Below, in pieces: positions 1 through 37,207 of a DNA stretch of 37,207 bases. Numbering within the stretch: the stretch's first letter is position 1; every line of letters begins with the position of its first letter. The notes beneath the pieces were generated by a model. The model was given only the letters and a program-made list of their open reading frames with translations, was not told the DNA's origin and made no database searches. This stretch comes from an alpha proteobacterium MED-G09 (GTDB lineage: Bacteria; Pseudomonadota; Alphaproteobacteria; MED-G09). Both the position numbers and the translations under genes were made by a program. The stretch spans positions 1 through 37,207 of the forward strand of contig CAJIZT010000011.1 in assembly GCA_905182015.1 (NCBI GenBank), in the 5' to 3' direction.

Positions 1-428
1 ATTCTTTCTAAATCAAAATTTTCTAAAATAGCACCAGCGGACGAACCTAGATAAATTCCATCTAACATTATGCCAATTGGTGGATCAAAGGAATTATCAT
101 CAGCTCTAGTAGGGCTGATACCTCGGATATTAATATTTGCTCCGCCAGAACGACTTCCTTCTTCAGAAATACGAACATTTGGTGCAAAACCATTTATATC
201 GTTAAGATCTCTAATCTGTGATCTTGCAAGATCTTGACCAGTAATTGCAGTAATAGCTACTGGAACTTTTTGAGATGATTCCTCAAATTTTCTTGCTGTT
301 ACTATTATTTCTTCAATAGTTGCTGTTCTTTCTTTTGTTTCTTCTTGAGCTGAGGCGGTATTGAAACCACCTGTAATTAAGAGGGTCACTATAGCAAACC
401 CCGCGCTTAAAGTTTTAAATAAACTCAT
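1..428 (-). CDS. TonB-dependent receptor, N-terminal part (cut by window edge)
   Basis: An open frame runs from an ATG at 428 off the left edge, giving about 142 residues. It starts with a signal peptide ending in TASAQEE. A TonB-box-like EEIIVTARK follows, and then the plug domain (VPVAITAITGQDL, GFAPNV, NINIRGISP, FDLER). Outer-membrane receptors of this family take up siderophores, vitamins or oligosaccharides using energy from TonB. The start is fixed by a strong GGGGAGGAG ribosome site about 10 bases upstream. It is clearly a paralogue of the next receptor (788-3166): both share the EEIIVTARK box, the VPIAIT-like motif and the FDLER segment. The barrel is outside the window, so the substrate cannot be guessed. 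The family call is secure. Confidence 0.93.
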   Translation of the reverse strand, partial: MSLFKTLSAGFAIVTLLITGGFNTASAQEETKERTATIEEIIVTARKFEESSQKVPVAITAITGQDLARSQIRDLNDINGFAPNVRISEEGSRSGGANINIRGISPTRADDNSFDPPIGIMLDGIYLGSSAGAILENFDLER

Positions 429-536
429 TAAGCCTTCTCCTCCCCATTATTTTTTATTGTTATTAAGTTATTAAGTTATTATTATTATTTGGCTAGCCTG
501 AATCTCTTCGTTAAAATGACTTTAAGATTTAGGCAG

Positions 537-565
537 ATTATATAAATACAAAACCATACTATTAA
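537..565 (-). promoter_or_regulatory. Putative sigma70 promoter of the left TonB receptor
   Basis: Read on the minus strand, the -35 is TTAATA (560-565), then 17 bases, then a perfect -10 TATAAT (537-542). Transcription would start near 530, leaving a leader of about 100 bases before the ATG at 428. The promoter of the next receptor has the same -35 and the same spacing. No good Fur box was seen around it. Confidence 0.45.
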
Positions 566-732
566 GTCAAATTTTTTTTAAATAATAATTCATTAAATTG
601 ATACGCAATATTACATGCGCAGTTATGGTTATTTAAATCACTCTACCCTGAGGTTTGGTCTAATATTTCTTAGGGCATCACCATAGTATTAGTATGTGAC
701 TAGTTTAAATATAAATACTATTGAAAAAAAAT

Positions 733-764
733 ACAAAAAAAAGGGCCGGTAGATACCGACCCTT
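733..764 (-). terminator. Rho-independent terminator of receptor 788-3166
   Basis: On the minus strand, an 11-base-pair stem (AAGGGTCGGTA / TACCGGCCCTT, one G-U pair) with a 2-base nominal loop is followed directly by a run of T. It lies 24 bases past the receptor stop codon. Confidence 0.85.
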
Positions 765-787
765 CTCTTATTCTAAAACTTAATTAA

Positions 788-3166
788 TTAAAATTGAGCT
801 TTAAGAGTTATCGTCCAAGACTTACCTGGTGACTTATTACCATAAGCCATTAAACCTGAAACATCTCTAATCACAGTAGTGATATCATCAGTTAGGTTTT
901 TTCCAGATAATGCTATCGAGTAAGTATCCATTGAATAAGTGATTGATGCGTCAACTTTTTCGTAAGATCCTTGATAACTATAGTATCTCGGTTGGTTAGT
1001 GGTGATAGTTTCTTGATCAGCAATATATGTATATTTAGCATATACGCTTAAATCGCCTTCACCCATTGGAACTGTATAAGTACCACCAGCTGAGAAAGTA
1101 GTCTCAGGAGTGTTCACAGGAGTAAGGTGATCGTTATTTGTTGGATTATAACCACCAACAGCACCATCTAAATCAGCAATAAAACCGTCATATTCTGAAT
1201 CAAGCAAACCAAGGTTTGCAAAGACTTCGAAGTTCTCATTTACAAGAGCTAGCACTTCAATTTCCAAACCGGTAAAGATTATACCAGCAACATTATCAAT
1301 AACTGTTACAACAGTTAACGTTGTTGGATCTTGTTTGATAGTTTGTTGCTGCATATCCTCAAATTCATTTCTGAATAGGGCTGCATTTAACTGAATCCTT
1401 CTACCCATTAAGAAAGACTTGACGCCTATCTCTGTAGTTGTGGCAAACTCAGGATCATATGTATTCGAGAAATCTTTTAGATTTTGGTTACGTCCAAAGA
1501 AACCACCACTTTGGAAGCCTTTAGAAATAGAACCATAATACATTACATCATCACTAGCTTGATAAGATAAACCAATTTTACCAGATACTTCATCATATTT
1601 TTTCGATAAAACATCAATTCCAACAGCTGCAAAATTATTTACAAATTGTCTTGCTTTTGGAGCTAGATAAGATTGGCCAGCAGTAAATGTTTTCTCTTCT
1701 TCAGTGTAACGCAAGCCAACAGTAACCATTAGTTTATCAGTTGCTTGATAATCCAGGTTTGCAAATAATGCTGTAGATTCTGTTAATTGTTCTTGAAGAA
1801 GTTTTTGTACATAAGATGAACCAAGTTCAGTTGCGCCTGGGTCACATCTAATTGCACCTAAACCACCAGCTAAACAAGCTTGAAATAATGAAGGCGGAAC
1901 TAAAGTTGACCAGAACTGTCCTTGAGTAATCCAATCTTGATGATACGTACTTTCCCAAACATAAAGACCTGTTGTTAAGGTTGCGTTATCAAAATTTGTT
2001 TCAAGTCTTAACTCATGACTCTCTTGCTCATAGTAGTTATCAGCATAAATATTGATATAATCCATTGCAGTTGCATCATATTCCCAATCTGTAGATTCAT
2101 ACTCTTCACGGAAACCACCGATATAAGTAATACTTTGGTTTTCATTAAGATCGTAAGTCATTTTTAGGCTGTATGCATCTGTATCAAACTGACCTTTATT
2201 AGTATTGTCAGCGCTTGTAGTTGTATCACTTGATCCAGTATCAAACTTCTTACAAGTAGGATATCCGTTTGGATTGAATGACTGTGACAAAGTTAAAGCA
2301 GCACCAGTCTTTGGAAGACCAGTGGCAATATCAGTTGGATCAAAAGAAGTGCAAATTCTAGAAGTGTCTGCATTTTGGTTTGTCCAGGCACCTAAGTCAC
2401 TTGAATCGTCAAATGTTTCCATTGTGAACAAGGCTTCAAACTTATCATTTGGAGTCCAAAGAAAAGTTGCGCCTGTATTCATGTAATCTTTTGCAGGAAC
2501 ATCAGTTTCTAAGAAAGTATTATAAAGATAACCATCAGATTTGATTGAGGTAGCAAATACCTTAACCGCTAGGATATCTTCTACAATAGGAGCGTTTATT
2601 AGAGCTCTAAACTCTTTTTGACCCCATTCACCTATATCAACTTGAACTTTACCACCAAACTCTCCGGTGGGTCTTGTTCTCATTACGCGAATAACGCCGC
2701 CATTTGTATTTTTACCAAACAGAGTACCTTGTGGGCCACGAAGAATCTCAACTCTCTCTAGATCAAAATTTTCAATAATTTGACCTGAATTTGTTCCTAT
2801 GGTTATTCCATCAATCTCAACAGAAATTTTTGGATCAAACGATTTATCTGATTCGTTTGAGTTAATGCCTCTTAATGAGATAGCGGAACCACGACCTCTA
2901 GTTCCCAAACCTGCGCTGATAACAACATTAGGCGCAAAACCACTTAGATCAGCAACTGTTCTTATAGTTGAATCATTTAGTGCTTCTGTAATAGCCGTAA
3001 TAGCGATTGGAACATCTTGAAGTGATTCCTCTCTCTTTCTGGCTGTAACAATTATTTCTTCAATACCTAGGCTCGTTACTTCTTCTTGAGCAGATACTGA
3101 TGTATTTGTAGTAAGTATAAGTGCAAAAAAAGCAAAAAATACTGACAATCTATTAATTATAGACAT
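788..3166 (-). CDS. TonB-dependent outer-membrane receptor
   Basis: A complete receptor of 792 residues, about the normal family length. A signal peptide (1-26, ending in SVSAQ) precedes a TonB-box-like EEIIVTARK (36-44). The plug domain covers about 45-165 and includes RGPQGTLFGKNTNGG, the usual plug signature. A 22-strand barrel follows and ends in the canonical C-terminal aromatic (ITLKAQF). The start is supported by GGGGAGGAAACGT just before the ATG. It acts in the outer membrane and should be powered by the ExbB/ExbD/TonB proteins encoded at 27-28.7 kb. The plug resembles the receptors that sphingomonads and marine oligotrophs carry in many copies. The substrate is unknown, and no sugar or siderophore genes are next to it. 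The gene has its own promoter and terminator, so it is probably monocistronic. Confidence 0.95.
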   Translation of the reverse strand: MSIINRLSVFFAFFALILTTNTSVSAQEEVTSLGIEEIIVTARKREESLQDVPIAITAITEALNDSTIRTVADLSGFAPNVVISAGLGTRGRGSAISLRGINSNESDKSFDPKISVEIDGITIGTNSGQIIENFDLERVEILRGPQGTLFGKNTNGGVIRVMRTRPTGEFGGKVQVDIGEWGQKEFRALINAPIVEDILAVKVFATSIKSDGYLYNTFLETDVPAKDYMNTGATFLWTPNDKFEALFTMETFDDSSDLGAWTNQNADTSRICTSFDPTDIATGLPKTGAALTLSQSFNPNGYPTCKKFDTGSSDTTTSADNTNKGQFDTDAYSLKMTYDLNENQSITYIGGFREEYESTDWEYDATAMDYINIYADNYYEQESHELRLETNFDNATLTTGLYVWESTYHQDWITQGQFWSTLVPPSLFQACLAGGLGAIRCDPGATELGSSYVQKLLQEQLTESTALFANLDYQATDKLMVTVGLRYTEEEKTFTAGQSYLAPKARQFVNNFAAVGIDVLSKKYDEVSGKIGLSYQASDDVMYYGSISKGFQSGGFFGRNQNLKDFSNTYDPEFATTTEIGVKSFLMGRRIQLNAALFRNEFEDMQQQTIKQDPTTLTVVTVIDNVAGIIFTGLEIEVLALVNENFEVFANLGLLDSEYDGFIADLDGAVGGYNPTNNDHLTPVNTPETTFSAGGTYTVPMGEGDLSVYAKYTYIADQETITTNQPRYYSYQGSYEKVDASITYSMDTYSIALSGKNLTDDITTVIRDVSGLMAYGNKSPGKSWTITLKAQF

Positions 3167-3198
3167 ACGTTTCCTCCCCGAGGATTAGTTAAATATAA

Positions 3199-3227
3199 GT
3201 TATATGATTGGTTTTTTTTATTATTAA
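3199..3227 (-). promoter_or_regulatory. Putative sigma70 promoter of receptor 788-3166
   Basis: On the minus strand, TTAATA (3222-3227), 17 bases, then TATAAC (3199-3204). Start would be near 3192, about 25 bases before the ATG. It matches the geometry and -35 of the neighbouring receptor's promoter. The rest of the 308-base gap (3167-3474) is AT-rich and holds only the terminator of the upstream gene. Confidence 0.4.
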
Positions 3228-3382
3228 GAATCGCAATTTTACGATATGCAAACTTACATTTAGTAACTAATAAATTCAAGCTATTTTCTATTAAAAACAG
3301 ATGTGTATATATAAAAAAAATAAGTAGAACTTATTTAAATTTTATTTTTTTAACAATAAAACTTTAATGTAAAATAAATTAA

Positions 3383-3413
3383 ATAAAAAAAAGGGGCCAA
3401 AAAATGACCCCTT
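3383..3413 (-). terminator. Rho-independent terminator after the membrane protein gene
   Basis: On the minus strand, a 9-base-pair stem (AAGGGGTCA / TGGCCCCTT, one G-U pair) with a 5-base loop is followed by a T run (A run at 3383-3390 on the plus strand). It lies about 60 bases beyond the stop of the gene at 3475-3903, and it separates that gene from the receptor. Confidence 0.8.
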
Positions 3414-3474
3414 AAAGTAAATTATTTTATTTTTTTATGCTTCTGGACCCACCCAATGCTTAGGTACTATTTAA

Positions 3475-3903
3475 CTAATCGTTATTAGAATCATCCATCC
3501 AAATACCTGAAAGCAAGCATAGAGCTAACGAGACCACCAAGATCAGGCCAGCTGGTTCATTAACGAGGTTAAAGATAGGTGCTTCAGTGCTTCCATTGAA
3601 GTTATCAATAAGAGACTGCCCCCTTGCGCTTATAGATCCACCTTCCTCTTTTAAGACAGCCATTGAGTGTGATGCACCTTTGATGCCAAGGGATACATAT
3701 GAAAACTGCATATTTATGTACCATACTGATGTTAGTGAAAAAGCACTGACTACTATTTTTCCAAAAATATTAGCATTACCTTTTTCATGCATAACAACAG
3801 ACGCTCTTCCTGAAAACCAAGCAAGAAAAGAAAAGCCAATAAGAAAAAGACCATTCATCGCTAATCCTGAGTTTAGTGAAGACATTATTTCAAATTCATT
3901 CAT
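3475..3903 (-). CDS. Small membrane protein of unknown function
   Basis: I do not recognise this 142-residue protein. It has three hydrophobic stretches that look like membrane helices: about 10-34 (GLAMNGLFLIGFSFLAWF), 48-70 (KIVVSAFSLTSVWYINMQFS) and 119-136 (AGLILVVSLALCLLSGIW). A polar loop of about 45 residues lies between the second and third, and the tail is acidic (MDDSNND). The start is placed at the ATG at 3903 because GGAGGG (3911-3916) sits 7 bases before it. An ATG 15 bases upstream overlaps that ribosome site and is unlikely. It is flanked by its own terminator and lies upstream of a TonB receptor but is not cotranscribed with it. A role with the receptor is only a possibility. 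Confidence 0.75.
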   Translation of the reverse strand: MNEFEIMSSLNSGLAMNGLFLIGFSFLAWFSGRASVVMHEKGNANIFGKIVVSAFSLTSVWYINMQFSYVSLGIKGASHSMAVLKEEGGSISARGQSLIDNFNGSTEAPIFNLVNEPAGLILVVSLALCLLSGIWMDDSNND

Positions 3904-4007
3904 ATTATTACCCTCCATTTTATGAATTTATAAGATTTTAATGTCATCATAATAAATTTTATATGTAAAGTTTTTATGATTGGAGAGAATTTTCTACACT
4001 TTTAATC

Positions 4008-4037
4008 TTGTCAAGATTGGTATACGAAGGTTATAGC
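4008..4037 (+). promoter_or_regulatory. Putative promoter of tRNA-Gln
   Basis: TTGTCA (4008-4013), an 18-base spacer, then TATAGC (4032-4037). The predicted start near 4044 leaves about 20 bases of leader before the tRNA. Confidence 0.4.
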
Positions 4038-4065
4038 ATGTATCAACAATTTTGATTCTAAATAT

Positions 4066-4140
4066 TGGGGCGTAGCCAAGCGGTAAGGCAACGGGTTTTG
4101 ATCCCGTGATGCGTAGGTTCGAATCCTACCGCCCCAGCCA
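4066..4140 (+). tRNA. tRNA-Gln (anticodon TTG)
   Basis: The sequence folds as a 75-base cloverleaf. The acceptor stem is TGGGGCG (4066-4072) with CGCCCCA (4130-4136), then discriminator G and an encoded CCA. The anticodon stem ACGGG/CCCGT closes the loop TTTTGAT, giving anticodon TTG and decoding CAA (and CAG by wobble). The T-arm carries GGTTCGAATCC. It lies 48 bases before gmd. I found no integrase or duplicated tRNA end next to it. Confidence 0.96.
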
Positions 4141-4188
4141 TAATTAAATTTATCTATACTTTTATCTTTATTTAATTATTTTATCCTA

Positions 4189-5223
4189 ATGACAAAAAAA
4201 GCACTCATAACAGGAATCACCGGCCAGGATGGAGCTTATCTTTCTGAATTTCTTTTAAAGAAAGGCTATAAAGTTTATGGAGCAGTTAGAAGAACTTCAT
4301 CCATCAATACGGCGCGCCTATCCGAGATGGGAGTTCTAGATGATGTTGAGCTTGTTTCTATGGATCTTGCTGAAATAACCAATATTCAAAGAGTTATTGA
4401 AAAAACCGAGCCTGATGAAATATATAACCTTGCTGCTCAGAGCTTTGTTCATACATCATATGAGCAACCTATTTATACATCAGACATAGATGGAATTGGC
4501 GTAACAAGGATTCTTGAAACTATTAGAAATTTAGGCGGTACTCCAAAATTTTATCAAGCCTCAACATCTGAGATGTTTGGAAAGGCTAAAGAAAGCCCTC
4601 AAAATGAAGATACTCCTTTCTACCCCAGAAGCCCTTATGGTGTAGCAAAGCTTTACTCCCATTGGATGACGGTAAATTATAGAGAATCGTGGGGTATTCA
4701 TGCTTGCTCTGGAATTTTATTTAACCATGAGTCTCCCTTAAGAGGTTTGGAGTTTGTTACTCGAAAGATTTCATTAGGAATGGCAGAAATCAAGAATGGT
4801 AAAAAGGATGTAATTAATTTAGGGAATTTAAATGCTGAGCGTGATTGGGGGTTTGCAGGCGACTATGTCGAGGCGATGTGGTTGATGATGCAACAAGAGA
4901 AATCGGATGACTATATAATCGCCACAGGTCAAACTCATAGCGTCAGATTCTTTGCAGAGCAGGCGGCCAAGGTCATTGGCATTGATATCGAGTGGGATAT
5001 TGACGGATTAAGTGAAAGAGGTTTCTGTAATAAAACGGGCAAAACAATTATTTCAGTTGATTCTAGTTTTAACAGGCCAGCTGAAACAGAGCATCTTTTA
5101 GGAGACGCCTCCAAAGCACAAAAAGAGTTGGGCTGGAATCCTTCATGTGACTTTGAATCGCTTGTAACGATGATGGTCGAACGCGACCTAGAAAGAGTTA
5201 AAAAAGGACTGGTTTGGTTTTAA
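4189..5223 (+). CDS. gmd: GDP-mannose 4,6-dehydratase
   Basis: A 344-residue extended short-chain dehydrogenase that converts GDP-mannose to GDP-4-keto-6-deoxymannose, the precursor of fucose, rhamnose and perosamine in surface glycans. The NADP-binding glycine motif GITGQDG is at 9-15. The catalytic set T126, E128, Y150 and K154 has the same spacing as in E. coli Gmd. The substrate-loop signature FNHESP is present, and RPAETEHLLGD near the C-terminus is family typical. The length is at the short end but complete. No clear ribosome site precedes the ATG. It stands alone, without the usual fcl, manC or glycosyltransferase neighbours, and may be read through from the tRNA promoter. The only other glycan- or modification-like gene is the FkbM methyltransferase at 31774-32598. 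The function is well supported; the end product is unknown. Confidence 0.93.
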   Translation: MTKKALITGITGQDGAYLSEFLLKKGYKVYGAVRRTSSINTARLSEMGVLDDVELVSMDLAEITNIQRVIEKTEPDEIYNLAAQSFVHTSYEQPIYTSDIDGIGVTRILETIRNLGGTPKFYQASTSEMFGKAKESPQNEDTPFYPRSPYGVAKLYSHWMTVNYRESWGIHACSGILFNHESPLRGLEFVTRKISLGMAEIKNGKKDVINLGNLNAERDWGFAGDYVEAMWLMMQQEKSDDYIIATGQTHSVRFFAEQAAKVIGIDIEWDIDGLSERGFCNKTGKTIISVDSSFNRPAETEHLLGDASKAQKELGWNPSCDFESLVTMMVERDLERVKKGLVWF

Positions 5224-5227
5224 TAAA

Positions 5228-6196
5228 CTATCTTTTTTCTACCATCTCACTAAACGCTTGATCGTATTGATCTTTTAGTGATTTTACCAGATCCCCTACT
5301 GAAGGAGCATCTGTTATACTACCAATTCCTTGCCCGGATCCCCAGATATCTTTCCAGGCTTTAGTTTTCATATTTCCTTTAGATCCAAAGTTCATTTTTG
5401 ATTTATCAGCCCCTGGCAGGTCATCGGGATCTAACCCTGCTTTTGCAATGGATGGTTTTAGATAATTTCCATGAATACCTGTAAATAAGGATGAGTAGAC
5501 AATATCATCTGCGGCAGATTCTATAAGCATATCTTTATAGGCCTGGTCAGCATTTGCTTCTTCCGTAGCTATAAACCTTGTTCCTATATACGCAAGATCA
5601 GCGCCCATTGCTAATGCACCAGCTATTGAATGCCCATCACCAATTGACCCTGATAGCAATATTGTACCATCAAACCATTCCTGTACTTCACGTACTAATG
5701 AAAACGGAGAAAGGCTTCCTGCGTGTCCGCCAGCGCCAGAGCAAACTAAAATCAAACCATCAACACCTTGTTCTGCAGCTTTTTTTGCATGTTTAACATT
5801 AATAACGTCATGAAAGACCACGCCGCCATAACTATGTGTTGCTTCAACGATCTCTTGGGGAGGTCTAAGGCTTGTAATAATAATTGGAACTTCGTGCTCA
5901 ACACACGTTGCCATATCGTCCATCAGCCTATCATTCGATGCATGACAGATTTGATTAACGGCAAAGGGAGCGGAGGGAGTATTAGGATTCTGTATATCAT
6001 ACTCTGCTAATTCATCTTTTATTCTAGTTAACCACTCACCCAACATGCTTTGAGGCCTAGCATTTAACGCAGGAAATGAGCCGACAATACCAGACTTGCA
6101 TTGGGCTATTACTAGCTCTGGACCAGATACAATAAATAAAGGCGCCCCAACTACTGGAAGTCTTAATTTTCCTTTTAATTTTGAAACAAGCGCCAT
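5228..6196 (-). CDS. Nitronate monooxygenase family flavoprotein
   Basis: A 322-residue TIM-barrel FMN protein of the nitronate monooxygenase (2-nitropropane dioxygenase) family. Family marks include LPVVGAPLFIVSGPELV at the N-terminus, the FMN-phosphate region CSGAGGHAGSLSPF (about 152-165), the LLSGSIGDG and ALAMGADLAYIGTRFIAT segments, and an N-terminal cavity that replaces the usual cysteine-rich C-terminus. The enzymes oxidise alkyl nitronates such as propionate-3-nitronate, and some homologues act on other substrates. AGGAG lies 9 bases before the ATG. It is convergent with gmd (4 bases between stops) and divergent from the TauD-family gene, so the two oxidative enzymes could share the 67-base gap for control. 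The family is confident; the real substrate is not. Confidence 0.87.
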   Translation of the reverse strand: MALVSKLKGKLRLPVVGAPLFIVSGPELVIAQCKSGIVGSFPALNARPQSMLGEWLTRIKDELAEYDIQNPNTPSAPFAVNQICHASNDRLMDDMATCVEHEVPIIITSLRPPQEIVEATHSYGGVVFHDVINVKHAKKAAEQGVDGLILVCSGAGGHAGSLSPFSLVREVQEWFDGTILLSGSIGDGHSIAGALAMGADLAYIGTRFIATEEANADQAYKDMLIESAADDIVYSSLFTGIHGNYLKPSIAKAGLDPDDLPGADKSKMNFGSKGNMKTKAWKDIWGSGQGIGSITDAPSVGDLVKSLKDQYDQAFSEMVEKR

Positions 6197-6263
6197 GAAT
6201 AATTCTCCTAAAATTTTTATGCATAATAATCATTAATTAAGTAATTGAAACATTCTTTTTTAA

Positions 6264-7130
6264 ATGAATAATAAAGATGTGAGATATAAAATAAAAAACA
6301 AACAACCCCATATTGGTATTGAGATCCTTGATCTTGATTATCAAGACAGCCTTAGTAAGGAAAAAATTAACACCCTAAGAAGTGTATGGATAAAGTATTC
6401 GGTAATTATTTTTAAAAATATAAAGTTAAGTCACGAAGAATTTGAAGAGTTTAGTTTGATGTTTGGTGACTTTGGTGATGATCCGTATATTGAATCAATT
6501 AAAGGGCATAAAAATATTATTGAAGTTAAAAGAGAGGCTAAAGAAAAGGCTCCTCCATTTGGAGGATCGTGGCATTCTGATTGGTCTTTTCAAGAACATC
6601 CTCCATCGGCAACATTACTTCATTCAAAAATTATTCCTCCAGTAGGCGGCAATACACTTTTTATTGACACTCAAAGTGCATATGAAGATCTATCTAGTGA
6701 TATTAAATTAACATTGAATGATCTAATGGTCTTTCATAGTGCAATAAGGCCTTATGCAGACGATGGTTTTTATGCGTTAGAAAAAGATAAAGATCGTTCA
6801 ATGAAAATAAAGCCTTCGGTTAATGCCAAAAAAAGTGTTTTACATCCCTTAATAAGGACCCACCCAGAGACTAAAAAAAAATCTCTTTTTATAAACCCAG
6901 TTTATAGTATTTCGATTGAAGGGTTGGATGAGAAGGAATCAAGTGATCTTTTGAGCTTACTTTTCTCGCACATGAATCAGGCGAAATATATTTACGAGCA
7001 CAAGTGGGAGCCTGATATGTTAATTATGTGGGATAATCGTTCCGTTAATCATTGTGCGCAAGGTGGTTATGAAGGGTATGAGAGGCTACTTCACAGAATA
7101 ACTTTAGCTGGCGACAGACCTTTCCAATAA
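6264..7130 (+). CDS. TauD/TfdA-family Fe(II)/2-oxoglutarate dioxygenase
   Basis: A 288-residue dioxygenase that couples decarboxylation of 2-oxoglutarate to hydroxylation of a small organic substrate. The iron ligands are visible: His104 and Asp106 in WHSDW, and His263. Arg274 and Arg278 would bind 2-oxoglutarate; the His+11 and +15 spacing is that of E. coli TauD. A GGNTLFIDTQSAYEDL segment follows the HxD, as in TauD and TfdA. The length is normal. Known substrates in the family include taurine, 2,4-D and carnitine precursors, and none can be assigned here. No sulfonate transporter is nearby. The start has no obvious ribosome site and follows an AT-rich stretch. Its last 27 bases overlap the end of the convergent oligopeptidase gene. 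Confidence 0.9.
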   Translation: MNNKDVRYKIKNKQPHIGIEILDLDYQDSLSKEKINTLRSVWIKYSVIIFKNIKLSHEEFEEFSLMFGDFGDDPYIESIKGHKNIIEVKREAKEKAPPFGGSWHSDWSFQEHPPSATLLHSKIIPPVGGNTLFIDTQSAYEDLSSDIKLTLNDLMVFHSAIRPYADDGFYALEKDKDRSMKIKPSVNAKKSVLHPLIRTHPETKKKSLFINPVYSISIEGLDEKESSDLLSLLFSHMNQAKYIYEHKWEPDMLIMWDNRSVNHCAQGGYEGYERLLHRITLAGDRPFQ

Positions 7131-9206
7131 ATCATGATTCCACAAGATAAATGCATAAGTAAAGGAGACCTCCTTTATTTGATTATACCTACCTGCCATA
7201 CCTCCATGACCTGCTTCAGTATATGTTTTGAGGAATAAAGGATTTTTGTCTGTTTTTTTATCCCGGAGTTTTGCAACCCACTTTGTTGCCTCCCAATAAG
7301 TCACCCTAGGATCTGTTAACCCAGATGTAACAAGAAGGGTGGGGTAGTCTTGTTCTTTTATATTATCGTAAGGTGAATATGAGGCAATATAATTATAATC
7401 ATCAATATTTTTAATTGGATTCCCCCACTCCTCCCACTCTGGCGGTGTTAACGGAAGACTGTCATCTAGAATGGTATTTAAAACATCAACAAAAGGAACT
7501 TCTGCAACAGCCCCTTGAAAAATATCAGGACGCATATTTAATGTTGCACCCACCAACAAGCCACCCGCACTTCCACCATGTATTGATATTTCACTAGAGA
7601 TATTTTCTCTTTTTAAAAACAAAGCCGATTCAATGAAATCTTCAAAGCTATTAATTTTTTTCTTCTTTTTACCTTCTTGATACCATTTTTTTCCTTTGTC
7701 CATTCCACCCCTAATATGAGCAATCGCATAAACCATTCCTCGATCGACAAGCGACAGGCGTGCTGCAGAAAAGCTAGGTGCAATTGAAATACCATAAGAG
7801 CCATAGCCGTATAGTAAAGTTGGTGAATTATTTGGTGTGTCTTTTTTCTTTAGAATGGATATTGGAATATATTCACCATCCTCTGATGTCGCATACACTC
7901 TTTTTGTAACATATTCATTTGGATTGTGACCCGATGGTAATTCTTGTTTTTTTATGAGGTTTTTCTTTTTTTCATTAAGGTCATACTCATAAACTTCGAG
8001 CGGCGTCGTCATTGAAGAATAATAAATTTGAATTTTATCTGATAAGTACTCAAACCCTTCATTAAAATCTAAATCATAAACCTCTTCATCAAACTTTATA
8101 GTGTCATGTTTATTATTTTTTTTATTAATAGTTGTAATTCTTGGAATCCCGTCCTCTAGCTCCTGAATTATTATATAACTCTTTAAACATGCGAAATCTG
8201 TAATTAAGACACCTTCCTTATATGATACAAGATCAGTCCAGTACTCTTGCCCGATTAAGCTATCATTAGTTTCCATAATTTTATAGTCAACGGCATTATT
8301 TAAATTGGTTAGTATAATAAATCGTGCATTTTCTTGATCATGTTCTAAACTGTATTCAACTCCTTGATGTCTTTTTTCAACAAGCTTTAGGTTTTTTTTC
8401 TTGTCTTCTTGGTCTATTAACCTTATCTCGCTTGTTTCGTGGTTATGAATGGATAAGATCAGAAATCTTTTGTTAAGAGTTTCTCCTAGATTTAAAAAAT
8501 AACCTGTATCTTTTTCATCGTATACTTCAGAATCTGCATCTTCTTTTGTACCAATAGCATGAAACCATAAACTCGAAGGCCTATGATTGTTATCCATCCT
8601 GATGTAATAAAATCCTTTATTATCAGAGGACCAAACAACACTACCATCAGTATTGTTTATTATGTCTTTGCTATCAGAATTATCTCTAATATCCTTAATT
8701 TTAATTGAAAAAAACTCTGATCCCTTTGAGTCAAAACTCCACGACAGAAGATTATGATCGGGCGAACAGGAGGCGCTACCGGGCTTGAAGTATTTGAAGT
8801 CCTTGCTTTCCACATTCCAGTCATGGAAAACTTCACTCTGACTTTTAGAGTCCTTGAATCGCCTTAAGATTGAATATTCTTTCCCTTTTTTTGTTTCTGA
8901 AAAATAAAACCAAGGTCCATCTTTCTGAGGAATGGAGGAATCCTCTTCTTTAATTCTTCCTTTTATTTCTTCATAAATTTCTTTTTTCAAGGGCGACAAA
9001 ATTGATAAGTGATTATCTGTCCATTGATTCTCTTTATCGATATACTTTCTTATCTCTTTTTTTAAAACTCTGGGAGAATGAAGGACTTCCTGCCAATTAT
9101 CATCCCTAATCCAATCATATTGATCAAATAATTTATAGCCGTGGTGATTTGACTCAGCGGTCAATTTTTTTGCACTGGGCGGTGTATTTTTTTTACTAGA
9201 GATCAT
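7104..9206 (-). CDS. ptrB: Oligopeptidase B (prolyl oligopeptidase family, S9A)
   Basis: A 700-residue serine peptidase with an N-terminal beta-propeller (about 70-420) that filters substrates and a C-terminal alpha/beta-hydrolase domain. The catalytic triad is Ser546 (GGSAGG), Asp632 (GLTDP) and His667 (EAGHGG), with spacing almost the same as in E. coli PtrB. These enzymes cut short peptides after basic residues in the cytoplasm. YGSYG and ARLSLVDRGMVYAIAHIRGG are further family signatures. It is the last gene of a minus-strand run behind MaoC (14-base gap) and acyl-CoA ligase. Its 3' end overlaps the convergent dioxygenase gene by 27 bases. No signal peptide was seen. Acidic specificity residues were not mapped, so PtrB versus a related S9A peptidase is the remaining doubt. 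Confidence 0.9.
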   Translation of the reverse strand: MISSKKNTPPSAKKLTAESNHHGYKLFDQYDWIRDDNWQEVLHSPRVLKKEIRKYIDKENQWTDNHLSILSPLKKEIYEEIKGRIKEEDSSIPQKDGPWFYFSETKKGKEYSILRRFKDSKSQSEVFHDWNVESKDFKYFKPGSASCSPDHNLLSWSFDSKGSEFFSIKIKDIRDNSDSKDIINNTDGSVVWSSDNKGFYYIRMDNNHRPSSLWFHAIGTKEDADSEVYDEKDTGYFLNLGETLNKRFLILSIHNHETSEIRLIDQEDKKKNLKLVEKRHQGVEYSLEHDQENARFIILTNLNNAVDYKIMETNDSLIGQEYWTDLVSYKEGVLITDFACLKSYIIIQELEDGIPRITTINKKNNKHDTIKFDEEVYDLDFNEGFEYLSDKIQIYYSSMTTPLEVYEYDLNEKKKNLIKKQELPSGHNPNEYVTKRVYATSEDGEYIPISILKKKDTPNNSPTLLYGYGSYGISIAPSFSAARLSLVDRGMVYAIAHIRGGMDKGKKWYQEGKKKKKINSFEDFIESALFLKRENISSEISIHGGSAGGLLVGATLNMRPDIFQGAVAEVPFVDVLNTILDDSLPLTPPEWEEWGNPIKNIDDYNYIASYSPYDNIKEQDYPTLLVTSGLTDPRVTYWEATKWVAKLRDKKTDKNPLFLKTYTEAGHGGMAGRYNQIKEVSFTYAFILWNHDLLERSVAS

Positions 9207-9220
9207 TTTTTCTAAATATT

Positions 9221-9673
9221 TTATTCAAACACTATTGAAACTGTTTCAGCAATCATTGCCGGTCTGTCTTGACCTTCAATTTCAATACTTACTTCAGAAA
9301 TTAACTGAACCCCTCCAGCTTTTGGTTTGGCCTCAAGAAGCTTAGATCTTGCTCTTATTTTTGAATTAACAGGAACCATATTGGTAAAGCGAACTTTATT
9401 AGTCCCATAATTAATACCTCTTGTTACGCTGCTGATTGAACTTATTTGAGATGTAAGCATTGGGACAAGTGATAAGGTTAAAAATCCATGGGCAATAGTA
9501 GGCATTCCTAATTCAGATTTTGCTCTTTCTGGATCAACATGTATCCATTGATGGTCACCTGTGGAGTCAGCAAAGTCATTTATTCGACTTTGATCAATTT
9601 CAAGCCACTCACTTACGCCAATTTCTTCGCCAACACATCCCTCCAACTCACTAACATTACTAAAAACTCTCAT
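9221..9673 (-). CDS. MaoC-like hotdog-fold enoyl-CoA hydratase
   Basis: A 150-residue MaoC/hydratase-2 protein. The motif DFADSTGDHQWIHVD (33-47) carries the expected catalytic pair Asp40 and His45, with the 5-residue spacing of PhaJ. AHGFLTLSL follows, as in NodN-like members. These enzymes hydrate trans-2-enoyl-CoA to (R)-3-hydroxyacyl-CoA in fatty-acid breakdown or polyhydroxyalkanoate supply. AAGGAGG lies just before the ATG. It is 16 bases downstream of the acyl-CoA ligase and almost certainly in the same operon, which suggests that the two act on the same acyl-CoA. The exact substrate is unknown. Confidence 0.88.
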   Translation of the reverse strand: MRVFSNVSELEGCVGEEIGVSEWLEIDQSRINDFADSTGDHQWIHVDPERAKSELGMPTIAHGFLTLSLVPMLTSQISSISSVTRGINYGTNKVRFTNMVPVNSKIRARSKLLEAKPKAGGVQLISEVSIEIEGQDRPAMIAETVSIVFE

Positions 9674-9689
9674 CTATTATCCTCCTTCA

Positions 9690-11237
9690 TTAAACAATTT
9701 TAGAATTCTTATTTCCCCAATACCGATCTTTTAATAGTCTTTTGTATAGTTTTCCTGTGGCATGTCGAGGAAGTTCTTTTTCAAAGTCTACTGTTCTTGG
9801 ACACTTAATGCTAGAAAGATTCTTTTTACAAAAATTAATTATTTCAAGTTCTAGATCTGGCCCCACCTCTTTCCATGAAATAGGCTGAACGACTGCTTTA
9901 ACCTCTTCACCAAACTCTTCATTCGGAACACCAACCACAGCACAATCAAAAACTTTTGGATGTGTAATAATTAGATTTTCTGCTTCTTGAGGGTAAATAT
10001 TAACTCCTCCAGAAATAATCATAAAAGCCTTTCTATCAGTTAAATATAGGAAGTTATCTTTATCAAGTTTTCCAATATCACCAAGAGTTGTCCACTTAGG
10101 GTGATGAGGATGCTTTGCCTCAAGTGTTTTTTTTATATCATTGTGATAGGTGAACTCTACGTCACTTTCAAACCAGATAGTCCCCTCTGACCCAACTGGT
10201 AATTCATTGCCCTCTTCATTGCAAATATGAGGTATTCCAAAAATAGGTTTCCCCACTGTACCAATATGACTCAACCACTCTTCAGAATTACAGGCAAAAA
10301 AACCATTCCCTTCCGATCCAGCATAAAATTCATTTATGATATTTCCCCACCAGCCTATCATCATCTGCTTTATTTCAATTGGACATGGTGCAGCAGCATG
10401 TATTGCACATTTATGTGTTGATAGATCATATTTTTTTCTAATGGAATCTGGTAATTTGAACATTCGGACAAACATTGTTGGAACCCACTGACTCATATTA
10501 ACTTTGTACTTTTCTATAAATGAAAGTGATAATTCTGCATCAAAGTTTTCCATGATAATATTGGTCCCTCCTAGATAATTAACTCTCATTGTGAATCGTA
10601 ACGGTGCTGAATGATACAAAGGAGCTGGTGATAAATATATAGTCCCAGGGTTAATATCATAGAGGGGAGCAATAACTGACATCAGTGCATCAGATTGATC
10701 TATAGGTATATGTTTTAAAGGGACCCTTATTCCTTTTGGTTTTCCTGTAGTGCCTGATGAGTAAAGCATATCTTGACCCATCTCCTCATCCTCTAAAGGT
10801 GTTGTTGGCATATCCTCAATAGCATTATCAAATGAATCCCATCCATTCTCTGTGCCACCTACCATTAAGTGATGTGACGTATTTTTGGTTAGCTCCGGAA
10901 GGTCATTGGCGACTTGCTTTAGATAGCTAGAGGATATGATAAGCTTAGCGCCACAGTCTTTATGAATATACTCGACCTCACTAGAGGTTAATCTTGATGA
11001 AATTGGTGTAAAATATAGTCCGGATCTTTGTGCTGCCCAACAAATCTCAAGGAATTGAGAATTGTTTTCCATAAAAATTGAAATACCATCTCCAACCTTC
11101 AAACCTCTTTTTCTAAATAAATGAGCTATTTTATTAGACCTATCATCAAGTTCTTTGTAGGTTGTTATTTTACCAGACGAGGCCATAATGAAGGCAGCTT
11201 TATCGGGAGTATTTTTTGCGTGTATATATGGATGCAT
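9690..11237 (-). CDS. Acyl-CoA synthetase (AMP-forming ligase)
   Basis: A 515-residue member of the acyl-adenylate-forming superfamily that activates a carboxylic acid with ATP and joins it to CoA. The phosphate-binding motif YSSGTTGKPKG is at about 159-169. The YAGSEGNG segment and the hinge region (TLGDIGKLDKDNFLYLTDRK) are intact. The C-terminal ATGKLYKR provides the catalytic lysine. The length is normal and there is no signal peptide. AGAGGAATTAA precedes the ATG. It is the first gene of the ligase-MaoC-oligopeptidase run and diverges from a crotonase gene across a 90-base gap, which suggests a small fatty or aromatic acid catabolic locus. The chain type of its substrate cannot be told. 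Confidence 0.9.
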   Translation of the reverse strand: MHPYIHAKNTPDKAAFIMASSGKITTYKELDDRSNKIAHLFRKRGLKVGDGISIFMENNSQFLEICWAAQRSGLYFTPISSRLTSSEVEYIHKDCGAKLIISSSYLKQVANDLPELTKNTSHHLMVGGTENGWDSFDNAIEDMPTTPLEDEEMGQDMLYSSGTTGKPKGIRVPLKHIPIDQSDALMSVIAPLYDINPGTIYLSPAPLYHSAPLRFTMRVNYLGGTNIIMENFDAELSLSFIEKYKVNMSQWVPTMFVRMFKLPDSIRKKYDLSTHKCAIHAAAPCPIEIKQMMIGWWGNIINEFYAGSEGNGFFACNSEEWLSHIGTVGKPIFGIPHICNEEGNELPVGSEGTIWFESDVEFTYHNDIKKTLEAKHPHHPKWTTLGDIGKLDKDNFLYLTDRKAFMIISGGVNIYPQEAENLIITHPKVFDCAVVGVPNEEFGEEVKAVVQPISWKEVGPDLELEIINFCKKNLSSIKCPRTVDFEKELPRHATGKLYKRLLKDRYWGNKNSKIV

Positions 11238-11327
11238 TTAATTCCTCTTTTTAAATATTTAAAAATTAAATGAGTATTAATACAACCTTAAAATTATTTT
11301 ATATTATAATATCTTTTGGAGAATAAA

Positions 11328-12221
11328 ATGAATTACAAAGCAATTTTATATGAAGTTGATGATAATATTTTAACAATTACTTTGAATCGACCTGAGAAAT
11401 TAAATGCGTTTAATGCGGATATGCAACATGATTTAATTAATGCAATTGATAGGGCTGATAAAGATGATGATGTTAAGGCAATTATTTTTACTGGTTCTGG
11501 AAGAGGTTTTTGTGCGGGTGCTGATTTATCGGCCGGAAAAGATACCTTTAATATGGAGGCTAGAGAAGATCGTAAAGGAGCTATCTCCGATGATGGTCAG
11601 GTAGACTGGTCACACTCCGGCGTCAGAGATGGTGGAGGCAGGGTAACATTAAGAATGTATGAATGTCTTAAGCCAATAATTTCAGCATGCAATGGTCCTG
11701 CTGTGGGAGTTGGAATTACTATGCAGCTAGCAATGGATATTCGATTAGCATCGGACCAAGCTAAATATGGGTTTGTTTTTGCAAGAAGAGGGTTGGTCCC
11801 TGAGGCCTGTTCTTCCTGGTTTCTTCCAAGAATTGTAGGTATTTCAAGAGCCTTAGAGTGGATTTACTCTGGAAAAGTTTTTGGCCCTGAGGAGGCTTTA
11901 GAGGGAGGATTGGTTAGGTCAATTCATAAACCAGATGAATTGATTCCAAAGGCAAGAGAAATAGCGCGTGAAATAATTGATAATAGCTCTCCTGTTTCAG
12001 TGGCTTTATCTCGACAGATGTTGTGGAGAATGGCTGGTGCAAATCATCCTATGGATGCACATAAGATTGACAGTCGAGGGATTTTTGCCAGAGGGCGTAT
12101 GCCAGATGCTAAAGAAGGTGTTGAATCCTTTCTTGAAAAACGATCTGCAGAATTTAATGATAGTGTTAATGATGATTTACCTGAATACTATCCTTGGTGG
12201 GACGAAGAAAAATACTCGTAA
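11328..12221 (+). CDS. Crotonase-family enoyl-CoA hydratase/isomerase
   Basis: A 297-residue crotonase-fold protein. The oxyanion-hole segments are GSGRGFCAGADL and NGPAVGVGITMQLAMD. The two glutamates of classic enoyl-CoA hydratase are not in place: the Glu144 position (GVGIT) and the Glu164 position (YGFVF) are changed. A glutamate in GLVPEACSSW is kept, as in many isomerase-like members. It may therefore be an isomerase or another crotonase reaction rather than a plain hydratase. The start is the ATG at 11328, because GGAG (11318-11321) lies just ahead. A TTG at 11316 would place the ribosome site inside the gene. A TATAAT at 11305-11310 is a possible -10. It diverges from the acyl-CoA ligase operon. 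Confidence 0.88.
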   Translation: MNYKAILYEVDDNILTITLNRPEKLNAFNADMQHDLINAIDRADKDDDVKAIIFTGSGRGFCAGADLSAGKDTFNMEAREDRKGAISDDGQVDWSHSGVRDGGGRVTLRMYECLKPIISACNGPAVGVGITMQLAMDIRLASDQAKYGFVFARRGLVPEACSSWFLPRIVGISRALEWIYSGKVFGPEEALEGGLVRSIHKPDELIPKAREIAREIIDNSSPVSVALSRQMLWRMAGANHPMDAHKIDSRGIFARGRMPDAKEGVESFLEKRSAEFNDSVNDDLPEYYPWWDEEKYS

Positions 12222-12223
12222 AA

Positions 12224-13429
12224 TTAATTTGGAGATCTTATTTTCCAAATATCACTTTTAATACTCAAGATGGTTAGAAATATAATACCTACAACTGAAA
12301 AGACTAGAATATTAGTCTTTAATCCATAATTTTCTATTATATTCCCAGCTATAATAGCACCTATAGGCCCTGAAGTCATAAATGCTAAAGTATAAACTGA
12401 AAGCATCCTACCCCTATGACTTTCTTTTGCAAAAGTTTGGGTGATTGTTCTTCCCATCGCAATAACTATTCCAGCTCCACCTCCCCACATAAAAACTATT
12501 ATGCAAAGTCCATAAAAAGGCATATCAAAAAATAATGAAGCTAAAATTGGAATACCACTCGTCATTGCAATCATCAATGCGGTTCCCCAGTTTTTAAAAT
12601 TTTTGTTTAATGCAAGAATACTATTTGAAGAAAAGGTTCCTAGCCAAAAACAGGCTGATACAGTTGCAAACCCAGATGCACCAAGGCCATATCTTTCGGT
12701 GGTAATAAATGGAAGGGTTACTAAGTTGTTTCCCATATAACATAATCCCACCATTATCATAGAAATTGAAACAGGAAAAATTTCTTTTGATTTTCTTACC
12801 TCAATAAAGGCTTCAAATATTTCTTCTTTTATTTTTTTTATATCCAAAGGTTTATGTGCGGTAAGTGGTTTAGGCAATCTTAGGGCAAAGTAAGCACCAA
12901 CAATTAAGGAGAACCCTTGGGCAACAATTAATGGCATTACCCCAACCCTATCCGCTAAGCCGCCTACAGCCATTCCAGTTAATTGAAATCCAAATTGAGT
13001 GAGCATTGCAATAACAACAGTTTTTTGAATATCACCTTGAGAAATAGATGTTAGAAGTGCGTCTCTAGAAGGTATTGCGAAGGCAGAGATACTTCCCATG
13101 GCCAGGCCATAAATAATCATTACCCCAAAGCTTAAAAATTCAAATTGTATGGCAAATAAAATTAAAAATAGCGGTAACGAAGCTAAAAAATGAACGGTAG
13201 CTAATAAAATACGCGTATCGCTTTTATCTGCTATTGTTCCTCCTAAAACAATTAAAAATATCGAAGGAGCCAATAGGGAAACTTGGGCAAGTCCATAGTC
13301 CGATGGCGTCACCCCAAGCATTAATATTAAAATAGTTGGAAATAATACCATCTGCAGACCATTAACGAAATACCAAGATGCTTGGCCTACCATATAAAAT
13401 ATGAGGTTTTGAAGCGATGATTTTTTCAT
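12224..13429 (-). CDS. Major facilitator superfamily transporter
   Basis: About 401 residues with a run of hydrophobic segments along the whole length, consistent with 12 membrane helices in the inner membrane. The typical MFS loop after the second helix is visible as GGTIADKSDTR (compare GxLaDrxGrr), and the shorter copy GGLADRVG follows helix 5. The overall type resembles drug or metabolite exporters (MFS_3 / arabinose-efflux-like), but no substrate can be named. I start it at the ATG at 13429, 10 bases after the sufE-like stop. A GTG at 13462 would overlap that gene by 23 bases. Neither start has a strong ribosome site. It is convergent with the crotonase gene, with only 2 bases between stops. 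Confidence 0.85.
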   Translation of the reverse strand: MKKSSLQNLIFYMVGQASWYFVNGLQMVLFPTILILMLGVTPSDYGLAQVSLLAPSIFLIVLGGTIADKSDTRILLATVHFLASLPLFLILFAIQFEFLSFGVMIIYGLAMGSISAFAIPSRDALLTSISQGDIQKTVVIAMLTQFGFQLTGMAVGGLADRVGVMPLIVAQGFSLIVGAYFALRLPKPLTAHKPLDIKKIKEEIFEAFIEVRKSKEIFPVSISMIMVGLCYMGNNLVTLPFITTERYGLGASGFATVSACFWLGTFSSNSILALNKNFKNWGTALMIAMTSGIPILASLFFDMPFYGLCIIVFMWGGGAGIVIAMGRTITQTFAKESHRGRMLSVYTLAFMTSGPIGAIIAGNIIENYGLKTNILVFSVVGIIFLTILSIKSDIWKIRSPN

Positions 13430-13439
13430 GATATTTTGG

Positions 13440-13853
13440 CTATACTCTTTTTTGTGCTTCACTAATTACTGTATTAATCATTGCTGTCAAACCGTTTGAT
13501 CTTTGTTGTGATATATTTTCTTGAAGCTGTAATTTTCGGAGCTCACCAATAAAATCTATCTTTAATATATCTTCAGGTGTTTTTTCTGAAAACATGGTAA
13601 AAATAATTACTATCAACCCTTTAACTATAAAGGCATCGGAGTCACCTCTAAATTTCAATACATTTTTTCCTCGAATTACTTTTTCTTCAACTATAAACCA
13701 AACTTGGCTGGCGCAGCCATCTACTTTATTTGTATCATTATACTCGCCCTCAGAAAGGGAGTTTAGAGTTTTTCCAATATCTATTATGTATTTATAGCGA
13801 TCATCCCAATCATCAAGAAATTCAAAATCGTCGATAATACTTTGTAAGCTCAT
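13440..13853 (-). CDS. sufE: SufE-like cysteine desulfurase activator
   Basis: A 137-residue SufE-family protein. SufE takes persulfide sulfur from the SufS desulfurase and passes it to the Fe-S scaffold. The sulfur-accepting cysteine is Cys47 in NKVDGCASQVW, the family signature. FRGDSDAFIVKGL and QRSNGLTAMI also match. The length is normal. GAGAAG lies before the ATG. No other suf gene is in the window, so this is a detached copy. The neighbours (MDR reductase upstream by 41 bases, MFS downstream) suggest operon packing rather than a shared pathway. Confidence 0.92.
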   Translation of the reverse strand: MSLQSIIDDFEFLDDWDDRYKYIIDIGKTLNSLSEGEYNDTNKVDGCASQVWFIVEEKVIRGKNVLKFRGDSDAFIVKGLIVIIFTMFSEKTPEDILKIDFIGELRKLQLQENISQQRSNGLTAMINTVISEAQKRV

Positions 13854-13894
13854 AAAACTTCTCTTTATTCTAATTAATTTAATCTAAAGAATTA

Positions 13895-14911
13895 TTATTC
13901 CTCGGAAATCCTAACTAACATTTTACCGAAGTTCTGACCTTTAAATAACTTTAAGAAAGCGTCTGGTGCAGACTCTATTCCTTCGTCGATTGTTTCTTTC
14001 CACTGCATTTTTCCTGCATCAATCCAAAACTTCATGTCACTTAAAAACTTTTTGGAGAGATCTGAATGATTTGAAACAATAAAGCCTTGTATTTTTAATG
14101 ATTTTGCAATTGCTGCCATTAGGTTGTTGGGGCCAGGCCTTGGTGTGGTGTCGTTATATTGTTCGATCATACCACATAATGCTATTCTCCCATTTGGATT
14201 CATTACACTTAAGGCCGCCTCTAGGTGCGAGCCACCAACATTTTCAAAATAAACATCAATTCCCTCGGGACATGCGCCATGAAACGCCTTTGTTAAATGG
14301 CCACATGTTTTATAATTAATTGCCTTGATAAGGCCTAATTCTGATTCTAAAAATTTACATTTTTCATCAGATCCTGCGGTTCCATATACATCACAGCCTT
14401 TTGCAACAGCAATCTGGGAAGCCACTGTTCCAACAGCTCCTGCTGCCGCGGATATCAAAACTTTGTCACCTTCTCTTAACTCACCTATTCTTAGCAGTCC
14501 AACATAGGCAGTCATTCCAGGCATTCCAAGCGTTCCTAGGTAAGCCTGAAGCGGACCTATATCAGGATTTACTCTTTTTAAATATTTTGCTTTTGAGGTG
14601 AAGTATTCTCTCCATCCAAAGTTTGAATTTACAAAATCACCCTCCTTAAAATCAGAAGATTTTGATTCAATGACAACACCAATCGCTCCTCCTTCAAGAG
14701 TTTTTCCTAACTCAAAGGGAGGAACATAACTTTTTCTATCTATCATCCTGCCGCGCATGTAGGGATCAACCGACATCCATAGATTTTTGACAAGAACCTC
14801 GTTTTCTGGAAGGTGATTAATTTCTAACTCTTCAATTAAGAAATTTTCCTTAACGGGCTCGCCGATTGGCCTTGAGATTAATTGAATTTCTTTACTTTTA
14901 ATTACATCCAT
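13895..14911 (-). CDS. NADPH-dependent MDR-family reductase (CurA/prostaglandin reductase-like)
   Basis: A 338-residue zinc-independent medium-chain dehydrogenase/reductase. N-terminal marks are SVDPYMRGRM and the LGKTLEGGAIG segment. The Rossmann motif AAAGAVGTVASQ (about 154-165) binds NADPH. YFENVGG and GRIALCGMIEQYN are typical of the leukotriene B4 dehydrogenase / curcumin reductase (CurA) group. These enzymes reduce the double bond of alpha,beta-unsaturated ketones and aldehydes in the cytoplasm. AGAGAGAA precedes the ATG. It is probably cotranscribed with the SufE-like gene. It diverges from nadE across 124 bases. The natural substrate is unknown. Confidence 0.9.
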   Translation of the reverse strand: MDVIKSKEIQLISRPIGEPVKENFLIEELEINHLPENEVLVKNLWMSVDPYMRGRMIDRKSYVPPFELGKTLEGGAIGVVIESKSSDFKEGDFVNSNFGWREYFTSKAKYLKRVNPDIGPLQAYLGTLGMPGMTAYVGLLRIGELREGDKVLISAAAGAVGTVASQIAVAKGCDVYGTAGSDEKCKFLESELGLIKAINYKTCGHLTKAFHGACPEGIDVYFENVGGSHLEAALSVMNPNGRIALCGMIEQYNDTTPRPGPNNLMAAIAKSLKIQGFIVSNHSDLSKKFLSDMKFWIDAGKMQWKETIDEGIESAPDAFLKLFKGQNFGKMLVRISEE

Positions 14912-14989
14912 CTTTATTCTCTCTATATTTTTATTTATATAATCTGCAATCTAATATGTTTTTAGTCTATTAGGATACTAATCTTTAAG

Positions 14990-15018
14990 TTGTCCATAAG
15001 GTTTAAGCAAGTTATGAA
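14990..15018 (+). promoter_or_regulatory. Putative promoter of the nadE-gltX-cimA operon
   Basis: TTGTCC (14990-14995), 17 bases, then TATGAA (15013-15018). Transcription would begin near 15025, about 11 bases before the nadE ATG, which makes a very short leader. Each hexamer matches 4 of 6 consensus bases. Confidence 0.35.
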
Positions 15019-15035
15019 TTGTAACGGATAAAAAA

Positions 15036-16682
15036 ATGAAAATTATTATTGCACAGTTAAATAATATCGTTGGTGATGTAAGAGGCAATGTAGAGAAAGC
15101 TATAAATACATTATCTGATCAAAAAGATAATAAAGCTGATTTAGTGGTTTTTTCTGAATTATTTATTTCTGGATACCCACCTGAGGACCTAATCTTGAAA
15201 AACTCATTTCTTGATGCGTGCAAAAAAGGTCTTCATCAAATAGTTGATTATACAAAAGATCATAGTATCGGGGTAATTGTTGGTTCACCTCTTACGCATA
15301 ATAATGATGTCTATAATTGCTCTGTATTGATTGATAATGGAAAAATTATCGGATACAGCCAAAAACAAAATCTTCCAAATTATGGCGTTTTTGATGAAAA
15401 AAGAGTCTTCTCTCAGGGAGTTAATTCCCAAGCCTTTGCTTTTCGTAACATTAGAATCGGAATGCCCATCTGTGAGGATATTTGGAGTGAAAAAGTTTGC
15501 TCCCAATTACATAAAGATAAAAGCGATATAATAATCACACCAAATGGATCTCCATTTGATAAATACAAAAGAAATTTAAGATTAGAAACAGCAATAAAGC
15601 GTGTTCAGGAAGTTAACTTACCTCTGATATACGTCAATCAGGTGGGCGGTCAGGATGAGTTGGTGTTTGATGGATCAAGCTTTGCGCTGAACTCTGACCA
15701 ATCAATTATTTCCCAAGCACCTGCATGGGAAGAGTCTATCGTTGAGTTAGGTTTTGAAAAAAATAAAGGTTTAACTTCCCCCGAAATCATCAAGATTAAG
15801 GTAGGCAATGATTTAAACGATATATATGCCGCCATTGTTGTTGGATTAAGGGATTATGTAAATAAGAATAATTTTCCAGGTATTATCTTAGGTTTGTCCG
15901 GAGGTATAGATTCTGCCCTTTGTGCAGCAATTGCAGTCGATGCCTTGGGTGCGGAAAGGGTGTCTTGTTTTATGCTTCCTTTTCGATATACCTCCAAGCA
16001 AAGTTTTGTTGATGCAAAAGAGTGCGCGAGAAATTTGAATGTTGAATTAGGTAGCTTGGACATTGAAGAATCTTTTAATAGTCTCGAATCAGTATTGACC
16101 CCTTTTTTTAAAAATCTACCAGCTGATGTAACTGAAGAAAACCTTCAATCTAGAATTCGTGGTGTGCTTTTAATGGCTTTATCAAATAAAGGCGGAAGTA
16201 TGGTTGTAACAACTGGAAATAAATCAGAGGTATCGGTTGGCTATGCAACCTTGTATGGTGATATGAATGGCGGCTATAACCCAATAAAGGATATATACAA
16301 GACTGAAGTTTATAAGCTGGCAAAGTGGAGAAACTCTAATACTCTCTTTAATGGTATGGGTCCATCAGGAGAGGTAATTCCTATTTCTATAATAGAGAAG
16401 GAACCAACAGCTGAATTACGGGATGGTCAAAAAGATCAGGACTCCTTGCCTCCTTACGATGAATTGGATGATATTCTTGAATCTTTAATTGACTATGAGA
16501 TGAGTATTTCTGATATTGTGAAGAGAGGCTATAAAAAATCTTTAGTAAAAAAAATAGAGAATCTTTTATATGTTTCCGAGTATAAGAGAAGGCAATCAGC
16601 GCCAGGCGTTAGAGTAAGCCAAAAAAACTTTGGTAGAGACAGAAGATATCCTATTACTAATTTATTCAGAGATGAAAATTGA
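15036..16682 (+). CDS. nadE: Glutamine-dependent NAD+ synthetase
   Basis: A 548-residue two-domain enzyme that makes NAD+ from nicotinate adenine dinucleotide, ATP and glutamine. Residues 1-250 form a nitrilase-type glutaminase with the triad Glu41 (FSELFISG), Lys110 (KQNLPNYGVFDE) and Cys146 (MPICEDIW). From about 265 comes the NAD synthetase domain, with the ATP-pyrophosphatase P-loop SGGIDS at 288-293 and the GNKSEVSVGYATLYGD segment. The length fits the fused type, so free ammonia is not needed. It is the first gene of a tight operon: its TGA stop overlaps the TTG start of gltX. Confidence 0.96.
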   Translation: MKIIIAQLNNIVGDVRGNVEKAINTLSDQKDNKADLVVFSELFISGYPPEDLILKNSFLDACKKGLHQIVDYTKDHSIGVIVGSPLTHNNDVYNCSVLIDNGKIIGYSQKQNLPNYGVFDEKRVFSQGVNSQAFAFRNIRIGMPICEDIWSEKVCSQLHKDKSDIIITPNGSPFDKYKRNLRLETAIKRVQEVNLPLIYVNQVGGQDELVFDGSSFALNSDQSIISQAPAWEESIVELGFEKNKGLTSPEIIKIKVGNDLNDIYAAIVVGLRDYVNKNNFPGIILGLSGGIDSALCAAIAVDALGAERVSCFMLPFRYTSKQSFVDAKECARNLNVELGSLDIEESFNSLESVLTPFFKNLPADVTEENLQSRIRGVLLMALSNKGGSMVVTTGNKSEVSVGYATLYGDMNGGYNPIKDIYKTEVYKLAKWRNSNTLFNGMGPSGEVIPISIIEKEPTAELRDGQKDQDSLPPYDELDDILESLIDYEMSISDIVKRGYKKSLVKKIENLLYVSEYKRRQSAPGVRVSQKNFGRDRRYPITNLFRDEN

Positions 16683-18016
16683 CAGAAAAAATTATAACAA
16701 GATTTGCTCCGAGCCCTACGGGACTATTGCATGTTGGGAATATTCGTACTGCGCTTTTTAACTACCTTTTCTCTTTGAAATTTTCAGGAAACTTTATTTT
16801 ACGAATAGATGATACCGATACACAAAGAAGCAAAGAAGAATACACAAATCAAATTATAGAAGACTTAAATTGGCTTGGAGTAAAGGTTGATAAAATTTTT
16901 AAACAGTCAGAAAGATTGGAAATCTATAATAAATATTTTCAAGATTTGATTGATAAAGCCTTTGTTTACAAGTGTTATGAGACACCAGATGAGCTTGATT
17001 CAAAAAGGAAGAGATTAGTCGCCCGAAGAATGCCACCTATTTATGATAGAGCATCGCTTTTTTTATCAGAGCAGGAGATAAAAAAATATATTGACGAAGG
17101 TAGAAAACCCTACTGGAGATTTAAGCTATCCGGTAAGCGAAGTAATTTTGATGATCTTGTTAGGGGCGAGGTTTCTGTGGATACCTCAGCTCAATCTGAC
17201 CCTGTTATCGTTAGAGAGGATGGAGGATTTTTGTACAATCTTCCTAGCGTTATAGATGATATTGATATGGGCGTAACAAATATCATTCGTGGTGAAGATC
17301 ATGTAACAAACTCAGGTATTCAGATTGAAATGTTTGAAGCTATAGGAAAGAAACCGCCAACCTTTGGGCATCACCCCCTTCTTGTCGATGAAAATGGAGA
17401 GCCCTTTTCAAAAAGAAATTCAGCTGCGTCTATAAAAGGTCTTAAAGAAAAAAATTTTGAGCCAATGGCAGTTAATTCATTAAATATATCGATTGGAACA
17501 TCCATTGAGGTTAATGCCTTTCAATCACTTGAGGTTATATCAAAAGAATTAGAGTTAAGTCAGTTAGGAAGGGCGCCTGCTCGTTTTAGTATGAGCCAGC
17601 TTTTTAAGTTGAATTCCAATATATTATCACGCCTGGATACAGAAGCTGTTTCGGAACGATTAAATTCAATTGGTGCTGTGATGGATGAAGAAATTTGGGA
17701 GATAATAAAATCTAATATTAATAATCTACCTGAATATAAAAATTGGTATAATATTGTTAGAGGATCAATAAAGGTAGATGATTTAGATGGTGATTTTATG
17801 AAACTAGCATTAGATCTTCTGCCACCCGAGCCATGGGGAGACGACACTTGGGCGGATTGGATTTCAAAAATAAAAGAGTCTTCAGACAGGAAAGGAAAAG
17901 ATTTATTTCTACCTTTAAGAAGAGCCATTACAGGTCTTAATGCAGGGCCTGAATTAAAAAAAATTATTTTATTAATAGGTTATAATAAAGTTAAAAATCG
18001 TCTTCTGGGGAATTAA
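16679..18016 (+). CDS. gltX: Glutamyl-tRNA synthetase
   Basis: A 445-residue class I synthetase that charges tRNA-Glu, and in organisms without GlnRS also tRNA-Gln. The HIGH-type motif is HVGN (18-21) in PSPTGLLHVGNIR. RGEDHVTN is conserved. The KMSKS-type motif is FSKRN (243-247), a variant. There is no zinc-binding cysteine cluster. The region after it (EPMAVNSLNISIGTS, LGRAPARFS) resembles the second GltX type of alphaproteobacteria. The start is TTG, overlapping the nadE stop in TTGA; the conserved ITRFAPSPTG begins at residue 6, so no later start is possible. It sits between nadE and cimA. Which tRNA it prefers cannot be told, but the tRNA-Gln gene in this window would be a substrate of a non-discriminating enzyme. 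Confidence 0.94.
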   Translation: MTEKIITRFAPSPTGLLHVGNIRTALFNYLFSLKFSGNFILRIDDTDTQRSKEEYTNQIIEDLNWLGVKVDKIFKQSERLEIYNKYFQDLIDKAFVYKCYETPDELDSKRKRLVARRMPPIYDRASLFLSEQEIKKYIDEGRKPYWRFKLSGKRSNFDDLVRGEVSVDTSAQSDPVIVREDGGFLYNLPSVIDDIDMGVTNIIRGEDHVTNSGIQIEMFEAIGKKPPTFGHHPLLVDENGEPFSKRNSAASIKGLKEKNFEPMAVNSLNISIGTSIEVNAFQSLEVISKELELSQLGRAPARFSMSQLFKLNSNILSRLDTEAVSERLNSIGAVMDEEIWEIIKSNINNLPEYKNWYNIVRGSIKVDDLDGDFMKLALDLLPPEPWGDDTWADWISKIKESSDRKGKDLFLPLRRAITGLNAGPELKKIILLIGYNKVKNRLLGN

Positions 18017-19624
18017 TTGGTTAAAGAAAAAATATATTTATTTGATACAACTCTCAGGGATGGGCAGCAGACTCAGGGTGTAGATTTCACGGTTCAAGAT
18101 AAGATCAAAATTACTGAAGCGCTAGATTCTCTTGGCCTGGATTATATTGAGGGGGGTTGGCCTGGAGCTAACCCAACAGATACAAGTTTTTTTGAAACAA
18201 GGCCCTTATTAAATAATTCAAAATTTACCGCCTTCGGAATGACTAAGCGATCAGGTCGTTCGGCGGATAACGATCCCCAGCTAAGAGCTCTAATTGATTC
18301 TGGAGCAGATAGTGTTTGTTTAGTTGCAAAAACATGGGACTATCATGTGGATCTTGCTCTTGGGATTACGCTTGATGAAAATATTTTATCAATAAAGGAA
18401 TCTGTTGATGCCGTGATTAGAAATGGACTTGAGTCATTAATTGATTGCGAACATTTTTTTGATGGGTTTAAAGCTAATCCTGATTTTGCACTCTCGTGCA
18501 TAGATACAGCCTTGCAAGCAGGTGCAAGGTGGGTTGTTCTATGTGATACCAATGGAGGAACATTACCTAAAGAAGTCTTTGATATAGTAAATAAAGTCTC
18601 TGCTAGATTTTCTGGAAAAAATATTGGAATTCATTGCCATAATGATACTGAGAATGCGGTTGCAAATTCCTTGGCTGCAATAGATGCAGGCGCAAGGCAG
18701 GTGCAAGGAACTCTGAATGGTTTGGGGGAGAGGTGCGGAAATGCGAATCTTACTTCTTTGATCCCAACGTTATTATTAAAGAAACAGTATTTTGATAATT
18801 ATGAAATATCTATTTCAAAAGAGAACCTAAAGAACCTAAAGAGTGTATCTTTGCTACTCGAGGGTATTTTAAATAGACAACCAAATAAACATCAGCCATA
18901 TGTTGGAGATAACGCGTTTGCGCATAAGGGGGGTCTGCATGTTTCTGCAGTAATGAAAGATCCTTCAACATATGAACACGAAAATCCTGAAGAAGTTGGT
19001 AACGCAAGAAAGATTTTAGTCTCTAATCAGGCAGGTAAATCAAATTTATTGTCTAGACTATCATCGGTCGGAATTAAAATTAATAATAATGATGAGCGCT
19101 TAAGTGAGCTTCTTAATATTGTAAAGGAAAATGAGTTTAATGGGTACTCTTATGATGGCGCTGGTGCCTCCTTTGAGCTACTCGCAAAAAATATTATTGA
19201 TAAAGTACCTAATTTTTTTAATGTCACGGATTATGAAGTATTAATAAAAAAGAAGATATCAGTTAGCGGCTCGGATATAACCTCTGAAGCAACTATCTCT
19301 TTGGACGTTAAGGGAAGGAGCATTCAATCAAAGGGAGTGGGAAATGGTCCAGTTAATGCTCTTGATAAAGCGCTGCGAAATGACTTAGGTGTTTACGATG
19401 ATTATTTGAAAGACCTTGTTTTGGTTGATTATAAGGTCAGAATTCTTAATGGAGGAACAGAGGCAATAACAAGGGTTGTAATTGAAAGTAAGGATAGCGA
19501 TGAGAAAAGCTGGTTTACTGTTGGGGTAAGTCCAAATATTGTTGAGGCTTCCCTTAAAGCACTCATGGATTCTATTCAATATAAACTTATTAAAAGTGAT
19601 GCACCATCACCAAATACTATTTAA
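18017..19624 (+). CDS. cimA: (R)-citramalate synthase
   Basis: A 535-residue member of the isopropylmalate/homocitrate/citramalate synthase family. It condenses pyruvate with acetyl-CoA to citramalate, the threonine-independent route to 2-oxobutyrate and isoleucine. The DTTLRDGQQTQG motif is at 10-21, the metal ligands HCHND at about 205, and the C-terminal regulatory (LeuA dimer) domain from about 400. The YIEGGWPGANP and HKGGLHVSA segments fit the CimA subgroup (TIGR00977 type) better than LeuA. The start is a TTG directly after the gltX stop, with GGGGAA before it. The 3' end overlaps the convergent LOG gene by 8 bases. It is the third gene of the operon. Confidence 0.92.
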   Translation: MVKEKIYLFDTTLRDGQQTQGVDFTVQDKIKITEALDSLGLDYIEGGWPGANPTDTSFFETRPLLNNSKFTAFGMTKRSGRSADNDPQLRALIDSGADSVCLVAKTWDYHVDLALGITLDENILSIKESVDAVIRNGLESLIDCEHFFDGFKANPDFALSCIDTALQAGARWVVLCDTNGGTLPKEVFDIVNKVSARFSGKNIGIHCHNDTENAVANSLAAIDAGARQVQGTLNGLGERCGNANLTSLIPTLLLKKQYFDNYEISISKENLKNLKSVSLLLEGILNRQPNKHQPYVGDNAFAHKGGLHVSAVMKDPSTYEHENPEEVGNARKILVSNQAGKSNLLSRLSSVGIKINNNDERLSELLNIVKENEFNGYSYDGAGASFELLAKNIIDKVPNFFNVTDYEVLIKKKISVSGSDITSEATISLDVKGRSIQSKGVGNGPVNALDKALRNDLGVYDDYLKDLVLVDYKVRILNGGTEAITRVVIESKDSDEKSWFTVGVSPNIVEASLKALMDSIQYKLIKSDAPSPNTI

Positions 19625-20180
19625 ATTGAGGGTGACTAGATAGTTCCTCAAGATTATTCACGATGAATAAATTTTTTAAACTGGGGTGATTAAGGTTATT
19701 ATCACCTTGAGATCTAATGAGGCCACTAACTTTCATATGCTCAAGTAAAGAAATTAATGGGCCCCAGAAATTATTGCTGTTAACAAGAAAGATCGGTTTA
19801 CTGTGCTCACCTAGTGAAGCACCCGATAGAACATCTGTGATCTCATCCAAAGTACCAACACCCCCAGGAAGTGACACAAAGATATCTGAACGGTTTATCA
19901 TTTCTTCTTTTCTTTCAGCTAATGTTTTTGTACGAATAATATCATTGGCTTCTGAGAATATTATATTTGGTTTATCTAAATACTCTGGAATAACTGAAAT
20001 TATTTTAACGTTATTTTTTTGAGCTGATTTTGCAGCTTTACCCATTAACCCAAGAATTCCACCGCCATAAAGCAAATTATACCCATGCTCGGCTAATGTA
20101 GATCCAAAATTTTCTGCTATTTCTGAATAGTAAGGATCTGTACCATCCAATGAGGCACAAAATAAACAAATTGTTTTCAT
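19617..20180 (-). CDS. LOG-family protein (putative nucleotide phosphoribohydrolase)
   Basis: A 187-residue Rossmann-like protein of the LOG (Lonely Guy) / TIGR00730 family. The diagnostic motif PGGVGTLDE lies at about 105-113, and YGGGILGLMG is at about 39-48. Plant LOG enzymes release cytokinin bases from their 5'-monophosphates. Bacterial homologues cleave AMP or related nucleotides, and their physiological role is often unclear. The length is normal. It follows the RND pump by 6 bases and has only a weak ribosome site, so it is probably translated from the HlyD-RND transcript. A link between the pump and nucleotide salvage is not established. Confidence 0.9.
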   Translation of the reverse strand: MKTICLFCASLDGTDPYYSEIAENFGSTLAEHGYNLLYGGGILGLMGKAAKSAQKNNVKIISVIPEYLDKPNIIFSEANDIIRTKTLAERKEEMINRSDIFVSLPGGVGTLDEITDVLSGASLGEHSKPIFLVNSNNFWGPLISLLEHMKVSGLIRSQGDNNLNHPSLKNLFIVNNLEELSSHPQFK

Positions 20181-20186
20181 ATTTAC

Positions 20187-23100
20187 TTATTTGGCTGATT
20201 CTATAATTTTTAAAAACTTTTTCTCTAAGTTTTGTTTATTATTTTTAAGGTATATAGGAAGCGCTAAAAGAGTGGGTATTAAGAACAGCGTCAATAAACT
20301 TGAAAAACCTAGACCCCAGATAACTGCAGTTGAGAAAGGTACCCACCAAGCAGACATTAGTCCGCCAAATTCAATACTTCGTCCAAACCAGTCAATTGTT
20401 ATTTGGAGTGCCACCGGAGTTAAGCCGATCATAGTTGTTGCAGTTGTTAGCACTATTGGTCTTAATCTTTGGGCTGCGGAATGGATAATAGTTTCAATCG
20501 GATCAATATGGTCTGCCTTTAATCTATTAAAGGTATCAATAAGTACAATAGAATTGTTAACTATAATTCCTGCTAATGAAACAATTCCTAATCCACTCAT
20601 TATTACAGAAAAAACTTGCCCTGTAATTAAAAGGCCGGTTAGAGCTCCAACAGTTGATAAAACAACAGTCGAAAGAGTTATAGCGGCTTGATAGAAGCTA
20701 TTAAATTGAGTTAGGAGTATTACAAACATAAGAAAGAGTGCTCCTAGCATTGCTTTTCCTAGGAATGCAGCAGATTCTTCACCATCTTCATTTGTTCCTG
20801 CAAACTTAATATTTACATCGTTAGAGAAATTTTGATTTTTAATCCAATCACCAATCCTAATATTCATATCAAATGGAAGTATTTTTTTTCCTGTCGAAGG
20901 ATCCATTGTTGTATTTGCTCTTATTTTTAAGATCCTACTACCATCCTCCCTGTTAATAGATGAAACTCTTTGTTGGGGAATTCTTTTAACAAAATTTGAT
21001 AGGGGCACTGCTCCATCGGGTGTTGGTATTCTTAGCTTATCAAATTGTTCTAATTGGCGATATGCTTTTGGGAACCTTACTCTGATATCAACCTCATCTT
21101 CCGAATCATCCGGGCGGTACTTATCAACTAGTATACCGTTTGTCACTAACTGAACTATGGATCCAATAATTGATACATCCACCCCATATTTTCCTGCAAG
21201 CTCTCTATCAACCTCTATTACCCACTCAATTCCTGGTAGAGAACTGGTATCGTCAACCTCCATTACACCACCCATTGTTTTTAATTTCTTAACTATGGAC
21301 TTTGTTACTAATGAGAGTGCCTTGTTGTTTGATGATGTAAGCTCTATTTGAATGTCTTTACCAGACTCTGGCTTCCGTTCAATTTTATATGCCTCAACGA
21401 TCACACCTGGAAGAGAGGATGTGATGTCGAGAATTTCTTGTCTAAGCAAATCAGCATGCCTTCTTTCTTGAACAGGGTTAAGTTCAACCATCATCATTGC
21501 AATTTGATCACTTCTGTTATCACCATTCATAGTGCTATTAGCAATATCACCGGACCCACCACCTATCAGTGTTGAAGAAGTTTTAATTCCATCAACTGAT
21601 CTAACATATCCTTCCACATCTAATGCTAGATCTAATTTTTGGGAGGGCGATAAGTTACCTCTGGCAATAACATGCACGGTCATTTGGTTGGTATCACCCT
21701 CAACTGAATAACGGACTCCGGCGTTAAAATTGATATATAAATTGAAAAGAATAACAACAATAACTACTGAAGAAAGAATTGTAATAATGGGATTTTTTAT
21801 TAATTTTGTTAATATTTTTACATACAATTTTGTGTATCCAGTAAGTTTGCTGGAATCGAATGAATCATTTAACTTTATTAAGCTAACTTTTTCAGTTTTC
21901 CCAAATAACGATCCCATTACGGGTATAAATATTAAGGCCGAGAATAGGGAGGAAATTAAGACAAGGCTAACCATAAATGGCATCCATTTCATGAACTCAC
22001 CTGATACTCCCGGCCATAATATAAGCGGAAGAAAGGCGGCTAATGTTGTAGCTGTCGAGGATATGATTGGCCATAGCATTCTTTTGTAAGCCTGAGTATA
22101 CGCATCAAGTCTATTCAAGCCTTCTGCCATTTTTCTATCAGCATATTCGACCATAACTATAGACCCATCAACTAATAACCCTACGGATACTAGAAGACCA
22201 AACATAACCATCATATTGATATATCCGCCCATTCCACCTAATATTGTTATTGCCAGTAAGAAAGACGTTGGAATTGAGATTCCTACCATTAATGCAGATC
22301 TTATTCCAAGGGCCCCAATAATTAGAATCATGACAGATATTATGGCATTTATTACTGCAGCCTGAAGTGATGTTAACATCTCTAAAATATAATCAGAGTT
22401 ATCGCTTGTGAAATCTAATTTAATATTTTCAGGTAAATCACCTTGATATCTTTCAGCCTCTTCTCTAACTTTTTTATTAATATCTAAAACGTTTTCACCT
22501 ATCCTTTTTTTTATTTGAAGAGCAACAGCTGGTTTTCCATTTACTCGAGCATATGATTCTGTGTCCTTATAAGTTTTTCTAATTTCTGCAATATCAGCTA
22601 ATTTAACAGTTCCTTCCCCGGAGGAAAAAATAACTAAATCATATACATCTTGCGCGCTTTCATAAACTGCAGGTACTTTGATAGAAAATTTTCCTTGTCC
22701 TTTATCTATTGAGCCAGCTGCAACTAATCGATTATTTCCAGTAATTGATCTAACTAACTCCATTAAAGATATATTGTAGTTTTCTAGCTTTGAGGGACTT
22801 ACTAGTATTTCCATTAAATCCTCCCTATCACCAGTTATTGGAGCTTCGAGAATTCCTGCAATAGATTCAATTTTTGTTTGGAGTCTTTTTGCGTGATAAA
22901 ATAATGTTCTATCCGGTACATCACCAGATAAAGAAACTACTATAGTGGGCATTTCGGCCATATTAAATTCTAAAACCATAGGCTCTTCGGCATCAGCTGG
23001 TAATTTAGATTTTACCATATCAACTTTTTCTCTTACATCGCTGAGGGCTTTGTCTTTATTAAACTTAATATCGAACTCTAATAACACTGAACCAAAACCA

Positions 23101-23360
23101 TTTATGGCTGTAGCACTCATAGTTTCAAGTCCTTCAATAGTTTTTAACTGATTTTCAAGCGGTTTGACTATCAGCCTTTCTGCATCTTCAGGCGAAATAC
23201 CGTGATGAGAGACGCCTACATAAATTAATGGAATGTCAATATCTGGTTCAGCATCTTTTGCTATATTTATGTAAGTTAAAAGACCAATGGAAATAACCAT
23301 TATCATTAAAAAAACAACAGTTCGTCTAGCTTGCATTATATAGTCGATAATATTAATCAA
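20187..23360 (-). CDS. RND-family efflux pump, inner-membrane subunit
   Basis: About 1057 residues of an RND (AcrB-like) permease: a helix at the N-terminus (VVFLMIMVISIGLLTYINIA), a large periplasmic loop, helices 2-6, a second loop and helices 8-12. DAEPDIDIPLIYVGV and GISPEDAERLIVKPLE are family signatures. In helix 4 the AcrB proton-relay pair Asp-Asp is Asp-Gly (LVDGSIVMVE), and in helix 10 the relay lysine is Asn (GIIVNNSIVLID). Both occur in this subfamily, but they differ from AcrB. I start it at TTG 23360, which overlaps the adaptor stop in TTGA; the frame is open 102 bases further up, but that part only shadows the adaptor gene. It is coupled to HlyD and should pump through an outer-membrane channel not encoded here. 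Confidence 0.92.
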   Translation of the reverse strand: MINIIDYIMQARRTVVFLMIMVISIGLLTYINIAKDAEPDIDIPLIYVGVSHHGISPEDAERLIVKPLENQLKTIEGLETMSATAINGFGSVLLEFDIKFNKDKALSDVREKVDMVKSKLPADAEEPMVLEFNMAEMPTIVVSLSGDVPDRTLFYHAKRLQTKIESIAGILEAPITGDREDLMEILVSPSKLENYNISLMELVRSITGNNRLVAAGSIDKGQGKFSIKVPAVYESAQDVYDLVIFSSGEGTVKLADIAEIRKTYKDTESYARVNGKPAVALQIKKRIGENVLDINKKVREEAERYQGDLPENIKLDFTSDNSDYILEMLTSLQAAVINAIISVMILIIGALGIRSALMVGISIPTSFLLAITILGGMGGYINMMVMFGLLVSVGLLVDGSIVMVEYADRKMAEGLNRLDAYTQAYKRMLWPIISSTATTLAAFLPLILWPGVSGEFMKWMPFMVSLVLISSLFSALIFIPVMGSLFGKTEKVSLIKLNDSFDSSKLTGYTKLYVKILTKLIKNPIITILSSVVIVVILFNLYINFNAGVRYSVEGDTNQMTVHVIARGNLSPSQKLDLALDVEGYVRSVDGIKTSSTLIGGGSGDIANSTMNGDNRSDQIAMMMVELNPVQERRHADLLRQEILDITSSLPGVIVEAYKIERKPESGKDIQIELTSSNNKALSLVTKSIVKKLKTMGGVMEVDDTSSLPGIEWVIEVDRELAGKYGVDVSIIGSIVQLVTNGILVDKYRPDDSEDEVDIRVRFPKAYRQLEQFDKLRIPTPDGAVPLSNFVKRIPQQRVSSINREDGSRILKIRANTTMDPSTGKKILPFDMNIRIGDWIKNQNFSNDVNIKFAGTNEDGEESAAFLGKAMLGALFLMFVILLTQFNSFYQAAITLSTVVLSTVGALTGLLITGQVFSVIMSGLGIVSLAGIIVNNSIVLIDTFNRLKADHIDPIETIIHSAAQRLRPIVLTTATTMIGLTPVALQITIDWFGRSIEFGGLMSAWWVPFSTAVIWGLGFSSLLTLFLIPTLLALPIYLKNNKQNLEKKFLKIIESAK

Positions 23361-24430
23361 TTGAGGGGGCTCTCTAAAGTATATTTGACTTCTTGTCCTT
23401 CCAGAACAAACTCTTGTCCAACTGTGATTATAGTTACTTTTTGTGGCAAGCCCTTGACCCATACTAACTCACCCTTATCGCCAATAATTTTAACGCTAGA
23501 AAAAATTACTATATTGTCTTTATTTATATACCTGACGCCTATTTTACCTTCCGAATCTAATGTGAGTGAAGAGGGGGGGATCAAGTGTGCAGTAACTTTT
23601 TGTGTGGGAATAAATAATTCGGTTGTTATCCCGTCCTTAATTTTAAAGTCTGAATTTTGTATCCTTACCTCAACTCTGAAAGTCCTGGTCTTTCTGTCTG
23701 CAGTTTTAGAAATATAACTAACTAATCCGTTTAAGTTTTCTCCAGTTGAAAGTCGAGCCTCTGCAATTACACCAGTCTTGACTTGTTTTATTTCTTGCTC
23801 TGAAATCTGTCCAGTTACAAGAATGGGATTATAATCAATTACCTGACCGCATGGCATCCCTACAGATAAGAAATCTCCTACCTCAGAAATATTATCATTA
23901 AAAAAACCATCAAATGGAGCTCTTATATTTATATTTTCTAATTCCTGTTCCATCTGAGCTACCAAAGCTTTGGCAGCGTCATAAGATGCTTTTGATCCAG
24001 CAGCCTTCGTTTGAGACCTATAGCCTTTTTCCACTAAAACTTTTGACGCCTCCCACTCAAGTTTTCTCTGTCTCATTAAGGCCTCGGCCTCATCAAGTTT
24101 TGCTTTTCTAGAATCAGTGGCTAATATACATAGAATTTGTCCCTCTTTGACCTGATCTCCTTTATTAATTAGGATGCTTCTTACTATTCCGTTAGTTTCA
24201 GAAGCAACTTTAACACTTCTATTAGATTCAGTCCTTCCCTGTACAACGACCGATGATAAACGAAGTTCTGATGAAAATTCCTTTGCTTTAACATTTATTA
24301 TTTTAGTCTCAGAATTTAAATCTAATGAAATACTTTTGGTTGGAGTTGAATTGTTGAATAAAAATCCAGACAGCATCCAAAGAATAAGCATTAGAAATAC
24401 AAATATTGCAGTTTTTATGGTGTTAGTCAT
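23357..24430 (-). CDS. RND efflux periplasmic adaptor subunit (HlyD family)
   Basis: A 357-residue membrane-fusion protein. It is anchored by an N-terminal helix (IFVFLMLILWMLSGFLF, about 9-25). A lipoyl half (GIVRSILINKGDQVKEGQ), an alpha-hairpin (about 110-150), the second lipoyl half (NINIRAPFDGFFNDNISEVGDFL), and beta-barrel and membrane-proximal domains follow. The order is that of AcrA. It joins the inner-membrane pump to an outer-membrane channel. AAGGGA is 4 bases before the ATG. It is the first gene of the adaptor-RND-LOG operon and is translationally coupled to the pump by a 4-base overlap. No TolC-like gene is nearby, so a channel encoded elsewhere is probably shared. Confidence 0.93.
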   Translation of the reverse strand: MTNTIKTAIFVFLMLILWMLSGFLFNNSTPTKSISLDLNSETKIINVKAKEFSSELRLSSVVVQGRTESNRSVKVASETNGIVRSILINKGDQVKEGQILCILATDSRKAKLDEAEALMRQRKLEWEASKVLVEKGYRSQTKAAGSKASYDAAKALVAQMEQELENINIRAPFDGFFNDNISEVGDFLSVGMPCGQVIDYNPILVTGQISEQEIKQVKTGVIAEARLSTGENLNGLVSYISKTADRKTRTFRVEVRIQNSDFKIKDGITTELFIPTQKVTAHLIPPSSLTLDSEGKIGVRYINKDNIVIFSSVKIIGDKGELVWVKGLPQKVTIITVGQEFVLEGQEVKYTLESPLN

Positions 24431-24480
24431 GATTCCCTTTTTCTTCGATTGTCCTTCCTTACAGGAGAGATTAACAAAAA

Positions 24481-24534
24481 TGACGGATGCGTCATCTTTG
24501 CTAAATGTATATATGCGTTATTAAATTAACTCAA
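24481..24534 (-). promoter_or_regulatory. Promoter and operator-like palindrome of the efflux operon
   Basis: On the minus strand, TTGAGT (24529-24534), 17 bases, then TATACA (24506-24511). Just past the expected start site lies the perfect palindrome TGACG-4-CGTCA (24481-24494). A repressor bound there would block transcription, as TetR- or MarR-type regulators do for efflux pumps. No regulator gene is in the window. Confidence 0.5.
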
Positions 24535-24663
24535 GGCTTTAATAGCGTTTTTAATGGATAAAAGTATTTTTTTTAAAAGAAAATTAATTTTTTTTATTTT
24601 GGGGTTTGATTATTATAGTTTTGACTGCTAATAATTCGTGCTGCTAGTCTTTTTTGGGAATAA

Positions 24664-24692
24664 TTGTTAGGCTAGCTGTTAGGGGTTATACA
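24664..24692 (+). promoter_or_regulatory. Putative promoter of the TonB-energising cluster
   Basis: TTGTTA (24664-24669), 17 bases, then TATACA (24687-24692). The leader would be about 75 bases. A direct repeat TGTTAGG (24665-24671 and 24677-24683) lies over the -35 and spacer and could be an activator or repressor site. Confidence 0.45.
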
Positions 24693-24774
24693 ATAAATAA
24701 AGTTATAGTTTTATAATCGTCGTAGTTCTTTACTACTTCTTTTATAGTGAAAAAATATTTTAGAGAGGACCGAA

Positions 24775-25578
24775 ATGATTTTAAATTTTCGTTATACAAA
24801 AATTGCACTGTTGTCTTTTATACCAGCTTTAAGCTTGGTCTTATTTTCAACATTACCGTTGAGTGCTCAAAAGGATCTTGATCCAACTAGACAGATGGAT
24901 GAAGTAAAGTCGCTTTTTGCACAATCAAATAAATCTGGAAAAGAGTTTCAAGTTGAAATAGATATAATTGATGACGCTACCAATACAATTGTTCAGAATT
25001 TTAGGCAGAATTATCAGCAGCTGCAGGACTTAACTCTGTATAATGATCAGCTTGATATTCTTATTGATCGTCAACAAAGAAAAATGGTTAGAGTCGAAAC
25101 AGATATAGCGAGCATAAGTAGTCTTACTAGATCCGTTATGCCTCTAATGTTCAAGATGATTGATGCGCTTGATAATTTTGTAGAACTTGACGTTCCTTTT
25201 CTTCTAAACGAAAGAAGACAGAGAGTTGCCGGTCTAAGAAATTTGATGAATAATCCTGATGCATCAGCTGCTGAAAAGTATCGTAAGATTTCTGAAGCTT
25301 ATGAGATTGAAAATGAGTACGGCAGAACAATTGAAGCATACACTGGAAAGGTTAGCCCGGACGATGATAGAACGGTTAACTTCTTAAGGATTGGACGTAA
25401 TTCATATATTTATCAAACCTTAGATGGCGATAAAGCTGCTGTCTGGAGTCGTAAATTGGGTGATTGGAAAAAACTTGGAGGTTCATACAGAACTCCGATC
25501 CAAATGGGCATCCGTATAGCTAATGAACAAGCTGCACCAGATTTAATGGTTGTGCCTCTTGAAGTAACATCAGAGTAA
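24775..25578 (+). CDS. DUF3450 periplasmic protein of the TonB cluster
   Basis: A 267-residue secreted protein. The signal peptide (1-31) ends in PLSAQ. A long helical, probably coiled-coil region (about 35-125) and a compact C-terminal part (about 190-260, with VWSRKLGDWKKLGG) follow. This matches the DUF3450 family, which is regularly the first gene of TtpC-type TonB systems in Vibrio and Shewanella. Its role is unproven; it probably helps TtpC or TonB work in the periplasm. AGAGGA precedes the ATG. It is first in a six-gene operon, 10 bases ahead of the TtpC-like gene. Confidence 0.88.
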   Translation: MILNFRYTKIALLSFIPALSLVLFSTLPLSAQKDLDPTRQMDEVKSLFAQSNKSGKEFQVEIDIIDDATNTIVQNFRQNYQQLQDLTLYNDQLDILIDRQQRKMVRVETDIASISSLTRSVMPLMFKMIDALDNFVELDVPFLLNERRQRVAGLRNLMNNPDASAAEKYRKISEAYEIENEYGRTIEAYTGKVSPDDDRTVNFLRIGRNSYIYQTLDGDKAAVWSRKLGDWKKLGGSYRTPIQMGIRIANEQAAPDLMVVPLEVTSE

Positions 25579-25588
25579 GGGAAGTAAA

Positions 25589-26983
25589 ATGACAAAAATA
25601 ATTAAAAATTCTTATAAGTTCGGCTTTATGTTTTTGGCGTTTTTTGCTCTTTCAGCATTGCCGCTTAAAGCAAAAGAAGAAGTTGCTGAAGTTCCTAAGG
25701 AAATTACTTCCTTGCAGGAGCTTCTTGAAAAAGTTAAAAATGAGACAGAGTTTGATAGTGTAGAAGATAGAGCTAGGGTCGCAAAGTTTATGGCCGAGCA
25801 AAATACTCAGGATAAAGTTCTTAAATCTACTATTTCTAAGCTTGTGATTCAAGAAGATAGAGCCGTCTTACTTGAAAAAACATTCGATGAAAATGATGTT
25901 AAATTAAGCGAGCTTGAGGATCTTAAAGCGGAAAGATTAGGAGCTTTCGGTGAGCTTTTTGGTGTTGTTAGAGGTACTGCAAGTGAAATGGGTGCTCAAA
26001 TCAAAGAATCTATTATTAGTGGTGAGCTTCAGGGACGTTCTGATACTTTAAGTGAGCTAGCTAAGTCAAAATCACTTCCGTCTAATGAAGAGCTCGAAAT
26101 GCTTTGGTATCACTTACTTGAAGAAATGAATGCTCAAGGCGAAGTGAAACATTTTACAGGAACTATTGTTGATACCGATGGAAATTTTTCGGAAGAAGAA
26201 GTTATTCGTGTTGGTCCTTGGACTGCTTTTGATCGTAAAGGCAATTTCTTAGGGTATCTCCCTGATGACGAAAGATTTCGAGTTCTTGGTCGCCAACCAC
26301 AAGCAAGATTCCTAGACTTAGGTGATAATATTGTTGATGGCGATGTCGGTGATATCGTTAAGGGCGCTATTGACCCTTCGCGTGGAGCTATTTTGAGTTT
26401 ATTAGTCCAAACCCCAGGTCTGACTGAACGTATTGGTCAGGGAGGTGTAGTTGGCTATATCATTCTTGCACTTTTAGCTGTTGGTTTAATTTTATCAATT
26501 GAAAGAATAGTTAGTCTAACACTTACAGCTAGAGCGGTTAAGGCCCAATCAAATGATGTTGACAATCCAAATGATGGCAATCCTTTAGGCCGAGTATTAA
26601 GTGCTTATCATTCTAATAAATCTGCTGATGTTGAAACCTTAGAGTTAAAGCTAGATGATGCTATTTTAAAAGAGCTACCTTCTCTTGAGAGAGGAATTAA
26701 CTTTATAAAACTTCTATCATCAGTTGCGCCTCTATTAGGCCTACTAGGAACTGTTACCGGTATGATTGTAACCTTCCAAGCAATTACATTGTTCGGTACG
26801 GGTGATCCAAAGCTAATGGCTGGTGGTATTTCCCAAGCCTTAGTAACAACTGTTTTAGGTTTAACTGCGGCTATTCCTCTTGTTCTGCTACATTCAGTTG
26901 CGCAGACAAGAAGTAGATCAATTCAGCAAATTCTTGATGAACAAAGCGCTGGGTTAATTGCTGCTAGAGCGGAATCTAAATAG
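25589..26983 (+). CDS. TtpC-like MotA/TolQ/ExbB proton channel protein with periplasmic extension
   Basis: 464 residues. A signal-peptide-like N-terminus (1-28, ending PLKA) precedes a long periplasmic extension (about 30-280), part of it helical (LQELLEKVKN, LEDLKAERLG). An ExbB/TolQ domain follows, with membrane helices at about 288-308, 379-400 and 415-440. The last two carry the channel signature VAPLLGLLGTVTGM. In Vibrio, TtpC is an extra inner-membrane partner needed by the TonB2 system, thought to help TonB span a wide periplasm. AAGGGAAG precedes the ATG. It is the second gene of the cluster and is followed by a standard ExbB, so two ExbB-type proteins act together. Confidence 0.9.
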   Translation: MTKIIKNSYKFGFMFLAFFALSALPLKAKEEVAEVPKEITSLQELLEKVKNETEFDSVEDRARVAKFMAEQNTQDKVLKSTISKLVIQEDRAVLLEKTFDENDVKLSELEDLKAERLGAFGELFGVVRGTASEMGAQIKESIISGELQGRSDTLSELAKSKSLPSNEELEMLWYHLLEEMNAQGEVKHFTGTIVDTDGNFSEEEVIRVGPWTAFDRKGNFLGYLPDDERFRVLGRQPQARFLDLGDNIVDGDVGDIVKGAIDPSRGAILSLLVQTPGLTERIGQGGVVGYIILALLAVGLILSIERIVSLTLTARAVKAQSNDVDNPNDGNPLGRVLSAYHSNKSADVETLELKLDDAILKELPSLERGINFIKLLSSVAPLLGLLGTVTGMIVTFQAITLFGTGDPKLMAGGISQALVTTVLGLTAAIPLVLLHSVAQTRSRSIQQILDEQSAGLIAARAESK

Positions 26984-27017
26984 ATTGTTTTTTATTGATT
27001 TAATTTCGAGGGTTTAA

Positions 27018-27563
27018 ATGGGAGATTTTCTATTAAAATTAATAAGACCAGATCTTGCTTTTAGTACCATAAGGGATTTCTTAGAGCTAGGGGGAGATGT
27101 TCTAGTAGTATTAATGCTGGCCACATTTGTTATGTGGACTCTTATAATAGAAAGGTACTGGCACTTTGCCACTGCTCACAAAACTCTAGCATCGTCTACT
27201 ATTGCTACCTGGAATAAAAGAACTGACCATGACTCATGGTATGCTAGGAGAATAAGAGAAAAGCTTATTAGCGAAGTCAGGCAAGCAAGTCACAGGGGTT
27301 TAATATATATTAAAACTCTTGTTGCGGCAGCCCCGTTGCTGGGACTGCTAGGAACTGTTACTGGGATGGTCGAAGTTTTTGATGTTATGGCTATAACCGG
27401 ATCTTCAAATGCTAGAGCGATGGCTGCAGGTATTTCCAAAGCCACATTACCAACGATGGCTGGAATGGTTACATCTCTTTCTGGAATATTTTTTATTGCT
27501 CAAATTGAATCAAAAACAAGAAAAGCTATTTCAAATGTAGAGGATGAGTTACCTCTTTCATAA
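27018..27563 (+). CDS. exbB: ExbB-type proton channel protein
   Basis: A 181-residue inner-membrane protein with helices at about 28-46, 108-128 and 146-166. AAAPLLGLLGTVTGM in the second helix and ISKATLPTMAGM in the third are the ExbB/TolQ signature. With ExbD it forms the proton-driven motor that energises TonB. It is shorter than E. coli ExbB and is the normal length for the ExbB2 of TtpC clusters. GAGGG lies before the ATG. It is 34 bases after ttpC and 27 before exbD. Confidence 0.94.
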   Translation: MGDFLLKLIRPDLAFSTIRDFLELGGDVLVVLMLATFVMWTLIIERYWHFATAHKTLASSTIATWNKRTDHDSWYARRIREKLISEVRQASHRGLIYIKTLVAAAPLLGLLGTVTGMVEVFDVMAITGSSNARAMAAGISKATLPTMAGMVTSLSGIFFIAQIESKTRKAISNVEDELPLS

Positions 27564-27590
27564 AGTAAAAAGAAATTTAAGGAGAATACA

Positions 27591-27989
27591 ATGAGACGTA
27601 GAGTAAGAGTTGAAGAAGAGAGTGAAATCAATATTACGCCATTACTCGATATTGTTTTCATAATGCTTATATTTTTTATTGTTACTGCAACCTTTGTTAA
27701 GGAATCTGGCATCGATGTAACAAGACCTGATTCTGAAACAGCTCAACAACAAAATCGAGTGGGTATTCTAATCGCAATAAGCGATAAAAATGAGATATGG
27801 ATCAATCGAAGAATGGTTGATATGGATGCTGTTCAAGCAAATGTTGAAAAACTTCATGCTGAGAATCCTCAAGGCGGAGCGGTAATACAAGCTGACGAAA
27901 AGTCTGAAGTAGGTTTAATGGTTCAAGTTATTGACGCTGTTAGATTGGCTGGTGTTGACCAATATTCGATTGCTGCATCTGAAAAGTAA
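27591..27989 (+). CDS. exbD: ExbD biopolymer transport protein
   Basis: A 132-residue protein with a short cytoplasmic start, one membrane helix (about 17-36, INITPLLDIVFIMLIFFIV) and a periplasmic ExbD/TolR domain. Asp20 in PLLDIVF is the essential proton-carrying residue. TTAAGGAGAA gives a strong ribosome site. It works as a dimer inside the ExbB ring. It is followed by tonB after 10 bases. Confidence 0.95.
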   Translation: MRRRVRVEEESEINITPLLDIVFIMLIFFIVTATFVKESGIDVTRPDSETAQQQNRVGILIAISDKNEIWINRRMVDMDAVQANVEKLHAENPQGGAVIQADEKSEVGLMVQVIDAVRLAGVDQYSIAASEK

Positions 27990-27999
27990 GGTATATAAA

Positions 28000-28725
28000 T
28001 TGACTGACTTAATAAATAAAATGAAAACTCAATTAAATAATTTTCTTAATCGAAAGATTGGAAGCTTAACTGTTAGAGACGGATTGGGTCAGATTGATAG
28101 TAGGGCTAGAGATGCATTAGGACGGATTGATAGTAGAGCTTCCGCTGTACCAATAGCAGCTGTGATAACTGTTTTCTTATTTTTAGTTATGCAAGCTCTA
28201 GTATCTAGCAATGAATTTGATATGGGTGATCAAAGCGATAGTATTAATATTAGTTTTTTAAGGCAGCTCCAAGATTCTGAAACTCAAACTGCAAAAAAGA
28301 AACCAAACCGTCCAGAGCAAGAGCAAGAGCCCGACCCTCCCGAGATGGATATTCCTGAAACGCCAAGACCTGAAATGAATGCAGACAGTGTTTCCACTCC
28401 AGATTTTGGTGGGCCGCAATTTGGAGCTTTTTCAGCCTCCACTGATGCCGATGTTTTACCTATAGTTAAAGTACCTCCATCTTACCCTAGGCGAGCTACT
28501 CAAAGAGGAATCGAAGGGTGGGTTCTGGTAGAGTTTACTATTACTGAAACTGGCGCAGTTATTAATCCAGTTGTTGTTGATTCAGACCCTCCTGGTATTT
28601 TTAATAGGTCGGCACTAAGGACGATTGTAAAGTGGAAATATAAACCTAGAATTGTTGGCGGGAAAGCAGTCGAAAGAACCGGTATGCAACATTTGGTTAC
28701 TTATGAATTAGAGGACGCAAGGTAA
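28000..28725 (+). CDS. tonB: TonB energy-transducing protein
   Basis: 241 residues from a TTG at 28000, chosen because TAAGG lies 8 bases ahead; an ATG at 28021 has no such site. The order is a cytoplasmic arm (1-48), one helix (about 49-69), an acidic and proline-rich periplasmic spacer (RPEQEQEPDPPEMD) and a TonB C-terminal domain (about 150-240). That domain includes YPRRATQRGIEGWVLVEFTI and the NPVVVDSDPPGIF and KWKYKPR segments. It carries energy from ExbB/ExbD to the outer-membrane receptors, presumably including those at 1-3166. The arm holds a duplicated 11-residue unit, LGQIDSRARDA / LGRIDSRASAV, unusual for TonB. The spacer is short, which fits the need for TtpC and DUF3450 partners. 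Confidence 0.93.
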   Translation: MTDLINKMKTQLNNFLNRKIGSLTVRDGLGQIDSRARDALGRIDSRASAVPIAAVITVFLFLVMQALVSSNEFDMGDQSDSINISFLRQLQDSETQTAKKKPNRPEQEQEPDPPEMDIPETPRPEMNADSVSTPDFGGPQFGAFSASTDADVLPIVKVPPSYPRRATQRGIEGWVLVEFTITETGAVINPVVVDSDPPGIFNRSALRTIVKWKYKPRIVGGKAVERTGMQHLVTYELEDAR

Positions 28726-28727
28726 TT

Positions 28728-30128
28728 ATGAATAATATCTCAAGAAAATTTATATATTTTACACTAATGTTTTCTTTAGCTTTTCCTGCAACAGCTCTTT
28801 TTGAAGCAATCACATTCAATGAAGTTTCTGCAGCTAAAAAAGAAAGAAAAAAGCCACCGAAAGCTAGACGTACTAAAACTATGTCAAAAAAAGTTGCTAC
28901 AGAGTTCATTAAGGCGCAAGACGCTTTAGCTGAAGATCGGTCTGACACATCTTTAAAAATATTAAATAACTTATTAACTCAACCTGAGTTAAGAGGCTTT
29001 GAAAAAGCTACGATTGTTCGTTTAAAGGGTTATGTTTACGCTGAAAAAGAAGAATATCAAAAATCAATGGGTTACCTTCAGGAGGCCCTTAATTATAACG
29101 CACTTGAACCACAAGCCCAGCTTGATCTCCAGTTTGGAATAGCGCAGCTTTATTTAGCTATTGATCAATGGGACAAAGGCCTTGAAGAGTTACTTGACTG
29201 GTTTAAAAATGCTGAAGTGCTAGGAAATCCCGCGGGGCCATCCGCTCACGCCTTATTGGCACAAATATACTTATATAACGCATCTGAGTCTGCTAAAGAT
29301 TCCCCAGAAGAAAGGGAATTTTATCGAAAAGCTGAGCCCCATGCTAAAATTGCTGTAATTCAAGCAGCGGAGCCTAGAGAAAACTGGTATCAAATCTATT
29401 TATCCGTCCTTCTTTTTGATGATAGATATGAAGAATCTGTGCCTTTATTGGAAGCAATGGTATACAGATTTCCAGATAAAAAAACGTATTACAGACAGCT
29501 TGCTGCTCTCTATGCTGAATTAAGACGAGAAGAAGACTCTTTTCATATTCAGCAAATAATGTATTCAAAAGATATGCTTGAAAAACATGCCGAACTTTTA
29601 AGGTTGGCTCAATTATATCTTTATTATGAAGTCCCTTATAAAGCCGCGATAATCTTAGAAAGAGAGCTTGATGCTGAAAGAATTGAGGATGAAGAGAAAA
29701 ATTGGGAACAATTAGCAAATTCATGGCTATCAGCTCGGGAATGGACAAAAGCTATCCCTCCACTCAAGAAGGCTGCAGAAATGTCTGAGGACGGAGGTTT
29801 GTTCCTTCGATTAGGACAAACTTATATGCAAGAAGAAGATTGGAAAAATGCTGAAAAGTATATTCGCTATGCAATTAAGAAGGGTGACCTTAAGAATCCT
29901 GGAAGAGCTTGGCTTTTATTGGGAATAACTAGGAATAAAAAAGGTATTAAATCCGAAGATTCTGCTTTGTTTGCCTTTAAGAGATCAACAGGATACGACG
30001 ACATGGAAGCAGATGCTAGAAGGTGGGTTAAGGTTATTGAAGCAAAGCAAACTAGAAGAGAGGCCGACAGATTAGCTGCAGAAGCCGCAGAAGCTGCACT
30101 TGCTGATGATACAATATACTTTAATTGA
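28728..30128 (+). CDS. TPR-repeat periplasmic protein of the TonB cluster
   Basis: A 466-residue protein with a signal peptide (1-35, ending VSAAK), a basic lysine/arginine-rich stretch (36-53) and then helical tetratricopeptide-like repeats to near the end. Examples are KSMGYLQEALNYNALEPQAQ, WTKAIPPLKKAAEM and DWKNAEKYIRYAIKKG. The C-terminus is alanine-rich and helical. A TPR gene closes the DUF3450-TtpC-ExbB-ExbD-TonB clusters of gammaproteobacteria, and the position is the same here. It probably acts as a scaffold for the TonB complex. AAGG precedes the ATG, and it starts 2 bases after tonB. It is the last gene of the operon. Confidence 0.9.
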   Translation: MNNISRKFIYFTLMFSLAFPATALFEAITFNEVSAAKKERKKPPKARRTKTMSKKVATEFIKAQDALAEDRSDTSLKILNNLLTQPELRGFEKATIVRLKGYVYAEKEEYQKSMGYLQEALNYNALEPQAQLDLQFGIAQLYLAIDQWDKGLEELLDWFKNAEVLGNPAGPSAHALLAQIYLYNASESAKDSPEEREFYRKAEPHAKIAVIQAAEPRENWYQIYLSVLLFDDRYEESVPLLEAMVYRFPDKKTYYRQLAALYAELRREEDSFHIQQIMYSKDMLEKHAELLRLAQLYLYYEVPYKAAIILERELDAERIEDEEKNWEQLANSWLSAREWTKAIPPLKKAAEMSEDGGLFLRLGQTYMQEEDWKNAEKYIRYAIKKGDLKNPGRAWLLLGITRNKKGIKSEDSALFAFKRSTGYDDMEADARRWVKVIEAKQTRREADRLAAEAAEAALADDTIYFN

Positions 30129-30419
30129 TTAGCTTAGAGCCTCTAACTTTTTTATTATCGGTGGTCCATCTAAACATTCTGCTAATTTAGCTCCGGCGGC
30201 TCTAAAGTGATTGCTTTTTCCATGATTTTCAACGCTTTCTTGATCAATATAATGCTCCATAACAATATATGTTAGGGGGTGTTCTCTATCTCTTGATATT
30301 TGATAAAAAATATTTCCCTCTTCATTAGTTCTTACTTTTTTTGTCAGACCAATGAACGTTTCTTCAAATAAACGTTCTTTCCCTTCTTTAACCCTTAATG
30401 TTGCCAAGATGCATATCAT
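30129..30419 (-). CDS. Putative ABM-fold quinol monooxygenase
   Basis: A 96-residue protein of the antibiotic biosynthesis monooxygenase (ABM, dimeric alpha/beta barrel) family, like YgiN. Family features are an initial strand ILATLRVKEGKE, the central GNIFYQISRD and YIVMEHYIDQES strands, and HxxxxHF-like spacing in NHGKSNHFRAAG. These small cofactor-free proteins oxidise quinols or protect against quinone stress. AAGGAAAA precedes the ATG. It is the last gene of the minus-strand run behind the unknown HTH protein (10-base gap) and is convergent with the TPR gene. Confidence 0.85.
   Translation of the reverse strand: MICILATLRVKEGKERLFEETFIGLTKKVRTNEEGNIFYQISRDREHPLTYIVMEHYIDQESVENHGKSNHFRAAGAKLAECLDGPPIIKKLEALS
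30134..30153 (+). terminator. Possible terminator of the TonB cluster
   Basis: TTAGAG-C-CTCTAA (30134-30146) followed by C and six T. The stem is short and AT-rich, so it is weak. It lies inside the 3' end of the convergent ABM gene. Confidence 0.35.
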
Positions 30420-30429
30420 GTAATTTTCC

Positions 30430-30879
30430 TTAATTTTTTTTTATTTTTAACTTCAGTAGTGTTCTTAAAAGATTTCTATTTTCATTCGATAGTAATGAAT
30501 TTTGTTTGTGCAGGTCGTTCAACTGATCCAGTGCTTTAGTAATATGTATTTCAGCGCCTTCAAGCAATGAAATATGTTTTTCTTCTCTACCTTTATAAGT
30601 CTTTAACTCAGATTCCTGTCTTTCAATAAAGAAGGCTGCCTGTGATAGCAGTTGTTTAATATCCTCATCAAGTATGCTTTGATTGTTTGAATCCGCCTCA
30701 ATAACTTGAGTTTCTTTTATGATAAGTTTTAGAGAGTTTTCGCTTATTAGTAAATTACCCCCTTCGGTTTCTACAGCATCAAGATTTCCTTCATCTATCA
30801 TAGACCTTAAGCTACCTGGATCAACCCCAGCTCTTCTGGCCGCGGAGGCTAAAGTTAAAACTCTATCTTTTTCATCCAT
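30430..30879 (-). CDS. Unknown protein: N-terminal HTH-like region plus coiled coil
   Basis: I do not recognise this 149-residue protein. Residues 7-50 look like a small excisionase/MerR-type winged helix (LTLASAARRAGVDPGSLRSM, then a short wing GGNLLISENSL). Residues 70-147 are charged and helical with heptad-like spacing (LLSQAAFFIERQESELKTYK, ALDQLNDLHKQNSLLSNEN) and end in a basic tail KLKIKKN. It could be a DNA-binding dimer or a cell-organisation protein. It starts 5 bases after the crotonase stop and is followed by the ABM gene, so the three share an operon. The ribosome site is weak, which suggests translational coupling. Confidence 0.8.
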   Translation of the reverse strand: MDEKDRVLTLASAARRAGVDPGSLRSMIDEGNLDAVETEGGNLLISENSLKLIIKETQVIEADSNNQSILDEDIKQLLSQAAFFIERQESELKTYKGREEKHISLLEGAEIHITKALDQLNDLHKQNSLLSNENRNLLRTLLKLKIKKN

Positions 30880-30884
30880 TCAAT

Positions 30885-31736
30885 CTACTCATCAGAATTT
30901 TTTTTATCTTTTCCTTCTCTATAATCACCAAATTTTGAATCTCTATCAGAAAGGGCTTTTGTCAAACCTTCTTCCTTTACTTTTTTGAAGAAATTTTTTG
31001 CTGACTTAGTATGCATGGATAATTGCTGTATCTCTGTTCCAGCCTTTATTCCTGCGCGAATACCCATTATTTCCATTTGCCTATGAATTGACCTTTTATT
31101 GAATTGCTGAACATCTTGTGGCACACCAGCTACATTTATAGCAATATTTAATACTGACTTTTCTAATTCTTCTGGAGGATAGTATGCATTGGCGAAGCCG
31201 CACTCAACAGCCTCAACTCCAGACATAGAATTACCCGTTAACATTAGTTCCATTGATTTTCTCATCCCAACAATCCAAGGATAAAACTGATTATCAGGTG
31301 GAGAAATATTTCTAACCACAGGGTAGCCAATTGATGCGTCTTCGGCGACATATATTAGATCACAAGATTGTGCTAACTCAGTTCCACCCGCCAAACAATA
31401 ACCATGAACTTGAGCAATAACAGGTTTGGCTAAATCCCAAATTTTAAAACATCCCTCAACGACATGCCTTGGCCAATGCCCTAAACCACCCGCGGTATAA
31501 TAAGGGTCTTCCTCGTCCATATCTCTTGTTAGATCATAACCTGCACTAAATGCCTTACCAGAGCCTCTGATAATTGTCACGCTTACTCCAGGGTTTTGAT
31601 CGTTAGATTCCAGAACCTCAAATAGCTCGGCCCTAAGGTTGGCGCTTAGAGAGTTTCTTTTTTCTGGCCGGTTCAGTGTAATGCGTGAAACCCTTTCATG
31701 AGGATCATCTACTATAATAGAACTGTAATTAGTCAT
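30885..31736 (-). CDS. Crotonase-family protein (enoyl-CoA hydratase-like)
   Basis: A 283-residue crotonase-fold protein. The first oxyanion segment is GSGKAFSAGYDL and the second is HGYCLAGGTELAQSCDLIY. In this second segment the Glu144 equivalent is kept (GGTE). The second catalytic glutamate (Glu164, normally PE in the GQPE motif) is replaced by valine in IGYPVV, and the next loop reads NISPPDNQFYPW. A normal hydratase needs both, so the reaction may differ. GAGGG precedes the ATG. It heads a run with the HTH/coil and ABM genes. The FkbM gene lies 37 bases upstream on the same strand. Confidence 0.87.
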   Translation of the reverse strand: MTNYSSIIVDDPHERVSRITLNRPEKRNSLSANLRAELFEVLESNDQNPGVSVTIIRGSGKAFSAGYDLTRDMDEEDPYYTAGGLGHWPRHVVEGCFKIWDLAKPVIAQVHGYCLAGGTELAQSCDLIYVAEDASIGYPVVRNISPPDNQFYPWIVGMRKSMELMLTGNSMSGVEAVECGFANAYYPPEELEKSVLNIAINVAGVPQDVQQFNKRSIHRQMEIMGIRAGIKAGTEIQQLSMHTKSAKNFFKKVKEEGLTKALSDRDSKFGDYREGKDKKNSDE

Positions 31737-31757
31737 TTTAATCCCTCAATTTTTTTT

Positions 31758-31786
31758 ATTATATAATTCAAGGTTAATTATATAAT
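31758..31786. repeat. Perfect AT inverted repeat at the end of the FkbM gene
   Basis: ATTATATAATT and AATTATATAAT, 11 bases each, separated by 7. The second arm covers the last codons and part of the stop of the FkbM gene. It is not followed by a T run on the minus strand, so it is not a classic terminator. It could protect or end the mRNA, or be chance in AT-rich DNA. Confidence 0.6.
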
Positions 31787-32598
31787 TCTAAAATATAATT
31801 CATTCTAGTTCTCTTTTTTATCACATAACCTCTTTTTTCTAATAATTTTATCAAATCCTTCTTCCAAAATCTTTTATTGTTTTCAATAACAATAATCAAT
31901 GGGAGGTATTTGTCTTTAGATTCCTTAAGGAATGGAATAATAACTTTTTCTTCATTACCTTCGACATCAATTTTCATTGCTGAAACTTCTTTAATTCCTT
32001 CATCGAGAATAAATTCTGATAATTTCTTTCCGACAACTAAATGCTCTCCGGTTTTAGATATGACGCCCTGACCAAGATTTTCATTGGGTGTATCAAGATT
32101 AAACTTACCTGACCGATCCATAATAGCCATTTCTTTAACGTGCATAGGAACATCATTATTTAATGATGCATTGTATAGAAGGCGTTTAAAAAGATAGGGG
32201 TGTGGCTCAATAGAGTAGATTTTTGTATTTTTAAATTTCTTATACGAACTACCAACTGAAAATGAATACAAGCCAATATTGGCGCCAATATCAATGAAAA
32301 CAGAATTATCTTTTGCTCTTTGGCCAATATACTCTCTTTCTTCTTCTTCAAATATTTGAGGGGAGAAAAGTGCTCTCTTTTCACTGACATTTCCCTTGGT
32401 GTACATTCTCAAGCTAGAATTGAAAAGATTTGTATCTATACAATCCTTAGAAAGTGCTATAGCTATGCGCCTGAGTAAGAAAATTATTCTTTTTGATAGC
32501 CAGCTTTTACCTACAGATCTTGTAATTAAAATTACAATCGATGTAAGACTGTTTGGTTTATAAGTACCGAATTTTGAAGAATTATCAACTGGGATCAT
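31774..32598 (-). CDS. FkbM-family methyltransferase
   Basis: A 274-residue SAM-dependent methyltransferase. The SAM-binding motif VFIDIGANIGLYSF (about 104-117) and the later AMKIDVEGNEEKVI segment mark the FkbM family (Methyltransf_21). These enzymes methylate hydroxyl groups of sugars, lipids or polyketides, and in bacteria they are often found in surface-glycan loci. The N-terminus is hydrophobic and basic (about 20-50) without a clear signal peptide. It diverges from rlmE across 66 bases. There is no glycosyltransferase nearby. A link to the gmd-derived deoxysugar is possible but unsupported. No strong ribosome site was seen. Confidence 0.9.
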   Translation of the reverse strand: MIPVDNSSKFGTYKPNSLTSIVILITRSVGKSWLSKRIIFLLRRIAIALSKDCIDTNLFNSSLRMYTKGNVSEKRALFSPQIFEEEEREYIGQRAKDNSVFIDIGANIGLYSFSVGSSYKKFKNTKIYSIEPHPYLFKRLLYNASLNNDVPMHVKEMAIMDRSGKFNLDTPNENLGQGVISKTGEHLVVGKKLSEFILDEGIKEVSAMKIDVEGNEEKVIIPFLKESKDKYLPLIIVIENNKRFWKKDLIKLLEKRGYVIKKRTRMNYILELYN

Positions 32599-32664
32599 GT
32601 TTTCTATATTGTACTTTAAGTTTATTTTCTATTTCAACTAAACAATAACATATAAGATAAAAAT

Positions 32665-33330
32665 ATGAGTAAAAAAGAAAAAATATTTAGGACAACAAAA
32701 GAAGTGCTGAAAACAGCAAAAAGGAGAAAAAGCTCCTCTACTCGTTGGCTACAGAGGCAAATAAACGATCCTTATGTTCGGCAGGCTCAAGCGGAAGGAA
32801 AGAGATCGCGCGCTGCTTATAAGATAATTCAAATAGATGAAAAATATAAAATTTTTAATGAAGGTAGCTCAGTTCTGGACCTTGGTGCCGCGCCGGGAAG
32901 CTGGACAGAAGTTGCCATAGAGAGGGCAGGAGGCTTTGTTCTGGCGGTTGATATCTTAGATATGGACAATATTAACCGAGCTGTAATCCTAAAAGCAGAC
33001 CTACAAGAGGAAGATTCTTTTGGACTTATAAATAAGCTGGCTGTCGAGAAGTTCGATGTTGTTTTGTCAGATATGGCTGCGTCAACAACAGGTCATAAAT
33101 CAACTGATCACATAAGAACTCAAGCGCTGGCTGAGCTTGCTTCACAATATGCGATTGATTTTCTAAAACCTGGAGGAACTTTCTGTACAAAAGTTTTCCA
33201 AGGAGGAACTCATAACGACCTTCTTTTAAATCTAAAAAATAACTTCAAAAAAATTAAACACTATAAACCTGATGCAAGCAGAAAAGGATCACCAGAGACA
33301 TATTTAATAGCTAGGGATTTTAAGGGCTGA
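32665..33330 (+). CDS. rlmE: 23S rRNA 2'-O-ribose methyltransferase (RlmE/FtsJ)
   Basis: A 221-residue enzyme that methylates the ribose of U2552 in 23S rRNA, a late step in 50S assembly. The catalytic tetrad is visible as Lys53 (RSRAAYK), Asp136 (LSDMA), Lys176 (CTKVFQGG) and Glu211 (SPETYL). The SAM motif LDLGAAPGSW is at 71-80. The N-terminus is basic, as usual for rRNA binding. The length is normal. The ATG follows an AT-rich leader with no clear ribosome site. It lies upstream of guaB on the same strand, a neighbourhood I associate with alphaproteobacteria. Confidence 0.95.
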   Translation: MSKKEKIFRTTKEVLKTAKRRKSSSTRWLQRQINDPYVRQAQAEGKRSRAAYKIIQIDEKYKIFNEGSSVLDLGAAPGSWTEVAIERAGGFVLAVDILDMDNINRAVILKADLQEEDSFGLINKLAVEKFDVVLSDMAASTTGHKSTDHIRTQALAELASQYAIDFLKPGGTFCTKVFQGGTHNDLLLNLKNNFKKIKHYKPDASRKGSPETYLIARDFKG

Positions 33331-33351
33331 TCTAGAATTTTCAAAATTTAT

Positions 33352-33379
33352 TTGAACTTATCTCAAGATAGGTTATAAG
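33352..33379 (+). promoter_or_regulatory. Putative promoter of the gua operon
   Basis: TTGAAC (33352-33357), 16 bases, then TATAAG (33374-33379). The spacer contains TATCT-2-AGATA (a short palindrome), which could bind a regulator such as a purine repressor. The leader would be about 27 bases. Confidence 0.45.
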
Positions 33380-33412
33380 CAGACGTCAACGCAACCTAAT
33401 AAAGGAGTTGAC

Positions 33413-34876
33413 ATGAAGATACGTGAAGGCATTACTTTTGATGACGTTTTACTTGAGCCTGCAAAATCTTCTGTATTGCCAGCTGAGGCAAAACTTCAAA
33501 CTAAAATCACAAAAAATATTACTCTTTCAATCCCTTTAATTTCTGCTGCAATGGATACTGTCACGGAATCTAGGATGGCAATTGCCATGGCGCAAGCTGG
33601 TGGGCTGGGAGTTATACACAGAAACCTTGATTTTAATACCCAGGCTAATGAGGTTAAAAAAGTTAAAAAATTTGAATCGGGAATGGTTGTGGATCCAGTA
33701 ACCATCAGCCCTAACCAACCATTGAAAGATGCCTTGGCTCTTATGAGGGAATATAATATTTCAGGTATTCCTGTAACAGATCCAAAAACTAAAAAATTAG
33801 AAGGTATCATAACAAATCGAGACGTAAGATTTGCTTCAAACCAAGATCAAAAAGTGCATGAACTAATGACAAAAGACAATCTTATTACCGTCAATGAGGG
33901 AGTAACACAGGCTAAAGCTAAAGCAGAACTTCATAAGTATAGAATCGAAAAACTTATAGTCGTTGATAATAAATACAGATGTATAGGATTAATCACTGTT
34001 AAGGATATGGAGAAATCGCAACTTCATCCAACAGCATGCAAGGATTCTCAAGGAAGGCTGAGGGTAGCAGCAGCTACTTCTGTTGGTGACAAGGGGTTTG
34101 AAAGAGCTGAAGCACTTATTGATGCTGGCGCCGACCTTTTGGTGGTTGATACAGCTCATGGGCATTCCTCCCAAGTATCTGAGATTGTCAAAAGAATTAA
34201 AAAATTATCAAAATCAACACAGGTTGTTGCCGGTAATGTTGCAACAAAAGAGGCAACAAGATCTTTAATAGACGCTGGCGCTGATTGTGTGAAAGTTGGA
34301 ATTGGTCCCGGCTCTATCTGCACAACTCGAATTATAGCGGGCGTTGGTGTTCCTCAGTTAACAGCTATTATTGATTGCGCTACCGAGGCTCGAAAGTCAA
34401 ATATTCCAATCATTGCCGATGGAGGAATTAAATTTTCAGGTGACTTTGCAAAAGCATTAGCGGCCGGTGCAGATGTCGCAATGATAGGATCTTTGTTTGC
34501 GGGTACGGGCGAGGCTCCGGGAGAAATTTTTCTTCATAAAGGAAGGCGCTTTAAATCCTATAGAGGCATGGGGTCTGTTACTGCTATGGCCCAAGGCTCT
34601 GCGGATAGATATTTTCAATCTGATACAGGAAATACTGAAAAACTTGTCCCCGAAGGTGTGGAGGGTCAAGTACCCTACACTGGTTCAGTTCAGGATATTG
34701 TTCATCAAATGATCGGTGGTTTAAGAGCATCCATGGGTTACACTGGTAGTAAAAATTTAAAAGTCTTTCAGACGAAAACAAAGTTTATTAGAATTTCGTC
34801 TGCATCGTTGACGGAAAGTCACACTCATGATGTTTTGATTACTCGTGAAGCTCCTAACTACCCTGTTAGAGGTTAG
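33413..34876 (+). CDS. guaB: Inosine-5'-monophosphate dehydrogenase
   Basis: 487 residues, the usual bacterial length. IMPDH oxidises IMP to XMP with NAD+, the committed step to GMP. The catalytic Cys303 is in GPGSICTTR. Two CBS domains (about 90-205) are inserted in the TIM barrel ([27 protein letters not shown]). [18 protein letters not shown] is the flap region. AAAGGAG lies before the ATG. It starts the guaB-TPR-guaA run, 82 bases after rlmE. Confidence 0.97.
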
Positions 34877-34879
34877 TTT

Positions 34880-35356
34880 TTGAAAAAAAATAGTAAATAT
34901 TTCTTATTATCCCTATCCCTTTTATTACTTACTGGGGCTCTTTCGTTAAATAAATTATCTAATGATTTATCCAGTGAAGCTCTCGCTTTACTCTCAGAAA
35001 ATAATAATGAGGCTCTTTTATTATCCCGTCAGAGTGTGACTTCCGATCCATCAAATTCCTATGCATGGGCTGTTGCTGGAAAAGTTTTACTAGAGATCGA
35101 TAGAGGCAATGAAGCGCTAAATTATTTTAAAAAATCTTTATCTTTAAACCCTCTTCTAAAAGAGAGCCTTTATTGGGGAGCTCAAGCTGATATTTTATTA
35201 GATGATGTTTCTAGCGCTGAAGAAAAGTTAAATATTTTAATTAAATCTTGCTTAGGCTGCGATGAATCAAAAGCATTAAAAGATTTGTTAAAGTCGTATA
35301 AGAAAAAACAATTAAAAAATAATGTAATTAAGGTAGAGAAAGAACCAAATGGTTAA
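34880..35356 (+). CDS. Small TPR protein between guaB and guaA
   Basis: 158 residues from a TTG at 34880, preceded by AGAGG. An N-terminal hydrophobic segment (6-21, [16 protein letters not shown]) is either an uncleaved anchor or a signal peptide; no lipobox cysteine was seen. A pair of TPR-like helices follows ([26 protein letters not shown], then [14 protein letters not shown]), so most of it is probably periplasmic. A CLGC pair near 124-127 could form a disulfide. The tail is lysine-rich. It sits 3 bases after guaB, and its stop overlaps the guaA start by 8 bases, so it is translated with the GMP genes. I do not know its role. In alphaproteobacteria I would expect rsmB at this spot. Confidence 0.82.
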
Positions 35357-36911
35357 TAGCGCAAAGAACGATAGAATTCTTATTTTAGATTTTGGAAGTC
35401 AGGTAACCCAATTAATTGCTCGAAGAGTAAGGGAGAGCGGTGTTTATTGTGAAATTTATCCTTATATGAAATGGAGGGAGGGAATAGATATTATCCAGCC
35501 CCTTGGTATTATTTTATCTGGAGGACCTGCATCCGTTATTGAAGATGCATCTCCTCAGGTTGCAAAAGAAGTGTTAGATTATGGTGTGCCAATTTTAGCT
35601 ATCTGCTATGGACAGCAAACTCTTTGTTCTCAGCTAGGAGGCAAAGTTGAAAGCTCCAATAAAAGAGAATTTGGTAGAGCCAATATTGAGATAACAGAGG
35701 ATTCAAAATTCTTTGATGGATTTGATAGAACTAATTTAAGTGAACCGGTATGGATGAGTCATGGTGACAAGGTTAGCGAAATGCCAAAAGGCTTTAAGGT
35801 AATAGCTAAGAGTGAAAATGCACCTTTTGCAGCGATTGCAAATGAGGAGATGTCGATGTACGGGGTTCAGTTTCATCCAGAGGTTGTCCATACGCCAAAC
35901 GGCTCAAAAATGTTAAAGAATTTTACGCACTTAATATGTGGCTGTACAGGTGATTGGACAATAGAATCATTTAAAAATGTTGCTATTGAGAGAATTCAAA
36001 AACAAGTTGGCGATGGAAGAGTGGTTTGTGGTCTTTCAGGGGGTGTAGACTCATCTGTCGCTGCAGTTTTGCTTCATCAGGCTATTGGCGACCAATTGAC
36101 CTGTATATATGTTGATACAGGGCTTATGAGGGAAAACGAAACTCAAGAAGTCCTCAGCATGTTTAATGGGCATTTTAATATTCCCTTAGTTCACGTAGAC
36201 GCAGGACAAGCCTTTTTAAGTGATCTTGATGGAGTTAGTGATCCAGAAAGAAAAAGAAAAATCATCGGATCAAAATTCATAGATATTTTTGATGAGGAAG
36301 CTTCTAAAATTGGAGGAGCTGATTTTTTGGCTCAAGGAACTTTATATCCAGATGTGATTGAAAGTGTTTCTTTTATCGGAGGGCCATCTGTAACAATTAA
36401 AAGCCATCACAATGTTGGAGGTCTTCCAGAAAGAATGAAAATGGAATTAGTCGAACCCCTAAGGGAGCTTTTTAAGGATGAGGTTCGTAACCTTGGAAGG
36501 GAACTTGGACTTCCTGATAAATTTATTGACCGTCACCCATTTCCAGGGCCAGGCTTGGCGATAAGAATACCTGGTGAAATTACAATAGATAAAGTTGAGA
36601 TATTAAGGAAAGCAGATACTATTTATATCGATGAGATAAAAAAATCTGGTCTTTATAACGAGATATGGCAGGCCTTTGCTGTTCTTTTACCTGTTCAAAC
36701 TGTAGGTGTTATGGGTGATCAAAGAACATATGAATATGTTTGTGCTTTAAGAGCTGTAACCTCTCTCGATGGAATGACAGCTGATTATTATCCTTATGAG
36801 CAGAGTTTTTTAGCAAATGTCAGTACTAGGATAATTAATGAAGTAAAAGGTATTAATAGAGTTGTTTATGACATTACGTCAAAGCCTCCAGGTACTATTG
36901 AGTGGGAGTAG
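35349..36911 (+). CDS. guaA: GMP synthase (glutamine-hydrolysing)
   Basis: 520 residues. It converts XMP to GMP with ATP and glutamine. The class I glutaminase half has Cys86 ([10 protein letters not shown]), His176 and Glu178 (GVQFHPEVV). The ATP-pyrophosphatase P-loop SGGVDS is at 230-235. The dimerisation domain at the C-terminus ends in the conserved KPPGTIEWE. The gene is intact, overlapping the TPR gene by 8 bases. Its 3' end is a known insertion site for genomic islands in many bacteria, and the DNA beyond changes character. Confidence 0.97.
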
Positions 36912-36950
36912 CGAAACCCTCTGAAACCCTTATTCTATAAAGGTTCTCGA

Positions 36951-37034
36951 ACAACACACTCACGACACACTTTCTCCTAGATGCTTGTTCTTTATGGCAT
37001 CTGGCATTAGCGTAAACACACACCACAACACACT
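36951..37034. repeat. 10-base direct repeat pair ACAACACACT
   Basis: Exact copies of ACAACACACT are at 36951-36960 and 37025-37034, 74 bases apart. Each is followed by ACG, after one extra C in the first copy. CACAC-rich variants lie between. They could be integrase arm sites. Confidence 0.6.
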
Positions 37035-37060
37035 ACGGTGACTATTGTTAACCGTAAGTG

Positions 37061-37104
37061 ACTAAACACCCTAATTGATCCATTGGGTGTTGGGGATGTT
37101 TAGT
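37061..37104. repeat. Nested inverted repeat
   Basis: ACTAAACACCC (37061-37071) pairs with two right arms: GGGTGTT (37085-37091) and TGTTTAGT (37097-37104). This gives a hairpin with a bulge of about 5 bases. It lies just before a possible ribosome site (GAGGAAGG, about 37108-37115). Confidence 0.6.
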
Positions 37105-37127
37105 TATGAGGAAGGTATAATGGGTAC

Positions 37128-37207
37128 ATGTATAAAGATAGCGCAACGCAAAAAACTAACAATATTTTTCCGATTTTTAGCTCAGTGAAGATTGGTGCCA
37201 GAAAGCT
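37128..37207 (+). CDS. Possible N-terminus of an integrase-like ORF (cut by window edge)
   Basis: An ATG at 37128 opens a frame of 26 codons that is still open at the window end (MYKDSATQKTNNIFPIFSSV, then KIGARK). GAGGAAGG lies about 12 bases ahead, a little far. A competing ATG at 37120 closes after 22 codons. The KIGARK stretch faintly recalls the start of tyrosine recombinases (LTDxKIRxAK), but this is too short to trust. Confidence 0.25.
   Translation, partial: MYKDSATQKTNNIFPIFSSVKIGARK

Follow-up and report, generated by a model that had tools for sequence, protein, structure and literature searches.

A probable attachment-site junction of a mobile cassette at the 3' end of guaA in a marine alphaproteobacterium, and tandem guaA cassettes in its relatives

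The window analyzed here is a whole contig of 37,207 bp (G000:C11:1-37207) from a 1.35 Mb genome, which is assembled in 12 contigs, is 97.9% complete, and has its relatives in the PS1/OCS116 group of marine Alphaproteobacteria. The right end of the window carries three genes on the plus strand. These include a guaB-like IMP dehydrogenase gene (33413–34876), a gene for a small TPR-like protein (34880–35356), and an intact guaA gene (35349–36911), which encodes a GMP synthase of 520 aa with 76–93% amino acid identity to its counterparts in the family relatives. Coding ends at the guaA stop codon (36909–36911) and the contig itself ends 296 bp further on, so that an island following guaA would be unreadable here. 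A first-pass annotation of the sequence had described the gene-dense pattern as stopping at this codon and the tail behind it as non-coding, less AT-rich, and repeat-rich. The stop of dense coding was confirmed, as the 296-bp tail contains no ORF of at least 80 aa. Six-frame translation of the tail yielded broken frames throughout, except for one at 37128–37207 that runs off the contig, and up to this unfinished ORF the tail is indeed non-coding. The shift in base composition is real in direction (40.2% GC in the tail vs. 36.1% in the window) but unremarkable in size, as it corresponds to the 87th percentile of 296-bp stretches.

The frame at 37128–37207 (plus strand, beginning with MYKDSATQKTNNIFPIFSSVKIGARK) is the first open frame of the tail and opens 216 bp after the guaA stop. 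It possibly represents the start of a first cargo gene that is cut by the contig end, and it is not the start of an integrase. A Pfam search with the truncated ORF of 26 aa gave no match. By eye, its N-terminus is reminiscent of an Old Yellow Enzyme (FSS.KIG), and the genome's own paralogue of this enzyme starts with MNLDKLFSSYKIGSVSL; with neither a Pfam hit nor a useful tblastn match, this identity is unproven and was not adopted. On its minus strand, the tail gave an Rfam match to EGFOA-assoc-1, which reached 16.9 bits against a gathering threshold of 224.5 and was gone in a larger search; no literature on it was found, and it was dismissed as noise. A DNA similarity search of the tail against phages returned the guaA end only.

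The 3' end of guaA probably constitutes an attB site and, in the present arrangement, the left half of attL. The putative att core ACTATTGAGTGGGAGTAG (36894–36911, plus strand) recurs at cassette borders in relatives and includes, at 36900–36907 and with guaA left intact, the motif GAGTGGGA, which is the core in guaA of GIsul2, an island with a guaA-specific tyrosine integrase (PMC9376610). The core is adjoined by an imperfect inverted repeat, CTGAAACCCTTATTCTATAAAGGTT (36921–36945, plus strand), which resembles the core-adjacent element of the relatives' cassettes, weakly matches model positions 44–73 (9.7 bits), and has CTCTGAAACCCTTAT in common with G012. This conserved inverted repeat could in part be a transcription terminator. 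Behind it, four arm-type repeats are found on the plus strand, namely ACAACACACT at 36951–36960, ACGACACACT at 36962–36971, the degenerate AAACACACAC at 37014–37023, and again ACAACACACT at 37025–37034. With the first base of the stop codon of guaA as reference, they form two pairs of 11-bp spacing at +42/+53 and +105/+116. Arm sites at such distances typically belong to integrases that have an arm-binding domain at the N-terminus. In three integrase-bearing guaA islands (G168, L103, and L066), repeat pairs ~11 bp apart are located in the gap that separates guaA from the integrase gene, at about +42–45/+53–56 and +102–105/+114–117, and a fourth one, L109, presents the same two-pair layout in a less regular and more degenerate form. 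The repeat sequence differs (ACAACACACT in the window vs. TTACACAAA in G168, L103, and L066), whereby layout and spacing alone agree. The claimed repeat-richness of the tail is marginal by count (three ACAACACACT-like copies; 5 of 200 shuffles), but it is significant at the arm geometry of the guaA islands, where the score of the window was reached by only 2 of 2000 dinucleotide shuffles. This geometry test was uneven on the reference islands themselves (G168, 3/300; L103, 26/300; L066, 10/300; L109, 0/300 shuffles). A P'-junction profile, built from the P'-type junctions of relatives with the window left out, gave 17.0 bits for the window, a score as high as that of none of 500 shuffles, although part of it stems from the constant core.

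The gene order guaB–TPR–guaA is kept in all 15 relatives of the family whose locus is readable (tblastn), including the homologue of the small TPR-like gene at the same place, and the DNA downstream of guaA differs in most of them. Exceptions are the first cassette, which is common to G002 and G009 and likewise to G004 and G015, and the first non-coding stretch, which is common to G003, G007, and G011. In nine relatives, the guaA end (CTATTGAGTGGGAATAA and variants) is found again, on the same strand, 0.3–4.3 kb downstream, and most of these copies are preceded by a module of ~100 bp, in which two direct repeats at a distance of ~11 bp and an inverted repeat are followed by ~10 bp leading to the core. 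Tandem cassettes, most of them with one to three genes, occupy the stretches between the cores. Four genomes of genus g2 are 92–97% identical to the right of about the last core and differ in the arrays that precede it. A model of the module (R1) matched 15 of the 18 family genomes, several of them only by the core at guaA itself, and a second model (R2) matched eight genomes in six further families among the 385 genomes of the class that were searched. The earlier suggestion that the guaA 3' end is an integration hotspot is therefore supported for this clade by the conserved upstream synteny, the variable downstream DNA, and the downstream copies of the guaA end. Repeated insertions with variable content at one site, as in additive flexible islands, are seen in the relatives, and the window shows the left junction only. 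A conserved right flank at guaA was considered for genus g1, where DUF457 and its neighbours recur, yet it was discarded as DUF457 sits directly behind a core in places (contig C5 of G006); in G035 it adjoins guaA, and it is absent from the genome of the window. Besides its match at guaA, the window's genome contains one further near-match to the guaA-end core (C2:4813), located in a second terminal module on contig C2 (L192:4732-4830) with the degenerate core TATTGAGTGGTAATAA (R1, 24.5 bits, E 3.5e-5). This module follows a P450 gene and a small membrane-protein gene and has no visible link to guaA. As the left end of C2 looks like a tRNA gene plus rlmB, linkage to the contig end at guaA is implausible, and C2:4732-4830 was rejected as a candidate for the distal end of the insert at guaA.

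It could be that the tail is nothing but an ordinary intergenic spacer, in which a guaA terminator and a leader precede conserved neighbours and the repeats have arisen by chance. The shortness of the visible sequence (296 bp), the marginal repeat count, and the unremarkable GC content would agree with such a spacer. The arm geometry and the P' profile score argue against it, as do the relatives, which share no downstream gene order near guaA, and the lack of the frequent downstream gene DUF457 in the window's genome, and we therefore hold an ordinary spacer to be quite improbable. Thus, the junction at guaA is very probably real. With the arm-site layout of guaA integrase islands in the tail, the data are in favour of the first-pass view that an accessory region begins here and runs off the window.

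The same annotation had also predicted a tyrosine integrase within about 1.5 kb of guaA, and in this respect the findings point elsewhere. No integrase is encoded in the 296 visible bp after guaA, and none starts ~160 bp past the stop codon of the window. The inserts of the relatives are tandem cassettes, and their readable arrays contain no integrase, an absence that is not absolute as several arrays are cut by contig ends. A Phage_integrase search of the 18 family genomes detected, with the exception of G003, no more than two recombinases in any genome, and none in two genomes. One of the two scores best as XerD and lies beside accA and aroK, whereas the other scores best as XerC and lies beside a transaldolase-like gene and lpdA. 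G003 has an additional enzyme of 714 aa, which is encoded on a contig without a module match. The 97.9%-complete genome of the window likewise possesses no phage-type integrase, but only the XerD- and XerC-like recombinases, both of which remained below the NCBIfam cut-offs. The integron integrase model TIGR02249 reached 109 and 92 bits in this genome against a cut-off of 265. The XerC-like recombinase of the window's genome (L003:709-2037, contig C8) has 443 aa and is ~140 aa longer than the XerC model of 295 positions. With XerC and XerD as the sole tyrosine recombinases of this and almost all family genomes, and with an inverted repeat in the module, it might be asked if these housekeeping enzymes insert the cassettes as in IMEX, by way of a dif-like site. 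The core that is duplicated corresponds to the end of guaA rather than to an obvious dif site, and paired arm sites on both sides are not required for exchange by XerCD; this route is the most improbable of those considered.

Integrase-bearing guaA islands with the layout of the window occur elsewhere. In G168, the order is guaB, TPR, guaA, a gap of 163 bp, a gene for a tyrosine integrase of 411 aa, cargo, and, ~7 kb on, the same module and core that end the family cassettes. Relatives of this integrase (35–52% identity) directly follow guaA in L103 (Beijerinckiaceae), L066 (Alsobacter), and L109 (Rhizobium). No relatives of it were found in the phage collection or in IMG/VR, and two distant ones were found in plasmids. 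With respect to site and arm-repeat distances from the guaA stop, these four islands are thus like the window; they differ in that the integrase directly follows guaA, whereas the element of the window has none at this position. It is conceivable that the insert is a single classical autonomous island with its integrase beyond the contig end, since the tail has the arm layout of such islands and they do exist in G168, L103, L066, and L109. Against this stand the reading frames. The integrase frame of G168, L066, and L109 starts about 160–165 bp after guaA, and the corresponding frames of the window are closed, while the first open frame at 216 bp is unlike an integrase start. The genome without a phage-type integrase and the integrase-free readable arrays of the relatives also speak against an autonomous island, which we consider unlikely.

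The cassettes move between genera and families, as can be deduced from sequence comparisons. G001 and G012, which belong to different genera, have an 863-bp cassette with 94.9% identity vs. 75.0% for their guaA DNA, and G005 and G275, which belong to different families, have a 646-bp cassette with 98.3% identity vs. 66.6% for guaA. The cargo comprises a DNA cytosine methyltransferase, a nuclease of the PD-(D/E)XK type, a Fic protein, TPR/2OG-oxygenase proteins, and a treble-clef protein, which has a weak Vsr-like match. The commonest cargo consists of long TPR proteins with internally repeated TPR units (L034, L237, L040, L039, L243, and L117), one of which carries a 2OG-Fe(II) oxygenase domain. 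Instead of site-specific recombination, such exchange might also reflect RecA-dependent homologous recombination that uses the guaA flank and the recurrent module, and the short homology offered by the module and the family genomes without a dedicated integrase would suit this route. The repeated guaA end at cassette borders, the arm sites at fixed distances, and an architecture in common with integrase-bearing islands fit a site-specific mechanism instead. Moreover, the transferred blocks are confined to the cassettes, and the flanking guaA stays divergent. We regard RecA-mediated exchange as unlikely, too.

Taken as a whole, the data make it likely that the tail is the attL of an apparently integrase-less cassette targeted to guaA; such cassettes would be moved by a guaA integrase acting in trans. 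A mobile element would have integrated site-specifically into the 3' end of guaA without disrupting the gene, and the last 296 bp would represent attL with its P' arm. In the family, the guaA site accumulates tandem cassettes without integrase that are bounded by the guaA-end core and arm-type sites, and a guaA-specific tyrosine integrase from an autonomous relative, such as the G168 island, would insert and excise them in trans. This enzyme presumably acts on integrase-less cassettes as well. A helper integrase is unseen in the clade, where the tyrosine recombinases of the family genomes are XerC/XerD-like apart from the one other enzyme of G003. The insert of the window is probably also devoid of an integrase and would end in a second core (CTAYTGAGTGGGARTAA) at its far edge; its left junction alone is visible, as the contig stops before a second core, cargo, or integrase could appear.

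A close known parallel, and a direct precedent for action in trans, is GIsul2, the integrase of which also mobilizes the CR2-sul2 unit, which has no integrase of its own, in recA- E. coli (PMC9376610). Common to both systems are the insertion at GAGTGGGA in the guaA 3' end, an intact target gene, a third internal att site, and an integrase-less unit that is moved by the integrase of the island, the latter being proposed for the present case. Here, in contrast, the units are small cassettes with varied cargo in marine Alphaproteobacteria, and no integrase was seen inside an array. A further parallel is fGI-2 of Ca. Methylopumilus, an additive flexible genomic island in which the last 20 nt of tRNA-Lys are repeated and which has a size of 330 bp to 42 kb (PMC10872708). 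Streamlined aquatic bacteria, recurring ends of the target gene, and variable size and content are features of both; the present system differs in its target, the protein gene guaA, and in having arm modules, transfer of cassettes across families, and relatives that bear an integrase.

Arrays of att-bounded elements without recombination genes that are stacked in tandem at one site are also formed by CIMEs through ICE accretion. The cassettes of the relatives are likewise att-bounded without a recombinase inside, while the element of the window shows its left boundary only. The guaA cassettes are far smaller than typical CIMEs, and we know of no conjugative relative for them. With integrons, they have in common the tandem arrangement of small and mostly co-oriented cassettes, several of which start only a few bases away from the guaA stop, so that expression from guaA would be possible. 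They differ from integrons in that there is no integron integrase and that the borders are guaA-end cores with arm sites instead of attC. They do not correspond to Tycheposons either, which have a tRNA border and a tyrosine recombinase, since the border is guaA and the readable arrays are free of recombinases. A bolder reading, for which we see some room but which we regard as rather doubtful, is that guaA serves as an integron-like platform in marine Alphaproteobacteria, where mostly promoterless cassettes would be expressed behind guaA and circulated among families via a shared helper integrase. If this were true, streamlined genomes would draw on a common pool of R-M, Fic, oxygenase, and TPR genes while retaining no mobility gene.

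guaA islands, additive flexible islands, and att-bounded integrase-less elements are known kinds of elements, whereas arrays of minimal, widely exchanged guaA cassettes in streamlined marine bacteria look like a new variant; a limited literature search found no paper describing them. Streamlined ocean bacteria hold few mobile elements, and how accessory genes arrive in them is an open question. Stacked cassettes that are up to 98% identical between families and have no resident integrase offer a concrete and testable route of acquisition. The core and the arm pairs provide a DNA signature by which cassettes, including those with defence-type genes, can be spotted in metagenomes. In addition, guaA arrays may account for several contigs breaking soon after guaA.

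Several minor observations were made alongside. The G005 bin contains a second, divergent guaA end on contig C68 (L123; 61% identity over 308 aa), which suggests contamination of this MAG. Two IMG/VR contigs from one sample, L174 (203 kb) and L167 (108 kb), share an att module almost identical to the one in G266; in L174, it is preceded by a type II methyltransferase and a restriction enzyme. They were rejected as helper phages, as neither record holds an integrase and L174 may be a chimaeric assembly. In G138, the P' and P arms directly after guaA share one repeat pair, with a second core ~130 bp on (L270:1299-1433), and this is apparently an att unit without cargo. Finally, a 3.5-kb insert after guaA in G018 (L275:4380-7866) carries a DNA-methyltransferase-like gene and ends in a duplicated guaA 3' end of 57 codons; it is a different type of island at the guaA site.
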